Below are positions 1-64,000 of a DNA stretch of 64,000 bases, piece by piece; the stretch's first letter is position 1; each line of letters starts with the position of its first letter. The stretch spans positions 62,001-126,000 of the forward strand of contig CASEYR010000002.1 in assembly GCA_949292205.1 (NCBI GenBank), given 5' to 3'. This stretch comes from an uncultured Alphaproteobacteria bacterium (GTDB taxonomy: Bacteria; Pseudomonadota; Alphaproteobacteria; CAAHEQ01; UBA3637). The notes under the pieces were generated by a model. That model saw only the letters and a program-made list of their open reading frames with translations. It was not told the DNA's origin and searched no databases. A program made the position numbers and the translations under genes.

Positions 1-1
1 T

Positions 2-445
2 GCCGCATTTGATATGAAGTTTTTGAATGCCGAGCTTGAGAAATGTGGGCGTCAATCTTTATCGTATGATCGAGTGATTGATACCTTGATTATTGCCCGC
101 CAAAAGTTTCCGGGAAGTCGTGTGAATTTGAACGAGTTGTGTAAGCGTTTTAATGTTGATGCTTCGGCACGAACGGTTCACGGAGCTCTGCTGGATAGCG
201 AGTTATTGGCTGAAGTGTATTTAGAGCTGATTGGCGGACGCGAACCGGGATTCGTTTTAAATGCGTCTCAGAAGAAGCAAGCGGATGTTCCCTCTGTTGT
301 GGCAGAGGCAGTATCTTCGACGCAAAAAACATTTCACGAGCCTCGCTCTTTTGCCGTTTCGGAAGAAGAAACAAAAGCGCATCTTGCTTTTATGCAAAAG
401 ATTCCGAATAATTTATGGGGGATTTCAAAAGAAAATGAAAGCTAA
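2..445 (+). CDS. dnaQ: DNA polymerase III epsilon subunit (3'-5' proofreading exonuclease), C-terminal part
   Basis: The gene enters from the left edge, so the N-terminus with the ExoI DxE motif is missing. The first visible residues, AAFDMKFLNAEL, fit the ExoII region (HNAxFD...N) of DEDDh exonucleases. ARTVHGALLDSELLAEVYL carries the ExoIII H-x4-D pair that supplies the catalytic His and last metal-binding Asp. This is the proofreading subunit of the replicative polymerase. The tail after the exonuclease fold (about 60 residues, ending KIPNNLWG) is where DnaQ binds the alpha subunit. The next gene begins 11 bases before this stop, which suggests co-transcription. Identification is firm; only completeness is lost. 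Confidence 0.93.
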   Translation, partial: AAFDMKFLNAELEKCGRQSLSYDRVIDTLIIARQKFPGSRVNLNELCKRFNVDASARTVHGALLDSELLAEVYLELIGGREPGFVLNASQKKQADVPSVVAEAVSSTQKTFHEPRSFAVSEEETKAHLAFMQKIPNNLWGISKENES

Positions 446-902
446 TTTAATAAGAATGAAACAATTTTGTTGTGTTGGTTTATTATTTGTCTCAATATCA
501 ACACAGGCTCAGATGCTGGACTCATTGTCGGGATTAGCTGTTCAAGGGGCTTTAACGGGACAGTCCGCCTCCTCGGCTGCTCAAGGATTATCTCTTTTAA
601 AACAGACACAAATTCTGCAGGATTTAAATCAAGTTGCCATGGAAATTAAGATGACTTATATGAATGGTTATCAAGGTGTTTCCAAAGCATCTGTTTTAGG
701 TCAGCCATTTCAAGGTTTGTCATGGTCGATTGGTTCCGATACAGCTAGACAGTTTTATATAGAGTTATCTGATTTGGATCAAGCAACGTGTCGTTATTTA
801 GCGACACGCATGACATCGGCACAGAAAGTTCAGATTAACACAAACGGCAGTTCTGCCGATCAGTGTCAACAAACGAATACAATTCGCTTTGTTTTTGATT
901 AA
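435..902 (+). CDS. Small exported protein with a pilin-like C-terminal pattern
   Basis: Unrecognised protein of 155 residues. The ATG overlaps the end of dnaQ; a second in-frame ATG at 456 (MKQFCCVGLLFVSISTQAQ) starts a clean Sec signal peptide with an AxA-type cleavage region, so the mature protein should be periplasmic or secreted. The middle (LSGLAVQGALTGQSASSAAQ) is Gly/Ala/Ser/Gln-rich. The C-terminal 60 residues have the order Cys-xxx-L ... V-x-I-N-x-N-G ... Cys ... N-T-I-x-F-x-F. That resembles the disulphide-closed beta region of some type IV pilin-like proteins, and a similar order is seen in the convergent pilin-like gene just downstream. Function is not known; a minor pilus or surface component is only an inference. 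Confidence 0.6.
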   Translation: MKANLIRMKQFCCVGLLFVSISTQAQMLDSLSGLAVQGALTGQSASSAAQGLSLLKQTQILQDLNQVAMEIKMTYMNGYQGVSKASVLGQPFQGLSWSIGSDTARQFYIELSDLDQATCRYLATRMTSAQKVQINTNGSSADQCQQTNTIRFVFD

Positions 903-905
903 AAA

Positions 906-2126
906 TCAATCACATAAAACATTTGCTCTAGTGATGTTTTTCTGAAAATGTGCTTGTGCAACTCCTTCAGAGATATTTAAAAAGTAAGCCTGACACGATC
1001 CGTTATCCTTGTCTGTCCAATAGAAATAGCCACCGACTTTATTGTGAAGCTCTACCATCGCCGGAGCGCGATTATAGTTTTCCAATAAACAATCTGTGGC
1101 ATCTTGATCACAGCACAACCACCCGTATTCCTCTGATGTCGGTTCTCCGTTTGTATTGTAACAATTTAATGTTTTTGCATTGATTTTATTTAGTTTTTTG
1201 TCATGAGAAATACACCAATTTTTAGCGCTCCACCATGTCATAGTGGGACCCTTCCAAACATATTTATCGGTTTTACCGTCTCCATTTAAATCTAAAGGAA
1301 TAGCGTTATTTTGATTTTGAGCCTCTCCTTTGTCTCGGCATGTTCCAACACCGAGATGATTACAATCTATTGGATTTTCAAAAGCGCAGTACTTTGATGA
1401 GTCAATTTTTCCATCTGATGTTTTACAATCTTCGTTACGAGTACACTCTCCTTCTGAGGTATAACATTGACTATTTTCTGCTGTTCCGGATGTTGTACAG
1501 ATTTCACCGCTTTGACAACAGATTTCACCACACATTTCCCAGCCGTTGGGACACAGACATCTTCCCGAAGAACAAACAGTTCCATTTGGGCAAACAACAT
1601 CGGCACATCTTGGATCCGGAGGAGGAACATCCTTTAAAGTATTCTCAAAAGCAAAAGTCAAAAGGCTCTCCGTTTCAATGGGGCATTGTGTGTCATCCGT
1701 AACAATAACCTCTCCGACTTTTGTTTCAACAGGTAAGGACCAGTCCATATCTAGCAGAGCATTACAAATTCCCTCGGGAATATGATCAACGGATATAGTA
1801 AAGAATCCTGAATTACCATTGTATTCATTAGCAACCGAGACAAGATGCCTGTTTTGAATCAAGTCAACACCGGCATTTGGATGAAATTCATGTAAGTTAA
1901 TATCCATATTCCGAATACGTTGTTGACTGGCAATAAAGGCTCGTTTTTTAACTTCATTGATAATTTCATTGGCGTTATATCTATCCATAGCCCAGCGATA
2001 GCCCATAACACCACCAATGGCCAATACACCCATCAAAGCCAGAACGCCCAGCATTTCTACCATACTCCGTCCCGATTCGTTGTTAAGTTCCTTCTGATTG
2101 ATTGTTTGTTTTTCCTGTTTTACCAT
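906..2126 (-). CDS. Type IV pilin-like protein with cysteine-rich and lectin-like regions
   Basis: 406 residues. Residues about 18-45 form a class III signal: Gly followed by RSMVE, which puts Glu at position 5 of the mature protein, then a hydrophobic helix GVLALMGVLAIGGVMGY. This is the prepilin peptidase site of pilins and pseudopilins. A pilin-like domain follows and ends with a Cys pair (GICNALL ... TQCPIE). Residues about 170-260 are densely cysteine-rich and EGF-like (PNGTVCSSGRCLCPNGWEMC). The last 120 residues look like a C-type-lectin or sulfatase-modifying-like fold (MTWWSAKNWC, GYFYWTDKDNGSCQAYFL). It is probably a surface-exposed adhesive pseudopilin. No pilus assembly genes lie in the window. 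It faces rsmG across a 297-base gap that holds its promoter and the parS sites. Confidence 0.75.
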   Translation of the reverse strand: MVKQEKQTINQKELNNESGRSMVEMLGVLALMGVLAIGGVMGYRWAMDRYNANEIINEVKKRAFIASQQRIRNMDINLHEFHPNAGVDLIQNRHLVSVANEYNGNSGFFTISVDHIPEGICNALLDMDWSLPVETKVGEVIVTDDTQCPIETESLLTFAFENTLKDVPPPDPRCADVVCPNGTVCSSGRCLCPNGWEMCGEICCQSGEICTTSGTAENSQCYTSEGECTRNEDCKTSDGKIDSSKYCAFENPIDCNHLGVGTCRDKGEAQNQNNAIPLDLNGDGKTDKYVWKGPTMTWWSAKNWCISHDKKLNKINAKTLNCYNTNGEPTSEEYGWLCCDQDATDCLLENYNRAPAMVELHNKVGGYFYWTDKDNGSCQAYFLNISEGVAQAHFQKNITRANVLCD

Positions 2127-2358
2127 TTCAGCTTCCCTGTATATCCCTTTTGAATATCTTGATTCTTTTTATCATAAAATAACAATAAAAACAAGTTTTT
2201 TATTTAAATTCATAAGGTAAAATAATGCTTTTTATAAGTTGGTTTAGCTTTCTTTATTGTGTATTACAAAATACGGATGGTATTGTGTATTAAAACAAGA
2301 TATTTTTGGATATATTATCTTAAAAAAAGCTTGCAATTATTTTTTGAAGAAGTTAAAT

Positions 2359-2374
2359 TGTTTCACATGAAACA
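2359..2374. promoter_or_regulatory. parS: parS centromere site 1 (one mismatch)
   Basis: TGTTTCACATGAAACA differs by one base from the bacterial parS consensus TGTTTCACGTGAAACA. It lies 50 bases before rsmG and 22 bases before a perfect copy. Chromosomal parS sites are loaded by ParB to build the partition complex and usually cluster near the origin. The rest of the 297-base gap 2127-2423 is A+T-rich and shows no gene. Confidence 0.92.
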
Positions 2375-2395
2375 TTTTAAGGAGTGATACCAAAT

Positions 2396-2411
2396 TGTTT
2401 CACGTGAAACA
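2396..2411. promoter_or_regulatory. parS: parS centromere site 2 (perfect consensus)
   Basis: TGTTTCACGTGAAACA matches the 16-bp parS consensus exactly and is a full palindrome. It ends 12 bases before the first rsmG ATG and touches the ribosome-binding stretch AAAAAGGAAA, so ParB bound here could also repress the rsmG-parA-parB operon. The two sites start 37 bp apart, roughly the same face of the helix apart from half a turn. Confidence 0.96.
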
Positions 2412-2423
2412 AAAAGGAAATAG

Positions 2424-3023
2424 ATGATGTCAGGGATGTATATTCAGCAAGCAGAAGCAGATTTAAGACAATATGTCGCTTTATTAAAGCAGTGGCAAAA
2501 AGCAATCAATCTTGTTTCTCCTTCTACTCTGGATGATGTATGGAATCGGCATATTATGGATTCCGCTCAATTATATTCATTTATTCCTTCAGAATCTACT
2601 TCATTGGTTGATATGGGATCTGGGGCCGGTTTCCCAGGGATGGTTTTGGCCATTTTAAATAAAGCCAATCAAGGGGGATTAAAGGATATTTATTTAATTG
2701 AAAGTGATACCAAAAAGTGTTTATTTTTAAGGGAAGTTGCTCGACAATTATCGGTTCCCGTTACGGTTTTAAATCAACGATTGGAAACGGTTTCCGGTAT
2801 TTCTGCTGATGTAGTAACGGCACGGGCCTTGGCTTCTTTTGAACAATTATTAAAATGGGGAAAATCTTTTATTACACCACAAACAACATGCTTATTTTTA
2901 AAAGGGGAAAATGTAGAATCTGAACTATCCCCCTGCCCCATTTCGTGTCACATTGAAAAGATAAACAGCATAACAAATAAAAAGAGTTTTATTATTAAAG
3001 CAACGGAGATAATTTATGACTAA
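2424..3023 (+). CDS. rsmG: 16S rRNA (guanine-527-N7)-methyltransferase RsmG
   Basis: 199 residues, the usual length of GidB/RsmG. It methylates G527 of 16S rRNA with S-adenosylmethionine; loss gives low-level streptomycin resistance in many bacteria. Visible marks are the N-terminal helix with KQWQKAINLVSPSTLDDVWNRHIMDS, the SAM motif LVDMGSGAGFPGMVLAI (about residues 60-76) and ARALASFEQLLKWG. Two ATGs lie side by side at 2424 and 2427 behind AAAGGAAA. The gene overlaps parA by 8 bases, a common gidB-parA-parB arrangement. Here parS sites, not mnmG (gidA), lie directly upstream. Confidence 0.95.
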   Translation: MMSGMYIQQAEADLRQYVALLKQWQKAINLVSPSTLDDVWNRHIMDSAQLYSFIPSESTSLVDMGSGAGFPGMVLAILNKANQGGLKDIYLIESDTKKCLFLREVARQLSVPVTVLNQRLETVSGISADVVTARALASFEQLLKWGKSFITPQTTCLFLKGENVESELSPCPISCHIEKINSITNKKSFIIKATEIIYD

Positions 3024-3798
3024 ACCACGTATTTTTTCAATATCCAATCAAAAAGGCGGCGTCGGTAAAACAACAACGACAGTCAATCTGGCAACAGCAT
3101 TAGCCGCTTTGGAAAAGAAAGTTTTGATTATTGATTTAGATCCGCAAGGAAACGCAACGGTTAGTTTAGGTGGGCAACGCCGATTAGGAAATTATAACTC
3201 TTATACTGTTTTGACGGGGCGTCATACGGTGGCTGAAAGTGTTATGAAAACAGATATTCCCTATTTATATATTTTGCCGGCCAGTCAAGAATTATTAGGG
3301 GTTGATATTGAATTAGCCGATGTAGATCGTCCGCAGTTTTTCCTGAAAAATGCATTAGATAATTTATCTGATTTTGATTATGTTTTTATTGATTGTCCGC
3401 CGGCAGTCGGTTTATTAACCATGAATGCTTTGGTTGCTTCTACATCGGTCATTATTCCGGTTCAGTGCGAGTACTTAGCTCTGGAAGGTGTTGCCGATTT
3501 AATTAAGACAATTGAGCGTGTTAAAAAGAATTTTAATCCGGATTTAGAAATTCATGGAATTGTGATGACAATGTTTGATGGGCGATCTAACCTGTCAAAA
3601 TCAGTTGTAAATGATGTTCGTGAATTTTTTGGTCATTTGGTTTATGAAACGGTTATTCCACGCAATGTTCGCATACCTGAAGCTCCCTCACACGGTAAAC
3701 CCGTTATGTTGTATGATTTTAGAAGTGTTGGGGCTCAAAGCTATATTCGCTTGGCCGGTGAGGTTTTAAAGCGGGAAAAAGAAAAGAATATGATTTAG
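3016..3798 (+). CDS. parA: Chromosome-partitioning ATPase ParA
   Basis: 260 residues. It is a deviant-Walker ATPase that moves or positions ParB-parS complexes during chromosome segregation. The N-terminal NQKGGVGKTTTTVNLA is the deviant Walker A box with the signature lysine. DLDPQGNAT is the A' motif and YVFIDCPPAVGLLTMNAL is Walker B. The start has a good GGAG 6-7 bases upstream and overlaps rsmG. Length and motifs fit chromosomal ParA/Soj rather than the larger plasmid type with an N-terminal HTH. parB follows after 16 bases, and two parS sites lie about 600 bp upstream. Confidence 0.96.
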   Translation: MTKPRIFSISNQKGGVGKTTTTVNLATALAALEKKVLIIDLDPQGNATVSLGGQRRLGNYNSYTVLTGRHTVAESVMKTDIPYLYILPASQELLGVDIELADVDRPQFFLKNALDNLSDFDYVFIDCPPAVGLLTMNALVASTSVIIPVQCEYLALEGVADLIKTIERVKKNFNPDLEIHGIVMTMFDGRSNLSKSVVNDVREFFGHLVYETVIPRNVRIPEAPSHGKPVMLYDFRSVGAQSYIRLAGEVLKREKEKNMI

Positions 3799-3814
3799 AT
3801 AATAGGAGTTTAAT

Positions 3815-4726
3815 ATGGAAAGAAGTCTGGGTTTGGGTAAAGGATTGAGTGCGTTAATGGGAGATGATTTTAATCAATCTGTTCCGGTTCAGCCTGAAAA
3901 AGAAGCCCCTGTTGGCGGTATTACACTGGTTGAAATCAGCTTATTGGTTCCAAGTCCGTTTCAACCGCGTCGTGTTTTTGCTCCGGAAGCTCTAGCCGAT
4001 TTAGTGCGTTCTATTCGAGAAAAGGGCGTTTTACAACCTTTGCTGGTTCGTCGTCATCCGACCCATGAGCATATGTATGAGATTATAGCCGGTGAGCGTC
4101 GTTTCCGTGCCTCTAAGGAAGCAGGATTAAAACAAATACCTGTTATTGTTAAGGATTTTGATGATAAAGCAGCTTTAGAAGTTGCTTTGATTGAAAACCT
4201 GCAACGAGAAGATTTGAATCCGTTAGAAGAAGGGGAAGCATATCGTCGGCTATTGAATGAATTTCATTATACGCAAGAAGAGTTATCTCAAGTTGTTGGA
4301 AAAAGCCGAAGTCATGTTGCAAATATGATGCGTTTATTGGACTTGCCGGATGATATTAAACAATTGGTTGAAAAAAAAGAATTAACTATCGGACATGCAA
4401 GAGCTTTATTAAATGCCGAAAATCCTTCTTTGCTGGCGTCCGAGGTAATTAAAAAAGGATTAAGTGTCCGAGAAACTGAGAAAATGGCCGTCAATAAAGG
4501 GGGTGTTAAGTCTCATAAAAAGGCATCTAATTCAAAGAAAAAAATTACATATCAAAAAGATAGTGATATTTTAGCTTTGGAAAACGAGTTGGCAAACCTG
4601 TTAAAAACACAGGTTTCAATCAATTGGAATGGAACCGGTGGTGAAGTTATTATCAGCTATGATAATTTAGAAAAGCTGGATATTATCTTACAAAGATTGA
4701 CGGCGATGGGTGCTATTAACGAATAA
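3815..4726 (+). CDS. parB: ParB chromosome-partitioning CTPase/DNA-binding protein
   Basis: 303 residues. The N-terminal LGLGKGLSALMGD is the ParA-stimulating peptide of Spo0J/ParB proteins. PSPFQPRRVF, then GERRFRASKEAG and ENLQREDLNPLEEGEAYRRL, form the CTP-binding ParB/Srx domain. The helix-turn-helix (YTQEELSQVVGKSRSHVANMMRLL, about residues 160-185) reads parS. The C-terminal about 60 residues (ALENELANLLKTQVSINW... LQRLTAMG) are the dimerisation domain. The ribosome site TAGGAG sits 7 bases before the ATG. Together with parA and the two upstream parS sites it makes a complete partition module. Confidence 0.96.
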   Translation: MERSLGLGKGLSALMGDDFNQSVPVQPEKEAPVGGITLVEISLLVPSPFQPRRVFAPEALADLVRSIREKGVLQPLLVRRHPTHEHMYEIIAGERRFRASKEAGLKQIPVIVKDFDDKAALEVALIENLQREDLNPLEEGEAYRRLLNEFHYTQEELSQVVGKSRSHVANMMRLLDLPDDIKQLVEKKELTIGHARALLNAENPSLLASEVIKKGLSVRETEKMAVNKGGVKSHKKASNSKKKITYQKDSDILALENELANLLKTQVSINWNGTGGEVIISYDNLEKLDIILQRLTAMGAINE

Positions 4727-4738
4727 TGGATATATAAA

Positions 4739-4814
4739 GTAATTACAATTTTTAGACTTAAGAATAATTTTGGAATTACATGTATTGATTTACAAATAAA
4801 ATAATGTAATTACA
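4739..4814. repeat. Two GTAATTAC palindromes in the parB-miaA gap
   Basis: The 128-base gap between convergent parB and miaA is very A+T-rich and holds GTAATTAC at 4739 and TGTAATTACA at 4805. Related halves (AAGTAATTA) occur near 4847-4857. The same palindrome recurs at 8214 (TTGTAATTACAA) and 8257 (TTTGTAATTACAAA), around the xseA/M23-peptidase junction. It could be a regulator's operator or simply A+T-rich coincidence. No function is assigned. Confidence 0.35.
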
Positions 4815-4854
4815 AAGTTATTCTTTTTTGTTGTATTAAGTAATTAAAAAGTAA

Positions 4855-5703
4855 TTATATCTGATTGATATTAAAGTCATTAATTGATTCTAAAATCATA
4901 TCACTTTTGATTTGATGACGAAACCAAGTTATTTGTCGTTTAGCGTAGTGACGTGTGGATAAAATAGCTTGTTCACACATTTCTTCTTTAGAGATATCTC
5001 CTTGTAAATAAGAGATAATTTCAGGCACACCGATTGCTTTTAAAACGCCTCCGGTTGGTTTTAATGTCAGTAAATGTTCAATCTCTTGAATACCCCCCTG
5101 CTCTATCATTTGATGAAAACGAATGGCACATCGTTCATACAGAAAGGATCTTGGCGGATTCACAAAAATGATTTGAAAATCAGCATCTAAAAGCTTTTCT
5201 TTTGGTTGTTTCGTAAAATAAGACAGGGGCTTTCCTGTGGTTAATTGAACTTCTAATGCTCGCCGTAACCGTTGAGGATCAACAGCCGGACAATCTATAA
5301 CTTGCTTTCTGACATCATCAATATCCATGTTGCGAACCTGTTTTCGGATATCTTCGTCAACATCAGGTATCCTATTGATACCATTAACTAAAGAAGATAT
5401 GTAAAGCCCTGTTCCACCAACAAGAACCGGATTTTCCGTTTCTTTTAAAACAGGAACAACACGACTGAGCCAATCTTGAACCGAGCTTTGAAAATAAGCG
5501 TCGGCATAACCGTATAATAAGTGGGGAATACCTTGCATTTCCTGTGATGTCGGTCGAGCGGATATCAGTGTTAAATCTTTATATATTTGCATCGCATCGG
5601 CATTGATAACCGAACCGTCTATTTCTTTTGCAATCTTAATCGCTAAAGCTGATTTTCCACTGGCCGTCGGGCCGATAATAACTCTGATTTTTTTGTTCGC
5701 CAT
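4855..5703 (-). CDS. miaA: tRNA dimethylallyltransferase MiaA
   Basis: 282 residues. It transfers the dimethylallyl group to N6 of A37 in tRNAs that read codons starting with U. GPTASGKSALA near the N-terminus is the P-loop. INADAMQIYKDL carries the DxxQxY substrate motif (usually DSMQVY; here DAMQIY). VGGTGLYISSLVNGI is the second conserved block, and RRALEVQLTTGKPLS plus the C-terminal STRHYAKRQITWFRHQ are family signatures. It is slightly shorter than E. coli MiaA (316). It stands alone on the minus strand between parB and lptE, with lptE diverging from it. Confidence 0.94.
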   Translation of the reverse strand: MANKKIRVIIGPTASGKSALAIKIAKEIDGSVINADAMQIYKDLTLISARPTSQEMQGIPHLLYGYADAYFQSSVQDWLSRVVPVLKETENPVLVGGTGLYISSLVNGINRIPDVDEDIRKQVRNMDIDDVRKQVIDCPAVDPQRLRRALEVQLTTGKPLSYFTKQPKEKLLDADFQIIFVNPPRSFLYERCAIRFHQMIEQGGIQEIEHLLTLKPTGGVLKAIGVPEIISYLQGDISKEEMCEQAILSTRHYAKRQITWFRHQIKSDMILESINDFNINQI

Positions 5704-5794
5704 AATTTGTCCTTTTTTAGAAAAGGTATCTTATTTTTGCTTGTTTTTCAAGTGAAAATCGTTATAATAGAGTAAAATGTAAAGAGGAATGTTT

Positions 5795-6307
5795 ATGAAA
5801 AAAAATATATATGGAATCGTGTTGACCGGTTTTTTATTGTTAAGCGGATGTGGCTTTAGACCACTATATGGATTCCAAACAAATCCTGAGGTTATCCGTA
5901 AGTCTGCTCAAATTGAAGTTGAACCCGTTGTCGGCGATGGGGGATATCAAATGGGATTGATTTTAAAAGAAAAATTAAATCCTAATACACTCTCGTTACC
6001 TAAAAAATATCAGTTGAAAGCTGTTATTGATAAACCCTCTTTCTATGACCAGAGTATTCAAGGCGATAATTTTGCCAGCTTGGAAAAAATGACTCTGACC
6101 GTTCATTATACACTAACGGATATCGAATCTAAAACCGTTTTGGTTTCTTCCTCCAGTACCTTGAGTGGGTCTTATAATATTATTCAAGAGCCCTATGCAA
6201 CCATAACCGCAAAAGAAAAAACGTATCAAAATTTGGTTCAAGCTCTGTCAAATGAAATCGTCTTGCATATGATGGCTTATTTAAAAGGGGATGATCGTGA
6301 AAGCTAA
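5795..6307 (+). CDS. lptE: LPS-assembly lipoprotein LptE
   Basis: 170 residues from the ATG at 5795. That start is preferred over 5789 because GAGG at 5784-5787 then lies 7 rather than 1 base upstream. MKKNIYGIVLTGFLLLSGCG is a lipoprotein signal with lipobox LSGC. The mature protein starts CGFRPLYGF, the hallmark start of alphaproteobacterial LptE. LptE plugs the LptD barrel in the outer membrane and helps deliver LPS to the surface. The gene overlaps holA by 17 bases; the lptE-holA pair is conserved in Gram-negatives, usually behind leuS, which is not present here. Confidence 0.87.
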   Translation: MKKNIYGIVLTGFLLLSGCGFRPLYGFQTNPEVIRKSAQIEVEPVVGDGGYQMGLILKEKLNPNTLSLPKKYQLKAVIDKPSFYDQSIQGDNFASLEKMTLTVHYTLTDIESKTVLVSSSSTLSGSYNIIQEPYATITAKEKTYQNLVQALSNEIVLHMMAYLKGDDRES

Positions 6308-7322
6308 ACCGTTGCAGGTATCAGCTCTGAAGCCTCAGATTCAAAAGACTTTTAAGGGAGCTCTGGTTTTTGGACCGGATTTTGGTGTTGCTCAGGAAAT
6401 ATCAGAGCAAATTGCTCGATTTATTGTATCAGATCTGCAGGATACATTTTGTGTCGTTAAAATAACACCTCAACAAATAAAGGAAATTCCAAGCTTACTC
6501 TTAGATGAGGGAAACGGTGTTTCGTTGATGGGCGGACGAAAGCTGATTTGGGTTAAAGATGCCGATAATACGGTTACAGATGCGGTTTCTGCGTTTTTAT
6601 CCTATTGTCAGACAGATTCTTTTTTGTTATTAAGTGCCGGTAATTTAACACGGACTTCTTCTTTAAGAACATTTTGTGAGTCTAATCAAAGTCTTTTAAG
6701 TATTGCTTGCTATGCAGAAGAATCTAAAGACGTGGCTGTTTTTATTCGGGGTATTTTGAATGAAAAAGGTATTCAAATACAACCTGATGTCTTAATGTTA
6801 TTGGTTGAACGGTTAAGCGAAAATAGATTGATAACTCGGCGTGAACTGGATAAGTTAATCACTTATCTTGGCGAACAAAAGATGGTTACAGCCGATGATG
6901 TTCGCGCCATTATAACGGATACGGTTGATGCGTCTACGGATATTTTGTGTTGTGCTATTTGTGAAGGCGATCAAAAGAAAGCAGATAAAGAATACCATTT
7001 GATGTTATTAAATGGGGAAACTCCGGTCGGAATTATTCGTATTTTATCAAATTATTTCAATAAATTATTAGAAGCATCAGAAGTTTTTGACTCAAGCGGT
7101 CAGATAGATATGGCAATTAAAAAAGTATTGAGACCGGCCCAGTTTCAATTAAAAGAAAGTGTCTTAAGACAAATTAGAATTTGGAAAAAAAGCTATATTT
7201 TAAAAGTATTATCTTTATTATTAGAGGCTGAAAAACAAGTTAAAAGTACCGGTTTTCCGGCTGAATTGATTTTGGATCGTGTGATTATTCAAATAACGGG
7301 CGTTGCTAAAAGATACAAGTAG
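6291..7322 (+). CDS. holA: DNA polymerase III delta subunit HolA
   Basis: 343 residues, normal for delta. It opens the sliding clamp as part of the clamp-loader complex. The N-terminal region GALVFGPDFGVAQEISEQIARF followed by LLDEGNGVSLMGGRKLIWVKDA fits the HolA AAA-like domain 1 (the (S/G)LFxxRRL-type clamp-binding loop). LVERLSENRLITRRELDKLITYLG matches the conserved lid region that binds the clamp loader, and STDILCCAICEGDQKKADK follows. It overlaps lptE and is presumably co-translated. It is convergent with the M23 peptidase. Confidence 0.92.
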   Translation: MIVKAKPLQVSALKPQIQKTFKGALVFGPDFGVAQEISEQIARFIVSDLQDTFCVVKITPQQIKEIPSLLLDEGNGVSLMGGRKLIWVKDADNTVTDAVSAFLSYCQTDSFLLLSAGNLTRTSSLRTFCESNQSLLSIACYAEESKDVAVFIRGILNEKGIQIQPDVLMLLVERLSENRLITRRELDKLITYLGEQKMVTADDVRAIITDTVDASTDILCCAICEGDQKKADKEYHLMLLNGETPVGIIRILSNYFNKLLEASEVFDSSGQIDMAIKKVLRPAQFQLKESVLRQIRIWKKSYILKVLSLLLEAEKQVKSTGFPAELILDRVIIQITGVAKRYK

Positions 7323-7362
7323 CGGATACTTGCCCGTCTTTTCGTTGTTCTGATAAGTTAAT

Positions 7363-7414
7363 AAAAAAGTATTTTAATTCAATGTCTTCTATTGACTATT
7401 GGAAATACTTTTTT
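7363..7414. terminator. Candidate bidirectional terminator between holA and the M23 peptidase
   Basis: AAAAAAGTATTT pairs with AAATACTTTTTT across a 28-base loop, giving runs of U in both directions. It lies between two convergent genes and overlaps the last codons of the peptidase. The long loop and A/T-only stem make it weaker than a classic intrinsic terminator. Confidence 0.45.
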
Positions 7415-8274
7415 TTCTGAAACAGTGTTTCCGGATCTATCCGAACACCAAACCATGTCACTGTAAAATGAAGATGAGGACCGGTAGCGCGACCTGTCAT
7501 ACCGACTTCTCCGATTTTATCACCAGGCTGAACGATTTGATTTTCTTGAACATTTATATGACTCAAATGAGAATAACTGGAAAAAACACCATAACCGTGA
7601 TCAATTAAAATTGTTTGACCGGAATAAAACATATCCGGATGTATTAGTTTGATAACACCTTTTGCGGGAGCAATAACGGGGGTTCCGATCGGGGCAGCAT
7701 AATCCGTTCCGCTGTGTCCTTGCGTTTTAATACCGTTGAGCAATCTTCTGGAGCCAAATTCACTAGATATACGCTTGAATTGTTTTAGAGGGCGTATCCA
7801 TTGAGTTGGAAATTCTGTAAAATCAGAATGTTGCCTGTTTTTTCTCATCAGTAAAAACTCTGATTCAATTCTTTTTTGATCATGAGTGTTCGGAGTTACC
7901 TGACGGGGTGGTAATCCATTGACAACTTCTTCTTTCCAAAAGCGTTTTTGGACGGGAAAGGTTTGTTTTTCTATGCCTGTATCGGTTTTGATATATAAAC
8001 TCAGTTGTGTGCAATCTTGGGGTAATCCTAAGATGAACTGCCCATCTGAAGTTCTTGAAATTAAAGTCATATCACTTTCCTGACCGTTATTCAAAAATGC
8101 CGAATCTACGTAGATTTCTTCATGGGGAGTAAGGTGTCCATAAACAAGTTGTCCCTCTATCAAAGGTGTTTGAAAGGTGAGTGCTTGGGTTTTTGTTAGT
8201 ATAAATAAGTCTATTGTAATTACAAAGAACATCAATAAGTATTTTTCTGGTATTATTTTGTAATTACAAATCAT
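7396..8274 (-). CDS. Exported M23 (LytM-type) metallopeptidase
   Basis: 292 residues from the ATG at 8274. That start overlaps the xseA stop by 11 bases, as expected for a coupled pair, and gives an N-terminal signal/anchor (KYLLMFFVITIDLFILTKTQA). A second ATG at 8232 is possible. The C-terminal half is a complete LAS-type domain: ISSEFGSRRLLNG, the zinc ligands in QGHSGTDYAAPIGTP, then GYGVFSSYSHLS and the catalytic PHLHFTVTWFG. It likely cuts peptidoglycan cross-links or activates amidases in the periplasm. The N-terminal 150 residues are not recognised but resemble the beta-rich leader domains of similar alphaproteobacterial peptidases. Confidence 0.85.
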   Translation of the reverse strand: MICNYKIIPEKYLLMFFVITIDLFILTKTQALTFQTPLIEGQLVYGHLTPHEEIYVDSAFLNNGQESDMTLISRTSDGQFILGLPQDCTQLSLYIKTDTGIEKQTFPVQKRFWKEEVVNGLPPRQVTPNTHDQKRIESEFLLMRKNRQHSDFTEFPTQWIRPLKQFKRISSEFGSRRLLNGIKTQGHSGTDYAAPIGTPVIAPAKGVIKLIHPDMFYSGQTILIDHGYGVFSSYSHLSHINVQENQIVQPGDKIGEVGMTGRATGPHLHFTVTWFGVRIDPETLFQKKKYFQ

Positions 8275-9595
8275 CAAATAAGAGTCCTTGGGTTTGAGTT
8301 GACGATAACGGTTTACGTTTATTTGGGGACGAACCATAATGGTGTTCTTTTTCAGAGGGCAATGGTTTTGAATCTGATGTCGGAATAGCAGAAACAAGCC
8401 CATCCGAAAATGAAATTGTGAGTCGTTTTTCACGACGTGCATCGTTGGAATGGTCAATGATTTGTCCCGAGCTGCCTGAAATTAAGGTAAAACCGCGCTC
8501 TAAAACCGAATGATATGAATATGATTTCAATAACTTAGATGCTGTTTCAAAACGAGCATTGATTAGGTTTAAATATGTTGAAAAAGCTTGTTCCAGACGT
8601 TCTGAGCGATCATCCAGTCGTTGAATGAATGTTTCTATGACTTCGGATAAGTTCGGTAATGCTCGTGTCAATCCCGTTAACATCAATTTCTTTTCATCCG
8701 CAAATCGGGTCAGGGCATCCGTTAAGCGTGTTTGATTACTTTGAAGTTGTATCATCAGCTCGCTACGAACCGGAACGGCTTTTTCGGCGGCACCGGTCGG
8801 AGTTGGTGATCGTAAGTCTGACACATAGTCTATCAGTGTTGTATCGGTTTCATGACCGACGGCTGAAATTAACGGAATATCTGATGCGGCAGCAGATCGG
8901 ACAACATTTTCCTCATTAAAGCACCAGAGATCTTCAAGGCTACCCCCTCCCCGTGCGACAATTAACAAATCCGGACGAGGAATTAACCCATTAGGTGTTT
9001 GTAATCCGGTGGGGGGAATAGCATTAAATCCTTGTATGGCGGCGGCTATCTGATCGGCTGCCCCCTCCCCTTGTACCAAAACCGGCCAAAGATACACAGG
9101 ACGTGGAAAGCGGTCACGTAATCGATGCATAATATCACGGATAACGGCTCCGCCGGGACTGGTTACAACGCCAATTACGTTCGGTAAATACGGTATCGGC
9201 TTTTTGCGTTTCGGGTCAAATAATCCTTCTTTTTCCAACTTTTCTTTGCGTTCTTGCAATAGTTTTAATAAAGCGCCGACACCTGCCGGTTCAGCTTCTT
9301 CAACAATCATTTGATAGTTGGAGCGACCGGGGTAAGTGGATAACTTTCCGGTGCAAATAACCTCAAGTCCCTCTTGGAGGGCATTCATTGTTTTTAAAGA
9401 ACGACCTCGCCAACAAACGGCAGACAAAACAGAATCTGCATCCTTTAGAGAAAAATAAGTATGACCCGAAGCAGCCTTTTTTAAGCCGAAAACTTCTCCG
9501 CGAACTTTGATATGTCCGAAAACTTGCTCGACGCAGCTTTTTAAAGACAGTGATATCTCTGTAACGGATAAAATAGGCTGTTCCGGTGTATCCAT
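8264..9595 (-). CDS. xseA: Exodeoxyribonuclease VII large subunit
   Basis: 443 residues, the usual size. XseA with the small subunit XseB degrades single-stranded DNA in both directions; xseB is not in the window. The N-terminal OB-fold (SLKSCVEQVFGHIKVRGEVFG ... GHTYFSLKDADSVLSAVCWRG) is followed by the nuclease core: IGVVTSPGGAVIRDIMHRL, then LLIVARGGGSLEDLWCFNEE and SAVGHETDTTLIDYVSDLRSPTP. A long helical stretch leads to the C-terminal SYHSVLERGFTLI. The gene overlaps the following peptidase gene. A GTAATTAC palindrome straddles its stop codon. Confidence 0.95.
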   Translation of the reverse strand: MDTPEQPILSVTEISLSLKSCVEQVFGHIKVRGEVFGLKKAASGHTYFSLKDADSVLSAVCWRGRSLKTMNALQEGLEVICTGKLSTYPGRSNYQMIVEEAEPAGVGALLKLLQERKEKLEKEGLFDPKRKKPIPYLPNVIGVVTSPGGAVIRDIMHRLRDRFPRPVYLWPVLVQGEGAADQIAAAIQGFNAIPPTGLQTPNGLIPRPDLLIVARGGGSLEDLWCFNEENVVRSAAASDIPLISAVGHETDTTLIDYVSDLRSPTPTGAAEKAVPVRSELMIQLQSNQTRLTDALTRFADEKKLMLTGLTRALPNLSEVIETFIQRLDDRSERLEQAFSTYLNLINARFETASKLLKSYSYHSVLERGFTLISGSSGQIIDHSNDARREKRLTISFSDGLVSAIPTSDSKPLPSEKEHHYGSSPNKRKPLSSTQTQGLLFDDL

Positions 9596-9773
9596 AATCC
9601 CTCTCCTAATAAACTAAAACTATATCACAATTCGCTATAAAAAGGAAGAAAAAAGAAGATAGCAATAAGAAACAATATATCACTATGGATTGTTTTAGAG
9701 TATGATGTTTTCTGTATTTGAAAATCAGAAATGGAATAATCTATCAAAAAATAAAAAAAATGATAAAATACTC

Positions 9774-9802
9774 TTCACTTTTTCGATAAGGTTTGCTATA
9801 CT
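9774..9802 (+). promoter_or_regulatory. Sigma70-type promoter for the lipoprotein-comM unit
   Basis: TTCACT and TATACT are separated by 17 bases and end 33 bases before the lipoprotein ATG. The -10 differs from TATAAT at one position and the -35 from TTGACA at two. The rest of the 240-base gap between the divergent xseA and this gene is A+T-rich without a gene. Confidence 0.5.
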
Positions 9803-9835
9803 AACGTCAAATCAACGTGATGTATGAGGTGTATG

Positions 9836-10708
9836 ATGAAATTTTATGCTCTTTTACCAATGGTTCTTTTGGGGGCTTGTGTTCAAACGGTTCAACCAAT
9901 GCAACCTGTTCAGCCGACGGAAGAAACGGGTTTGACTATTGAGCGTGAAACGATGGTTGTTGCCGAAAAGCCAATCTCTAATACTCAAGTTTTATCTCAA
10001 AATCAAACACAAGGGCAATACGTTGAGAGACAACCTATGGCGTATAATCAGAGAGCTTTGCAACAACAGGCATCACAAATGGAATATATGCCTCAGACAA
10101 CCCAAATGCAAGCAGTTCCTTACCAAAATGTAATTCCGGCACAGGTTGCTCCGACTGTTACACCTCAGGGAACGACTATTGAGGTGCCGGCTCAACAAAT
10201 TTATATTCCGGATTCTACGGAAACTTATAATCAAGCCGTTATTGGTGCTCAGACCGTTCAACAAACACAAAATATACCCTCGTATCAACCGATGCAACCG
10301 TCTATTCCTGCTCAGCAGGTTTCAGTTGGCTATCAACAGATTCAGGCTCAGCCTGCCCCCACCTATCAATCAGTAGGAGCTTATTCTCAGCCGGAACAGA
10401 TGATGGTGGATCTGCCTAAGACAACACAAAATATGTATCAGCAAGTTGATCCGATGTACGCTACGCAACCGGTTGTTTCTCAGCCTACTCAACCGGAGGC
10501 GGTTGTTATCACGCTTCAACATCCGGCTCAACAAGGGACCTTGGCCCAATGTTTATCAACAGATATGGCCTGTATAGCCTCTTATGAACAACAAGGATTT
10601 GTTCAGCTGCGGAATATGCCTCAATTCGCAGGATTTCAAGAGGTTTTGTCTCCATCAGATTATCCGGCGGGACAATGGCGTAATCAAAATAATATCCCTC
10701 GGTGGTAA
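9836..10708 (+). CDS. Gln/Pro/Thr-rich lipoprotein of unknown function
   Basis: 290 residues. The ATG at 9836 is chosen because GAGGTG lies 5-6 bases upstream; ATGs at 9824 and 9833 are too close to it. The signal MKFYALLPMVLLGACVQ ends in lipobox LGAC, and +2 is Val, so outer-membrane anchoring is likely. The middle 200 residues are low-complexity (Q, P, T, Y, V; many QP and PxQ pairs) and probably disordered. The last 60 residues look folded, with a Cys pair (AQCLSTDMACIASYEQQGFVQL). comM begins immediately at its stop codon. No function is recognised; a cell-envelope tether or uptake accessory is conceivable but unsupported. Confidence 0.7.
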   Translation: MKFYALLPMVLLGACVQTVQPMQPVQPTEETGLTIERETMVVAEKPISNTQVLSQNQTQGQYVERQPMAYNQRALQQQASQMEYMPQTTQMQAVPYQNVIPAQVAPTVTPQGTTIEVPAQQIYIPDSTETYNQAVIGAQTVQQTQNIPSYQPMQPSIPAQQVSVGYQQIQAQPAPTYQSVGAYSQPEQMMVDLPKTTQNMYQQVDPMYATQPVVSQPTQPEAVVITLQHPAQQGTLAQCLSTDMACIASYEQQGFVQLRNMPQFAGFQEVLSPSDYPAGQWRNQNNIPRW

Positions 10709-12205
10709 ATGTTATCCCGAACGTATTCTGTCGCATTTGCCGGTATTGATGTTTTAAAAATCGGAATAGAGGTGCAAATTACCAGCGGTTTGCCTTCCTT
10801 TACGATTGTTGGTCTTGCCGATAAAGCCATTGCTGAAAGTCGTGAACGTGTTCGGGCTGCGTTGCATGCCTTGGGTTTATCTTTGCCCGCGGCTCATATT
10901 ACTGTTAATTTGGCACCCGCAGATGTCGTTAAAGAGGGGACTCATTATGATTTGCCGATAGCTGTCGCTTTAATGGGAGCTATGGGGATTGTTCGTCCGG
11001 AAGATATACAAGGCTTTATGATGATGGGTGAGTTGGGACTAGATGGTTGCATTCGTCCCGTATCCGGTGTTTTACCCGCCAGCATTGCAGCTAATAAATA
11101 CGAATTGGGCTTTATTTGTCCCTTAGAGCAGGGAGCGGAGGCTGTTTGGTCCGGAAATCCAGTGGTGTATGCCCCTGATTCTTTGTTGACATTATTAAAT
11201 CATCTGAAGGGAATTCAAATTTTAAATAAGCCGGTGCCAATAGCAGAAGATAATCCCGTTTCTTGTTTGGATATGCGGGATATTAAAGGACATATAGCGG
11301 TTAAAAGGGCGTTGGAAATTGCCGCTGTCGGAGGTCATAATGTCCTGATGGTTGGACCGCCGGGATCGGGTAAGTCTATGTTAGCTGCCAGGTTGCCATC
11401 TATCATGCCACCGATGACTCAGGCAGAGATTTTAGAAGTTAGTCAAATTCATTCTATCGCCGGGTTATTACGTGAAGGGCGCTTGATTACGCAAAGACCG
11501 TTTAGGTGTCCTCATCATTCTGCTTCAACACCCGCTATGGTTGGTGGCGGATTGAAAGCTCGCCCAGGGGAAATTTCTTTGGCTCATAGAGGGATTTTGT
11601 TTTTGGATGAATTTCCCGAGTTTTCTAGATCGACTCTTGAATCACTACGACAACCGATGGAAACAGGAGTCGTTTCCGTTGCTCGGGCAAATGTGCATAC
11701 GACATATCCTGCCAGATTTCAGTTGATCGCCGCCATGAATCCGTGTAAGTGTGGATATTTGGGTGTTCCGGGGCATGAATGCTCAAGAGCTCCGAAATGT
11801 GGCGAGGAGTATCGATCTAAAATTTCCGGCCCGATGTTAGATCGCTTCGATTTGCAAATAGAAGTTCCTTTGGTTCCTCCTTGGGAATTAGCTAATCAAA
11901 CCGCAGGTGAGTCTTCGGAGGTTATGAGAAAACGGGTGAAAAGAGCTTTAGATTTTGCTGTAGATCGCTTTTCTGAATTAAAAATTACAAATAACTCACA
12001 GGCAGAGGGGCAGACGTTGGAACAAATAGCTCCCATGACCGAAAAAGCAAAAGATTTGTTGGTGCAGGCTGCCGAAAGACTGATGCTGTCCGGTCGGGGA
12101 TATCATCGGATGATTCGTGTTGCCAGAACAATTGCCGATTTGGATCATTCTGAAATGATTGGTGTTGTTCATATGACTGAGGCTTTGGCCTTTCGGCAAA
12201 AGTGA
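10709..12205 (+). CDS. comM: YifB/ComM-family AAA+ Mg-chelatase-like ATPase
   Basis: 498 residues, full length. ComM is a hexameric helicase that promotes branch migration when incoming single-stranded DNA recombines with the chromosome. The N-terminal Lon-like fold (SRTYSVAFAGIDVLKIGIEV ... LPSFTIVGLADKAIAESRERV) is followed by Walker A VGPPGSGKSMLAARLPSIMP, HHSASTPAMVGGG, Walker B GILFLDEFPEF and the CKCGYLG zinc-like motif. The C-terminal lid has RGYHRMIRVARTIADL. The start codon abuts the lipoprotein stop (TAAATG), so translation is probably coupled. It hints that the organism can take up DNA, but no other competence gene is visible. Confidence 0.93.
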   Translation: MLSRTYSVAFAGIDVLKIGIEVQITSGLPSFTIVGLADKAIAESRERVRAALHALGLSLPAAHITVNLAPADVVKEGTHYDLPIAVALMGAMGIVRPEDIQGFMMMGELGLDGCIRPVSGVLPASIAANKYELGFICPLEQGAEAVWSGNPVVYAPDSLLTLLNHLKGIQILNKPVPIAEDNPVSCLDMRDIKGHIAVKRALEIAAVGGHNVLMVGPPGSGKSMLAARLPSIMPPMTQAEILEVSQIHSIAGLLREGRLITQRPFRCPHHSASTPAMVGGGLKARPGEISLAHRGILFLDEFPEFSRSTLESLRQPMETGVVSVARANVHTTYPARFQLIAAMNPCKCGYLGVPGHECSRAPKCGEEYRSKISGPMLDRFDLQIEVPLVPPWELANQTAGESSEVMRKRVKRALDFAVDRFSELKITNNSQAEGQTLEQIAPMTEKAKDLLVQAAERLMLSGRGYHRMIRVARTIADLDHSEMIGVVHMTEALAFRQK

Positions 12206-12332
12206 CCTAAAACAATAGAGGGCATTGTTTTTTTTGAAGGACTTTTCAAAAAAAGAGGCTTGACAGATATGGGAATTTATGATAACCTTAAATGGAAGTG
12301 ATATAAAAAATGGACAAAAGGAGTTCATGGGT

Positions 12333-12521
12333 ATGGAACAGTTGAAGTCAAGTGATTTTTTGAAAGAAGGAACAATGGTTTATGGCTGTGGTGTTGAAAA
12401 TAAAACCGATCGCGGATATCGTAAGGCTGTTGATTTCGATAAGTCGGGTATTCAACTGATTGGAGTTTTTTCAAACGTTCCGACATCTCATATTAAAATG
12501 CAGAAAGAAGCCTCAAAATAG
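12333..12521 (+). CDS. Small protein of unknown function (62 aa)
   Basis: Starts at the ATG at 12333, 9 bases after AAAGGAG; the ATG at 12327 is possible but close to the ribosome site. The sequence MEQLKSSDFLKEGTMVYGCG... has one Cys, is mixed-charge and has no membrane segment. A TTGACA occurs about 65 bases upstream but without a convincing -10. It lies 15 bases before the GT2 gene and may be co-transcribed. No family recognised. Confidence 0.5.
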   Translation: MEQLKSSDFLKEGTMVYGCGVENKTDRGYRKAVDFDKSGIQLIGVFSNVPTSHIKMQKEASK

Positions 12522-12536
12522 ATAGGGACTCTAACC

Positions 12537-13688
12537 ATGAGGCGTTTATGGGGCGTTCTGGTAATATTAGCTGTCGTGGGCGGGATTGTTGCCTCCCACG
12601 TTTATTTTATGGGAAAAAAACCGATTGTCTCGGTCGTAATGTCAACTTATAATCGCGCAGATCGGGTTGGAAGAGCTATAGAATCCGTTTTGAACCAGAC
12701 CTTTAAAAACTTTGAATTCATTATTATTAATGACGGGTCAACGGATAATACCTCTGCTGTTTTAAAAGAGTTTAAGAAAAAAGATCATCGCATCGTTCTT
12801 GTTGAGAATAAAGAAAATAAAGGCTTGATTTATTCTTTGAATCGTGGATTGGATTTGGCTCGGGGAAAATATATTGCTCGGATAGACGATGACGATGAAA
12901 TGCTTCCCAAACGCTTGGAAAAGCAGGTGGCGTATATGGATGAAACAACGGATGCTGCTGTTTTATGTACGGGGTATTATGCTTTCTATGAAAGAGAAAA
13001 TAGTCAGGGTCAAAAAATTCGTTTAAGGGGACGTGTCGGTTGTCCTGCTCCTCCGGATCAGGTTTATATTAATCTGCATTTTGCAAATGGATTATCTCAC
13101 CCAACATCTATGTTGCGAAAATCATTCTTGGATGATAAAAAATTGATGTATAATCAATCCTATAAAAGTGCTGAAGATTATAAATTATGGTCTGATGTCG
13201 TGCGACGAGGTGGAAAAATTTATTGTTTGCAAGAACCTTTAACGGAATATACTCGGGCCGGTGATAATCCTTTCTCCTTTTACAGGAATATGGGGATCGG
13301 TTCCAGACAAGTTCGGATAGATATGTTATCGGATTTTTTTGATAATCCGGAAGAAATCGTCCGTTATCCTAAATGTGATATTTTACGTCAACTGGTTGAT
13401 AAAAATAAAGATAAAAAGATCTTAAACCAGACAAGACTGGAAGATGAAGCGGAGAGATCGTGTCCAAAATCGGATCTGGATGCATGGCGGGTTAAACATC
13501 CTTTTTGGCAAGATTATTTAATTTTGTCACAAGATAAAAAATCCATATATCGTTTTGATGGGCGTGATAAGGCTCGTGTTATTTCTTTTGAAGGAAATGA
13601 ATTGGTCCTGAAGTGGGAAAATTGGGGACAAGAAACGTTTGTTTGTGATCGTCAGAAAAAGGAATGCTCGGTTAAAAAAGAAAAGTAG
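12537..13688 (+). CDS. Membrane-anchored family 2 glycosyltransferase
   Basis: 383 residues. An N-terminal helix (LWGVLVILAVVGGIVASHVYF, about residues 4-24) should anchor the enzyme, and the GT-A domain begins at once: PIVSVVMSTYNRADRVGRAI, FEFIIINDGSTDNT with the nucleotide-binding DGS, then ENKGLIYSLNRGLDLARGKYIARIDDDDE with the metal-binding DxD. The rest (SAEDYKLWSDVVRRGG, the acceptor-side ED motif; LTEYTRAGDNPFS) is normal for GT2. It probably adds a sugar to a surface glycan. It is odd that the helix precedes the catalytic domain and that no polysaccharide genes accompany it. The last 70 residues are unassigned. Confidence 0.8.
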   Translation: MRRLWGVLVILAVVGGIVASHVYFMGKKPIVSVVMSTYNRADRVGRAIESVLNQTFKNFEFIIINDGSTDNTSAVLKEFKKKDHRIVLVENKENKGLIYSLNRGLDLARGKYIARIDDDDEMLPKRLEKQVAYMDETTDAAVLCTGYYAFYERENSQGQKIRLRGRVGCPAPPDQVYINLHFANGLSHPTSMLRKSFLDDKKLMYNQSYKSAEDYKLWSDVVRRGGKIYCLQEPLTEYTRAGDNPFSFYRNMGIGSRQVRIDMLSDFFDNPEEIVRYPKCDILRQLVDKNKDKKILNQTRLEDEAERSCPKSDLDAWRVKHPFWQDYLILSQDKKSIYRFDGRDKARVISFEGNELVLKWENWGQETFVCDRQKKECSVKKEK

Positions 13689-13806
13689 TCGTGGATTTTT
13701 TTTGATAAAGCAGATGAAATCACTCTTTTAAACTAGATGTAAAATCAAAACGGAAATACAGCTCTTTTGAAATTATAAAAATAGTTTTGTTTCTTTTAAA
13801 AAAAAC

Positions 13807-13835
13807 TTGCGTTTTTGTTCTCTTTGTTGTATAAA
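13807..13835 (+). promoter_or_regulatory. Promoter of the interrupted tRNA-Thr
   Basis: TTGCGT, 17 bases, TATAAA, 11 bases before the tRNA 5' end. The layout matches the promoter of the intact copy at 19818-19846 (TTGCAA, 17 bases, TATAAG), but the bases between differ, so the two promoters are diverged relatives. Confidence 0.6.
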
Positions 13836-13846
13836 GAATCTGCATT

Positions 13847-13884
<38 letters not shown>

Positions 13885-14053
13885 GGCATCGCCAATCAAA
13901 AAACTTTTCTTATTTTTCAATAGCCTGTTTTTGTAAACTCTCAATTTAGGACTTTTTTGGGTTCTTTTTGCCCTATTTTTTAATTTTATTTTTTGAAAAT
14001 TGTTGCACAGATTATTGACTTTACCAGAGTCTTTTCAAAAACAAAAAATCTTA

Positions 14054-14530
14054 TCATTTTTGTTTTCTTTCTACCCTAAAATCTTTTTCTGTCATTAGAG
14101 TGTTATTGTCAGATTTTACCTCTTTTGCAATATATGAGCCCCACGCTATATTATACAGCGGTTCAACATGCACTTTAGCTGATTTAACAATTTTTTGAAC
14201 ACCTTTGTTCAGGTAAACAATCAACCTGCAAAGTGTGCAAAAATGAACAGATTTAACCTTTAACATAAAATGATAATGCCTGTTCATTCCTGATTTTCCC
14301 ATCTCTTGAAAGCCAATAAAAGGATACTGTTCCGATTGCCTCATATACCATTTTCTGCCTAATATCTTCCGGTAAAGCGTTCCGAAAGCAACCTTAATTG
14401 CCTTTTTAGCCTCATTTTCCGTAATATCATCCTTATTAAATTGAAAGGTTAAGCAGACATTGTAATTTTGGGCCAAATCAAGCATCCACTTTTGCATTTC
14501 CTCTTTAAACTTTTCATCTTGCCGGTTCAT
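14054..14530 (-). CDS. Putative HUH-type rolling-circle replication initiator
   Basis: 158 residues. NVCLTFQFN resembles motif I of Rep proteins. NRHYHFMLKV holds a His-x-His pair flanked by hydrophobic residues, as in motif II of HUH endonucleases. WGSYIAKEVKSDN has the Y-x-x-K arrangement of the catalytic motif III. Such proteins nick one strand to start rolling-circle replication of small plasmids and filamentous phages. A strong AGGAGG lies 5 bases before the ATG, and the gene sits 8 bases after the integrase, so the two are one operon. Motif evidence only; a fold comparison could overturn it. It is short for a full Rep, so other domains may be lost. Confidence 0.5.
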   Translation of the reverse strand: MNRQDEKFKEEMQKWMLDLAQNYNVCLTFQFNKDDITENEAKKAIKVAFGTLYRKILGRKWYMRQSEQYPFIGFQEMGKSGMNRHYHFMLKVKSVHFCTLCRLIVYLNKGVQKIVKSAKVHVEPLYNIAWGSYIAKEVKSDNNTLMTEKDFRVERKQK

Positions 14531-14538
14531 ATAGCCTC

Positions 14539-15594
14539 CTATTGAAAAATACTCTGATTCATATTTTCAACGAACTTTTGTTTATAATCCGTCATAACAT
14601 GTGCATAGCGTTTAACCATATCCATTGTGTGATGTCCTAAAATCTCAGAAAGCGGAATCAAGCCAATACCTGTCCGAAGTAAATAAGTGGCGGCCGTATG
14701 CCTTAAATCATGAAATCTGAAATCTTGAATACCGGCTGTTTTAAGTGCTGTTTTCCATGCTTTTTTAAAATCAAAAGTTTTTCCTTTTATTCGTCCTTGA
14801 AACACAAAGTCAAAATCATGACTTTTATCTGTTGCATTTTTAATCTGCACCAGAATATCATAAGCAGTCCCGCATAAAGGCACGCTGCGTGTATCTCCGT
14901 TTTTTGTGTCTTCAAAAATCAACCGATGTTCATCCAGCATCACATTTTTCCACTTTAATTTTAAAATTTCAGATCTGCGTGCGCCTGTGCTTAAAGCAAT
15001 CACAACAATCGGATACAAGTAAGGCATTTTAGATTTTTGACAGGCATTCAACAATAATTTGATTTCGTCATGAGTCAAATAACGCGTGCGTCCTCTGGGT
15101 TCTTTTAATTTTTTAATCTGTTGACAAGGATTAGAAGAAATAATTTGCCATTCTTTCATGGCCGTCGTCATCAAGCCACTTAAAACGATAACATATTTGT
15201 TGATTGTTGCCGGTTGTCTTGATCTGAATTGATGACCGACTTGATATTCTGTCGTCATCAGTTCTGAACGACAGGCCACAATATCTGTCGTGGTAATAGC
15301 TGTCAATAATTTATATCCCAGTTTTGCTTTCCACCAATTCAAAATAGACATAGATAATGATTTGATTTTATGCTCTTTGATATACTTATCAATCGCCTGT
15401 GCCAATGTGGCTTTACTGGACCCATAACCATGTGCCCTTGTAAAATTGTCAATATCGGCCATTTGCTGATGATACCATCTGGCCGCATCATCATAATAAG
15501 CAAATGTCTTTGATTTATCAATTAAATTTTTAATCCTGATTCTGGCTCGATAGTGTGGTGTTGATCTTCGTTTGCTTTCAATTTTCTCTATCAT
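14539..15594 (-). CDS. int: Tyrosine recombinase (element integrase)
   Basis: 351 residues, full length. The N-terminal SAM-like arm domain (ATLAQAIDKYIKEHK ... ADIDNFTRAHG) is followed by the catalytic domain with all active-site residues: Arg in LSTGARRSEILKLKW, Lys in TKNGDTRSVPL, His-x-x-Arg in FRFHDLRHTAATYLL, His in ILGHHTMDMV and nucleophile Tyr in VKRYAHVM. It presumably recombines at the tRNA-Thr anticodon loop. It lies next to the left junction and is transcribed towards it. Its family usually uses tRNA 3' ends, so the anticodon-loop target here is notable. Confidence 0.93.
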   Translation of the reverse strand: MIEKIESKRRSTPHYRARIRIKNLIDKSKTFAYYDDAARWYHQQMADIDNFTRAHGYGSSKATLAQAIDKYIKEHKIKSLSMSILNWWKAKLGYKLLTAITTTDIVACRSELMTTEYQVGHQFRSRQPATINKYVIVLSGLMTTAMKEWQIISSNPCQQIKKLKEPRGRTRYLTHDEIKLLLNACQKSKMPYLYPIVVIALSTGARRSEILKLKWKNVMLDEHRLIFEDTKNGDTRSVPLCGTAYDILVQIKNATDKSHDFDFVFQGRIKGKTFDFKKAWKTALKTAGIQDFRFHDLRHTAATYLLRTGIGLIPLSEILGHHTMDMVKRYAHVMTDYKQKFVENMNQSIFQ

Positions 15595-15787
15595 TTTTTA
15601 CCTTTCATTTAAGTGTTAGGTATATATTTATCTAAAAATAAAAAATATAATTTTTAATAACAGGATGATTGTAAAAAATTTTACATCTTATTGAAAAACA
15701 AGAAGTTATGGATAATAACGCCTTTTGTTTATAAAAAACACTTCGGCTCAAAAATGTGCTATAATCCGATTCAGAAAGGATAAAAGT

Positions 15788-16618
15788 ATGCTGATCACAG
15801 AGCCGAACACAATTTTGCTTGCAAAGCCCAATAAGAAAATAGAAAAAATATATGAAGGATGCTATTCGGATATTTTTCAACGCTTGAAAAGCACATTAGA
15901 AAAGTATCATGAAGTTCATATATTGGATTTACCTGACATTTGGATAAGAGATTTTGCCCCCTTTTTTACCGATAAAAAAGCTATTCCGTTGTTATATAAA
16001 CCACCCTACCAATCATTTTCCAAAAGTGAGCAGATTCAATCAGAATGTCTGAAACATTTTCATGATTTTCCGATCCCTTTGCCTATCCGATTTGATGGCG
16101 GTAATTTAATTGCAAACAGGCAAGGTATAGGTATTGCAACGAAAAAACCGTTAGAACTGAATAACATCAGTCAAAATGAAATGAATCTGTTGATGGCAGA
16201 ATTATTTGGCATTCAACAGATGATATGGCTTCCCTATGAAACTGGCGACACGATTGCCCATATTGATGGTATGATGCAATTTTTAGATGATACAACGCTC
16301 ATCATCAATGAACCCAACAGCAAAGAATTAAAGAAATGTCATCAAATTTTGCAACAGGCATGTCCCCATATCAAATTAGTAGATATTCCGTGTAAGCCAA
16401 CTTATGAAAAATATTATGGGTGGGAAAGCGTTAAAGGTGTCTATGTCAATTTCTTACAGACAAGCAAAATCATTTTACTTCCCATTTATGATATGCCGAC
16501 AGATGAGGAGGTATTGAACATTATTCAAAACCATACTCATAAGCCGGTCATACCTGTCAATGCCACAAAAATATCAAAATTCGGTGGCAGTATCCATTGC
16601 TTAACCAATGGATACTAG
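15788..16618 (+). CDS. Agmatine deiminase / peptidylarginine deiminase-like enzyme (PAD_porph family)
   Basis: 276 residues from the ATG at 15788, which has AAAGGA 7 bases upstream; a longer frame exists but has no ribosome site. Catalytic signatures of the guanidino-modifying superfamily are all visible: IWIRDFAPFF (substrate-binding W-x-R-D), IRFDGGNL (D-G-G-N), ETGDTIAHIDGMMQFL (catalytic His with Asp) and the C-terminal FGGSIHCLT with the nucleophilic Cys. Agmatine deiminases make N-carbamoylputrescine from agmatine, but this protein is about 70-90 residues shorter than usual and no polyamine genes are nearby. Its place as cargo of an integrated element leaves the real substrate open. Confidence 0.8.
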   Translation: MLITEPNTILLAKPNKKIEKIYEGCYSDIFQRLKSTLEKYHEVHILDLPDIWIRDFAPFFTDKKAIPLLYKPPYQSFSKSEQIQSECLKHFHDFPIPLPIRFDGGNLIANRQGIGIATKKPLELNNISQNEMNLLMAELFGIQQMIWLPYETGDTIAHIDGMMQFLDDTTLIINEPNSKELKKCHQILQQACPHIKLVDIPCKPTYEKYYGWESVKGVYVNFLQTSKIILLPIYDMPTDEEVLNIIQNHTHKPVIPVNATKISKFGGSIHCLTNGY

Positions 16619-16740
16619 CCTCATTTAGCTACCTTGGATTCGTTGTTCAAATTCACATTGCGAAATGCGATATTCTATTTTATGACACTATGAGTAGGTT
16701 CCATCCAGAACCTACCCACTTTAAAAATTTTCATTTTTAA

Positions 16741-17652
16741 TTAGTTATTTTTCCTTTGTTTTGCTGTTTCTTCAAAAAGAACATGATATACCCAACCAGG
16801 ACAACACTGATATTTCTTTAACAAAGAAAGCAACATAATAACCACTTCTGTGGTATAAAACAAAATTCTTTTATGAATGAAGCAGTTAATCCTATATTCT
16901 TTTGGTATGAATCGGTATTCCTTTTTTCTGATAATGCTGCTTTTTCGTCGTTTAAAGTAAGACGCATCCTGCATCATTTTATAGCATGCAAACAAATCAG
17001 ATGGCAGCGGTCCATTATAAATACACCTCAGACGCCATTTGACACTGTTTTCTGATGTCATCTTTTCCTTACAGTTCAGCATGTAATTCCAAAATCTTTT
17101 TAGATTTTGCAACCACTCTTCCGCGTCATCTTTTGCATCGAAACAAGCCTCTAAATAAGACCATTCAAAATGAAAATCATCATTTTTAATGAAGTCAATC
17201 AATTTTTGGGCATGCCATTCAGCTGTTTCCAAATAATAATCATTAAAGGCAGGTCTCTCTAAAATTACTCTTTTATAACCGCCATCGTCTTTTTGTTCAT
17301 ACCATTTGTTATTTGCATATATGTAGATTCCATCTTCTTGAATAAATCCCATAGTTGCCATTTTTAAGCCTAACCACACCATTGAATCCATTTGATATTG
17401 CTTTGCTAAATTTTCCGCATCTTCATATTGAACCTGATCGTCAATTTCTTTTACAAATAAAAAACCTGGTTGTTGCTTATTTTCCTTTTTTGAATCCAAT
17501 ACCTTTTTAAAATCTGGTGAATTTATCAAAAAATCATCGTATTTTTCCAAAAAACTTTGATAATCCATTGGCGTAAAATCATCCAATTTTTTATTTTGAT
17601 CACATTTGCCCAAACTAATGCCAACTGTATTTTGAACTATTAATATAGTCAT
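16741..17652 (-). CDS. Unknown protein of the tRNA-Thr element (303 aa)
   Basis: Not recognised. It is soluble overall, acidic in its first two thirds (many D/E/K, with aromatic patches such as NNKWYEQKDDGGYKR and HFEWSYLEACFDAKDD) and strongly basic after residue 230 (YFKRRKSSIIRKKEYRFIPK). A short hydrophobic stretch (FYTTEVVIMLLSLLKKY) lies near the C-terminus with a Cys pair (YQCCPGW). No signal peptide. Convergent with the deiminase gene; the 121-base gap between them and the 263-base gap upstream (17653-17915) are A+T-rich with no gene seen. Possibly an immunity or effector cargo gene, but nothing in the sequence proves it. Confidence 0.55.
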   Translation of the reverse strand: MTILIVQNTVGISLGKCDQNKKLDDFTPMDYQSFLEKYDDFLINSPDFKKVLDSKKENKQQPGFLFVKEIDDQVQYEDAENLAKQYQMDSMVWLGLKMATMGFIQEDGIYIYANNKWYEQKDDGGYKRVILERPAFNDYYLETAEWHAQKLIDFIKNDDFHFEWSYLEACFDAKDDAEEWLQNLKRFWNYMLNCKEKMTSENSVKWRLRCIYNGPLPSDLFACYKMMQDASYFKRRKSSIIRKKEYRFIPKEYRINCFIHKRILFYTTEVVIMLLSLLKKYQCCPGWVYHVLFEETAKQRKNN

Positions 17653-17915
17653 ATTTTATCCTTTTTTTTAATAAGTTATAAAAATCAAAATAACAATCCT
17701 ATCATTTTGATACCAAAACCAACAACTAATCCAATTAAATTCAAATAAATAATAATAATCAATTACCACTCGTAAGCAGTTTCAAAATAAACAAATCTGT
17801 CGGTAGATGTATGCCATTATGAAAGACACGATGACATGGCATCTATATCTATATATCGTTTATTTTTATTTTTTAATTTATATATATAAAAAAAAGTGAA
17901 AAATTTTAAAAAATT

Positions 17916-18293
17916 TTATTTCCAAAGCTCAATAATTAACTTTAATGCCTTGATTTGATTACTATTTAACAAATAAATCTGTTCTAAAATGGTGTTTAAA
18001 TTTTGAAAGTCTTCTACACTTAGTTTTTGTTTCAGGACCTCACGTTTGACAAGAGCGCTACCTTCCACCCCGGATGAAACTTTGCGTGTTCCCAAATCCA
18101 ACAGAGTGTCCAAACTTAAATCCAAAACATCACATATATTGACAAGTTGTTTTAATTCAGGAGGCTTATCATTTTCGATATTGCTGATTGTTTTACAAGA
18201 ACATCCTATCATCTCGGCTAATTGTGCCTGAGAGAGTTTTTTTGTATTCCGAGCAGCCCGAATTTGTTTGCCAATTTGAATATTTTCTCTCAT
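17916..18293 (-). CDS. XRE-family transcriptional repressor
   Basis: 125 residues. The N-terminal helix-turn-helix is classic: IGKQIRAARNTKKLSQAQLAEMIGCSCKTISNIEND (residues about 7-42), then VNICDVLDLSLDTLLDLG. The C-terminal half (LKQKLSVEDFQNLNTILEQIYLLNSNQIKALKLI) is helical and probably dimerises. It is divergent from the UDG-like gene across a 166-base region with an imperfect palindrome, so it likely controls that operon and itself. Typical maintenance repressor of a mobile element. Confidence 0.85.
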   Translation of the reverse strand: MRENIQIGKQIRAARNTKKLSQAQLAEMIGCSCKTISNIENDKPPELKQLVNICDVLDLSLDTLLDLGTRKVSSGVEGSALVKREVLKQKLSVEDFQNLNTILEQIYLLNSNQIKALKLIIELWK

Positions 18294-18312
18294 ATTATAC
18301 CTGCAAGATATT

Positions 18313-18335
18313 ATCCTTTTATTAAAAGATAGGAT
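18313..18335. promoter_or_regulatory. Candidate operator for the XRE repressor
   Basis: An imperfect palindrome, ATCCTTTTATT then AAAAGATAGGAT, has matching outer arms ATCCT/AGGAT and an inner CTTTT/AAAAG. It starts 20 bases upstream of the repressor start codon in the divergent region. A predicted site only. Confidence 0.4.
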
Positions 18336-18397
18336 TTTTATTTCTTTTTATAAACCCAATAAATTACTTAATTTTATTAAAATAAGAAATAAACTGC

Positions 18398-18426
18398 TTG
18401 ACATTGGTATCAAACAGAGCTAGGCT
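18398..18426 (+). promoter_or_regulatory. Possible promoter of the UDG-like gene
   Basis: A perfect TTGACA is followed after 17 bases by TAGGCT, a weak -10 (three of six matches). It ends 33 bases before the ATG of the UDG-like gene, which itself has AAAGGAAAG just upstream. A weak -10 with a perfect -35 is common for regulated promoters. Confidence 0.4.
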
Positions 18427-18459
18427 ACCTCCATAAAAAGGTATGAAAGGAAAGACTGT

Positions 18460-19104
18460 ATGAAAGATTTAGTTATTCAGTGGCAAAATGATATAAAGGA
18501 TTGGTGTCATTTTAATTCAAAGCAAAAAATAGTACCGGATCCTTTTGATAGTAACGGGAGAAAGTTTATTAAAAACATAGCCACAAAAGATATAAGTGAT
18601 TTAGAATACATTGTTGTTGGAGATAATCCGGGTAAAACGGAATTTGACAAGCAATATTATTTTGCAGGGCGAACACAATATATCAGAGACATTTTGATAG
18701 ATGCGTTAAAACAATGGCCGGAACGGTGGCCAGAAAGAGTTCTTTTTCTGAACAAAAGCTTTATTTCTACGCCACGAACCAAAAATTTACAAAAAAGTCA
18801 GCAAGATCAAGAAATCATGGCTAACTTCATCGCAAATATTTGTAATAAGAATCCTAAAATAAAATTATGGATACTTGGCAAAGAGTTCGAAAAATTTTCA
18901 TATTTTTGGGCGGTTATTCAAAAAAAATTAAACGATAAATCCAATCTTTTTGTATTTGGTCATCCATCAAATAATTGGTTTTGCGTGGATTTTATGCAAG
19001 CAATGCATAAAGCCTGTTCTAAAACAGAATTTGAAAAACTGATTGGTTATTTCCATGATTTTGGGAAAAAACAGGCAGAAAACTTAATTAAAAATACGAA
19101 ATGA
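18460..19104 (+). CDS. Uracil-DNA-glycosylase-superfamily-like protein
   Basis: 214 residues. EYIVVGDNPGKTEFDKQYYFAG has the spacing of motif A in UDG families 4-5 (GxAPGxxE ... G), with D-N-P-G-K-T-E here, followed by RTQYIRDILIDAL (normally SG...L). VLFLNKSFISTPRTKN fits the central strand, and FVFGHPSNNW matches motif B (HPS). These motifs build the base-flipping pocket of UDG enzymes, which remove uracil or other modified bases. Divergence from repair UDGs is large, so specificity may differ. It is the first gene of an operon with the exported protein and sits in a mobile element opposite a repressor. Anti-phage or self-DNA roles are inference. Confidence 0.6.
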   Translation: MKDLVIQWQNDIKDWCHFNSKQKIVPDPFDSNGRKFIKNIATKDISDLEYIVVGDNPGKTEFDKQYYFAGRTQYIRDILIDALKQWPERWPERVLFLNKSFISTPRTKNLQKSQQDQEIMANFIANICNKNPKIKLWILGKEFEKFSYFWAVIQKKLNDKSNLFVFGHPSNNWFCVDFMQAMHKACSKTEFEKLIGYFHDFGKKQAENLIKNTK

Positions 19105-19117
19105 AAGGAAAAACAAA

Positions 19118-19517
19118 ATGAAAACATCATTAAAAACATTTTTACTATTCGGTTGCCTCTCTTTTTTTGTCGATGCCGGCATGGGCTAATCCAGTCTTGT
19201 TAACACATGATGAATTGATTGTACAAGGTCTTGAATTTTTGGTTGATGAAGAAATTTTACAGAAAGAAGAAGCGGCATGCCTTGTTCTACCTTTAAATGC
19301 AGCAATGAGAGAAATCGATTTTGATAACATGATGCGTTTGCTATTATTAAGCGGAGACCCCTCTGAGATTTTGGCGGCACCTTATAAATTATCCTCAACA
19401 AAGAGACGCCTCATTTATCAAAAAGTCCATGATGATTGTCTACAATACTTTTCTGTAGGTGTAGAAAAAAAATCGGATGAAAATTTGGCTGAAAACATAA
19501 AAACAGAAACTAACTGA
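19118..19517 (+). pseudogene. Small exported protein, frameshifted in a T-run
   Basis: The ATG at 19118 (ribosome site AAAGGAAA) opens a signal peptide, MKTSLKTFLLFGCLSFF, but the frame stops after 24 codons. From 19167 the neighbouring frame continues with LSMPAWANPVLLTHDEL, which supplies the missing AWA cleavage site and a 115-residue mature protein rich in Leu and acidic residues. Removing one T from the seven-T run at 19162-19168 joins the two parts into a 132-residue secreted protein. It may be a dead gene, a slippage or phase switch, or a sequencing error. It lies 13 bases after the UDG-like gene. Family unknown. Confidence 0.65.
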
Positions 19518-19533
19518 ATATAAATTTTGAAAT

Positions 19534-19580
19534 AAAAAAGCATAATCAACGAAGATAAGTTCGATTGATTGTGCTTTTTT
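19534..19580 (+). terminator. Intrinsic terminator after the UDG-like operon
   Basis: GCATAATCAA pairs with TTGATTGTGC (one G-T) followed by TTTTTTAT, and A's precede the stem, so it may work both ways. The following stretch to 19695 is A+T-rich without a gene. Confidence 0.7.
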
Positions 19581-19695
19581 ATATATTTATTACCAAGTAT
19601 CCATATTTGCCCCTCAGAATAAAAGTGTTTTTTATATGATAATACCTGTTTCGGGACAAATTCAGGACAATTTTATATTAGATTTTATAAAAAAA

Positions 19696-19720
19696 TAACT
19701 GCTTATAAATGAAGCAGTTA
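19696..19720 (-). terminator. Minus-strand terminator behind the inverted half-tRNA
   Basis: TAACTGCTT and AAGCAGTTA form a perfect 9-bp stem with a 7-base loop; read on the minus strand it is followed by seven T's. It lies 10 bases beyond the CCA end of the inverted tRNA 3' half, where a tRNA terminator belongs. Confidence 0.75.
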
Positions 19721-19729
19721 TATGGAACA

Positions 19730-19775
19730 TGGTGCCGAAGAGAAGACTCGAACTTCCGACCCACGCATTACGAAT
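19730..19775 (-). pseudogene. Inverted 3' half of a tRNA-Thr(CGU) gene
   Basis: On the minus strand this reads ATTCGTAATGCGTGGGTCGG, then a T-arm with loop TTCGAGT and the acceptor strand CTTCGGCACCA. It begins exactly at the anticodon loop core TTCGTAA, where the left half-tRNA at 13847 ends. It even shares the bases after CCA (TGTTCCA) with the intact gene. T-arm and acceptor differ from the intact copy, so it comes from a related but not identical tRNA-Thr. Confidence 0.8.
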
Positions 19776-19817
19776 AATGTTCTCTTTGCAAAAATAAAGA
19801 CAAGATTAAAAAAAATC

Positions 19818-19846
19818 TTGCAATTCGCTTTTCTTTGTTGTATAAG
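19818..19846 (+). promoter_or_regulatory. Promoter of the intact tRNA-Thr
   Basis: TTGCAA, 17 bases, TATAAG, 11 bases before the mature 5' end. By the recombination model this promoter was brought in by the element. Confidence 0.65.
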
Positions 19847-19857
19847 TGTTTATCTTT

Positions 19858-19933
<76 letters not shown>

Positions 19934-19939
19934 TGTTCC

Positions 19940-19974
19940 AAGCCTCTTATTCACTTAAGAGGTTTATTTTTTTT
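19940..19974 (+). terminator. Terminator of tRNA-Thr
   Basis: AAGCCTCTT pairs with AAGAGGTTT (one G-T) around an 8-base loop, followed by ATTTTTTTTT. It starts 7 bases after CCA. Confidence 0.85.
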
Positions 19975-20011
19975 ACCGTCATATTTCAAGCTTAAAAAAG
20001 CAGAATATTTG

Positions 20012-20040
20012 TTGATTTTAAGGTGAAAATCCGATATACT
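20012..20040 (+). promoter_or_regulatory. Promoter of ileS
   Basis: TTGATT, 17 bases, TATACT, ending 36 bases before the ileS ATG. No T-box or long leader is present in the short gap. Confidence 0.55.
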
Positions 20041-20076
20041 GCCCCCTATACTACAACTTAAAAGGAACATCTAAAA

Positions 20077-23000
20077 ATGACAGAAAAACAAAAATACTAT
20101 CCGGAATTGCCGACTAAGCTTTCTTTTCCGGAGATGGAAAAAGATATTATCCGCTTTTGGGAAGAAGATAAAACTTTTGAAAAATCTATTGAAAATCGTC
20201 GTGGTGCAGAAGAGTTTGTTTTTTATGATGGCCCTCCGTTCGCTAACGGATTGCCTCACTATGGTCATATCATGGTGTCCTATGTTAAAGATACAATCGC
20301 TAGATTTCAAACAATGTCCGGTAAATTGGTTGAACGGCGCTTGGGTTGGGATTGCCACGGCTTGCCCGCAGAAATGTCCGCCGAAAAACAACTGGGCGTA
20401 TCGGGGCATAAGGCGATTGAAGAATATGGTATCGCTCAATTCAATGACTTTTGCCGTAAAGACGTTTTAAAATACTCCTCTATTTGGGTGGATATGTTTA
20501 AACGTATCGGGCGTTGGGTCGATTTTAACAATGATTATAAAACAATGGACCTTCCTTTTATGGAATCCGTCATTCATAACTTTAAAGAGTTATATGATAA
20601 GGGCTTGGTTTATGAGGGCTATCGTGTTCAGCCGTATTCTTGGGCTGCCCAAACGCCGGTATCTAATTTTGAAGTCAATCAGGCTTATCGGGATAAGACG
20701 GATACATCCGTTACCGTTTTGTTCCGCTTGGAAAACGGTTCGAATCTGTTGGTTTGGACAACTACACCGTGGACTTTGCCTTCTAACTTGATGATTGCCG
20801 TCGGGAAAGATATTGATTATGCCGTTATGGAAGAAAACGGAGAAAAATATATCTTGGCCGAGGCTCTGTTGGGACGCTATAAACAACAGCTGCAACATGC
20901 CGAGCGTGTCGGGACAATGAAGGGTTCTGAGTTGGTCGGATTGCGTTATACTCCCCTGTTCTCCTATTTCTCGGATTTGGTCGAAAAAGGCTGTTTCCGT
21001 ATTCTGGCCGGTGATTTCGTATCAACCGAAGACGGAACGGGTATTGTTCATATTGCTCCCGGTTTCGGTGAAGATGACTTTAATGCTTGTATGGCTTTGG
21101 ATAAGAACTTCCCCATCGTTTGTCCCGTCGATGAAGCCGGATGCTTTACCGCCGAAGTTCCTGATTATCAGGGAATGCAGGTCTTTGACGCAAATGAACC
21201 GATTTTAAATCGCTTGAAGGCCGAACGCAAGTTGGTGAAAAAAGAGCAAATTACGCACAGCTATCCGTATTGCTGGAGAACGGATACGCCCTTAATTTAT
21301 AAGGCTATGTCCAGCTGGTTCGTTAAAGTAACCGACTTTAAAGATCAGATGCTGAAAACAAATGAGGATATTACTTGGACGCCCGAGAACATCAAGTATG
21401 GGCGTTTTGGAAAGGGATTGGAGTCTGCTCCGGATTGGAATATCTCTAGAAATCGTTTTTGGGGAGCACCTCTGCCTGTTTGGAAATCCGATAACCCCGA
21501 ATTCCCCAGAACGGATGTTTTTGGCTCTGTTGCCGAAATTAAAGAAAAAACCGGTTTTGATGTAACAGACTTGCACCGTCCGTATATTGATGAGGTTGTT
21601 TACCCGAACCCAGATGATCCCTCCGGTAAAACAATGATGCGACGCGTCCCGTATGTGTTTGATTGCTGGTTTGAATCAGGTTCTATGCCGGAAGGGCAGG
21701 TGCATTATCCCTTTGAACGCAAAGAATGGTTTGAAAATCATTTCCCTGCCGACTTTATCGTGGAAGGAATTGACCAGACGCGTGGGTGGTTCTATTCCTT
21801 GCATGTTCTGGGAACGGCTTTGCATGGTAAGCCGGCCTATAAAAATTGCTTGGCAACCGGTTTGTTGATGGCTGAAGGTGGCGTTAAGTTATCTAAAAAA
21901 TTGAAAAATTATCCCGATCCTTATGAGGTGTTGGATACAATGGGATCAGATGCTTTGCGTTGGTTCTTAATTTCCTCCCCCGCCGTAAAAGCCGGAAACG
22001 CTATGGTTGATCAGGAAGGAAAAGAAGTTGCAAAGGCTACACGAAAGGCGGTTTTACCGTTCTGGAATGCTTATTACTTCTTCTGCTTGTATGCAAATGC
22101 CGAAGGAATTCGGGCAGAAGAAATAACAACGTCAACGGATATCTTGGACCGCTATGTTTTAGCTAAACTAAAGGCTTTGACCGACAATGTTCGTGCGGCT
22201 TTGACCGTTTACGATATGAATCGGGCTTGTTCGGAGTGTGCCGACTTTTTGGATATCTTGAATAACTGGTATATCCGTCGCTCTCGCGCTCGGTTCTGGG
22301 ACGGATCTGATACGCAAGCCTTTAATACACTCTACACCGTTTTGGTGACGCTGGCCAGAGTTATGGCCCCCTTGATGCCGATGACAACCGAATTCGTTTA
22401 TCGTGGCTTAACCGCCGGAAATCAGTCCGTTCACTTGACCGATTTCCCATTGGTTGATGCATTGCACCCCGAAACGGAATTAATTGCTCAGATGGATTTG
22501 GTGCGTCAGATTTCTTCAACCGCTAAAGCTGTTCGTGAAGAACATAAATTACGGAACAGACTACCTTTGAAAGAAATGACTGTCGCCGGTGAGCAAGTCG
22601 GATTGTTGGAATCATTTGCCGATGTTTTAAAAGATGAAGTCAATGTCAAGAATGTTATCTTAAAGACAGATATTTCCGCTGTTGCCGATACGTTCTTGTA
22701 TTTGAAAACACCTCTTATCGGAAAACGATTGGGACGCTTTATGAAAGAAATCATGGCGGCTTCTAAAACAACAGAATGGCGTGTTCAGCCTGATGGTTCT
22801 TTGGCTATCGCCGGACAGGTCTTGACCCCTGAAGAGTTTGAACTCCGCTTGGTCTTGAAAGAGGGATTAAACGGACAGGCTCTGCCCGATAATACCGCTG
22901 TCATTCTGCTTGATACGGTTGTTGATCCCGCTTTGGAACGAGAGGGTATTGCACGCGATTTCGTGCGGATGATTCAGTCTCGCCGAAAGGAAAAAGGATT

Positions 23001-23190
23001 GGATATTTCTGACCGGATTACCTTGGCTTGGCAGAGTCAGTCAGATGTTGTTCGTGCCGCTATTGCCGAGCATCAAGCTTATATCATGGAGCAGGTTTTG
23101 GCTACGGAATTATCCGAAATTGTTCCTGAGGACGCTGTTACGGAAGAATTGGGTGACGGGGCAATTACTTTTGATGTTATCCGATTATAA
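20077..23190 (+). CDS. ileS: Isoleucyl-tRNA synthetase, eukaryote-like (type 2)
   Basis: 1037 residues, about 100 longer than the E. coli enzyme. The HIGH box is HYGH (residues 61-64, in PPFANGLPHYGHIMVSYVKD). The KMSKS box is replaced by KLSKKLKNYPDPYEVLDTMG, the pattern of the eukaryotic/IleS2 clade that usually resists mupirocin. Editing-domain marks are TTTPWTLPSNLMIAVG and GTGIVHIAPGFGEDDF. GWFYSLHVLGTAL and the anticodon-binding C-terminal half are complete. It charges tRNA-Ile and hydrolyses Val-tRNA-Ile in the cytoplasm. The gene is monocistronic, behind tRNA-Thr, with G+C clearly above that of the neighbouring mobile element. Confidence 0.96.
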   Translation: MTEKQKYYPELPTKLSFPEMEKDIIRFWEEDKTFEKSIENRRGAEEFVFYDGPPFANGLPHYGHIMVSYVKDTIARFQTMSGKLVERRLGWDCHGLPAEMSAEKQLGVSGHKAIEEYGIAQFNDFCRKDVLKYSSIWVDMFKRIGRWVDFNNDYKTMDLPFMESVIHNFKELYDKGLVYEGYRVQPYSWAAQTPVSNFEVNQAYRDKTDTSVTVLFRLENGSNLLVWTTTPWTLPSNLMIAVGKDIDYAVMEENGEKYILAEALLGRYKQQLQHAERVGTMKGSELVGLRYTPLFSYFSDLVEKGCFRILAGDFVSTEDGTGIVHIAPGFGEDDFNACMALDKNFPIVCPVDEAGCFTAEVPDYQGMQVFDANEPILNRLKAERKLVKKEQITHSYPYCWRTDTPLIYKAMSSWFVKVTDFKDQMLKTNEDITWTPENIKYGRFGKGLESAPDWNISRNRFWGAPLPVWKSDNPEFPRTDVFGSVAEIKEKTGFDVTDLHRPYIDEVVYPNPDDPSGKTMMRRVPYVFDCWFESGSMPEGQVHYPFERKEWFENHFPADFIVEGIDQTRGWFYSLHVLGTALHGKPAYKNCLATGLLMAEGGVKLSKKLKNYPDPYEVLDTMGSDALRWFLISSPAVKAGNAMVDQEGKEVAKATRKAVLPFWNAYYFFCLYANAEGIRAEEITTSTDILDRYVLAKLKALTDNVRAALTVYDMNRACSECADFLDILNNWYIRRSRARFWDGSDTQAFNTLYTVLVTLARVMAPLMPMTTEFVYRGLTAGNQSVHLTDFPLVDALHPETELIAQMDLVRQISSTAKAVREEHKLRNRLPLKEMTVAGEQVGLLESFADVLKDEVNVKNVILKTDISAVADTFLYLKTPLIGKRLGRFMKEIMAASKTTEWRVQPDGSLAIAGQVLTPEEFELRLVLKEGLNGQALPDNTAVILLDTVVDPALEREGIARDFVRMIQSRRKEKGLDISDRITLAWQSQSDVVRAAIAEHQAYIMEQVLATELSEIVPEDAVTEELGDGAITFDVIRL

Positions 23191-23212
23191 TCTTAATCGT
23201 AAGAATCAATAC

Positions 23213-23246
23213 AAACTCGCCGATGAAATCATCCGGCGAGTTTTTT
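23213..23246. terminator. Terminator between ileS and uvrD
   Basis: AAACTCGCCG pairs perfectly with CGGCGAGTTT, followed by TTTTTTG on the plus strand. It lies between convergent genes. Confidence 0.9.
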
Positions 23247-23268
23247 GTTGATTGATATAACTGGAAAT

Positions 23269-25578
23269 TTATCCTTCGTTTAAAAAACGAGCTAAAACTT
23301 TCTTTAGACCAACATCATCAAAATGAACTTCTAAACGATCTCCCTCCTCCCGAATCACAGTCCCGAATCCAAATGTTTCGTGATACACGCGTTTCCCGAT
23401 CCGACGGGAGTGATGTGATGACGGGGAGGGGCTATAACTTGCTCGGATGTTTGTGGGATAGCTGTCCTCAGGTGTCAATGAAGATTTGAAATAATCATTT
23501 TCCGATTGGTCGAAAAAAGAGGATCCCTGTTGATACGAATTAAAAGTATTCTTTTGATACGGCTGAAAACCATATTCGAATGACGTGTCTATACACTCTT
23601 CAATGTGTTCGGGCGGAAGCTCCTCGACAAAACGACTGGGAATGTTATTCTGCCATTGTCCGTATACTAACCGCTTGTTTGCAAAGGAAATAAATGCTTT
23701 TTTCTTGGCTCGCGTTAACCCGACATAGGCTAAACGACGTTCTTCCTCTAACCCTTGCTCGCCGCATTCATCCAGCGCTTTTTGATGCGGAAACAGTCCA
23801 TCCTCCCAACCGGGGAGAAATACTGTTTCAAACTCCAACCCCTTGGAGGCATGTAGGGTCATTATCGCCAATTGCTCGCCTGTCGTCTTTTCATCGGCAT
23901 CCGTGACCAGTGTCGCATACTCAATAAACGCGTTTATCGTTTCAAAATCATCTAAAACCGTATATAACTCTTTGATGTTTTCCAGTCGCGTTTCCGCTTC
24001 AAGGGATTTATCCGCTTGCCACATGGCAATATAGCCGGACTCTTCCAAAATGTGTTTTACCAGCTCTTTTGTTTCGTAGGTGTCCATCTTGCTCTGCCAA
24101 GTCCGAACAAGACCGATAAACGCGTCTAATGTCTTACGAACCGACGGACGTAATTCTGCCCAGGCAATCGCATCAAATAAACTGATATGATGCTCTTTGG
24201 CCGCTATCGTTATCGATTTTAAGGCGCCATCCCCTATGCCTCGACGCGGCTTGTTGATAATCCGAGAAAAGGCTAAATCATCATTGGGATTTAACACTAA
24301 TCGTAAATAGGCAACGGCATCTCGAATTTCTTCACGTTCGTAAAACTTAAAGCCACCGATAATTTTATAGGGAATCCCTAATTTTATGCATTCATCTTCA
24401 AAAGATCGGGTTTGCGACGATATTCGAACCAAAACAGCCATTTGAGATAAAAATGTTCCTCGGCGTTGTTCGTCTTCTACTTGCAGAATGATTCGCTCGG
24501 CTTCCTGTTTTCCGCTGGGATAGCCCCGGACTTTGACGCGTTCGCCAGAGCCGTCTCGCCCGTCCGCAACCTTTAAGGTCTTTCCGAGACGGCTGGTGTT
24601 ATTGGCTATTAACGCCGAGGCTGCCCCCAGAATGTGTGTGGTTGAACGATAGTTTCGCTCGAGCCGAATAATCAATGCATTGGGATAGACTTCTTGAAAT
24701 TTTAGGATATTTTCAACTTCGGCACCACGCCATGAGTAAATCGATTGATCATCATCCCCGACACAACAGATATTCTTGTGTTTTTGTGCTAATAACCGGA
24801 GCAACAGATATTGCGCAACGTTTGTGTCTTGATACTCGTCAACCAAAATGTATCGGAATTGTTTTTGATAGTAACCTAAAATCTCCGGATGCGTTTTGAA
24901 TAAGTTGAGCGGTCGTAATAATAAATCTCCGAAATCAACCGCATTCAGCTCTTGGAGCCGATTTTGATAAATCCGATAAAAACCTTTGACTTGACCATTA
25001 CAATAGCCACTGTCTTCGGCGGGGGTAATCGCTTCGGGTTCAAGACCACGGTCTTTCCAGCGTTGAATAATATCCAAAACGGTGCTGGGCGTATACTTTT
25101 TAACATCAATCCCGTTATCTATCAAAATCTGCTTAATCAGGCGTTCTTGATCATCTGTATTTAAAACAATGAAGCGGGGTTGTAAACCGGCTTCTGCCGG
25201 AAAACGACTTAAAATACGAATGCCGATAGCGTGAAAGGTTCCCAGCCAGACATTCCGAGCCGATAACCCAATCATTTTTTCCAGACGTTCTTTCATCTCG
25301 CGACTGGCTTTGTTTGTGAACGTAACGGCTAAGACTTGCCACGACGTTGCCAGACCACGACCGAGAATGTAAGCTATTCGTGTCGTTAGCACGCGAGTCT
25401 TGCCCGTTCCTGCCCCAGATAAAACTAAAACAGGACCTTCCGTTTGTTCAACGGCTTGCTTCTGTTCCGGATTTAAATCCGATAAAAACGGTAGCTCGGG
25501 TGGCTCGGGGAGGGGTGTTGGCCGAGAGGCATATTCTAAAATTTGTTCGGGTTCTTCTAAATCAAAAAAATCGGACAT
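23269..25578 (-). CDS. uvrD: UvrD/PcrA-type superfamily 1 DNA helicase
   Basis: 769 residues from the ATG at 25578; a TTG at 25614 is possible but lacks a ribosome site. It is a 3'-5' helicase for nucleotide-excision and mismatch repair. Motifs: LNPEQKQAVEQTEGPVLVLS (Q motif), SGAGTGKTRVLTTRIAYIL (Walker A), FTNKASREMKERL (Ia), ILVDEYQDTN (II), VGDDDQSIYSWRGAEVENIL (III), LERNYRST (IV), TLHASKGLEFETVFLPG (V) and EERRLAYVGLTRAKK (VI). The C-terminal Tudor-like tail ends GKRVYHETFGFGTVI ... LEVHFDDVGLKKVL, typical of PcrA/UvrD. It follows tcdA by 17 bases on the same strand. Confidence 0.95.
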   Translation of the reverse strand: MSDFFDLEEPEQILEYASRPTPLPEPPELPFLSDLNPEQKQAVEQTEGPVLVLSGAGTGKTRVLTTRIAYILGRGLATSWQVLAVTFTNKASREMKERLEKMIGLSARNVWLGTFHAIGIRILSRFPAEAGLQPRFIVLNTDDQERLIKQILIDNGIDVKKYTPSTVLDIIQRWKDRGLEPEAITPAEDSGYCNGQVKGFYRIYQNRLQELNAVDFGDLLLRPLNLFKTHPEILGYYQKQFRYILVDEYQDTNVAQYLLLRLLAQKHKNICCVGDDDQSIYSWRGAEVENILKFQEVYPNALIIRLERNYRSTTHILGAASALIANNTSRLGKTLKVADGRDGSGERVKVRGYPSGKQEAERIILQVEDEQRRGTFLSQMAVLVRISSQTRSFEDECIKLGIPYKIIGGFKFYEREEIRDAVAYLRLVLNPNDDLAFSRIINKPRRGIGDGALKSITIAAKEHHISLFDAIAWAELRPSVRKTLDAFIGLVRTWQSKMDTYETKELVKHILEESGYIAMWQADKSLEAETRLENIKELYTVLDDFETINAFIEYATLVTDADEKTTGEQLAIMTLHASKGLEFETVFLPGWEDGLFPHQKALDECGEQGLEEERRLAYVGLTRAKKKAFISFANKRLVYGQWQNNIPSRFVEELPPEHIEECIDTSFEYGFQPYQKNTFNSYQQGSSFFDQSENDYFKSSLTPEDSYPTNIRASYSPSPSSHHSRRIGKRVYHETFGFGTVIREEGDRLEVHFDDVGLKKVLARFLNEG

Positions 25579-25595
25579 GGCTCTTTCTTTTTCAA

Positions 25596-26297
25596 TTACT
25601 CTGTTTCTTGACAAATAAAATGTATCGCTTTGTCGGCGGCAATTAAACCAAATGTTCCCGTAATGGTGACAAGACTTGCCATTTGACGCCCTCTGTCACT
25701 GTTCCCTTTCGGGGGCTCATCCGAAAAAACACATGGAAAAGATAAATCTCCCCCTTTTTGGCGTAACGTGTGCCGAATCTTGGCGGCTAGCGGGCATACC
25801 GTCGTTTTTGAAAGCGGGGCTATCTGAATCCGCTTGAAATCCGTCCGCATCGCTGCCCCCATAGAAGATATGAACGGAATATGATTCATTTGTAGCCATA
25901 GTATTAAGTCCACTTTATCCGTCACTTGATCAATGGCATCTATGACAAAATCCGGTTTGGGCAATAACAGCTTATCAATATTGTCCTCTTTTAAAAATGT
26001 GGTATGGGCTATCACTTTTGTTTCGGGACAAATATCGTGAATGCGATCGGACAAAATATGGGCTTTGTTTTTTCCCAATGTTGAGTGAAGCGCACAGAGT
26101 TGACGATTGATATTACTGGATTCAACTCTATCCCCATCTATCAGCGTGATATGCCCGATGCCAACCCGTGCAAGCGCTTCGGCCGCAAAGGAACCAACCG
26201 CTCCGCATCCGACAACGGCTATGTGTGCCGCGCGTAGTCGCATCAGCCCTTGCGCTCCAAAGAGCAACTGTGTTCGTTGAAACTGATCAGACGTCAT
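25596..26297 (-). CDS. tcdA: tRNA threonylcarbamoyladenosine dehydratase (ThiF/E1 family)
   Basis: 233 residues from the ATG at 26297, which overlaps the tatD stop by 11 bases. TcdA cyclises t6A37 of tRNA to ct6A using ATP. The Rossmann nucleotide site is IAVVGCGAVGSFAAEALARVG, followed by ITLIDGDRVESSNINRQL and the Arg/Lys set of the adenylation site. DFVIDAIDQVTDKVDLI is next, and the conserved APLSKTTVCPLAAKIR region carries the Cys. PKGNSDRGRQMASLVTITGTFGL is the family C-terminal motif. No membrane helix is needed at its C-terminus, as in other alphaproteobacterial forms. Runs in a tatD-tcdA-uvrD string. Confidence 0.88.
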   Translation of the reverse strand: MTSDQFQRTQLLFGAQGLMRLRAAHIAVVGCGAVGSFAAEALARVGIGHITLIDGDRVESSNINRQLCALHSTLGKNKAHILSDRIHDICPETKVIAHTTFLKEDNIDKLLLPKPDFVIDAIDQVTDKVDLILWLQMNHIPFISSMGAAMRTDFKRIQIAPLSKTTVCPLAAKIRHTLRQKGGDLSFPCVFSDEPPKGNSDRGRQMASLVTITGTFGLIAADKAIHFICQETE

Positions 26298-26946
26298 ACA
26301 GGAAAAGCTCCAAATTTTGTTGCAAGTAGGCAATATCTAAACGAAGCGTTTTTGCTAACTCCGGAATGCGGGCAGGGTCGCCTAAGCCATCCGGAGCATC
26401 GCTTTCCAATAGTAATCGATTGTCCGGAATAATATCAATAAAACGTCCGTTTAATACCGAAAAATAAGCGTTAAACATACGTAGCTTTTGAATAATAACC
26501 TCATCTCCGGAAAATCGATGAAACAAAGCTTGAACATCTCGATACTGTCCCAAAATCTCAAACATATCATCCCACGCTTTAACGCAGTGAATATGCACTT
26601 TCCGTCGGTACCGCGAGGCTATTTCTAAACAGGTTTGAAATACTTTCTTTTGCAGCGGATAAAAGGGACGAGTCGCATCTAATCCGATTTCTCCAACCAT
26701 CGCATTCGGATACTCTTTTAAAAATTGCTCTAATCGCTGACTCCAGTCCGGCGGCAGATTATCCACAAACCACGGATGAACGCCAACGCACATATGAATA
26801 CCTAAAACGCGTTTATTTAAATCAGCTATCTTTTGCCAATCATCCGGAATCGTTGCATTCACAAAAAAGCTTTTAACCCCTAAATCATAAGCCTTCATAA
26901 ATACATCGTCAGGCATTAAGTGACAGTGTGCATCGCAATAAAACAT
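26287..26946 (-). CDS. tatD: TatD-family metal-dependent hydrolase
   Basis: 219 residues, shorter than canonical TatD (about 260). Metal ligands are in place: DAHCHL at the N-terminus, the general motif VGEIGLDATRPF, VHIHCVKAW, LFHRFSG and LLLESDAPDGLG with the final Asp. TatD proteins are 3'-5' DNases or D-aminoacyl hydrolases acting in repair and nucleic-acid turnover. The shortening seems to be in the loops between strands rather than the active site, so it may belong to the YjjV-like or a smaller branch. Co-oriented and overlapping with tcdA, a pair common in Proteobacteria. Confidence 0.85.
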   Translation of the reverse strand: MFYCDAHCHLMPDDVFMKAYDLGVKSFFVNATIPDDWQKIADLNKRVLGIHMCVGVHPWFVDNLPPDWSQRLEQFLKEYPNAMVGEIGLDATRPFYPLQKKVFQTCLEIASRYRRKVHIHCVKAWDDMFEILGQYRDVQALFHRFSGDEVIIQKLRMFNAYFSVLNGRFIDIIPDNRLLLESDAPDGLGDPARIPELAKTLRLDIAYLQQNLELFLYDV

Positions 26947-27041
26947 ATGATTCCTTTCCCTATTCTGATAGAGGCAGTATACACTTTTTTATTGCAATTT
27001 GGAAGAAATAAAAATAACATAAAGACAAAAAAGGATATTCA

Positions 27042-28505
27042 ATGCGATTTAGACTGATTTTTTCAATCGTTGGCTTTATGATTGTTCTGTGCGGAATCAG
27101 TATGATGATTCCGATGGCTGTCGATTTTGTGCTGGGGCATCGGGAGGCTGGATATCGGTTCTCGGTTGCTGCCGGTTTGAGCGTCGCCGTCGGTTTGTTG
27201 ATTCGGTTGATTGCCGGCGCTGATAATCAGCCCTTGCGAACAAAGGAAATGTTTTTAACAACGACTCTGGTTTGGGCGGCTTATACGCTTTTCGCCGCTA
27301 TCCCCTTCTTTGTTTCTGAATATCGTATCTCTTTTACGGACTCTGTTTTTGAGTCTATGTCCGGTTTGACAACAACCGGTGCAACGGTCTTAAGTGGCTT
27401 GGATTCTATGACACCCGGAATCTTGTTGTGGCGGTCTATGACTCAATGGATGGGCGGTTTCGGTATCGTCATTATGGCTATCTTAATCTTGCCCGCACTA
27501 CGTGTCGGCGGGATGCAATTCTTTAATACCGAATCATCGGCTCAGTCGGATCGGGATATGCCGATGGTCGCTAAAAATATGCAGGCTATCTTGTTGTATT
27601 TCTTGGGGTTGTCTGTCGCTTGTGCCGTCTGTTTGTGGCTTGCCGGTATGAGTGTGTTTGATGCGATTAACCATTCAATGACTGCGATTGCAACCGGTGG
27701 ATTTTCAACGCATGACGCCTCGGTCGGCTTTTTTAAAAGTCCCGCAATCGAATGGGTTTTGACTTTCTTTATGGCGGTTTCCGGTATGCCTTTGATTTTG
27801 GGCTTGTATCTGTTTCGGCGACAATGGACCCCGATACGGGAAAATATTCAAATCGCTTTTTATTGGAAGTTCTTGCTTGGTGCCGTCGTCTTGTTGACTG
27901 CCGTTCGTTGGGGGTTTGATCGGTTTGAGCCGGAAGAGTTGTTCACTTATATCCGACAGGCGGCTTTCAGTATTGTTTCGGTTGTGACAACAACCGGTTA
28001 TGTTTCCGATAATTATCAGCTATGGGGGAGTTTTTCTGTCGCTTTCTTTATGTTTTTACTGGCAATGGGATCGTGTACCGGTTCAACGGCCGGCGGTATT
28101 AAAATGTTCCGATTTGCTGTGTTGTCTCGGACTGTCGGCGTGCGTTTGCGTAGTTTGATTCAGCCTCATGGCGTCTTTGTCCCGAGATATGGTAGTCAGC
28201 CCATCACCGATGATATTTTAATCAGTGTTTTGGTCTTTTTTGGTTTGTATCTGGGAACGGCTGTGGCTTCAACGTTTGTTCTGGCTTTTTGTGGGCTTGA
28301 TTTTGTAACCAGCCTGTCGGCAACGCTAACAAGCTTGTCAAACGTTGGTCCGGGGTTGGGACATGTTGTCGGTCCGGATCAGACTTTTGCTGCTTTGCCT
28401 TCGGTAGCTAAATGGGTTTTGGTTATTGATATGATGATGGGCCGTTTGGAATTTGTTTCCGTTTTGGTCTTGTTTTTCCCCTTTTTATGGAAGAGAAATG
28501 CATGA
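27042..28505 (+). CDS. trkH: Trk-type potassium uptake protein TrkH
   Basis: 487 residues, very hydrophobic, with about 10-12 membrane segments. The four pore-loop repeats are visible: ESMSGLTTTGATVLSGLDS, the second around AITATGGFSTHDASV, VTTTGYVSDNY, and the last SLSATLTSLSNVGPGLGHV. RSMTQWMGGFGIVIMAILIL and MGSCTGSTAGGIKMFR are family signatures. TrkH takes up K+ and works with the cytoplasmic gate TrkA, which is not in the window. The stop codon overlaps the next small gene (ATGA). Confidence 0.93.
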   Translation: MRFRLIFSIVGFMIVLCGISMMIPMAVDFVLGHREAGYRFSVAAGLSVAVGLLIRLIAGADNQPLRTKEMFLTTTLVWAAYTLFAAIPFFVSEYRISFTDSVFESMSGLTTTGATVLSGLDSMTPGILLWRSMTQWMGGFGIVIMAILILPALRVGGMQFFNTESSAQSDRDMPMVAKNMQAILLYFLGLSVACAVCLWLAGMSVFDAINHSMTAIATGGFSTHDASVGFFKSPAIEWVLTFFMAVSGMPLILGLYLFRRQWTPIRENIQIAFYWKFLLGAVVLLTAVRWGFDRFEPEELFTYIRQAAFSIVSVVTTTGYVSDNYQLWGSFSVAFFMFLLAMGSCTGSTAGGIKMFRFAVLSRTVGVRLRSLIQPHGVFVPRYGSQPITDDILISVLVFFGLYLGTAVASTFVLAFCGLDFVTSLSATLTSLSNVGPGLGHVVGPDQTFAALPSVAKWVLVIDMMMGRLEFVSVLVLFFPFLWKRNA

Positions 28506-28726
28506 GCTTTTTTGATGATGCACAGGCTTTTATGAATAAACGACAGATAGACAATAATCGTGATGAGGTTGCACGAGAGGATTTGATTCGCCGCTTGCAG
28601 GCTGTATACGATAATGCTTCCAGACGGGAAATTGATCGGGCTTTGGATATTATATCCGAAAAAGAAGATTTGCCTGCCGATTTTGAGATATTGTTGAAAA
28701 AAATCCGGATTTATCTGGAGGATTGA
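28502..28726 (+). CDS. Small acidic helical protein, coupled to trkH
   Basis: 74 residues. The ATG at 28502 overlaps the trkH stop codon, implying translational coupling. The sequence (MSFFDDAQAFMNKRQIDNNRDEVAREDLIRRL...) is highly charged, helical and free of Cys and membrane segments. No family recognised. It may be a soluble partner of TrkH or simply the next gene of the operon. Confidence 0.6.
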   Translation: MSFFDDAQAFMNKRQIDNNRDEVAREDLIRRLQAVYDNASRREIDRALDIISEKEDLPADFEILLKKIRIYLED

Positions 28727-28804
28727 TTAAAAAAAACTTTTCAAACAAAGCAAGATATGCTATAACAATCCTATTGATTTTTAAAGGCAGTCAAGAGGAT
28801 TGTT

Positions 28805-31800
28805 ATGAAGAAGTTTTTTATCATTTTAGGTTTGGTTTTTCTGGTCGTAATCGGTGGCGGTATGACTTTGATGGTCATGTCTTTTAATCCGACGGCTTAT
28901 CAAAAGCAGGTTATTGCATCTATCAAAGATTTAACCGGTCGAGATTTATTCGTCGGTGGAACGACTTCTATTACTTGGAGCCCGATGCCGACTATCGTGA
29001 TGAAAAATATTCGCTTGGCAAATATCAATCAAAGCCAACAGGATACTATGTTGACCGCCGAGACTGTTCGGGTTGAAATTGAATGGGCTTCTTTGTTTAA
29101 AACACCCCTTGTCGTTAAACGTATTGAGCTGACAAAGCCTGTTTTGTTGTTAGAACGCTTGGAAAGTAATCGGGCTAATTTTGCGTTCCCGTTCTTGTTG
29201 GATCCCGATCGGCAGTTAGAGGAAATGGATTTTTTATCCGGTGGATCAAGTAGTACAAAAATAGATTCTGTCTTGATTAAAAACGGCCAGATTCGTTATG
29301 TGAATCATATTACAAAAACACAAATGACTCTGTCGGATGTTAACGGTGATTTGGCCGTTGATTCTTTGCGTGGACCTTTTCGATTTACCGGTGAAGGTTT
29401 GGTTGGAGCCCATAAATATGTATTAAGTGTTAATACGGGTATGTTTAAGAGTTCCGTTCCTGTTGATTTAAGTTTTAAAATCAAAGAATCAGAGAGTGGA
29501 ACGGCTATGGATTTTTCAGGACGACTGACGCCGGATAGTATGGAAATGTGGTTTAACGGTGTTGGATCTTTCTCGGTCAAAAAACCGAATATTTTGTTAG
29601 GTGCTATCGGGTTACCGTCAACAAATGTGGCTGACGGAAAATCGGCTGTTGGCAATTTATCTCTTGAAATTACACCGACTTCGGATCGTTTGAAGGATTT
29701 TACCGTTCGTTTCGGAGATGATGATAAAGCTGTTGCCGTTACCGGAAGTGTTGTGCGATCAACACAGGGTAAAGTTCCGGTTTATGATATTTCTTTGGGT
29801 TTGAATAGTTTTAATCCGGATGCGTGGAAATCTTATTTGAGTCAATTAAATTGGGGATGGATTGAGGCGAAAAAGGATTATCCCGATATATCTTTTCAAA
29901 TAAATGCTAAATCCGTTCCTTTTATGAAAGATGCTATCCAAGATTTGGCTCTTTCCGGACAATATGGATCGGGCGTTTTACGCTTAAACAAAATTTCTGC
30001 CGTTTTGCCCGGGCGGACGACAGTGGTGGCTTCGGGAGTTGCCGGACAACAAGGGACGATATCGGCTTTGAGTTTGGATACTCAAATTGAAAGTGATTCA
30101 ATTAAAACATTGTTGAGCTGGCTAATGCCTGATAATAAGTGGATTAAGGAAACAAATATGCTACAAAAGGGGCGTTTCGTCGGTCGTATCAATTTGACGC
30201 CTCAAATTATCGGCGCTAATATTCGGGAATTAAAACTTGACGCTTCCGTTGTGACCGGAAGTATTCAAAGAACGCTGTCTGATAAGCCGGCTTATGATGT
30301 TAAATTGGCTTTTAATAATGTCAATGTCGACTCTTATACCGGATGGCAACCGGCTAAAACTAAAACGGATATTCAAGTTTTGCCGGTGCGATTAAAAGAG
30401 GCGTTGGAGAAAGCAACATGGATGGGACAAAATGCTATCCGCGCATCTATAGACGTTAATGATCTTCAGGTGTTTAATGTTCCTATATCTTCTATGCGTG
30501 CCAGTGGTTACTTGGCAAACGGCATCTTGAAAATAGACACCTTAAACTTGAGAAATATGGCAAATGCTAATTTGGTTGCCTCTGGTTCAATAGAGGGTGT
30601 CGGAAGACCTCAAATGAATTTTGCCGGCGTGTCGGTTAAATTTGATACACGGCAGTTGCCTTTGTTGTTGGATCGAGCTAAGCTAACCAGTTCGTTACCA
30701 TTGATTCAAAGTGCCGGTGAGGTGTCTGCCGAAGCTTCTGTTTCCGGTGGCAGAAACGGGTCTTGGACACTTGGGCTTCAAGCGGCTTTGTCTGATACTA
30801 ATATCCGAATGGGCGGATTGGTTGATGCTCTTGAAACTCAACCAAACTTCCGAAACTTCAGCTTTGATATTGCTCATCCGAATTTCCAGAACTTTATGCG
30901 ACTGATTAAGCCCGATTTTAAGGCTTTGCCGAAATTAGACGGTAGTTTTAAAGCAAAAGGTATTTTAACAGGAACGAGTCGTCATTTTGATATTAAAGAT
31001 GGCTTTTTCGGAGCCGGTATTCAACAACTGACCGGAACGTTGACATTTGATGATAAACAAATTCGATCAATAACGGCTGATGTTTCTTCTCCGTCCCTTG
31101 ATTTAGAACGATTCTTGCCTGAAACTGCAACGCTATATACTTCGGTTAACGGTTTTGGAAAGTCGGCGTTTAAGTTAGATGAACTGGAAAAATGGCGTTG
31201 GAATATCCAACTACGTGCCGGACAGATGATTTATCGGGATTTGGATATTCGTCAGGCTGAAGTCGGGATTCAGTTGGAAAATAAAGCTTTGAAACTTGTT
31301 AACTTGAGCGGAGTTAATGGAACAAAAGAGGATGCTCCCATTAAAGTAAGCGGTTCTTTTGATTGGAATACAAATCCGACTTTAACGGCTACTTTCGATA
31401 TTCAAAATGTGCCACTCCGATCGGACTTTATGGTCTTGCACGATGTTGCTTTCGGAAACGGTTTGTTGTCTGTTACGGGTGAGTTGAAAGCCAGAGGAAA
31501 TTCACCTTCCGAATTGGTTTCTGATTTGAATGGTACAGGGCGTCTGTCTGTTTTGGGGGGACAAATTATTGGTATTGGGATTGAGCAGATGATTCCTTTG
31601 GTTACTCGGGCTTTACAACGAAACGAAGAAGCAGATGTGTTTGAACCTCAATTTAGGCGTGTTCTGACAAGTGGTAAAACAGTATTGAATGATATTTCCG
31701 GTGATTTTGTTATTGCTGACGGCGTTGTTCGTATGATGGATTTGACTTTGAATACCGCAAATTCGACTGCTAATCCGACTCAAATCGTTTGGGATATGCC

Positions 31801-32683
31801 TCGTCAAAGTTTAGATGTTTCTATTCCGGTTACGTTGCAACCCTTGTCCGATTTTCCGCCGTTCGTGTTGGGTATCTCGGTTCATGATAATCAAAGCACT
31901 TATACCCCCAGCTTTGCTGATTTGTCGGTGGCTATTTCTAATCGTGTTCAGGCTGCCGTTAATAATCAGGTTCAACAACAAAAAGCGGTTGCTTTGAAGG
32001 CGGCTGCCGAAAAACGGGAAGATAGATTGCGGGAGGCCAAACAATTGTCCGGAGATGCTCGGGCTGCCGTCGCCGAAATGGATTCTGCCTTGGCGGCTTA
32101 TCCCTCTGAAAAAGCCGATCTGATTTTGCAATCGGCCAGAGATGCTTTGGCTCTGGTTAATCAGGCCTCCGTTCGCGAAGATCCGACCGATGCTCAGCTG
32201 ATTCAGATGATTGAACAGTCTCGCTTAATCCTCTTGAAGGCTGATGAATTCAAAAGCGTCTTATCAAGAGATACTCTGTTCGATACCCAAAAGCAAATGA
32301 ATGATTATCGCTCTCGCGGTACCGAAATGACTCAACAACTCAAACAGTGGGCAACGGATTATCCAGAGGTCCTTATCTTGGTTCGCTTGGCGGATAATGC
32401 TGAACAAAACTTGTCCTTGATTGAACGGGCTAATACGGCTCTGCCTCAGCTACAAAATCAAGATCAAATTAGTCAGGCTATGGCCGTCGCCGCAGAGGCT
32501 TGTCAGAAAATTGAAAAGGCTTATGCTCACGCACAGAGATTTGATTTGAGCGCGTTGGATGCTTTGGCGGAAACGCCTGATGACAATACAGAGGCTCCGG
32601 AAGAGGCTGAAAGTGTTGAAGAACCCTACCACTCAGGATACTCGTCAAGGGGTATTAAAGGCACGATCGGACGCGCAAACTGA
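28805..32683 (+). CDS. Large AsmA-family inner-membrane lipid-transport protein
   Basis: 1292 residues. One N-terminal membrane anchor (FFIILGLVFLVVIGGGMTLMVM) is followed by the AsmA domain (NPTAYQKQVIASIKDLTGRDL ... GGTTSITWSPMPTIVMKNIRLAN). A long beta-rich periplasmic region follows, with the C-terminal AsmA_2 block near residue 900 (GTGRLSVLGGQIIGIGIEQM). AsmA proteins are bridge-like carriers thought to move phospholipids to the outer membrane. After the usual end comes an alpha-helical tail of about 200 residues, likely coiled coil (VQQQKAVALKAAAEKREDRL), which is an unusual extension. It lies 93 bases before an mlaEFD operon, suggesting a joint role in envelope lipid balance. Confidence 0.88.
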   Translation: MKKFFIILGLVFLVVIGGGMTLMVMSFNPTAYQKQVIASIKDLTGRDLFVGGTTSITWSPMPTIVMKNIRLANINQSQQDTMLTAETVRVEIEWASLFKTPLVVKRIELTKPVLLLERLESNRANFAFPFLLDPDRQLEEMDFLSGGSSSTKIDSVLIKNGQIRYVNHITKTQMTLSDVNGDLAVDSLRGPFRFTGEGLVGAHKYVLSVNTGMFKSSVPVDLSFKIKESESGTAMDFSGRLTPDSMEMWFNGVGSFSVKKPNILLGAIGLPSTNVADGKSAVGNLSLEITPTSDRLKDFTVRFGDDDKAVAVTGSVVRSTQGKVPVYDISLGLNSFNPDAWKSYLSQLNWGWIEAKKDYPDISFQINAKSVPFMKDAIQDLALSGQYGSGVLRLNKISAVLPGRTTVVASGVAGQQGTISALSLDTQIESDSIKTLLSWLMPDNKWIKETNMLQKGRFVGRINLTPQIIGANIRELKLDASVVTGSIQRTLSDKPAYDVKLAFNNVNVDSYTGWQPAKTKTDIQVLPVRLKEALEKATWMGQNAIRASIDVNDLQVFNVPISSMRASGYLANGILKIDTLNLRNMANANLVASGSIEGVGRPQMNFAGVSVKFDTRQLPLLLDRAKLTSSLPLIQSAGEVSAEASVSGGRNGSWTLGLQAALSDTNIRMGGLVDALETQPNFRNFSFDIAHPNFQNFMRLIKPDFKALPKLDGSFKAKGILTGTSRHFDIKDGFFGAGIQQLTGTLTFDDKQIRSITADVSSPSLDLERFLPETATLYTSVNGFGKSAFKLDELEKWRWNIQLRAGQMIYRDLDIRQAEVGIQLENKALKLVNLSGVNGTKEDAPIKVSGSFDWNTNPTLTATFDIQNVPLRSDFMVLHDVAFGNGLLSVTGELKARGNSPSELVSDLNGTGRLSVLGGQIIGIGIEQMIPLVTRALQRNEEADVFEPQFRRVLTSGKTVLNDISGDFVIADGVVRMMDLTLNTANSTANPTQIVWDMPRQSLDVSIPVTLQPLSDFPPFVLGISVHDNQSTYTPSFADLSVAISNRVQAAVNNQVQQQKAVALKAAAEKREDRLREAKQLSGDARAAVAEMDSALAAYPSEKADLILQSARDALALVNQASVREDPTDAQLIQMIEQSRLILLKADEFKSVLSRDTLFDTQKQMNDYRSRGTEMTQQLKQWATDYPEVLILVRLADNAEQNLSLIERANTALPQLQNQDQISQAMAVAAEACQKIEKAYAHAQRFDLSALDALAETPDDNTEAPEEAESVEEPYHSGYSSRGIKGTIGRAN

Positions 32684-32776
32684 TTGATGGTCGGCTTTGT
32701 GTCAGAATCGGCCAGGGTTGACTTTTTCCCTTGGGCGGGATATATCTGATAATAAGGGTATCTACGAGGAGTCATA

Positions 32777-33889
32777 ATGGGATTTGCGTTACAACAAAAC
32801 GGACAGAAAATGACCCTGTCTATTTCGGGTGAGTTCGTCCGATATCAAGATCCCGCCGAAACAGATCGGCTGATTCGTCATATCAAAAAGAGTAATCCAA
32901 AAGCTTTGGTCTTGACAGATGCCGGAATCGGACGATGGGACTCCTCTTTGCTTGTTGTCTTGTATCAAATTGTGCGGATGGCTCGCCTTGCCGAAATACC
33001 GGTTCAAAAACAAACATTGCCGGAGGGGTTGCAACGTTTAATTGATTTGGCTTTTTCGGTTGATAGAAAACCGTCTCGCCCGAATCCGGCTCGATTGGGC
33101 TTTATTTCTTATATCGGAGATGTCGGTATACGAGCAATGAATAGCGTTCGGCGGGGACTTGATTTTTGTCGCCAAATTTGTATCTCTATGGGGCGTTTCG
33201 TCTGCGGTAAGGCTGTCTTGCGTCCGATTGATTTTTGGTTCGCTTTGGATGATTGCGCTCCGAAAGCTGTCGGAATCGTTTCTTTAATCAGCTTTATGGT
33301 CGGTTTAATCTTGGCTTTCGTCGGGGCAATCCAATTGAAGTCTTTTGGGGCTCAGATCTATGTCGCCAGCTTGGTGACGATCGGAATGACTCGGATTATG
33401 GGCGCTATTATGGTGGGTGTTATTATGGCTGGACGAACGGGTGCTTCCTTTGCCGCAACAATCGGAACAATGCAAGTCAATGAAGAATTGGACGCTCTTC
33501 AAACTATGGGAATTTCCAGAACCGATTTCCTTGTCTTGCCCAGAGTGCTGGCTCTGGTTCTGGCTATGCCTGTTCTGGCGATGCTTGCCGATATTATGGG
33601 CATGTTGGGCGGTGCCGCCGTCGGTATCTTTATGTTGGGGATTTCTCCGCCTGAATATATTCATTATTCTATTGAGGCTTTTAATTTAACAAACTTTTTT
33701 GTCGGTGTCTTTCACGGCTTCGTCTTTGGTATTGTTATCGCTTTGTGCGGGTGCTACTTTGGGATTCATTGCGGACGGAATGCCGATAGCGTCGGTGTGG
33801 CTACAACTAAAGCCGTTGTCTATGCTATCGTTTGGATGATTATTATGACCGGTTTGATTACTTTGATGTGTGAGGTGTTGGACATATGA
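32777..33889 (+). CDS. mlaE: MlaE-type lipid ABC permease with N-terminal STAS-like domain
   Basis: 370 residues. The first 100 residues form a STAS-like domain (MTLSISGEFVRYQDPAE ... ALVLTDAGIGRWDSSLLVVL), which in other species is the separate MlaB. The permease follows with about 5-6 membrane helices and the family motifs ISFMVGLILAFVGAIQLKSF, ARTGASFAATIGTMQVNEELDAL-type coupling helix (split here around GRTGASFAATIG) and PRVLALVLAMPVLAMLADIMG. It forms the membrane core of an MCE-type phospholipid transporter with MlaF and MlaD. It overlaps mlaF by 4 bases (ATGA). Confidence 0.92.
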   Translation: MGFALQQNGQKMTLSISGEFVRYQDPAETDRLIRHIKKSNPKALVLTDAGIGRWDSSLLVVLYQIVRMARLAEIPVQKQTLPEGLQRLIDLAFSVDRKPSRPNPARLGFISYIGDVGIRAMNSVRRGLDFCRQICISMGRFVCGKAVLRPIDFWFALDDCAPKAVGIVSLISFMVGLILAFVGAIQLKSFGAQIYVASLVTIGMTRIMGAIMVGVIMAGRTGASFAATIGTMQVNEELDALQTMGISRTDFLVLPRVLALVLAMPVLAMLADIMGMLGGAAVGIFMLGISPPEYIHYSIEAFNLTNFFVGVFHGFVFGIVIALCGCYFGIHCGRNADSVGVATTKAVVYAIVWMIIMTGLITLMCEVLDI

Positions 33890-34656
33890 TGAATCAAACC
33901 TTAATTGATGTGCAAAAGTTGACTATCGCCTATGGGGATTTCGTTTTGTTGAAAGATGTTTCCTTTCAGGTAAAGCAGGGAGATATCTTCATTATTATGG
34001 GCGGTTCCGGTTGTGGAAAAAGTAGCTTGCTGCGGGTGTTGACCGGATTAACACCGGCTTCCGGTGGAAAAGCTTTTGTTGCCGGTGTCGATATGGTGTC
34101 TGCTTCGGCGGCTCAAAAAGATGTCGTGATGCGTCGCTGTGGTATTCTCTACCAAAGCGGGGCTTTGTTCAGCTCGATGACCGTTGCCGATAATATCGCT
34201 CTGCCACTGCGACAATATACGGACTATTCCGATAAGATGATTCGAGAACTGGTCGCTTTGAAATTGGCTCTGGTCGGCTTGGCCGGCTTTCAGGATTTTT
34301 ATCCCTCTGAATTAAGCGGCGGCATGAAAAAACGCGCCGGTTTGGCCAGAGCTTTAGCTTTGGATCCCGAAATCGTTTATTTTGATGAGCCTTCCGCAGG
34401 ATTGGATCCAATTAGCTCTAAATTGCTGGACGATTTAATCTTGGATATTAATCAGAGCTTGGGAACGACAATTGTTATCGTGACTCATGAATTATCTTCT
34501 ATCTTTGCTATCGGACGCGATTCTGTCTTTTTAGATGCAACCAAGCGTAGTGTTGGTGCTCGCGGAAATCCCACAGAGCTATTGAAGAATCCGCCAAATA
34601 AAACTGTTTATGAATTTTTAACAAGGGGACATACGGATGCCAAAGGAACCAAATAA
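33886..34656 (+). CDS. mlaF: MlaF-type lipid ABC transporter ATPase
   Basis: 256 residues. Walker A is GGSGCGKSSLLRVLTG, the Q-loop is in GILYQSGALFSSMTVADN, the signature is LSGGMKKRAGLARALALDPE, and Walker B is IVYFDEPSAGLDPISS with the switch His in VTHELSSIF. The KKRAG variant of the signature (instead of QQRVA) is the mark of MlaF/Mkl ATPases. It powers phospholipid movement between the membranes. Starts ATGATG inside the mlaE stop and overlaps mlaD by 20 bases. Confidence 0.94.
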   Translation: MMNQTLIDVQKLTIAYGDFVLLKDVSFQVKQGDIFIIMGGSGCGKSSLLRVLTGLTPASGGKAFVAGVDMVSASAAQKDVVMRRCGILYQSGALFSSMTVADNIALPLRQYTDYSDKMIRELVALKLALVGLAGFQDFYPSELSGGMKKRAGLARALALDPEIVYFDEPSAGLDPISSKLLDDLILDINQSLGTTIVIVTHELSSIFAIGRDSVFLDATKRSVGARGNPTELLKNPPNKTVYEFLTRGHTDAKGTK

Positions 34657-35431
34657 AAAAGCTGTTGGAATTTTTTTGATTGTTGGATTCATCTTGTTTA
34701 CGATAATCGTCGGTCATGCTGTTATCGGACGTTTGTTCAATAGAGATCAAAGTGTGGCGATTATGTATTTTGATGAGTCCGTTAAGGGGTTAAATGTCGG
34801 CTCTCCCGTCGTCTTTAACGGTGTTGAAATCGGTAAAGTAACCAAAATAGAGCTTATCGGCGATCCGCAAAATATGACTTTTAGCGTTCCGGTCTATGTG
34901 CGGTTGACTCCGATGCAGGAAACCGGTGGAATCGCTAACCAAATCTGGCGGGGAAAAACGATGCTGGATTTGATGATTGAAAAGGGATTACGTGCCAGAT
35001 TGTTGACTCAGAGTTATTTGACAGGACAGTTGATGATTGAATTAAGTATGTTGCCCAATACGCCCATTAACTTAAAAAATGCTGAACGGGATAGTCGCCG
35101 AAATATCCCTGAAATCCCGACTGTTTTATCTCCTTCGGGGGAATTATCAAAGGGCTTGCAGGATTTGCCAATTCGGCGTTCTATGGAGAAAATGGAACAG
35201 ATTTTGGATTCTCTGCAAAAACAGTTGCCGATTATCTTGCCGGCGTTGGCTTCGGCATCCAAAAATTTGGCCGACATTACCGAAAAAATTGCGCCACAAT
35301 TTGATGATATCGTCAATAATTTAAATAAGGCTTTGTATGATATATCCGATGCCGCCAGAAGTTTGCGTAATTTTGCTGATTATGTTGAGCGTCACCCTGA
35401 ATCATTATTAAAAGGAAAAAAAGGAGATTGA
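34637..35431 (+). CDS. mlaD: MCE-domain substrate-binding protein MlaD
   Basis: 264 residues. A single N-terminal helix (AVGIFLIVGFILFTIIVGHAV) anchors it in the inner membrane. The MCE domain follows at about residues 40-125 (YFDESVKGLNVGSPVVFNGV, EIGKVTKIELIGD). The C-terminal stretch (MEKMEQILDSLQKQLPIILPAL ... LNKALYDISDAARSLRNFAD) is helical. MCE rings carry phospholipid between MlaFE and the periplasm. It overlaps mlaF and is followed 1 base later by a lipoprotein gene. Length is larger than E. coli MlaD (183), as common in alphaproteobacteria. Confidence 0.92.
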   Translation: MPKEPNKKAVGIFLIVGFILFTIIVGHAVIGRLFNRDQSVAIMYFDESVKGLNVGSPVVFNGVEIGKVTKIELIGDPQNMTFSVPVYVRLTPMQETGGIANQIWRGKTMLDLMIEKGLRARLLTQSYLTGQLMIELSMLPNTPINLKNAERDSRRNIPEIPTVLSPSGELSKGLQDLPIRRSMEKMEQILDSLQKQLPIILPALASASKNLADITEKIAPQFDDIVNNLNKALYDISDAARSLRNFADYVERHPESLLKGKKGD

Positions 35432-35432
35432 G

Positions 35433-36014
35433 ATGAAAAAATGGACTGTTGTTTTTTTGCTGTTTTCTTTAACGGCTTGCTTTGGAGGCGTGTCGGATCC
35501 GTCCCGTTTTTATACGCTTTCTCCCGTTGTTCAAACCCCTGTTTCCGAAAAAATGACGGCTTCGGTCGGTATAGACAGAGTTCAAATTTCTCGCTATCTT
35601 GATCGCCCTCAAATCATTACTCAATCCGCTGAAACAACCGAAATTAAAGTTTCTGAAACAAATCGATGGATTGAACCCCTCTCAAATTTGGTTCAACGGA
35701 TTTTAGCCGAGGATTTGGCTAATGCTCTACCAAATGCTCAGGTTAAAATGAAAACGCAGGGGCGGGAAGATTTTTCTTACGTCCTGTCCGTTGATATCGT
35801 GAAAATGGATACTCTTTTGGGAAATCAGGCTTCTTTAGAGGCGTGGTTCTTGATTCAAAATCATGCCGGGCAGGTTATCTATCGTCAAAAAGTATCTGAA
35901 TCTATGCCGGTCAGCTCTTCTTTTGATGATTTGGCAAAGGCCCAGAGTGAGCTTTTGGGCCGATTGGCTGATCGTATCGCTCGGCAAATTGTTCGCTTGT
36001 CCGCTAAAGGTTAA
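35433..36014 (+). CDS. PqiC-like ABC-transport auxiliary lipoprotein
   Basis: 193 residues. The signal MKKWTVVFLLFSLTACFGG ends in lipobox LTAC. SDPSRFYTLSPV followed by VGIDRVQISRYLDRPQIIT and RWIEPLSNLVQRILAEDLANAL are the signatures of the PqiC/DUF330 family, outer-membrane lipoproteins that pair with MCE systems. The start lies one base after the mlaD stop, so it is the fourth gene of the mlaEFD operon. MlaC (soluble shuttle) and MlaA are absent, so this lipoprotein may be the outer-membrane contact. Convergent with the histidine kinase gene after 12 bases. Confidence 0.87.
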   Translation: MKKWTVVFLLFSLTACFGGVSDPSRFYTLSPVVQTPVSEKMTASVGIDRVQISRYLDRPQIITQSAETTEIKVSETNRWIEPLSNLVQRILAEDLANALPNAQVKMKTQGREDFSYVLSVDIVKMDTLLGNQASLEAWFLIQNHAGQVIYRQKVSESMPVSSSFDDLAKAQSELLGRLADRIARQIVRLSAKG

Positions 36015-36026
36015 GCTCTGCCGAAT

Positions 36027-37388
36027 TTATCGAAAATCGGAACTTGGCTCTTGTGCCGAAACAGTTACTTCAAATCCATCCGATGTATTTCGATAGGTGA
36101 GAGTGCTTTTATACAGTCTTGTAATTCGATCGACAATAGATAGTCCGAGTCCGCTACCGCTCTCTTTCTGTCCCGCCGGACGATAAAAACGGTGTGTGAG
36201 GCGTTCTAAAACCGTATCCTCTACATGTGTCCCTGTATTGAGAACAATCAGCTTGTAATCGCGCAGGGTGATTTGGACAGTGGCTCCATTCGGGCTATAT
36301 CGGACGGCATTATCAACTAAATTGCGGATAATAAGACCCGCTAAAATCGGATTTCCGTGTGAGAAGGGGCCTGCATCCGATAAATCGGTTTTGAACATAA
36401 TGTTCTTTTCCTGTGCCGGTTGTTGATAATCCGATATCATTTGATGAATAATGGAATGCCAATCTATTCGGGTTTGGGTATCGGAATGGGCTTCCGATTC
36501 GGCTCGTGAAAGAGCTAATAATTGTTCGACTAACCGACTGGCTCGGTCAATGCCTGTTGATAATTTTGTCAGTGCCTCTGAACGCATCCGATCATCATCT
36601 GTTGCCAGTTGTGCAATCTCTAATTGGACTTTAAGCGCTGTCAGCGGTGTTCGGAGTTCGTGCGCCGAATCGGCTATAAAACGACGTTCTCTATCTAAGG
36701 TGCTTTGTATCTTTCCCAATAGAAGATTCATCGATTGAATCAGGGGTTTGACCTCGGTCGGTAATCTATCATCGGAAAGCGGAGAGAGGTCGTCCCCGTT
36801 TCTATTCCGTAAATGAACGGCTAAACGCTTCATTGGCCAGAACTCTAGCGTGATAATGATAATCATAAAAATCAATAAGCTTCCCATTCCGATCAGCCAA
36901 GGTAGGGTGAACGTTTCCATCATATCCCATGCGATATCGGTGCGATAGTCCAGCTCTTGTCCGACCGCAACCATAAACTGACTATCTTTTGTCGGAATCC
37001 ATACAAGACGCCATTTTTCATCGTCTACACGTGTGTTTGAAAAAGCTTCCGGCTTTGGTTCATACGGAAAATAACGACCGTTTTCGCCGTCATGAAAAAT
37101 CATTTTTCCGGAAGCATTGAAAACCGCAAAGCCAATCGCTTCATCCTCGGTATCCGCATGCTCAATTTTATCAAAAAAATCTTCATTCATCCGGTTCTTG
37201 TCTGAATGAACAGCCGTCCAATCGGCGGCCGCTAATTGACGAGCAAGCGCTGTTTGATAGGTATCAAAAAATTCGTTCGTCTTTTCCGTGCTCTCTTGCC
37301 ATGAAAAAAAAGCCGAACAACACAGCATGATACCGGCTATCACCGAAAAAAATAAAATAAGACGTGTTTTTAGACTGAGCTTTTTCAT
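36027..37388 (-). CDS. qseC: QseC-like sensor histidine kinase
   Basis: 453 residues. Membrane helices at about 8-27 and 165-185 (LIGMGSLLIFMIIIITLEFWP) enclose a periplasmic sensor region. A HAMP-like linker leads to the H-box FIADSAHELRTPLTALKVQLE with the phosphorylated His. The N-box is IIRNLVDNAVRYSPNGA and the G-box is QKESGSGLGLSIVDRI. Start overlaps the response-regulator stop by 4 bases. With the regulator and the upstream YgiW-like gene it repeats the ygiW-qseB-qseC order of Gammaproteobacteria, which is why the QseC name is used; the signal sensed here is unknown. Confidence 0.85.
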   Translation of the reverse strand: MKKLSLKTRLILFFSVIAGIMLCCSAFFSWQESTEKTNEFFDTYQTALARQLAAADWTAVHSDKNRMNEDFFDKIEHADTEDEAIGFAVFNASGKMIFHDGENGRYFPYEPKPEAFSNTRVDDEKWRLVWIPTKDSQFMVAVGQELDYRTDIAWDMMETFTLPWLIGMGSLLIFMIIIITLEFWPMKRLAVHLRNRNGDDLSPLSDDRLPTEVKPLIQSMNLLLGKIQSTLDRERRFIADSAHELRTPLTALKVQLEIAQLATDDDRMRSEALTKLSTGIDRASRLVEQLLALSRAESEAHSDTQTRIDWHSIIHQMISDYQQPAQEKNIMFKTDLSDAGPFSHGNPILAGLIIRNLVDNAVRYSPNGATVQITLRDYKLIVLNTGTHVEDTVLERLTHRFYRPAGQKESGSGLGLSIVDRITRLYKSTLTYRNTSDGFEVTVSAQEPSSDFR

Positions 37389-38044
37389 TTGTCTTCCAGA
37401 ATATATCCAATCTTGGGTATCGTTTTGATTATGTCTTGTCCCAGCTTCTTTCTTAAATGATGTATATGAACCTCAACGGCATTGCTTTGAACGTCTCCGC
37501 CCCAAGCATAAATTTTGTCTTCAATGGTTTCTCGCGACAATACTTTATTCTTGTTCAGTAAAAGTAACTCGAGAATCGTTATTTCTTTCGGGGAAAGAGA
37601 AACTGCTTGACCATTCCGTGAAACGCTACGCGTGTTGGTATTTAAACAGATATTTCCAATCTTTAACTCGGGATTCGGACGACCGTTATGTCGTCGAATC
37701 AGCGCATTTAAACGAGCTTGCACTTCTAATAGGCTGAACGGCTTGGCTAAATAGTCATCGGCTCCGCCATTTAAGCCCGCAATCCGATTATCAACATCGC
37801 CTCGTGCCGTCAGAATTAAAACCGGCTCTGTCCGCTCCTTATCCCGCCAGCTCTTTAGAATACTCATGCCGTCCATACCGGGGAGCCCTAAGTCCAGAAC
37901 AACCGCATCATACGGCATCTGAAAAAGGGCTTCGGCACCGTCGGCGCCGTCGTCAAACCAGTCTACGGAAAATCCCAATTTTTCCAAACCGGTCTTCAGA
38001 CCGTCGCCGATCAGCGCGTCATCCTCTATTACTAAAACCCGCAT
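37385..38044 (-). CDS. qseB: OmpR/PhoB-family response regulator (QseB/PmrA-like)
   Basis: 219 residues. The receiver domain has the acidic pair (VIEDDALIGDGL), phosphoacceptor Asp in YDAVVLDLGLPGMDGMSIL, Thr in VLILTARGDVDNRIAGLNGG and Lys in ADDYLAKPFSLLEVQARL. The winged-helix DNA-binding domain is VSLSPKEITILELLLLNKNKVLSRETIEDKIYAWGGDVQSNAVEVHIHHLRKKL (split reading). The last residues IKTIPKIGYILED are typical. It likely binds the CTTAAG direct repeat upstream of the ygiW-like gene, which is the PmrA/QseB recognition pattern. Confidence 0.92.
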   Translation of the reverse strand: MRVLVIEDDALIGDGLKTGLEKLGFSVDWFDDGADGAEALFQMPYDAVVLDLGLPGMDGMSILKSWRDKERTEPVLILTARGDVDNRIAGLNGGADDYLAKPFSLLEVQARLNALIRRHNGRPNPELKIGNICLNTNTRSVSRNGQAVSLSPKEITILELLLLNKNKVLSRETIEDKIYAWGGDVQSNAVEVHIHHLRKKLGQDIIKTIPKIGYILEDK

Positions 38045-38058
38045 GGACGGTTTTTCCC

Positions 38059-38430
38059 CTACTTCTTGAGGGAAACGGTATCAACATCAATTTCCGTTTT
38101 GAAGAAGTCTTTATCAACTTCGCCTTCAATAACGATGGTGTCTTGCGGTGTGACCGTTAATCCCCGCCAATCTTCGTTATCAATGTCAACCGTAACGGAA
38201 CCTGTTGCGTCTTTGAAAATATATTTTTCGTTGCCAACGGCTCGTTCAATTTGTCCAACTAATACTACCGGCGTATCATCGCTGAGTGTTAAGGCTTGTT
38301 TGACGGTTGATGTTTCAAGACCGGGGCCTTTGAAGCCACCCGTCGGTTGACCGTTAAATCCGGCTGCCATCGGGGACGTTGTGATTGCTAATGTTAAAAC
38401 TAAAGCGGATGCAATTATCATTTTTTTCAT
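38059..38430 (-). CDS. ygiW: YgiW/YdeI-family periplasmic OB-fold (BOF) protein
   Basis: 123 residues. The signal peptide MKKMIIASALVLTLAITTSPMAAGF is followed by the BOF domain: GPGLETSTVKQALTLSDDTP, VVLVGQIERAVGNEKYIFKD, ATGSVTVDIDNEDWRGL, and TPQDTIVIEGEVDKDFFKTE, IDVDTVSL. YgiW-type proteins are periplasmic OB folds induced by envelope stress, cationic peptides or metals and often regulated by the neighbouring QseBC-like pair. Ribosome site AAGGAGAAAA precedes the start. The gene leads the three-gene operon. Confidence 0.9.
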   Translation of the reverse strand: MKKMIIASALVLTLAITTSPMAAGFNGQPTGGFKGPGLETSTVKQALTLSDDTPVVLVGQIERAVGNEKYIFKDATGSVTVDIDNEDWRGLTVTPQDTIVIEGEVDKDFFKTEIDVDTVSLKK

Positions 38431-38482
38431 TTTTTTTCTCCTTATTGTTTATGATGTAGTCTTTCTACACTTTCATTTCAAC

Positions 38483-38507
38483 ATAATACTCTTAAGAAAC
38501 GCTTAAG
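38483..38507 (-). promoter_or_regulatory. PmrA/QseB-type direct repeat and -10 box of the ygiW-qseBC operon
   Basis: CTTAAG, 5 bases, CTTAAG (38491-38507) is a perfect PmrA/QseB-type box. Two bases from it, read on the minus strand, lies TATTAT as -10, so the box sits where a -35 would be and suits an activator. The rest of the gap to the CHR gene (38508-38730) is extremely A+T-rich with no gene. Confidence 0.75.
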
Positions 38508-38730
38508 GGAATATTATTTTTTGATGAGTATGTAAAAAATAATGATGTTTTTATTTATTTTTATTGAATATCAATATATTATATAATTTATGACAATGAT
38601 AATTATTTTACGAGATTTTTTTGATGGGGTATAGTAATATAACTTTTTTTATAATATAATACGACCTTATGTGAAAAATAATCTTTCAAAAAATAAAGTT
38701 TTTTGCGGATTTTGCTTATGGATCATTAAC

Positions 38731-39321
38731 ATGTGGTATCAGAAAAACAAACTCTTTTTTCTTCTTTTTATCTTTTTCAATTTTTTAAAAATCAGCTTGT
38801 TTGTTGTGGGGGGTGGGATTGTTATGATCCCAATTATCCAAAGTATATTTGTCCGAAAATACAAAATGCTACAAGATGAAGATATTATGGATATGATTGC
38901 TATGACTCAGACAATCCCCGGCTCTGTCGCTATTAATTGTGCTGTTTTTATCGGTGGTAGACTTGGTGGCTTTTGGGGAAGTATTGCCGCCTCTTTCGGT
39001 GTTGTTTGTGCTTCTTTACTTTTAATCGGCGGGGTTATCTGTTTTGTTGATGTCTTGAATATTGAAAATCAACGCATGTTGATTACTTTTTCATATATAC
39101 GAGCTTGTGTGACAGGGGTTTTTGTTTATTTGGTCATGAAAATTGCAAAATCATCTATTAAGGCATTAGTTGATTTTGGTGCTGTATGTATCTTGTTATT
39201 GGGCGTTGCTGTCGGTGTCCCTTTGGGCATTTTAATCGTTTCCTCTATTGCAATGGGAATGCTGTATACATTTTTCGGAGATTGGAAAAAGAATCGGGTA
39301 GCCGATACTAAAATCAGTTGA
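38731..39321 (+). CDS. CHR-family (chromate/sulfate-type) half transporter 1
   Basis: 196 residues from the ATG at 38731; a GTG at 38671 extends it by 20 residues, and neither start has a clear ribosome site. Family marks: FFNFLKISLFVVGGGIVMIP (the FKxGxxxxGGGxxMIP motif), MDMIAMTQTIPGSVAINCAV (the xxxxQxxPGPxxxN motif) and GRLGGFWGSIAASFGVV. Half-size CHR proteins act as pairs to export chromate, or more generally to move divalent oxyanions. Three lie in a row here, before sulfate-activation genes, so sulfate is a plausible substrate. Confidence 0.85.
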   Translation: MWYQKNKLFFLLFIFFNFLKISLFVVGGGIVMIPIIQSIFVRKYKMLQDEDIMDMIAMTQTIPGSVAINCAVFIGGRLGGFWGSIAASFGVVCASLLLIGGVICFVDVLNIENQRMLITFSYIRACVTGVFVYLVMKIAKSSIKALVDFGAVCILLLGVAVGVPLGILIVSSIAMGMLYTFFGDWKKNRVADTKIS

Positions 39322-39412
39322 CTTTCAGAGAGTAGTGTAATACTCTGATTCCGTTCTTTTGTTTGTGATTTTTGGGTTGTTGCGGTAGATGTTATATAAA
39401 GGAAATCGGTTT

Positions 39413-40000
39413 ATGTTTGATGAAAATCATAAAAACGAGAATGATGTGTCAATATTATTATTGCTGTTTTGGTCTTTTTTTAAGATATCATTGTTTGTTA
39501 TCGGTGGGGGATTGGCAATGATTCCCGTGATTAGAAATGTGTTTGTTCATAAGTATAAGCTGTTGACGGAAGATGATATTGTGGATATGATTGCCGTTAC
39601 CCAAACGATTCCCGGATTAATCGCGGTTAATTCATCGATTTTTGTCGGTAATAAGTTAGCAGGGATTAAAGGGGCGGTGGTTTCAACAATTGCCGTGTTA
39701 ATTCCTTCGCTATTTATCTTGGGGATTATCGCCGCATTTTTTCCGTTACAAATGTTAACAAATTCACATTTGTTGGCGGCTTTTTCGGGTATTAGAGCTT
39801 GTGTCGCCGGCATATTTTTAGGGATGTTTATTCAATTCGCCCAAAAGACTTTAAAATCTCTTTTGGACGGGGGGATTGTGTTGTTTTTAATCGGGCTTTT
39901 GTTGGCTGGAGCTCATGTGGTTATTATTATTTTAATATCAATTATTTTGGGAATGGCGATCTTGTTCCGAGATCAACTGAAAGAGGGAACGTATGGTTAA
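39413..40000 (+). CDS. CHR-family half transporter 2
   Basis: 195 residues; the ATG at 39413 has AAAGGA 9 bases upstream, better than the ATG at 39389. Motifs: FWSFFKISLFVIGGGLAMIP, VDMIAVTQTIPGLIAVNSSI and NKLAGIKGAVVSTIAVLIPS, and about 5 membrane helices. It is closely similar to half 1, suggesting a tandem duplication. It overlaps half 3 by 8 bases. In two-gene CHR systems, the halves insert with opposite topology; which pair forms here is unclear. Confidence 0.88.
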   Translation: MFDENHKNENDVSILLLLFWSFFKISLFVIGGGLAMIPVIRNVFVHKYKLLTEDDIVDMIAVTQTIPGLIAVNSSIFVGNKLAGIKGAVVSTIAVLIPSLFILGIIAAFFPLQMLTNSHLLAAFSGIRACVAGIFLGMFIQFAQKTLKSLLDGGIVLFLIGLLLAGAHVVIIILISIILGMAILFRDQLKEGTYG

Positions 40001-40568
40001 TTTGGTTTTGTTTTGGCAATTTTTTAAATTCGGCGTCTTGTGTTTCGGCGGCGGGCATATGATTATTCCTCTGCTGCACGCGGAGTTTGTTGAGAAAACT
40101 GCTTTTTTTACACCCGAAGAATTTGGAAACTTGTTGGCAATTTCTCAAATGACGCCGGGCGCTGTCAGTGTGAACTCGGCTACGTATGTCGGGTATTTAA
40201 AAAATGGATTAAGTGCCGCTATTTTTGCCAGTGTCGGTGTCGTTTTTCCGACGTTTATTTTGGCTTCTGTTGCTTTAAACTTCTTTAAAAAACATAAAGA
40301 TTCTTGGTATGTTAAGGGATTTTACCGTGGTGCCAAATGGGCTTCCTTGGTCATGATTTTGTATGCGTTGTTCTTGTTTGCGAATATCTCTATCTTTAAG
40401 CAACCGATTCAAGAGTGGTTTCAAAATGCTGATTTTTCAAAACCGTTACTGAATATTGGGCAATTTTTTGTGATGCTTTTATCTGTTCTCTTGTATTTTT
40501 ATCGCGTTCCTATGATTGCGATGTTGGTATTGGCCGCATTAATCGGTTTTGGTGTAAGCTTTATTTAA
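39993..40568 (+). CDS. CHR-family half transporter 3
   Basis: 191 residues. LFWQFFKFGVLCFGGGHMIIPLL and NLLAISQMTPGAVSVNSATYVGYL are the two CHR motifs, here with the MTPGAVSVN form that differs from the IPG form of halves 1 and 2. It is therefore probably the complementary half of a heterodimer, while halves 1 and 2 are alternatives. About five membrane segments. Translationally coupled to half 2. The 105-base gap to cysD looks like a promoter region. Confidence 0.88.
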   Translation: MVNLVLFWQFFKFGVLCFGGGHMIIPLLHAEFVEKTAFFTPEEFGNLLAISQMTPGAVSVNSATYVGYLKNGLSAAIFASVGVVFPTFILASVALNFFKKHKDSWYVKGFYRGAKWASLVMILYALFLFANISIFKQPIQEWFQNADFSKPLLNIGQFFVMLLSVLLYFYRVPMIAMLVLAALIGFGVSFI

Positions 40569-40673
40569 AATGTTTGTTTTTTTCGGATAATTGGCGTACA
40601 ATCATATACCAGAGTTATTCGCTTTCTGCTTATGCGAAATAGTTTATGGTTAGTCTGGAGGGTGTGAAAAATA

Positions 40674-41534
40674 ATGACTACGCATTTGGATGTTCTGGAA
40701 AATGAGTCCATTGAACTGATACGTGATGTTTGTTATACAAACGATTGTTCTAAAATTGTTATTTTTTATAGTATCGGTAAAGATTCATCGGTATTACTTC
40801 ATTTATTTAAAAAAGCTTTTTATCCTTTTCCGATTCCTGTTCGCTTTATGCATATTGATACGGGATGGAAATTTAGAGAAATGTATGAGTTTCGTGATCG
40901 AATCGCAAAGGAGGTTGATTTAATCGTCTATAAAAATCCGGCTTGTTTAAATCCTTTTACAGATGGTCCTCGCTATACGGATGTGATGAAAACAGAGGCT
41001 TTGAAACAGGCTGTCGATTTATACGATGTTAAAATTGCTTTCGGCGGATCAAGACGCGATGAGGAAAAAAGTCGTGCTAAAGAACGTATGGTTTCGGTCA
41101 GAAATGAATATCATAAATGGGACCCGCGAAATCAAAATCCCGAAATTCCTCCACTCTATAATACTTTTTATACCGATAAGACAAGTCTGCGGGTGTTCCC
41201 TTTATCTAACTGGACGGAACTGGATATCTGGGAATATATAAAGCGAGAGCAGATTGAGGTTGTTCCTCTCTATTTCGCAAAGGAAAGAAGAGTGCAAAAA
41301 ACTCAAACCGGAATGTATATCGCTACGGAAAATGAAACGGGTGAGTTGCTTAAAGTTCGCTTTAGGACCTTGGGGTGCTATCCTTTAACCGGCGCAATTG
41401 TTTCTGAGGCGGAAACTTTGGATGAAATTATTGCCGAATTGAAAAAAACAGAATATACAGAGAGAATTACTCGGGTAATTGATTATGATACCGAAAGTTC
41501 TATGGAAAAGAAAAAAACAGATGGGTATTTTTAA
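40674..41534 (+). CDS. cysD: Sulfate adenylyltransferase subunit 2
   Basis: 286 residues. CysD makes adenosine 5'-phosphosulfate from sulfate and ATP, driven by GTP hydrolysis in CysN. Marks: the PP-loop IVIFYSIGKDSSVLLHLFKK, FMHIDTGWKFREMYEFRD, AFGGSRRDEEKSRAKERMVS and the C-terminal RVFPLSNWTELDIWEYIKRE, ending in the usual KKxDGYF. It is full length. It overlaps cysN by one base (TAATG). cysC, cysH, cysI or cysJ are not in the window, so where the APS goes is unclear. Confidence 0.94.
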   Translation: MTTHLDVLENESIELIRDVCYTNDCSKIVIFYSIGKDSSVLLHLFKKAFYPFPIPVRFMHIDTGWKFREMYEFRDRIAKEVDLIVYKNPACLNPFTDGPRYTDVMKTEALKQAVDLYDVKIAFGGSRRDEEKSRAKERMVSVRNEYHKWDPRNQNPEIPPLYNTFYTDKTSLRVFPLSNWTELDIWEYIKREQIEVVPLYFAKERRVQKTQTGMYIATENETGELLKVRFRTLGCYPLTGAIVSEAETLDEIIAELKKTEYTERITRVIDYDTESSMEKKKTDGYF

Positions 41535-42904
41535 TGAAAAACTTGTTTAGATTTATATGTTGCGGGAATGTGGATGATGGTAAGTCAACTTTAATCGGTC
41601 GATTGTTGCTGGATACCGGTAATGTAAAAAAGGATCAGCTGGCTGATGCGTTAAAGGCTTCAAAGCGGAATGGATCGGATAAAATTGAACTGGCGATGCT
41701 GTTGGATGGCTTGTTGGCTGAACGAGAGCAACAAATTACTATTGATGTGGCTCATCGCTATTTTGATTACAGTGATATCAGATTTCATATCTTGGATTGT
41801 CCGGGGCATGTTCAATATACTAAAAACATGGCTATTGCCGCCGCCGCCGCCGATTCGGGGATTGTTGTGATTGATGCCGTTAAGGGAATTCATGATCAAA
41901 CACGTCAACATATTAATATTTGTTCTTTATTTCAGTTGAAAAATATATGTGTTTGCTTGACAAAGAGCGATCTGTTGGAAGGAGCTCAAGATAAAATTGC
42001 TGCTTTGGAAAAAGAGGTTCGTGTCTTGTTAGATACTTATCACTTTAACTATAAAATTATACCTGTATCTGCCGTGACGGGATATAATGTGGAAAAAGTA
42101 TTAGAAACCTTGGTTGATTTTGCTCATGCCTCTGCCGAAGACAGAGGCGCCCAAACGAGTGTTATTATGCATATGCAGTCATCTAAGCTATATCATGGAT
42201 CCAGATATTACTATGGAAAGGTGATGGCTCATGAACCGATAACCGGAGATCATTTGGCTGTTTATCCATCCGGGTGCTATGTGACGATATCAAATACGGA
42301 AAATTTGCCTTATGGCTGTTTTCAGATTCATGAAAATATAGATATCAGTCAAGGAGACTGTATTGCTAATTGTCCGATTATCGTTTCTAATATTATCAAA
42401 CATAAAACAATTTGGTTTGATAAAATCAGTGATGATATGCTGTTAAAACACGGAACAAGAGTTGTTCGTGTGAAGCACTTTACGGATTCCGTTATTGAGT
42501 TGGATAATGACATCTTTTTTAATAATATAGAAGATATAAAGCAAAATGGATTCGGAATCTTTATTGATAATGTAACAAAAAAAACAATAGGATGCTGTGT
42601 TTTTACAGAAAATAAGAATCATCAGAAAACGGAGGTATCCGGAATAACTTATTGGATTAATACATCCGACAAAGAAAAAGAAAATGAACAACTAAATCTA
42701 CTAAGGGGGAAGTTTAGTATTACGCCGATCATTTTTGATTTATCTTTGATGGAGAAAACGGTTCAAAAAAATACGCGGGATATTTTAGCTGTTCTGTTGG
42801 CCGCAATTGAAGTTATTAACAGTCAAGGACAAAATGTTATTGTTATTGGAACTCAAGGTATTATTCCACAAGGAAATCATATAAAGGTCTTGACTGTTTT
42901 ATAG
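41534..42904 (+). CDS. cysN: Sulfate adenylyltransferase subunit 1 (GTPase)
   Basis: 456 residues. EF-Tu-like GTPase that drives CysD. G1 is CCGNVDDGKSTLIGRLLLDT, the switch region is QQITIDVAHRYF, G3 is HILDCPGHVQYTKNMAIAAA, and G4 is VCLTKSDLLEG. A run of seven GCC codons (about 41837-41853) encodes AAAAA. The beta-barrel domains follow. No fused APS kinase (CysC) domain is seen at the C-terminus, in contrast with many alphaproteobacterial CysNC proteins. Ends shortly before a strong terminator. Confidence 0.92.
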   Translation: MKNLFRFICCGNVDDGKSTLIGRLLLDTGNVKKDQLADALKASKRNGSDKIELAMLLDGLLAEREQQITIDVAHRYFDYSDIRFHILDCPGHVQYTKNMAIAAAAADSGIVVIDAVKGIHDQTRQHINICSLFQLKNICVCLTKSDLLEGAQDKIAALEKEVRVLLDTYHFNYKIIPVSAVTGYNVEKVLETLVDFAHASAEDRGAQTSVIMHMQSSKLYHGSRYYYGKVMAHEPITGDHLAVYPSGCYVTISNTENLPYGCFQIHENIDISQGDCIANCPIIVSNIIKHKTIWFDKISDDMLLKHGTRVVRVKHFTDSVIELDNDIFFNNIEDIKQNGFGIFIDNVTKKTIGCCVFTENKNHQKTEVSGITYWINTSDKEKENEQLNLLRGKFSITPIIFDLSLMEKTVQKNTRDILAVLLAAIEVINSQGQNVIVIGTQGIIPQGNHIKVLTVL

Positions 42905-42922
42905 CTTTTAAACTTGGAAATC

Positions 42923-42951
42923 AAAAAGCAACAGATATTCTGTTGCTTTTT
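42923..42951. terminator. Bidirectional terminator between cysN and the sulfotransferase gene
   Basis: AAAAAGCAACAG and CTGTTGCTTTTT form a perfect 12-bp stem with a 5-base loop, with T-runs on both strands. It separates convergent genes. Confidence 0.95.
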
Positions 42952-42970
42952 GGTTTGTTTATAATACCGA

Positions 42971-44395
42971 CTATGAATCGGTTGGAATATAGTATGCTCG
43001 AAATATCTGGTGATTCGGTATCCCGTTTATTTTAAATAACTCGGCACCCGATTCATCAATCATTTTTGCCGTGCATGCCGTGGATGAACCACATCCGACA
43101 AACCACTTGCCTTTCGGTAATTGTTGCGCCGATCCCATGTATTTTGCATAAAAATTGAGCGGAATCTCTTTGAAAGATGTAATCTTTTTGTTTTTCTCAT
43201 CTAACTTTAAGACTAAAATTCGCGCCGGTTTTTCTATGTTCTTTTTATGATAGAAATCTTGTTCGGCCGGGGATAGATTTGTTGATGCATTATCAAATAT
43301 AATTAGATCTCCCTCTTTGGTCATTTGGACATCGTGTTGGCGGAAAAAACGTTGATAATCCGCTAATCCAAACTCATCATTTTTGCCCCCTAAGTGCCAC
43401 AAAATTTCACCCGTTTTTCTGTGGATTTTGATAATCCCATATGATGATGCCATAGAGACAATTAAGTTATTATCATTCGGATCAATATGTATGGAATTAA
43501 CATGCATAAAGTCATTATGTTGTTTGTTTAATGCCGGACATTTTTCAATGCAGCCGCTTAATAACTCGGGATAATTGCGAGCATCCCAGTCCATAATGAC
43601 CCGTCCATCTTTTTGTTCTTGAATGATGCCCGAATAAACTTTTATACTCTCGCCGTTCTCTGCTTTAACCGTATAGGGATTGTATCCTAAAACAATGTAG
43701 TGATCTTTGTCTAGCATGATAAATTCGTGCTCTTCTGCCAATAAAGCCGGATGCGTGCTTGTCGGTAAAATTCGAACTCTGTCTACCGGTCTGAATCGGT
43801 CATCTAATACTAAATGCGAACCGTTAAAAAAGGATTTATTATCAGATAGTTCCTCCCGCTCATGAACACTATAACGTGTTTGTCCGTCAGGTAATGTCCA
43901 ACGTTGTAAGTGAAACATACTAAATTGTGGCTTATTATTACCGCGATAGTATACTACCTTTCCGCTTGTATCATAAATGATGGCATATGAACTGAGCCCA
44001 TGTACGGAAAACAAAATTTGTCCGGAAGGAATCTTTGAATCTTGAGATAGTGTTATTTCCGGAAAATTTTTAGGTAGCGTGTGTAGTGTGTAATTTACCG
44101 CTTGATCACGATAATGAACGGTAAGCGGTATGGTTGTATCCGAGCTGAGTTTTGTGACTGAAATTTCTTGGGCGTCCTCCCCTATTTTAATCGTGAGCGG
44201 CGTTCGCGTGTTGGCTGTTAAGGGATATAGATTTTGACCTTGTTGAATAACCGGCAGATCATCCACCAATATATCCAAATTATCGGTAGCCATTGTTTCG
44301 GTGTGAAAAGAGAGTGATCCGGTTGTATTTTGCTTAATCATACAACCGCTTATCAGTAATATTCCAAATAAACAGATAAGATTTTTTGTATTCAT
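42971..44395 (-). CDS. Arylsulfate sulfotransferase-family lipoprotein (ASST)
   Basis: 474 residues. The signal MNTKNLICLFGILLISGCM ends in lipobox ISGC. The Ig-like N-domain typical of ASST (SLSFHTETMATDNLDILVDD) is followed by a six-bladed propeller: EEHEFIMLDKDHYIVLG, then NDFMHVNSIHIDPNDNNLIV, HRKTGEILWHLGG and FRQHDVQMTKEGDLIIFDN. These match the ASST family, where a His accepts sulfate and moves it between phenols without PAPS. The enzyme acts in the periplasm; the DsbA/B-like partners of other asst loci are absent. Its position next to cysDN and the CHR genes suggests a sulfate-handling group, but this is inference. Confidence 0.85.
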   Translation of the reverse strand: MNTKNLICLFGILLISGCMIKQNTTGSLSFHTETMATDNLDILVDDLPVIQQGQNLYPLTANTRTPLTIKIGEDAQEISVTKLSSDTTIPLTVHYRDQAVNYTLHTLPKNFPEITLSQDSKIPSGQILFSVHGLSSYAIIYDTSGKVVYYRGNNKPQFSMFHLQRWTLPDGQTRYSVHEREELSDNKSFFNGSHLVLDDRFRPVDRVRILPTSTHPALLAEEHEFIMLDKDHYIVLGYNPYTVKAENGESIKVYSGIIQEQKDGRVIMDWDARNYPELLSGCIEKCPALNKQHNDFMHVNSIHIDPNDNNLIVSMASSYGIIKIHRKTGEILWHLGGKNDEFGLADYQRFFRQHDVQMTKEGDLIIFDNASTNLSPAEQDFYHKKNIEKPARILVLKLDEKNKKITSFKEIPLNFYAKYMGSAQQLPKGKWFVGCGSSTACTAKMIDESGAELFKINGIPNHQIFRAYYIPTDS

Positions 44396-44453
44396 GGTTT
44401 TGATGCCTTTTTGTGATGATGAATCTGTTGGTACTTTATTCCAAAATCAATAA

Positions 44454-44540
44454 AAAAGCAAGAGGTCGGATTTTTTATCAACCTCTGCCTGTTTTGGTTG
44501 GAGATAATGGAGATGGTGGGGGCATTTTTTTGTGACCGAG
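44454..44540. repeat. Imperfect direct repeat, copy A
   Basis: It starts AAAAGCAAGAGGT, passes through GATTTTTTATC and TTTTGGTTGGAGA, and ends TTTTTTTGTGACCGAG. Copy B at 45172 has the same order of blocks. Read on the minus strand it is CTCCAACCA, 8 bases, a hairpin (AGAGGT/ACCTCT) and T6, the look of a tRNA 3' end plus its terminator. The remaining gap to 44613 is A+T-rich. Confidence 0.55.
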
Positions 44541-44613
44541 ATATTTATTTTGATTTACAAATAGAAAAACTGAAGCTACAATAAAACGCGGATATCTTTT
44601 GGGAGGACATATA

Positions 44614-45033
44614 ATGCAAAAAATACTGTTATTTCTTACTGCTGTTATTTTTACCTTGTTGTCTGTGTCTTCATATGCACAGGTTCATCATTAATATCAA
44701 TTAAGTACTCATATACTAGATGTTAATCTGGGAAAACCGGCCAGCGGTGTTCCTGTTAAGCTTTTTAAGTATGATAATCAACAGCAATCTTGGCAAGAAC
44801 TGGATCACGGGATAACCGATAACAATGGAAGAATTGCGAATTTTTTGCCGGAAAATAAAGATAATGCCGGTATCTATAAATTAACTTTTGAAACAGATAA
44901 TTACTTTTCCATGCTGGATATACAATCAATATACCCTTTTGTAGATGTGGTGTTTAAAATTGAAGAGGATGTGCATTACCATATTCCGCTGACATTATCG
45001 GCAAACGGATATGCAACATATCGCGGAAATTAA
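44614..45033 (+). pseudogene. hiuH: Periplasmic 5-hydroxyisourate hydrolase (HIUase), nonsense mutation
   Basis: A strong GGGAGG lies 7 bases before the ATG. A signal peptide (LLFLTAVIFTLLSVSSYAQV) is followed by the transthyretin-like fold: YQLSTHILDVNLGKPASGVP, VKLFKYDN, GITDNNGRIANFLPENKDN, and the end YHIPLTLSANGYATYRGN, where YRG(S/N) is the family signature. The frame is intact except for TAA as codon 27, just after the signal cleavage region (VHH, stop, YQLSTH). HIUase opens the ring of 5-hydroxyisourate in urate breakdown. As it stands, the gene makes only a 26-residue peptide. 139 codons, normal length. Confidence 0.85.
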
Positions 45034-45171
45034 TAGATACTTTTGGGGTCTTCTTTTGTTGCAACAAGATTTATATTAGGATAAATCGTTGGCGGGGTTG
45101 GGTTAGCCGTTAGATTGATATGGCTCTTGATTGAAAAGGAGCAGGTAAAAGTAAAATATTGATTGAAGTAC

Positions 45172-45246
45172 AAAAGCAAGAGGTTAGATCTTTTTATCTA
45201 AGCTCGGCAAGCTTTGGTTGGAAAGAGGTTGTTTTTTGTGAGAGAG
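45172..45246. repeat. Imperfect direct repeat, copy B
   Basis: The same order as copy A: AAAAGCAAGAGGT, a T-run with ATCTAA, GCTTTGGTTGGAAAGAGG and TTTTTTGTGAGAGAG. The two copies flank the broken hiuH gene, 718 bases start to start. The stretch 45034-45561 (528 bases) holds this copy, the hairpin at 45291 and the left island repeat, but no gene. Confidence 0.55.
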
Positions 45247-45290
45247 CTAAACCCCCTTTTTCTGGATACAATGGGTGGGCATATATAAAA

Positions 45291-45312
45291 AAGTCGCTAG
45301 AAGTAGCGACTT
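45291..45312 (-). terminator. Minus-strand hairpin terminator
   Basis: AAGTCGCTA and TAGCGACTT form a perfect 9-bp stem with loop GAAG; read on the minus strand it is followed by six T's. On that strand it follows CTTCTCCAACCA by about 9 bases, so it looks like the terminator of a lost tRNA. No intact gene feeds into it now. Confidence 0.7.
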
Positions 45313-45344
45313 ATCTGTTGTGGTTGGAGAAGTCTGGTAATACA

Positions 45345-45406
45345 CGAATTAATTTTTTATCAAATTATGTCATTTAAAATCATGTTTACTTAGTTACTTT
45401 AATGAC
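45345..45406. repeat. Left boundary direct repeat of the accessory island
   Basis: Starts CGAATTAATTTTTTATCAAA and ends TTAGTTACTTTAATGAC. It matches 63684-63746 over about 62 bases with roughly 12 differences, in the same orientation. The region between carries recombinase debris and a restriction locus. Probably an old attachment site (attL). Confidence 0.6.
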
Positions 45407-45561
45407 ATGAGATTTCAATAATTGTTATTACGTTATATTACTGGTTATATAATTATTCTAAAATTTACAATTTAACACTTGAGTTTAAGAAAATTTTATC
45501 TTAAAAGTAATGTCTAATATAGCATGTATTGATTTTATTTAGATGGGGTTAATATATTAAA

Positions 45562-46520
45562 ATGGATAAAGTAAGACAACTTCTTACAATGGATACAGTA
45601 AGAAAATTTCTTACACTACTGATAAATATTCTTTATACTCCTATTTTTTGTTATTTTTTTATGATAAATAATGAAAAAGTTGTGTATCAGTGGATAGCGA
45701 AAATAAATACATTTTTGTCAGAAGCATATCATATTAAGTATGAGAAGTTACATGATTTTCTTATGGAGCTATCTGTAGCTTCTATAGTATGTTTTCTTGT
45801 ATTAAAAATTATTCGTTTTTGGCTTAAAAGTGATATAAGAGATTTAAAAAAACAAAACAAACAATTATCCGAAGATAAAAAAAATCTCGAAAAAGATAAA
45901 TCAAAACTGCAGAAAAAGTATGATTTGTTAGTAGAAGACTCTAATTTTCTTAGAGAAAATTTCGAAAATACATTAAAAGGATTCTTGTCTACATTTGCGA
46001 GAAATGTTTTAAATTTTGGGACTATTGAGTTTGGTGAAAAAATAATGAAAGAATTACATTTTTTACATATGACTCGTTAAAAAAAGAGTTTACGCTTCAA
46101 GTCCGTTTCTCTTCAAATATTGAGTATGACAAAAATGGTAAAATGATTTATGCTGCTTCAAAAGGAATTATAGGTAAAGCATTAAAGAATGATGAATTTT
46201 ATGATAATGATTTTCCTGAAGCATATAATGAAAAAAAAGAATTAAATCCTGAATACATATCGTATCATAGAAAAGAATATGGCTTGACGCTGACTGAAAT
46301 GAAAAATTTAACAATGAAATCGGTTTTCATGTATGCCTATGCAATTAAAAATGATGGAAATAATATAGGTGTAGTTGTTATTGAAAGCACCCAAAAGAAT
46401 AGATATACGGAGGATTTATTGCGTAGTGTTATGGAGGAACACCGAAAAACATTTAAGCACTTTATGTTGTATGCAATAAGAAATAAAGTGCGTGAGAATC
46501 TAAAGGAGGAGGGATTTTAA
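45562..46520 (+). pseudogene. Membrane-anchored coiled-coil GAF-like protein, frameshifted
   Basis: The first frame (to 46080) has two membrane helices (LLINILYTPIFCYFFMI and LSVASIVCFLVLKIIRFWL) and a coiled coil (KQNKQLSEDKKNLEKDKSKL). The second frame continues as ERITFFTYDSLKKEFTLQVR, KGIIGKAL and KNDGNNIGVVVIES, the strands of a GAF sensor domain. Adding one A to the six-A run at 46037-46042 gives one protein of 319 residues. Without it, the membrane part and GAF part are separate. The stop overlaps the start of the Panacea-type gene (TAATG), so the two are coupled. It may be a sensor-effector kept silent by a frameshift, a slippage site, or a decaying gene. Confidence 0.6.
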
Positions 46521-47014
46521 TGTCGAATTTAATTGATATTATATATTATACTTGCCAAAAGTATCCTCATAAAGATGAATTATCAAAAGCAAGACTTACT
46601 AAGATGGTTTATTTATCTGATTGGAAAAGCTGTTTAGTTAATAATTGTCAATTAACAAAAATAGATTGGTTTTTTGATAACTATGGACCTTTTGTAGATG
46701 ATGTTCACCAAGAGATAAAAAAGTATCCAAATTTAATAGAGATTGTTCATACCTCCAATTACTATGGGTATGATAAAACTTTATATGTTATTACTAAAAA
46801 TGATTATGTTCCTAATCTTACAAAAACAGAGGAATCTATTATTGATGAAGTAATAGAAAAAACTCAAACAATGCATTGGGATAGTTGTATAAATTTTATC
46901 TACTCCACCTACCCTATAGCAACTAGCCCGAGATATTCAAAATTAAATTTATTGGAGAAATCTTTAGAGTATAAAAATAATTCAAAATGGACTTATATCG
47001 AGGATTGCTTTTGA
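46520..47014 (+). CDS. SocA/Panacea-domain protein (DUF4065-type antitoxin)
   Basis: 164 residues, intact. SKARLTKMVYLSDWKSC near the N-terminus, IDWFFDNYGPFVDDVHQEI in the middle and TKTEESIIDEVIEKTQTM are the core pattern of the SocA/Panacea family (Kxxxhxyhhd ... W....yGP....h). Panacea proteins neutralise many unrelated toxins in two-gene toxin-antitoxin and abortive-infection systems; SocA of Caulobacter is an adaptor for ClpXP degradation of its toxin. The start overlaps the stop of the membrane GAF gene, so that protein is the likely partner. Here the antitoxin survives while its partner is frameshifted. Confidence 0.7.
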   Translation: MSNLIDIIYYTCQKYPHKDELSKARLTKMVYLSDWKSCLVNNCQLTKIDWFFDNYGPFVDDVHQEIKKYPNLIEIVHTSNYYGYDKTLYVITKNDYVPNLTKTEESIIDEVIEKTQTMHWDSCINFIYSTYPIATSPRYSKLNLLEKSLEYKNNSKWTYIEDCF

Positions 47015-47021
47015 TTTCAAT

Positions 47022-48258
47022 TTATACTTTCTCTATCATCAATACCATCTTTTTAAATTCTTTTAAGTGATTGATTATTAGATTTTTCCACTCTTTATGG
47101 TTAGGGGTGGTGAGGGGGTGGTTGAACGGTTTGTTGAGGGTATAGGTTAATTTCTTGTCTTTTAATGAGCAATTTGAGAGTAAAAGGTTAAGCAATATAT
47201 TTTTAGCTTTATTGTCGGAGTGTTGCATAAATAATGACAGATTGCCTAAGATTACAACGATTTTCAAAATAGCTTCTTTTAGTTCGGTATTTCTTATTCT
47301 CTTCTCTTCAAAATGCTTGTTTAATTCATTTTGTAAATGTTTAATTTCTTGATTTGATAAGATAATCTTACTAAAGATTTCTTCATCAAGCTGTTGCAAA
47401 ATCATATTTTCATTAACGGATGGATTTTTACAATGGTAACATCTTAAATATATGTATTTGCTACGTTTGGTACAATAATCCGAAAAGACTTTGTGTCCGC
47501 AACAACCACAAGTTATTAATCCTCTGAAAATATAAATATATTTAGATAAATAGTTGTTGGCTTTTACCTTCTTTGTGTTTTGAATCTAATACTTCTTGAA
47601 CACGGTCGAATAAATCTTTGCTAATAATATTTCCGTGAATATGAGGCATAAGCTTGCCTTTAATACACATCATACCATAATAAAAAGGATTTCTTAAAAT
47701 GTTAAGAATTATATTGCGATTGATGAAATTATTTTTTTGATAATTATCTGATTCTTTATGATAATTTGGTTTCTTTGAAACTAATCCCATCTTGCATGCT
47801 AATTGTAAAAGGCTAAAACCAGAATGTAGACCAGTTGCATATTCTTCAAAGATTTGTTTGATAATTGGAGCTCTTTCTGGATCTAAAATAAGCGTGGCTC
47901 TTTTTCTTTCATCTTTAGCATTTAGATAACCAATAGGAGCCAAACCTTGCCATAAACCTGCTTCACGATTGTGTTTTTGGCTACATCTAACATTTCGGTT
48001 CATTGAAGTTAGGTATAATTTGGCTGATAAAATACCAAAGTCATATCTGGTAAAATCATCATCAGAGCTAAATTTATAAAGAATAAGAGCTTCTTGGATA
48101 AAATGGACTTCAATTTTATCAGCTTTGAGCAATTCTTTTATTTTTTCACATTCGCCAAAACCACGTTGTAAGCGGTCGAGTGTATGGACAACAATGGCTG
48201 TTTTGCGTTTTTGCTGTTCAATAAAATCTATCATTTCATTATTAGTCTCCGTATTCAT
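47022..48258 (-). pseudogene. Large serine recombinase remnant
   Basis: The 5' frame (from 48258) starts inside the resolvase domain (AIVVHTLDRLQRGFGECEKI), lacking the catalytic Ser region. It continues through the recombinase domain (GLWQGLAPIGYLNAKDERKR, LILDPERAPIIKQIFEEYA, NILRNPFYYGMMCIKGK). After codon 238 the frame breaks in an A4 run near 47562; the next frame reads RGLITCGCCGHKVF ... LRCYHCKN, the four-Cys zinc ribbon, then the coiled-coil tail to 47022. So one frameshift and an N-terminal truncation inactivate it. Such enzymes insert phage-like islands; it was probably the integrase of part of this island. Confidence 0.8.
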
Positions 48259-48270
48259 TCTTGATGATAC

Positions 48271-48843
48271 TTATTTTATGCCTAATATCAATTTGATAGT
48301 TTTTGTGAGAGAAAAATCATTTTCGGCAGCAATAATAGGTCTAATCGCGTATTTTATTTTTAAACCAAGCTGAGCAATAATTACCATTGAAATAGAAATT
48401 TCTCCTGTCTTTTTTACAATTTCTACAGGAATAAAAGAATTTAAAATATTTGTAGTAATTGTTGAATATGATGATCCAATTAATCCAATGTAACTTAGTT
48501 TTATAAAAGAGCATATTCCTAATTTAACATTGTATATTTTAGCTAAATCTATAACTAGCTTTGAAAAAAATATTTGTGTAATGACAATGTCTAACCATGC
48601 TTTAGAAGATAAAACTGTTGCACCTGAAGATAATAGAGCATATTCTTTAATAACTTTATCGGCTTGCTCATCATATGATTTCGTCACTTCTTTTTCATAT
48701 TTTGCTATTACCGAACTGCATGTTGTACATTTGACTATAGCTTCTTTCTGTTTTGTAGATATTGGTTGATAGCTAATTAATAATGTTTTCAGTCCTATTA
48801 CATCATTTTTATTAACTTTTTCTTTTTCATCAGAGGTTAATCA
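48271..48843 (-). pseudogene. DUF697-like membrane-protein remnant
   Basis: The visible GTG-start frame (48687) encodes 138 residues with YALLSSGATVLSSKAWLDIV, ITQIFFSKLVIDLAKIYNVK, resembling DUF697 (YcjF-type) helical hairpins. Upstream the frame stays open without a start codon back to TGA at 48841, beyond which the same frame continues into the glycine-zipper gene. It may therefore be the C-terminal part of one longer gene interrupted by that TGA. Two membrane-compatible helices are present. Function unknown; family assignment is weak. Confidence 0.45.
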
Positions 48844-49625
48844 AGCAGCTATAGCTCCTCCTACAGCTAGAGCTTGTGCTAAAAGAATTCCCCCTATCAT
48901 GGTTCCCCCCAGCTCCTGCTAATCCTGCCGTTATAGCGGCTCCGCCTGCCAGTCCTGCAGGGGCTGCCGCAGTTATAATAGCGCCAGCCGCAAGAACTCC
49001 TAAAGCTCCGCCTGATAAAGATTTCCCAACGATCTTCCCTATTTTTTCTGCTCAAGCATTTCATGAATATCATTTTTGTATGTAAAGCTTTTTTGATACA
49101 TTCAGGTGTTAGTTTTTCAATATCTCCGGCTTGTCTAGGAGATAATTGAAATTCTTGTTTTATAATTTCTTTTTTTGATTTTGCTAATTTATTAAATTGA
49201 GGAATTAATTTTTTCTTGTTGATGTCTGTTCTCATACCGCGGCAAGTTTTAATTCCTTTTAATATTTCGCTTAATCTTAATTCAGCAAGTAATAGTAAAG
49301 AAGCATGTTCTTGAGTTGATTTTAAAGCAAGGTGGTATCTATTAGGGGTTAATTTCAATCCATTTAACAACTTTGTTTCAGCTTCAATATATTTTTTTGC
49401 CAAAGTAATATATTTAGGCAATGCTGTTGGATCTGTTGGTATTGTAGGGAAGTTATTGTCATTAATGGTAACAAGTTCTTTGTTTGCAGATAACTCGTGA
49501 GGAATATCTTCACTTGTAATAGTATATTCAGCATCAATAATATTTGTTGTATTTATTACAGGATTTTGATCATCGAAATCGGCCAAAATTTGAGTTTGTG
49601 CTAAAGTTTGTACAGTATTATTCAT
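48841..49625 (-). pseudogene. Frameshifted gene with glycine-zipper C-terminus
   Basis: The N-terminal 190 residues are readable: a leader with DAEYTITSEDIPHE, then ALPKYITLAKKYIEAETKLL, EHASLLLLAELRLSEILKGI and RGMRTDINKKKLIPQFNKLA, a charged helical protein like those seen on plasmids and phages. After SPRQAGDIEKLTPECIKKAL the frame is lost. Restoring one A at each of two A-runs (near 49080 and 49047) and removing one G from the G6 run (near 48908) gives a Gly/Ala-rich membrane stretch (GGALGVLAAGAIITAAAAPA) ending at the TGA. At least three indels, so inactive. Unknown function. Confidence 0.55.
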
Positions 49626-49910
49626 TTTATTTCCTTTCGTAAATTAAGGTTAAAGTTCTCCCTGTCCGGAAAACATGGTCTTACCGGTTATAAATTGGGA
49701 ATGTTATGTAAAAGATTTTTTAGATTGAATTTGCCTCTATAAAGCTCTAAGCAGAATTCATAAGAGATATTAAGAAGTTCATGTCATTTTTTGCGCCTTT
49801 GCTAATGTTGTTATCTTTTATGTAAGCTATTATAGAGAAAGAAATTTTTTTAATAAGATGACAACATATCCCATAGAGGGACATTCTTGGCAAAAAATGG
49901 ACAGAATTGA

Positions 49911-50162
49911 TTAATTGATGCAAGAAGAGATAAAAAACTCATAAACATCTTGGATAAAGTAACAGTGTTTTTCTACACAAAAGCATTTGGGAGTTAATTT
50001 ATTGGCTTTTCTCCATCGAGTGATGGTTTTTGTTGAACAACCTAAAATGCCAGCTAATTCATTAGTTGTCATCCAACCACGTTTTAATGTTGCATAGTTT
50101 AAATGAGAAATAATATATTGAGAGACGGTATTGTTTGGTAAATTAAAATTTTCTGGATTCAT
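49911..50162 (-). CDS. Excisionase/MerR-like winged HTH protein
   Basis: 83 residues. RGWMTTNELAGILGCSTKTITRWRKANKLTPKCF is a helix-turn-helix of the excisionase type, with WMTTNELAxxLxxSxxTIxRWxxxGxLxP spacing. CVEKHCYFIQDVYEFFISS follows. Such proteins are recombination directionality factors or small regulators of mobile elements. The ATG has no strong ribosome site on the minus strand (GGAATAAATC). The 285-base gap upstream of the previous gene (49626-49910) shows nothing but A+T-rich sequence with one CCGG...CCGG pair. Upstream of its start lies a block of minus-strand hairpins that could attenuate its transcription. Confidence 0.7.
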   Translation of the reverse strand: MNPENFNLPNNTVSQYIISHLNYATLKRGWMTTNELAGILGCSTKTITRWRKANKLTPKCFCVEKHCYFIQDVYEFFISSCIN

Positions 50163-50185
50163 GATTTATTCCTTTTTAAAACAAA

Positions 50186-50216
50186 AAAAGGACCGAAAAA
50201 TAATTGCGATCCTTTG
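50186..50216 (-). terminator. Minus-strand terminator-like hairpin upstream of the HTH gene
   Basis: Read on the minus strand, AAAGGATC ... GGTCCTTT (one mismatch) is followed by TTTT. It lies only 24 bases before the HTH start codon and could act as an attenuator. Confidence 0.4.
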
Positions 50217-50231
50217 GTGGTTAATAGTTTG

Positions 50232-50335
50232 ATTTGGGTATAAAAAAAGGCCGTGAAACACGGCCTAACTGTATAAGGAATAATCTGTATGAAATTACAC
50301 CAATAAAAGGTGTAATACCTTTATTATACCCAAAT
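50232..50335. ncRNA. Candidate three-helix structured element
   Basis: ATTTGGGTATAA (50232-50243) pairs perfectly with TTATACCCAAAT (50324-50335). Inside are two perfect hairpins: AGGCCGTG-AAA-CACGGCCT (50248-50266) and ATTACACC-AATAAAA-GGTGTAAT (50294-50316). Together these form a three-way junction on either strand. On the minus strand the first hairpin is followed by T7, i.e. an intrinsic terminator inside the fold. It may be a leader RNA of the minus-strand HTH gene, a small RNA, or a DNA cruciform used in replication or recombination. No known family is recognised. It belongs to a 708-base gene-free stretch, 50163-50870. Confidence 0.45.
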
Positions 50336-50378
50336 AAAAGGAATAATTGATTGTATTTGTAATTAAGGGGAAGATACA

Positions 50379-50401
50379 AAAAAAGCCCCAAAAAAAGGGC
50401 A
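50379..50401 (-). terminator. Third minus-strand terminator-like hairpin
   Basis: On the minus strand GCCC, T7, GGGC-type stem followed by T7. Weak stem (4 bp) but with a long T-run. It is the farthest of three hairpins stacked upstream of the HTH gene. Confidence 0.35.
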
Positions 50402-50601
50402 GACTAATCCTTATACAAGGAAAACACATAAACTGATATCAATTCATCAGTAAAACAGACACATAAATAAATTTAAATATGATAATTTTTTTATTTATCC
50501 CGTTTCGAGAGTAAACTTAGCATACACAATGTCATTAAGTCAAGAATTTTTTTTACTGAAAATGAGCGTGTTTTAAAACTCTACATACGTAAGGCCTTTT
50601 T

Positions 50602-50714
50602 TACCCGGATATAGGTGGGTATTAAAGAATCTTATAAAAAAACGACTATTGGGTATCCTAGGCGGGAAGGTGCCGGTATATCCTACCCCCGTACCCCATA
50701 TCCGGGGCATATGG
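50602..50714. repeat. G+C-rich palindromic block in an A+T-rich gap
   Basis: CCCGGATAT (50604-50612) has its exact inverted copy ATATCCGGG (50698-50706). Between and around are variants of the same word: GGATATAGG, GGTATCCTAGG, GGTATATCC and CATATCCGG. It contrasts sharply with flanking A+T-rich sequence. Possible roles are an origin with iteron-like sites, a recombination site or a structured RNA. Nothing coding is seen in it. The following 150 bases hold the promoter of the next gene. Confidence 0.4.
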
Positions 50715-50870
50715 TAAGTATATTTATGTAAGCAGTATGAATACACTTAATGATATATAAGGTGCTGATTGTTTAACTTAGCGCTTGAATATATTAGATT
50801 TAGCAGTTACTATACTATTCATTGTAAAATGGATTGTTTTCCTGCTATCTAAATAAAAAGGAGTTTTTCT

Positions 50871-51729
50871 ATGGGCTTGTTTAATAAATATAATATTGAA
50901 ATTGATCCAAATCTTTTAGATGAATTAAAAAAACTATGTTGAAGCGGAAAATATTAAATCTACAGTAGAAAATTTAATAAAAGACTATATTGAGAAAAAG
51001 AAGCCTGCAATGTCTGCTAATCAAGAAAAAGTAGCTCGAAACTTAAAAAATTGGCTAAGGAGAGAAAATAGTGAATATAGAAAGATTATTTGCTCTTTTT
51101 TTGAAACTCAAGAAAGTGATGGTCGTGTTTTAAAAGGCAAAATGCATGGGTATTGTGAGAAAAATAAGTGTACTCATTTTGTGACATATTTTTCTCAATT
51201 AACAAACTCTACAATTCAACAGGGTAAAATCTTTGAGGAAAATAAGTATGGATATGTCAATCTTGCAGACGATGTAAAGGATATGATAGTTGATTTTTAT
51301 AAAAATGTATCTAATAACAACGCAAATAATTCAGCTAAAAATGTAAATGATTTAGATAAAAAGTGTGAAGATATTCATAGTAAAAGTTCAGATGATATGG
51401 AAAAATCTGAAGCAATTGCTTTATTGCGTCAAAAAAATTATATAGTGCATTCATCTGTAACATTTGCCAGTACAAATGCGTCTTCAGGGGAGTTTTAGGC
51501 AAATGCTAACCCTGAATATATTAAAGATGACTGGAGTTTTATCTTAAATGATAAAACGAAAAGACAGTTATATTTGCTAAATATTCCTTGGAATACGTTT
51601 AAATCAGGAACAGTGTCAGTCCGAGATAACGGCAGGTTAGATATAAGACTGGATCCAAACACCTTAAGAAATAAAGCTCCAGATAAAATTAATTTTGCTC
51701 CCTATAAAATTGCAGAGATTAGCTATTAA
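50871..51729 (+). pseudogene. Broken unknown gene (about 285 codons)
   Basis: AAGGAG lies 7 bases before the ATG. The frame MGLFNKYNIEIDPNLLDELK breaks in a seven-A run (50937-50943); with six A's it continues NYVEAENIKSTVENLIKDYI and reaches the open frame starting MSANQEKVARNLKNWLRREN. That frame ends at TAG (51496), but the same frame stays open for 76 more codons (ANANPEYIKDDWSFILNDKT ... NFAPYKIAEISY) to TAA. So one indel and one nonsense codon separate three parts of one gene. The N-terminus looks ribbon-helix-helix or coiled; the end is a beta-rich domain. No family recognised. Confidence 0.6.
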
Positions 51730-52223
51730 TCAGGGTAATGTATAAGAAGCTTAAAACATGGTGTCATTAAGGGGTAAAAGTTAACATTGAGCTGCAGAAA
51801 GAAACACATAAGAGCCTTATTTTTGAATCGGTTAAAAAGTTGATTTTGTATTTGTGTGCGGAAATTTTGGGTGTTTACCTTACGGTAGGCTAATTGAATA
51901 TATTTTCACAAGGGGTGTTAGGCTACAAGGAAGAGGCAATACACTATATTTCGCCTATCGTAAGTGTTGGATTTGTTGTTTTTATATGCAAATTTTCAAA
52001 AATAACAAAACAATATTGTAAAAACTCTTGACTTTAAAGATTTTAAATGCAAATGTGTTCACGTAACAAAAATCCCCAGGATTTTTTTATGGGCGAATCC
52101 TGAGGACTTATCGGGACAAGAACACATTATGGTCTTGCGCATATATTAACAATTCTATGCTATACCATAAGATGTGAAAAATCAAGTGCTGAATTGTGTT
52201 AACCTTGCCCATGGAGACAAATT
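51730..52223. other. Gene-free stretch before the restriction locus
   Basis: 494 bases with no supported gene. It holds a hairpin at 52073-52106 (TCCCCAGGATT against AATCCTGAGGA, one mismatch, 12-base loop) and A+T-rich sequence that should contain the promoter for the small gene at 52224. Short reading frames here have no ribosome sites. Confidence 0.6.
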
Positions 52224-52433
52224 ATGAAACAAAAATACTATGTTAACAATTCTGCGCAATACAACGGTGATCATGAAGTTCACGTGGAAGGTTGTAGATG
52301 GTTGGCAATGGCACAAGATGTGGCATATTTAGGCGAATTTGAAAGTGCATCTGATGCTTTAGTTGTGGCTAAAATGCGTTATGCTAAGGCTGACGGATGC
52401 TTCTTCTGTTGCTATTCTGTGCATAAAAGTTAA
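52224..52433 (+). CDS. Small Cys/His protein near the type I restriction locus
   Basis: 69 residues: MKQKYYVNNSAQYNGDHEVH, then EGCRWLA and the end DGCFFCCYSVHKS. The set His, His, Cys, Cys-x-x-Cys-Cys and His could bind a metal. I recall similar short proteins (YYVNNxAQxNGDHEVH ... DGCYYC) beside restriction systems in many gut and soil bacteria, but no function is known to me. It is followed by a GC-rich hairpin (GGGGCGA/TCGCCCC) and then the half-hsdS gene. The start ATG has GGAGAC upstream. Confidence 0.7.
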   Translation: MKQKYYVNNSAQYNGDHEVHVEGCRWLAMAQDVAYLGEFESASDALVVAKMRYAKADGCFFCCYSVHKS

Positions 52434-52442
52434 CAAAATCAG

Positions 52443-52462
52443 GGGCGATTTTTTTCGCCCCG
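52443..52462 (+). terminator. Hairpin between the small gene and half-hsdS
   Basis: GGGGCGA and TCGCCCC form a 7-bp stem around a T-rich loop. No T-run follows, so it may shield the ribosome site or reduce readthrough rather than terminate. Confidence 0.4.
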
Positions 52463-52491
52463 CATCTATTTCCTTATTTGGAGAAGTTAAT

Positions 52492-53106
52492 TTGAAGAAA
52501 GTTAAATTAGGCGAATTTGCTAAACTTAATGTGGGACTGGTTCTCTCAAGGTATGGCGAGAAGTCAAAAGAGCTAGGACATACTCATAATGAGATAGCGG
52601 ATAAGGCAATATATAAGTCTGTTACATTAAGGGCAATAAGTGATGATGGGGCATTGAATATTTCAGAATGCGATACTTTTGAAGTAACGGAGAAAATACC
52701 CTTCCAATATTTTACGCAAAAAGATGATATTTTGATGCGTTTATTCAGTCCTATTAAAGTTGGATTAGTTGCAAAAGAGCAGGAAAATTTGATTGTGCCA
52801 TCTCAGTTTGCAATAATTCGAGTTGATAGTGAGCAAGTTCTTGTGGAGTATTTATTTGTTTTGATGCAACAACCATATTTTTGTAATCAAATAGAAAAGG
52901 CAAGCAAAGGTTCACAGCTTAGAACATTGAGTGTTTCTAGTCTTGCAGATATGGAGTTGAACATACCAGATATACAAACACAGAAAAAAATAATTGATTT
53001 TTATAAATTGGTGCAACAACAAAAAGCAATCGAAAGTAAATTACAAAATTGTAAGAATTTGTATTTTAAAGAGATTTTGAAAAGAATGGCAACGGGAGAT
53101 AATTAA
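52492..53106 (+). CDS. hsdS: Half-size type I restriction specificity protein
   Basis: 204 residues from a TTG at 52492 with GGAG 8 bases upstream; the open frame extends further 5' but without a ribosome site. It has a single target recognition domain (KLGEFAKLNVGLVLSRYG ... DILMRLFSPIKVGLVAKE, QFAIIRVDSEQVLVEYLFVL) followed by the conserved coiled coil (IPDIQTQKKIIDFYKLVQQQ). A full HsdS has two such units; half-size ones work as dimers or as spare parts for recombination. It lies 2 bases before hsdM. With the second S gene downstream, the locus has three recognition domains. Confidence 0.75.
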   Translation: MKKVKLGEFAKLNVGLVLSRYGEKSKELGHTHNEIADKAIYKSVTLRAISDDGALNISECDTFEVTEKIPFQYFTQKDDILMRLFSPIKVGLVAKEQENLIVPSQFAIIRVDSEQVLVEYLFVLMQQPYFCNQIEKASKGSQLRTLSVSSLADMELNIPDIQTQKKIIDFYKLVQQQKAIESKLQNCKNLYFKEILKRMATGDN

Positions 53107-53108
53107 GA

Positions 53109-54662
53109 ATGACCACTAAAAAAGACATAAAAGCAGCATTATGGCGAGGAGCAAACACCTTTAGAGGGCAAATAGATGCAGCAAATTATAAAGACTATGT
53201 ATTATCTATGCTGTTTGTAAAATATTTAACAGATACATATGCAGAAAATCTGGCTGAATTACAAAAAAAATATCCAGATGAAATCAGACTTGAACGTGCA
53301 AAATCCCGCTTGCCATTTGTATTGAAGCAAGAACAGACTTTTGATTGTTTGTATGATAACAGATATGACGCTGAAATTGGGCAGAAAACTAATGCGGCGT
53401 TAAGAGCTATTGAAGATAGCAACATTCAACTGAATGGTGTTTTTAGAAGTGTTGATTTTAATAGCCAGTCTAATTTAGGTAATCAAAAACAAAAAATTAC
53501 TACTTTAAGAAATTTGCTTGAAGATTTTCGCTTTCTTGATTTAAGACCCTCCCAAATTGAAGTAGGAGAGGGACAAGTTCCAGCAGATGTATTAGGCGAT
53601 GCTTTTGAATATATGATTGGCGAGTTTGCAAGCCAAGCGGGTAAAAAAGCAGGTTCATTCTTTACCCCGATGATGGTTTCTGAACTTATGGCTCAAATTG
53701 CTAAACCCAAAGCCGGAGATAGTATTTATGATCCAACATCTGGTTCAAGCTCATTATTGATTAGAGCAGCAAAATATGCCGGAGTAAAAAATGTGTCAAT
53801 CTATGGTCAAGAGATGAATGGTTCATCATGGTCTATGGGTAAAATGAATATGTTTATTCATGATATCATGGATGCAAAATTGGCTTGGGGTAATACGTTA
53901 TCTAATCCGGCACATTTAGATGATGATGGCAATTTGATGCAATTTGATGTGGTTGTTGCAAATATGCCGTTTTCTCAAGATAAGTGGGCAGAAGGTTTTA
54001 ATCCGGGCGGAAATGAGGATGGTAATAATAAAAAAGATAAAAAATTCCAGATGGAGGCATCTTTAGATCCATATAATCGCTTTGAATGGGGAGTGCCTCC
54101 TGCAAGTAAAGGAGATTGGGCATTTTTGTTACATATGATTCATAGTCTAAAACCCAATGGATGCATGGTTGCCGTTGTTCCTCATGGTGTGCTCTTTAGA
54201 GGTGCTTCTGAAGGAGCAATTAGAAGAAAAATTATAGAAGAAAATTTATTAGATGCGGTTATTGGTTTACCAGAAAACCTATTTTTTGGAACTCCTATTC
54301 CGGCTTGCCTTATGGTAATAAAGAAAAACCGTCCTAATAAAGATGTGTTGTTTATTAATGCTGCAGATAAGGAATATTATATCAAAGACAGCGCTCAAAA
54401 TGTACTTACGCCACAAAGTATTCAAAAAATAAGAGAAGTTTATGATAATCGGCAGGAAGTTGAGAAATTCTCGCATTTAGCAAGCTTTGACGAGATTAAA
54501 GAAAACGACTTTAACCTTAATATTCCGCGTTATGTTGATACCTTTGAAGAGGAAGAAGAGATTGATTTGGCGGCAGTAAAAGCTGAAATTGCCGATTTGG
54601 AAATACAACTTAGTGACATTCAGGACAAAATGTCTGCATATCTAAAAGAATTAGGAGTGTAG
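53109..54662 (+). CDS. hsdM: Type I restriction-modification methyltransferase subunit HsdM
   Basis: 517 residues, full length. The N-terminal helical domain (AALWRGANTFRGQIDAANYK, DYVLSMLFVKYLTD) is followed by the N6-adenine methyltransferase core. Marks are GSFFTPMMVSELMAQI, motif I IYDPTSGSSSLLIRAAKY and motif IV FDVVVANMPFSQDKW. Motif IV reads NMPF rather than NPPF, a variant known in HsdM. AVVPHGVLFRGASEGAIRRK and VIGLPENLFFGTPIPACLMV complete it. It methylates adenine in the sequence chosen by HsdS and joins HsdR for cutting. The C-terminal coiled coil (AVKAEIADLEIQLSDIQDKM) binds HsdS. Confidence 0.95.
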   Translation: MTTKKDIKAALWRGANTFRGQIDAANYKDYVLSMLFVKYLTDTYAENLAELQKKYPDEIRLERAKSRLPFVLKQEQTFDCLYDNRYDAEIGQKTNAALRAIEDSNIQLNGVFRSVDFNSQSNLGNQKQKITTLRNLLEDFRFLDLRPSQIEVGEGQVPADVLGDAFEYMIGEFASQAGKKAGSFFTPMMVSELMAQIAKPKAGDSIYDPTSGSSSLLIRAAKYAGVKNVSIYGQEMNGSSWSMGKMNMFIHDIMDAKLAWGNTLSNPAHLDDDGNLMQFDVVVANMPFSQDKWAEGFNPGGNEDGNNKKDKKFQMEASLDPYNRFEWGVPPASKGDWAFLLHMIHSLKPNGCMVAVVPHGVLFRGASEGAIRRKIIEENLLDAVIGLPENLFFGTPIPACLMVIKKNRPNKDVLFINAADKEYYIKDSAQNVLTPQSIQKIREVYDNRQEVEKFSHLASFDEIKENDFNLNIPRYVDTFEEEEEIDLAAVKAEIADLEIQLSDIQDKMSAYLKELGV

Positions 54663-54663
54663 A

Positions 54664-54810
54664 GTGCTTAAAAATTTCTTTGATATATTTACCGATGCAT
54701 ACAAATGTATTATCGTTTTTAAAGACGATTCATATTTTTATAAACATGTTGGTTATAATACTTTGGTGCCATATCGTGGATTATTCTCCAACAAGTATGG
54801 GATATATTAG
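54664..54810 (+). CDS. Possible 48-residue protein
   Basis: A GTG one base after the hsdM stop opens a frame starting VLKNFFDIFTDAYKCIIVFK and ending LFSNKYGIY. It is aromatic-rich (many F and Y) with one Cys. The hsdM 3' end offers AAAGAATTAGGAG as a ribosome site, which favours translation. It could also be the remnant of a longer gene. No family recognised. Confidence 0.4.
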   Translation: MLKNFFDIFTDAYKCIIVFKDDSYFYKHVGYNTLVPYRGLFSNKYGIY

Positions 54811-54847
54811 TGAAAAACTCTGATGAAATTTTTAAAGGATTAAATAA

Positions 54848-55204
54848 ATGAATAAAAATCTTACATTTGACGATATCGCCAAAGCCTTAAAGGTTACAAA
54901 ATCTCTTTATGATTTGAAAGAGGATATCAATTTTTATAATGAAAATATTTTAGCTTTGCAAAGCGGTGATTTTGAACAAATCAAAAATCGCTTAAACCAA
55001 TCAATGGATAAATATGGAGAAAATGTATCTCAACTTTCCGGTTTGACCGGTGTGAATGCCACATATTATCCCGTTTTGACATACGAAGTTGCTTTTAGTT
55101 CACTAGCCTATATCACAAATAATATTCCGTTTTATGTCGCTTTTGATAAGTTAAAAGAAAAAGGCGTAGAACTTCTTTTGAATAACCTATTGCAAGGAAA
55201 ATAA
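54848..55204 (+). CDS. Unknown protein nested in the restriction locus (118 aa)
   Basis: Starts MNKNLTFDDIAKALKVTKSL. Mostly helical, acidic, without Cys or a strong membrane segment; the middle (QLSGLTGVNATYYPVLTYEV) is uncharged and might be beta. Ribosome site AAAGGATTAAATAA lies before the ATG. It is followed 4 bases later by a two-helix membrane protein, so the two probably form a unit placed between hsdM and hsdS. No family recognised. Confidence 0.55.
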   Translation: MNKNLTFDDIAKALKVTKSLYDLKEDINFYNENILALQSGDFEQIKNRLNQSMDKYGENVSQLSGLTGVNATYYPVLTYEVAFSSLAYITNNIPFYVAFDKLKEKGVELLLNNLLQGK

Positions 55205-55208
55205 AAGT

Positions 55209-55757
55209 ATGGAAAAGACTAAAAACTGGAAAAAAATTTTACTAATAGCTGTGCCGATTGTGGCGGTTATTTTGATTGTTTTTGGAAAAGACGGATATGG
55301 TTTTGGAATCATCGCACTGATTTGTTGGGCTTTAGCGTTTTTAGATTTAGCGCGCATTAAACTTGGTGACTATGAAATCGATTTTATGACGAAAAAGGCA
55401 GTATTAACAGATGATGAACGAAAGATTTTTAAACATAATTACGATTTAGTTTGTAGCTTTATTAATGAACATACAAAAGTAGGATATGTGAATGGTAATG
55501 CTTTAGATATGATTTATAAAGCTTTTGATGAAGCGAGATTAAATTTACCTGATGATATTGTCAAGTTTACAGAAATGTGGGCAAATAAAGCTAAAGATGC
55601 ATTTGTATTACATCGTCAATGGGAACTACTTCCTGTTGGAGAAGAAAGAAGTAAATTGATTAATAAAGAATTTGAAATTACAAAAGAAGTTTTAGCGATG
55701 AAACCTGCTGAAATTTATCGCAAATATTTAAAGGTTGATAAACATGACAAAGATTGA
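55209..55757 (+). CDS. Membrane protein nested in the restriction locus (182 aa)
   Basis: Two adjacent N-terminal helices (ILLIAVPIVAVILIVFG and GFGIIALICWALAFLDLA) are followed by a 135-residue cytosolic domain, helical and charged (KAVLTDDERKIFKHNYDLVC, LDMIYKAFDEARLNLPDDIV, MWANKAKDAFVLHRQWELLP). The arrangement, a membrane hairpin plus a helical domain, resembles small effectors of abortive systems, but no family is recognised. It overlaps the following hsdS gene by 14 bases, so translation is coupled to it. Confidence 0.6.
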   Translation: MEKTKNWKKILLIAVPIVAVILIVFGKDGYGFGIIALICWALAFLDLARIKLGDYEIDFMTKKAVLTDDERKIFKHNYDLVCSFINEHTKVGYVNGNALDMIYKAFDEARLNLPDDIVKFTEMWANKAKDAFVLHRQWELLPVGEERSKLINKEFEITKEVLAMKPAEIYRKYLKVDKHDKD

Positions 55758-56305
55758 GCAGAAGATACCTGAGGGGTGGAGTGTTAAAAAGCTAGGAGAA
55801 TTAGGAGATATAGTATCAGGAGGAACTCCAGATACAGAAAATTCTACTTTTTGGGATGGCGATATTTATTGGTTAACACCTTCAGAGGTAACTAAATTAC
55901 CAACAAAATATGTTTATCAAACTGAACGCACCATAACTAAAGAAGGATTGAAAAACAGTTCAGCTAAGTTGCTACCCAAAAATTCATTAATTATTTGTAC
56001 TAGAGCTACGGTAGGTGATTGCTGTATAAGTGCAGTTCCCATGTCCACGAATCAAGGTTTTAAAAATATTATTTTATATGAAGGGAGTAATATCATCTAT
56101 TTATATTACTTAATAGCAAATAATAAATTTCAATTTATAAGAAAAGCATGTGGTAGTACCTTCTTGGAAATATCAAAAAAGGATGTATCTAATTTGAACT
56201 TTCTACTTCCACCTTTGCCAGAGCAAGAGAAGATGGCGGGGATTTTGAGCTGTTGGGATGATGGAATTGAAAAATTATCGGCTTTGATTGAAAAAAAGAA
56301 AATTC

Positions 56306-56343
56306 AGAAAAAAGCCCTCATGCAACAACTCCTCACCGGCAAA
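56306..56343 (+). repeat. hsdS internal direct repeat, copy 1
   Basis: 38 bases encoding KKALMQQLLTGK at the end of the first conserved region. Copy 2 differs at two bases. These stretches are more G+C-rich than the surrounding gene and are known crossover points for swapping recognition domains. Confidence 0.85.
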
Positions 56344-56921
56344 CACCGCCTCAAAGGCTTCTCCACTCCTTGGCATGAAGTCAAATTGGGGAATATTGGC
56401 ACAACATACACGGGATTAAGTGGTAAAGATAAAGAATCTTTTGGTTATGGAAAACCATACATACCTTATTTAAATATTTACCAAAATTTTGTTATCGACA
56501 CTAATCAGTTTGAGCTAGTTGCAATTAAGGATGGAGAAAATCAGAATACAGTTAAATATGGTGATATATTTTTTACGACATCATCGGAAACTCCCGATGA
56601 AGTTGGAATATCATCTGTATTGTTAGAAGAGCCCAAAGAAGAAACATATCTGAATAGTTTTTGTTTTGGTTTTAGACTACATGATTTTTCAATTTTACTT
56701 CCTTTTTATGCAGCATATTTGTGTCGTTCAGAACAAATAAGAAAAACAATGTATATGTTAGCTCAAGGAGCTACGAGATTTAATCTGTCAAAAACAGAAT
56801 TTTTAAAATCTTATATATATCCCTTCAGACCTTGCAGAGCAAAAGGCTATTGCGGAGATTTTATCTAAAGCTGATGAAGAAATTGAGCTCTTAAACAAAA
56901 AGCTTGAGGCTTTCAAACAAG

Positions 56922-56959
56922 AGAAAAAAGCCCTGATGCAACAACTTCTCACCGGCAAA
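56922..56959 (+). repeat. hsdS internal direct repeat, copy 2
   Basis: Encodes the same KKALMQQLLTGK at the end of the second conserved region, 616 bases after copy 1. Confidence 0.85.
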
Positions 56960-56990
56960 ATCAGAGTGAAAGTGAATTAAGGAGACAAAA

Positions 56991-57308
56991 ATGGATACAT
57001 TAATAAAACAAGGTATAAAATATTCATATTACACACCAGAAGATTGCATATACCCTAAAGGAACTAAAGTACATAAAATACTGGAGAATAATGAGGATTT
57101 TGTCTTGGCTCTAATTATCTACAGAAATTCTCAAGATGTAGCTTTAGCCGTACGCTGGCATATGTCAGATAGAGAAGAAAAAAATAAACGAAATGGAGAA
57201 ACCTGTGTAGGTTTCCCTAATAGTTTTGGTAAGCCTACATGGTTTGTTTTACCAGATAATTTACTAAATAGTATTCAAAAGTATTTATATAAAAAGGTAC
57301 AGAAATGA
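56991..57308 (+). CDS. Unknown protein between hsdS and hsdR (105 aa)
   Basis: Starts MDTLIKQGIKYSYYTPEDCI with AAGGAG 9 bases upstream. It looks like a small alpha/beta protein (VHKILENNEDFVLALIIYRN, DVALAVRWHMSDREEKNKRN, KPTWFVLPDNLLNSIQKYL) without membrane segments. The next gene overlaps its stop (ATGA). No family recognised. Confidence 0.6.
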   Translation: MDTLIKQGIKYSYYTPEDCIYPKGTKVHKILENNEDFVLALIIYRNSQDVALAVRWHMSDREEKNKRNGETCVGFPNSFGKPTWFVLPDNLLNSIQKYLYKKVQK

Positions 57309-57907
57309 AGCAGTGTTGTCTAAATTGTGCCTTTTGTGCAAGATGTTTAAATGATTTACCTAATGCCTTAACTAATGATGAGCGCAAACAGGCTAAGGCT
57401 GACAATTTTGATTTTATAGGAAAAGAACAACGAATTCAAAAAGAGTGGGAAAATAAATATAACCAAATTTATGATGATTTAAGTAAAGGGAAATATAATA
57501 ATCAATTAGGTGGACAAGCTGTTTTGGAGATGCTGATGTTAGGTAATAAACCTAATGAGTTTAACAACTTAAGTCCATATGATAATCTTATTGTACAGCG
57601 ATTTGGACTACCAACTTATCCTCAAGCGCCACACGATGACTATCTGGCGTGTTGGCATAAGTTGTGGAATTTCAAGAATAAAGAAAATGAATATTCAAGT
57701 TTGAAACAAAAAAATAAATGTTTATTCTTTTATTCATATGATAAAAAAGGGAATAAGAGCTTTGAAGGATGTGAAAAAGAACGAGTTGCATTGCTAAATC
57801 GCCATAATTTTACCATTACTAATTGGCTGGTTATACTGGGAATTGTTGTTTCCATCGTAATCTATATTTTACAAAGTTTAAACATGGAGAGTACAACGCA
57901 TTCTTAA
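57305..57907 (+). CDS. Cys-rich protein with a C-terminal membrane anchor (200 aa)
   Basis: MKQCCLNCAFCARCLNDLPN at the N-terminus looks like a zinc-binding knuckle. A charged helical middle follows, with further Cys at about 131 and 156. The C-terminus is one membrane helix (NWLVILGIVVSIVIYILQSL) with a short tail, so the protein is tail-anchored with a cytosolic zinc head. It is coupled to the previous gene by ATGA. The pair sits between hsdS and hsdR. No family recognised. Confidence 0.6.
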   Translation: MKQCCLNCAFCARCLNDLPNALTNDERKQAKADNFDFIGKEQRIQKEWENKYNQIYDDLSKGKYNNQLGGQAVLEMLMLGNKPNEFNNLSPYDNLIVQRFGLPTYPQAPHDDYLACWHKLWNFKNKENEYSSLKQKNKCLFFYSYDKKGNKSFEGCEKERVALLNRHNFTITNWLVILGIVVSIVIYILQSLNMESTTHS

Positions 57908-57962
57908 ATTGAAAAAAATCAAATTTCCACAAAAGAGAATACGGCAATAAAGGAAAAATAAA

Positions 57963-60900
57963 ATGACAACATTAAATCATTATCAATATAACGAAAGACC
58001 AGAGAGCCAAGATCCTGCAATAGAGTTACTAACAAAACTCGGATGGAATTATATTGCTCCCGAAGATGCTGAAAAGCAAAGAGGTTCTCTTTCAAATGTT
58101 ATTTTGAAAGATGATTTATTAGCATTTTTAAAAAAGCAAAGATATGACTACAGAAATGAAAAATTTCAATTCTCTTCTAGCAATATAGCTAAAGCAATTT
58201 CAGATATTGATGCTCCTTTGCAATCAGGATTAATGAAAACATCAAAAGAAATATATGATTTATTGCTTTATGGAAAAAGCTATGAAGAAGATTTGTATGA
58301 TGGTGGAAAATCTTCTTTTGATTTGAATTTTATTGATTGGGAACATCCGGAAGAAAATATTTTGCGTGTAACGGATGAATTCTCAGTGCAAAAGTTAGAT
58401 CATTCCAAGCGTAGACCGGATATTGTTTTAACTGTCAATGGTATTCCTTTGGTTGTTATTGAATGTAAAAAATCTGCTGTTAGCGTAGATGAGGGAATTA
58501 AACAAAATATCAAAAATTGGAAAGTTGATGAAATTCCGCAACTCTTTAAATTTGCTCAAATTGTGATTGCGATGAACCCACATACTTTCAAATATGGTAC
58601 TTGTGGAACAAAAGCTGAGTTTTTTGTGCCGTGGAAAGAAAAAGATTCCGAATGGTTAAAAACAGAATTAGAGCGTTTGGTCGTTGGCAGAACACCAAAA
58701 GAGCAAGATAAAAGCATTATTTCAATGTTATCTGTTCAAAGATTTTTTGAAATTGTCAGATATTTTATCTTGTATGATAATAACATTAAAAAAATTACGC
58801 GATATCAGCAATATTTCGGAATTCAGAAAGCAGTTAAGCGTATTTTGAATGCTGATAATAAAAATACAAGAAATGGTGTGATTTGGCATACTCAAGGTAG
58901 TGGTAAATCCTTGACAATGGTTATGCTTGTGAAGAAAATCATTGCATTGTCTGAAAATCCTGAAAACGATATAAAAAATCCTCGTTTTATCTTGGTAAAT
59001 GATCGAATTAATTTAGATAAACAATTGCGAGATAATTTTAATAATACTCAAATGCACCCAACTCGAGCTACTACGGGTAAGGGATTGATAACCTTGCTGG
59101 AAGATGAAGGAGAAACTTTAATTACAGCGGTTATTAATAAATTTGAAAAGGCTGCAAAACAGAAGACTCAAGTAGATAGCAAAAATATTTTTATTCTAAT
59201 TGATGAATGCCATAGAACACAAAGTGGTAATTTTCATAATTTTATGCTTGATGTCTTGCCGAATGCTGTGAAAATTGGTTTTACAGGAACTCCTTTGTTA
59301 AAAGCTGAAAAATTAAACACCTTTGAACGAATAGGTCCATTAATTGATAGTTATACAATTGATCAGGCAGAGAAAGATAAGGTCGTCGTTCCATTGGTAT
59401 ATGAAGGAAGAAAAATTCCTCAAAAAACGACTAGTGATGCAATTAATCAATATTTAGAACAAAGTTTAATAGGGTTAGATAAGGAACAACAAGAAGATCT
59501 AAAGAGAAAATATAGTAAGTTTTCTAAAATTGCATCAACAACACCCAGATTAACCTGTTTGGCCTATGCTATTAAAGAGCATTTTCAGCGTTTTGTGCAG
59601 CCGAAAGGTTTTAAGGCAATGGTTGCTGAATCTTCTCGAGTAAATGCGATAAATTTATATTATCTATTAAAAGAATTGGGGCTGAAAGCTGCTGTTGTTA
59701 TTTCTCCTGAAAATAAAGAGGAAGGAGAAGAAAACTTATTGTCTGATGATAAAGAGAAAATTGCGCAGTTCTTTAAGAAAGAAATTGAACCATTGTTTGG
59801 GCAAAATTATGAAGCTTATGAAGATTGGGCAAAAAATAGTTTTAACAATGGTGAAGATGTTGATATTTTGGTTGTAAAAGATAAACTCCTTACCGGTTTT
59901 GATGCTCCAATTGCTCAAGCTTTATATGTTGATAAGCCAATGAAAACGCATAACTTATTGCAAGCAATAGCAAGGGTTAATAGAGTTTATCCTGCCAAGA
60001 AAAATGGAAAAATTGTAGATTTTTATGGAATCTTTGCAAATTTGAATACGGCATTGGACTTATATACGGATAAGACATCAGGTATGGATGGTTTTGATGC
60101 GGAAGATATTCAAAAAACAATTTTTGGTCCAGAAGATGTAAAAAAAGACTTATATGCCAGATATGAACAAGTCATGAAGTTTTTTGATGGGCATAATACG
60201 GATGATGCAGAAGAAGTTCAGTTGCTGTTTAAAGATAAGGATATTAGAGAAGATTTTAGTAATAAATTATTAGATTTTTCAAATTCTTTAGATGCTGCAA
60301 TTAGTAATTATGAGATTTATAAAGGAATTGGTCTTGATGAAATTAAAAAAATGCAAAAAGACTTTGTGTATTTGCAAAAGTTAAGAAGTGCAGTTAGATT
60401 GAGATTTGGAGAAACGGTTGATTTTTCTAAATATGAGCCAACTATTCGTAATTTATTAAATCAATTTGTAGCAGCAGATGCAGACCAAATTGTTATAAAT
60501 CCGATATATCTTAGTGATAAAGAAAGTATGCAAAAAGAGTTGGATAAACTTCCTTCCGATAGAGCAAAGGCGGAAGCAATGGCAACTGCAATGTATAGTT
60601 CTATCTCAGAAAAGCAATATTCAGATCCTATTTTTTATAAGACTTTTAAAGAGAGAATCGATGAAACTATTGATGAGTATAATAAAAATAGAGATGAAGA
60701 AGCTTATTTAGCTCAGATGAAAAATCTTGAAAGTGATTATGAGAAAGGCTTTATTGGCAATAAATATCCTTCAAATATTACAGATGATGATGACGCCAAA
60801 GGATTTTATGGAAATTTGAAGCTAGAAATAAGTAAAAAAATTACAATAAATGAAAATGATGCAATAGATTTACAAATGGGAGAATTAGCAACAAAAGTCA

Positions 60901-61085
60901 AAAGTATCATTAGAAGTGCACGGAAACCAGGATGGAAACACAATAATGTATTGATAAATCAACTTAAACAACAAATTGAAGATGAAATTTTTGAGTTTCT
61001 AGATGCTAATGATATTGAATTGTCTATGGACCAGATGGATCGAATTGAAGACGATATTCTTACAACAGCAAAGAGTAATTTATAA
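57963..61085 (+). CDS. hsdR: Type I restriction enzyme R subunit (HsdR)
   Basis: 1040 residues, full length. The nuclease domain has RRPDIVLTVNGIPLVVIECK, the PD-(D/E)xK catalytic core. The superfamily 2 translocase follows: Walker A VIWHTQGSGKSLTMVMLVKK, motif Ia region ILVNDRINLDKQLRD, DExx box ILIDECHRTQSGNF, motif III GFTGTPLL and the second RecA domain with VVKDKLLTGFDAPIAQALYV, LLQAIARVNRVYPAKKNGKI. HsdR pumps DNA and cuts when unmethylated sites are met. Its integrity means that restriction remains possible if an HsdS works. It overlaps the metallopeptidase gene by one base. Confidence 0.95.
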   Translation: MTTLNHYQYNERPESQDPAIELLTKLGWNYIAPEDAEKQRGSLSNVILKDDLLAFLKKQRYDYRNEKFQFSSSNIAKAISDIDAPLQSGLMKTSKEIYDLLLYGKSYEEDLYDGGKSSFDLNFIDWEHPEENILRVTDEFSVQKLDHSKRRPDIVLTVNGIPLVVIECKKSAVSVDEGIKQNIKNWKVDEIPQLFKFAQIVIAMNPHTFKYGTCGTKAEFFVPWKEKDSEWLKTELERLVVGRTPKEQDKSIISMLSVQRFFEIVRYFILYDNNIKKITRYQQYFGIQKAVKRILNADNKNTRNGVIWHTQGSGKSLTMVMLVKKIIALSENPENDIKNPRFILVNDRINLDKQLRDNFNNTQMHPTRATTGKGLITLLEDEGETLITAVINKFEKAAKQKTQVDSKNIFILIDECHRTQSGNFHNFMLDVLPNAVKIGFTGTPLLKAEKLNTFERIGPLIDSYTIDQAEKDKVVVPLVYEGRKIPQKTTSDAINQYLEQSLIGLDKEQQEDLKRKYSKFSKIASTTPRLTCLAYAIKEHFQRFVQPKGFKAMVAESSRVNAINLYYLLKELGLKAAVVISPENKEEGEENLLSDDKEKIAQFFKKEIEPLFGQNYEAYEDWAKNSFNNGEDVDILVVKDKLLTGFDAPIAQALYVDKPMKTHNLLQAIARVNRVYPAKKNGKIVDFYGIFANLNTALDLYTDKTSGMDGFDAEDIQKTIFGPEDVKKDLYARYEQVMKFFDGHNTDDAEEVQLLFKDKDIREDFSNKLLDFSNSLDAAISNYEIYKGIGLDEIKKMQKDFVYLQKLRSAVRLRFGETVDFSKYEPTIRNLLNQFVAADADQIVINPIYLSDKESMQKELDKLPSDRAKAEAMATAMYSSISEKQYSDPIFYKTFKERIDETIDEYNKNRDEEAYLAQMKNLESDYEKGFIGNKYPSNITDDDDAKGFYGNLKLEISKKITINENDAIDLQMGELATKVKSIIRSARKPGWKHNNVLINQLKQQIEDEIFEFLDANDIELSMDQMDRIEDDILTTAKSNL

Positions 61086-61789
61086 TGGATTTTTATAAAT
61101 TAAATAAAGATATCAGCATCGAGATTAAAAAGAAAAAAATTAAAAATTTTAATCTACGTGTCTTAAGTAATGGTGTTGTGACTTGTTCTGTTCCAGATAA
61201 TGTTGAAGAAAAAGATGTTATGGCTTTTCTTCATAAGAAAAGTTCATGGATTATTCAGAAAGTAGAAAAATATAAAAAACTCCAAAATGTAAAATCAATT
61301 GATATTTTAAAAAATGGTGGTTCTGTTCAACTTTTGGGACGTCATTATAGAATTAATATAAAGCAATCTCAAAATTTTCATATAGAGTTTGATGATTTGA
61401 CAATTAATATTTATAGCAAGGATAAAGAAAATTTAGAATTTATCCAGCAAGAATATAATTCTTATATAAAACAAAAAATGTATACATTTTTTAGCAATGT
61501 TCTCGATAGATTATATCCCGTCGTTCGTAGCTACCATATTGCAAAACCAGAGTTAAAAATAAGGAAAATGCAATCTTGTTGGGGAAATTGTAATCGTTCT
61601 AAGCAAATTATTACGATGAATGAATTTCTCTATAAAGTTTCACCGCTATGCATAGAGTACATAGTCCTTCATGAATTATCTCATCTAATATATCCGTATC
61701 ATGATAAAAATTTTTATAATTTTATAGAACTTCATATGCCAGATTGGAAAGAAAGAAAAAAATTATTAAATAGTTACTATGCTGTATGA
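61085..61789 (+). CDS. YgjP/SprT-like zinc metallopeptidase (DUF45)
   Basis: 234 residues. The C-terminal RKMQSCWGNCNRSKQIITMN, then VLHELSHLIYPYHDKNFYNF, gives the HExxH zinc site with a third His, the signature of YgjP-like (DUF45/WLM-related) peptidases. The N-terminal half (KKIKNFNLRVLSNGVVTCSV, HKKSSWIIQKVEKYKK) is the usual beta-sheet plus linker. It starts in the hsdR stop codon (TAATG). This gene often follows hsdR in type I loci, where it may process or regulate the enzyme; that role is not established. Confidence 0.82.
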   Translation: MDFYKLNKDISIEIKKKKIKNFNLRVLSNGVVTCSVPDNVEEKDVMAFLHKKSSWIIQKVEKYKKLQNVKSIDILKNGGSVQLLGRHYRINIKQSQNFHIEFDDLTINIYSKDKENLEFIQQEYNSYIKQKMYTFFSNVLDRLYPVVRSYHIAKPELKIRKMQSCWGNCNRSKQIITMNEFLYKVSPLCIEYIVLHELSHLIYPYHDKNFYNFIELHMPDWKERKKLLNSYYAV

Positions 61790-61822
61790 AGTAACATAGT
61801 GTCATAAGAGGCTTTATGTTAA

Positions 61823-61860
61823 AAAGAGACAAGGACTTTGACATCCTTGCCTCTTTATTT
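61823..61860 (+). terminator. Terminator after the restriction operon
   Basis: AAAGAG-A-CAAGGA pairs with TCCTTG-C-CTCTTT (one mismatch) and is followed by ATTTGT. It stands 34 bases after the metallopeptidase stop. The 267-base gap 61790-62056 otherwise holds only the next hairpin. Confidence 0.7.
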
Positions 61861-62012
61861 GTCTGTTCTATGCAGTTTTCGAACTCCAAAGTTATATTGT
61901 CTTGTTGTTTATTAAATTGGAGCGGTAAAAATTAGGCTTGTGCGTAAGTTTTTAACATATTGTCGCTAATGGCATAAAGTTAAAATATATATATTTAATC
62001 TTTCATTTGACT

Positions 62013-62050
62013 TTAGCCCTAGATGTTTTAATCTGGGGCTAAGGTTTTTT
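62013..62050 (+). terminator. Hairpin with T-run directly before the DUF2130 gene (attenuator-like)
   Basis: TTAGCCCTAGAT and ATCTGGGGCTAA form a 12-bp stem (one G-T) with loop GTTTTA, followed by GGTTTTTT. The T-run ends at the ribosome site AGGAG of the next gene, so transcription from upstream would end just before it, or the fold could regulate it. Confidence 0.75.
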
Positions 62051-62062
62051 AGGAGAATGATG

Positions 62063-63355
62063 ATGCCTGAGATAAAATGTCCGAAGTGTGGAGAAGTTTT
62101 TACGGTTGATGAGTCCGGTTATGCAGCGATTATCGGTCAAGTTCGCAATGCCGAATTCCATAAGGAATTGCATGAACGTGAAGCTCAGCTTGCAAAAGAG
62201 AAGGAGAGTGAGCTTTCTCTTATTAAAACTCAGGCTAAAATGGAGCAAGAGCAATCTACGGCAGCCCTCAAACAAGAAATTGAACGCTTGAAAGCAGAAA
62301 TCACAACTGTTGCTAAAGATAAAGATATTGAAAAAGAACGTTCCTTGAATAGTCTTAATCAAGAAATCGAACGCTTAAAGGTTCAAGTTCAATCTAATGA
62401 ACAAGCCAAAACTTTGGCTGTTGCTTCGGCAGTAAGTGAGAAAAAAGATGAATTGGTTGAAAAAGACAAGAAAATTATGCAACTTGAAAGCCAACTTAAA
62501 GAAGCTGAAAAAGACAAGCAACTTCAAGAACAATCCCTAAAAGACAATTTTGCGGTTCAACTCAAGGCCAAAGATACGGAAATCGCTTTTTATAAGGATT
62601 TGAAAACTCGTCAATCAACCAAAATGGTGGGGGAAACTCTGGAACAACATTGTGAGATTGAGTTTAATCGTTTGCGTGCCACGGCTTTTCAAAATGCTTA
62701 CTTTGAAAAGGATAATGATGCCAAGACCGGAAGTAAAGGCGATTATATTTTCAGAGAAAGCACGCCTGAGGGTATTGAATTTATATCCATTATGTTTGAG
62801 ATGAAAAATGAGATGGATACCACGGCAACCAAACATAAAAATGAGGATTTCTTTAAGGAACTGGATAAAGACCGTAATGAAAAGAATTGCGAATATGCGG
62901 TTTTGGTGTCTTTACTTGAAGCTGATAATGAACTCTATAATACCGGAACTGTTGATGTTTCGCATCGTTATCCCAAAATGTATGTTATTCGTCCACAGTT
63001 CTTCATCTCGATGATTACATTGCTTAGAAATGCGGCTTTGAATTCGGTTCAATATCGTAAACAATTGGTGGAATGTAAGAACCAAAATATAGATATTTCC
63101 AATTTTGAATCGGAAATGAACGATTTTAAGGGGAAATTTGGACCCAATTATCAGTTGGCAAGTGATAAGTTCTGCAAAGCGATTGAAGAAATTGATAAGA
63201 TAATCGACCATTTGCAAAAGACAAAAGATGCCTTGCTTTCTTCTGAAAATAACTTGCGTTTGGCGAATAATAAAGCTCAAGATTTGACGGTTAAACGTTT
63301 AACCCGTAATAACCCGACCATGGCTCAAAAATTTTCTGAATTGGAACAGAAGTAA
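62063..63355 (+). CDS. DUF2130-family protein (coiled coil plus nuclease-like domain)
   Basis: 430 residues. Three ATGs in a row (62057, 62060, 62063); the third has the best spacing (7 bases) to AGGAG. An N-terminal zinc ribbon ([10 protein letters not shown]) leads to a long coiled coil (about residues 30-185). The DUF2130 domain follows ([60 protein letters not shown] with a D...E-x-K arrangement like PD-(D/E)xK nucleases, [20 protein letters not shown]). The ending is helical. DUF2130 genes often lie near restriction systems; a DNA-end or defence role is suspected but unproven. Confidence 0.8.
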
Positions 63356-63526
63356 GGATTGTCAGAGCTCTTTTAGAGTATAGACTATTGTTTAATACCC
63401 TATATTTTGTTATGAATGATGAAATACAAAGATTGGTAATAAAAAAGTTCGGATGTTGCTCAAAAAAAAGCCTATTTTGACTTTTAAATATCAGAAAAAG
63501 TATAAATGTTTGATATATAAAGAAAA

Positions 63527-63548
63527 AAACCGTCATTTCTGACGGTTT
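63527..63548. terminator. Bidirectional hairpin terminator
   Basis: AAACCGTCA and TGACGGTTT form a perfect 9-bp stem around TTTC. A seven-A run precedes it, so on the minus strand it is a strong terminator; it sits 9 bases beyond a CCCAACCA that looks like a tRNA 3' end on that strand. Confidence 0.75.
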
Positions 63549-63556
63549 GTATTCTA

Positions 63557-63688
63557 TGGTTGGGCACGACGTGCGGAATCCGAGCCAAAATCAAAGAGTT
63601 AGCACAAAATTTTTGACTTATTGACCTCAATAACGATAGGTTTTTCGGGTTCCCCGGAACAAATGGAGACGACGTGCGGAACCCGAAC
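63557..63688 (-). repeat. Two tRNA-3'-end-like fragments, minus strand
   Basis: 63566-63585 and 63669-63688 are near-identical (ACGACGTGCGGAATCCGAGC versus ACGACGTGCGGAACCCGAAC). On the minus strand the first reads TCGGATTCCGCACGTCGTGC and ends CCCAACCA; the second reads GTTCGGGTTCCGCACGTCGT and ends CTCCA. This resembles a T-arm plus acceptor end, but the spacing does not match an intact tRNA. Probably attachment-site remnants left by serial integrations. No 5' half is present. Confidence 0.45.
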
Positions 63689-63746
63689 TAATTTTTAAGA
63701 AAATTATATCATTTAAGGTCATTTTTAACTTAGTTACATTGACGAC
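63684..63746. repeat. Right boundary direct repeat of the accessory island
   Basis: Starts CGAACTAATTTTTAAGAAAA and ends TTAGTTACATTGACGAC; partner of 45345-45406 in the same orientation. The other sequence from 63356 to the window end (63747-64000 included) is A+T-rich and shows no supported gene. Confidence 0.6.
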
Positions 63747-64000
63747 AAAAGGTTGAGGCTGAAACAAATGGAGTGAGCTTACAAATCTTGAGCTAAAATT
63801 TTGATTGTTTTAGCGTATGGGATCAAGAAGCGGAGGTTGACGCAACTTTTATTTTTAGACAATAAAAATAGTTTTTGCCCTATATGAATGATGTCAGTTT
63901 TAGCATACAAATGGCATATTACATTTTGAAAGGGTAGAAAACAACAAAGCAATCAAACTCCATTAAAATATATAATGAGCGCCCTATAATTTACTTATGC

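Follow-up and report, generated by a model that had tools for sequence, protein, structure and literature searches.

Leaders that are controlled by terminators are already known. Classical attenuators (the leaders of amino-acid operons, T-box leaders and ribosomal protein leaders) combine one terminator with alternative long-range pairings. In processive antitermination (lambda N/nut, HK022 put RNA), serial terminators precede the early genes and are passed only by modified RNA polymerase. In the immunity system of phage P4, termination depends on the pairing of CI RNA with complementary sites in the leader. The isrK leader of the Gifsy-1 prophage gives a small RNA when transcription stops at its terminator and an mRNA upon read-through, and the locus has been described with a transcription terminator and the antiterminator gene antQ (PMC4825925).

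The leader described here is located in a 64-kb stretch of DNA (the window) and appears to have isrK as the nearest described analogue found in our literature search. Both are leaders of a mobile element in which termination would give a short RNA and read-through a longer mRNA, with a regulatory circuit downstream. They differ in that the terminators of the window form a stack of three, an antiterminator gene was not recognised, and the sequence is not detectably related to isrK (Rfam negative). The likeness to P4 is a satellite-type element, a leader transcript that ends early, a structured RNA as by-product and small excisionase-like regulators. P4 differs in its dependence on the CI RNA, which is complementary to sites in the leader. 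Serial terminators are shared with lambda and HK022, but a put/nut-like element or an N-like gene was not identified at this locus. Compared with the single terminator of classical attenuators, there are three here, with no leader peptide, no Rfam match above gathering and no clear antiterminator. We regard the triple-terminator arrangement as a variant of the known leaders and not as a separate category.

The locus and its homologues

The host genome is 1.32 Mb. The leader is positioned between a divergent gene on the plus strand and the gene of an HTH regulator on the minus strand. The surrounding genes are:

52.3-61 kb: Type I restriction-modification genes, flanking the region
about 50871 (start) to 51729, plus strand: divergent gene, with an in-frame TAG at 51497 and a frameshift
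49911-50162, minus strand: HTH regulator gene, 83 aa, winged-helix, HTH_17, excisionase/MerR-like (calls from Pfam, PHROG and structure prediction)
48897-49625, minus strand: truncated remnant of a C5-cytosine methylase, behind the HTH gene; the intact homologue is L011:5536-7158
47.5-48.3 kb: truncated serine recombinase, 2 kb from the leader element

The sole close relative in the species-representative genome collection is L011 (CALXZK010000005.1), from a MAG of an uncultured member of the Alphaproteobacteria. Identity to the window is 92% for the regulator, 80% across 49113-50266 and 77% for part of the divergent gene; the similarity extends to both sides of the site at 50232-50335. L011 has an intact methylase (540 aa, PF00145), behind which a G2P-type replication protein is encoded. 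In the window, the N-terminal 182 aa of the methylase are 65% identical to L011, and beyond them the sequence is G+C-rich and unrelated. With its methylase truncated and its divergent gene interrupted, the window's copy of the module is decaying and for this reason may no longer be under selection. The order to which the window belongs consists of its family only (43 genomes each), and the L011 genome is in another family (152 genomes). As the window and L011 are in different orders, the module seems to have crossed between orders and would hence be mobile.

A third locus came from a covariance-model search, for which the model was based only on window 50158-50322 and L011 4828-5005. In 188 relatives of the window's genome the window was the only match, and in the 152 genomes of the L011 family there was one further convincing locus, G466:C23:4706-4878 (L049; 52.9 bits, E 3.9e-6 in its genome). 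The last position of the match falls right at the start codon of an HTH gene, the 91-aa product of which is 35% identical to the window regulator. The leader-to-gene arrangement is as in the window, and the neighbours are MT-A70 and C5 methylase genes and a G2P-type protein. As the search used the RNA only, G466 is an independent confirmation. The comparisons below use these three homologous leaders, the two closest of which are 80% identical.

Homologues of the leader or the regulator were not found in IMG/VR, phages, plasmids, the 43 genomes of the window's own family and order or 385 genomes sampled from the class. One IMG/VR search gave an unrelated phage excisionase only, L083 is likewise an unrelated phage excisionase, blastn matches of the leader in relatives are A/T-rich chance matches only, and in L055 (G489) a truncated remnant of the regulator stands without a leader. 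The covariance matches L045 and L047 were rejected, as they sit before metK- and groES-like genes; L048 resembles L047 and has no ORF at the matched position. A doubtful match, L046, has two hairpins before a 21-codon ORF.

The first-pass annotation had called the regulator excisionase-like, a fair description although not a certain one. The protein passes Pfam HTH_17 (28.7 bits, cut-off 27) but stays below the cut-off of NCBIfam 'excise' (17.9 against 28.8), and its PHROG matches are MerR-like and excisionase. The predicted secondary structure is H-H-H-E-E-H (pLDDT 66, modest confidence), and the gene product is predicted to be a small winged HTH protein of the excisionase/MerR type. Because the conserved partner is a DNA methylase, 'regulator' is the safer name. 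A recombinase near the HTH gene is seen in the window only (the truncated serine recombinase), with none recognised near L011 or L049 among the selected neighbours scanned.

The methylase genes have further features. Some 40 nt ahead of the methylase gene, the window (49655-49695, minus strand) and L011 (about 5460-5500) have a stem-loop, CCGG-UAAGACCAUGUUUU-CCGG, with an almost identical loop; it could be a candidate site for methylase autoregulation. G2P/ORF2-type replication-associated proteins are found beside the methylase module (L011:7668-8696, L049:586-1137), which suggests that the module comes from a rolling-circle plasmid or satellite. A second C5 methylase family, about 42% identical (G000:C2:135380-136840, L031, and L013-L017), occurs in the window's own genome and in other genomes of its family, with a conserved partner gene of about 400 aa upstream and no HTH regulator. 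These paralogues were rejected as homologous modules, as they have neither the regulator nor the leader.

A candidate promoter and three terminators

The elements of transcription in the leader, in the order in which a minus-strand transcript would meet them, are:

50515-50543, minus strand: candidate promoter TTGACT-N17-CTAAGT, a consensus match, with a predicted transcription start at about 50508
50378-50400 (hairpin 50385-50400), minus strand: T3, distal terminator, GCCC-T7-GGGGC + T7, -7.6 kcal/mol (L011 -10.8, G466 -9.3, at the same place with different sequence)
50241-50267, minus strand: T2, strongest terminator, AGGCCGUG-UUU-CACGGCCU + U7, -13.4 kcal/mol (L011 -12.7, G466 -12.9)
50183-50215 (hairpin 50187-50215), minus strand: T1, proximal terminator, AAAGGAUCG...CGGUCCUUU + U-tract, -9.6 kcal/mol (L011 -10.1, G466 -13.9)

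The candidate promoter resembles the alphaproteobacterial TTGAC / GCTA-type promoter. Its L011 counterpart, TTGACT-N17-CTATAT, has the same -35 element and spacing inside otherwise diverged sequence, and in both loci it is located upstream of all three terminators. In G466 a promoter-like site is not clearly recognisable. The intrinsic terminators thus lie, in gene sense, between the predicted promoter and the ATG, as expected of a terminator-controlled leader.

The HTH-sense strand was scanned for hairpins of at most -7 kcal/mol followed by a T-tract. Exactly three terminators per leader were found in all three loci. Relative to the ATG they start at -238, -105 and -53 in the window, -258, -106 and -52 in L011, and -253, -114 and -49 in G466; the end of T1 is about 22 nt from the ATG. 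Shuffled leaders contain a mean of 0.02-0.08 terminators, and three were reached in none of 200 shuffles of each leader. The opposite strand has one terminator in the window and none in L011 or G466. A triple of terminators occurs once in the 64-kb window; in about 146 kb of related loci it occurs only in both homologous leaders and in L036, which was set aside as a tRNA-gene artefact.

The sequences of the terminators vary more than their stems. T2 is formed by AGGCCGUG/CACGGCCU in the window, AGGUCGUG/CACGGCCU in L011 and GGUCGCG/CGCGGCC in G466, with a double change from U-A to C-G and G-U pairs across the homologues. T1 in G466 has lost one whole base pair and gained others, and the T3 sequences of the three loci are unrelated, yet the stem is retained. 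In plus-strand RNA or cruciform DNA the positions of the G-U pairs of T1 and T2 would be mismatched, so the conservation follows the minus-strand RNA.

Base pairing within the leader

The further pairing elements are:

50232-50243 (ATTTGGGTATAA) with 50324-50335 (TTATACCCAAAT): perfect 12-bp inverted repeat, the outer stem
50248-50266: 8-bp hairpin AGGCCGTG-AAA-CACGGCCT, 3-nt loop, U7 tail in minus sense
50294-50316, minus strand: hairpin 2, 8 bp, ATTACACC-AATAAAA-GGTGTAAT, 7-nt loop; minus RNA UUACACC-UUUUAUU-GGUGUAA, no U-tail in gene sense
50324-50335, minus strand: b1, 5' arm of the outer stem in minus sense, perfect 12-bp partner of 50232-50243; absent in L011, weak in G466
50227-50243, minus strand: unpaired conserved segment after T2, UUAUACCCAAAUCAAAC, with the outer stem's 3' arm inside it; L011 has the identical sequence, G466 has UUGUGCCCAAAAUAAAC
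50400-50418, minus strand: a1, 5' strand of a long-range helix, directly upstream of T3; the duplex with a2 has -22.6 kcal/mol (none of 2000 shuffles as good)
50269-50287, minus strand: a2, 3' strand of this helix, just before T2; its alternative partner is the ribosome-binding site

The first-pass annotation had described a perfect 12-bp outer stem enclosing two perfect 8-bp hairpins, one of them an intrinsic terminator on the minus strand, with two more terminator-like hairpins nearby and the HTH gene 70 bases away. All of this was found: the terminator is the hairpin at 50248-50266 with its U7 tail, the two others are at 50187-50215 and 50385-50400 on the minus strand, and 70 bases separate the outer arm from the gene start at 50162. 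The comparison with shuffled sequence that it proposed also bears it out, with z = -6.1 on the minus strand and -5.8 on the plus strand for the 100-nt core (0 of 200 shuffles as good). A simple pattern scan over 1.5 kb gave four terminator-like sites, where 0.6 would be expected. The covariation it called for is seen in T2, hairpin 2 and, between the window and L011, the a1/a2 helix; the outer stem is not conserved. RNAalifold pairs hairpin 2 in the window and in L011; base pairs differ at both positions between the two (C-G to U-A, U-A to C-G), and the loop CUUUUAU is conserved.

The outer stem is matched by 5 of 2000 shuffles in the window. As about one such repeat is expected per 64-kb shuffle (about 0.9 12-bp inverted repeats of such spacing, against three or four in the window), the stem by itself says little. 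In L011 it is missing: the 3' arm ATACCCAAAT is identical and the 5' arm is gone, and the best partner reaches -6.5 kcal/mol, with 1487 of 2000 shuffles as good. In G466 the stem is imperfect and statistically ordinary (-9.7 kcal/mol, 438 of 2000). The segment after T2, (A/G)U(A/G)CCCAAA..AAAC, is kept across the loci without its pairing partner. Because the outer stem is missing in L011 and ordinary in G466, the three-way junction is lineage-specific or accidental. The comparison shifts the structural model from the junction, which is conserved least, to the terminators, which evolution has retained.

The long-range helix was found by a repeat finder (17 of 18 positions pairing, one G-U, 50400-50417 with 50270-50287) and is part of the predicted minimum-energy structure of both the window leader and the L011 leader. 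L011 was tested separately with the aligned a2. The best upstream partner (-17.5 kcal/mol) is located upstream of T3 as expected, and is matched by 9 of 2000 shuffles of the upstream sequence and 3 of 1000 shuffles of a2. The aligned a2 columns show four compensatory double changes between the window and L011 (C-G to U-A, A-U to G-C, U-A to C-G, C-G to U-A). The equivalent in G466 is not significant (130 of 2000). As the order is a1-b1-a2-b2, the helix and the outer stem would be pseudoknotted or mutually exclusive. A pseudoknot of the a1-a2 loop with the T2-T1 spacer was not significant. Whole-leader folds have z values of -5.7 (window), -7.8 (L011) and -4.0 (G466), and in the two leaders for which z was compared the gene sense is more stable than the opposite strand. 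In G466 a separate long hairpin (L049 4503-4580, CTGAACATACAGATTTTGTGAA / GTCACAAAATTATGTGTTCA, -18 kcal/mol) precedes the terminators and may take the role of a1/a2.

In the consensus fold of the leader 3' half, a2 is paired with the ribosome-binding site. The best upstream partner of this site in L011 overlaps the 3' end of a2 (12 of 2000 shuffles as good). As the best partner in the window is a different segment, 50347-50335 (178 of 2000), translational control by this pairing is put forward only as a possibility. Neither a1/a2 nor a2/SD breaks the T2 or T1 stem, and the mutually exclusive antiterminator for T2 or T1 that classical attenuation needs was not identified in the leader.

Explanations for the leader

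The element is in all likelihood real, conserved and regulatory. We favour, with moderate confidence, an attenuator leader of about 346 nt that terminates by default, with the regulator expressed on read-through. It would form the 5' region of the HTH regulator gene in a horizontally mobile regulator/DNA-methylase module. Minus-strand transcription from about 50508 would meet T3, T2 and T1 ahead of the ribosome-binding site. By default, most RNA polymerases would get no further than one of these terminators, and the products would be short, structured RNAs of about 130, 265 and 325 nt. Expression of the regulator, and perhaps of the methylase behind it, would require polymerase to read through. 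The a1/a2 helix, on the covariation between two loci, would fold the part upstream of T2, and pairing of a2 with the Shine-Dalgarno/start region of the read-through mRNA may be a second, translational brake. This agrees with the first-pass proposal of a leader by which transcription of the excisionase gene is either halted or let through, and the three gene-sense terminators, their conserved distances to the ATG and their presence in three diverged loci argue for it. A leader ORF preceded by an SD is absent from all three leaders, except for in-frame extensions into the regulator gene. On this ground, an antiterminator protein, a trans-acting RNA or a modified RNA polymerase appears likelier than ribosome-mediated attenuation through a leader peptide.

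In each of the three loci the nearest upstream gene is directed away from the leader, which leaves little read-through for a barrier to block. This weighs against the idea that the terminators insulate the regulator from outside transcription, its promoter lying between T2 and T1 or overlapping T1. Stacked terminators would make a simple barrier, and the strongly conserved segment after T2 (UAUACCCAAAUCAAAC) could hold promoter or operator elements. The T2-T1 interval, however, offers about 30 nt and has no promoter-like match, T1 ends about 22 nt before the ATG, and the minus strand has no gene of at least 100 aa between 50.9 and 62 kb of the window; insulation keeps a modest chance of being correct. 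An independent trans-acting small RNA gene with backup terminators, the regulator being expressed rarely or from elsewhere, is improbable. Very stable folds (z -4 to -8), several terminators and the precedent of IsrK, an RNA made by stopping at a leader terminator (PMC4825925), fit such a gene. The nearly constant spacing from T1 and T2 to the ATG favours a role in cis, the body upstream of T2 is little conserved in sequence, and Rfam has no match near gathering scores: a tRNA is its only match in the whole window, and a permissive scan scores far below gathering. The small RNA raised by the first-pass annotation is compatible with an attenuator leader as a by-product of termination.

The same annotation had offered a cruciform recombination site, and the data speak against it. 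In favour of a recombination or replication site (att, oriT, single-strand origin) made of the outer stem and two hairpins are the perfect inverted repeat, the truncated serine recombinase 2 kb away and the G2P-type replication protein of the L011 and G466 modules. L011 lacks the outer stem although the adjoining module sequence is 80% identical, pairs of T1 and T2 are kept by G-U and are meaningful in minus-strand RNA only, no second copy was found in the genome, and the similarity of the window and L011 on both sides leaves no visible element boundary. We consider such a site very unlikely; an attC-like site was rejected on the single genomic copy and the outer stem not conserved in L011. 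It is equally doubtful that the HTH protein binds the TTTGGGTATAA arms as DNA operators around T2, the outer 'stem' being an inverted operator pair. Similar motifs are located near the start of the divergent gene in the window and L011 (GGTGGGTATTA, ATTGGGTATCC, GGTGGGTATAA), and G466 has three 9/11 matches (4 of 500 shuffles), suggestive in G466 alone; the same test gives no enrichment in the window (144 of 500) or L011 (136 of 500). Such operators would be compatible with an attenuator leader and could add to it.

An ordinary attenuator would do with much less than three serial strong terminators at fixed distances before one small regulator gene. Should they act as a real brake, the element would need a dedicated means of turning termination off, either its own or one that it awaits. 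There is a small chance that such leaders, with their three terminators and a covarying helix able to form a pseudoknot, make up a cis-regulatory RNA family of alphaproteobacterial mobile methylase modules that has not been described before. The regulator would then stay silent until the antitermination-competent polymerase of an incoming phage or element gets past all three terminators, and the module would sense infection by read-through. A real brake would add a termination-based switch to the control of mobile methylase modules in uncultured Alphaproteobacteria, the regulation of which has, to our knowledge, not been studied.

Two further observations were made. In another alphaproteobacterial genome, a weak covariance match (L051, G435, 231-379) has a short ORF immediately preceded by two gene-sense terminators in a stack. 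Between the divergent genes, the intergenic region is A/T-rich except for a G+C-rich patch with common AAGGTGCCGG and GGTGGGTAT motifs (window 50570-50710, L011 4260-4400), which is possibly a candidate origin or operator.
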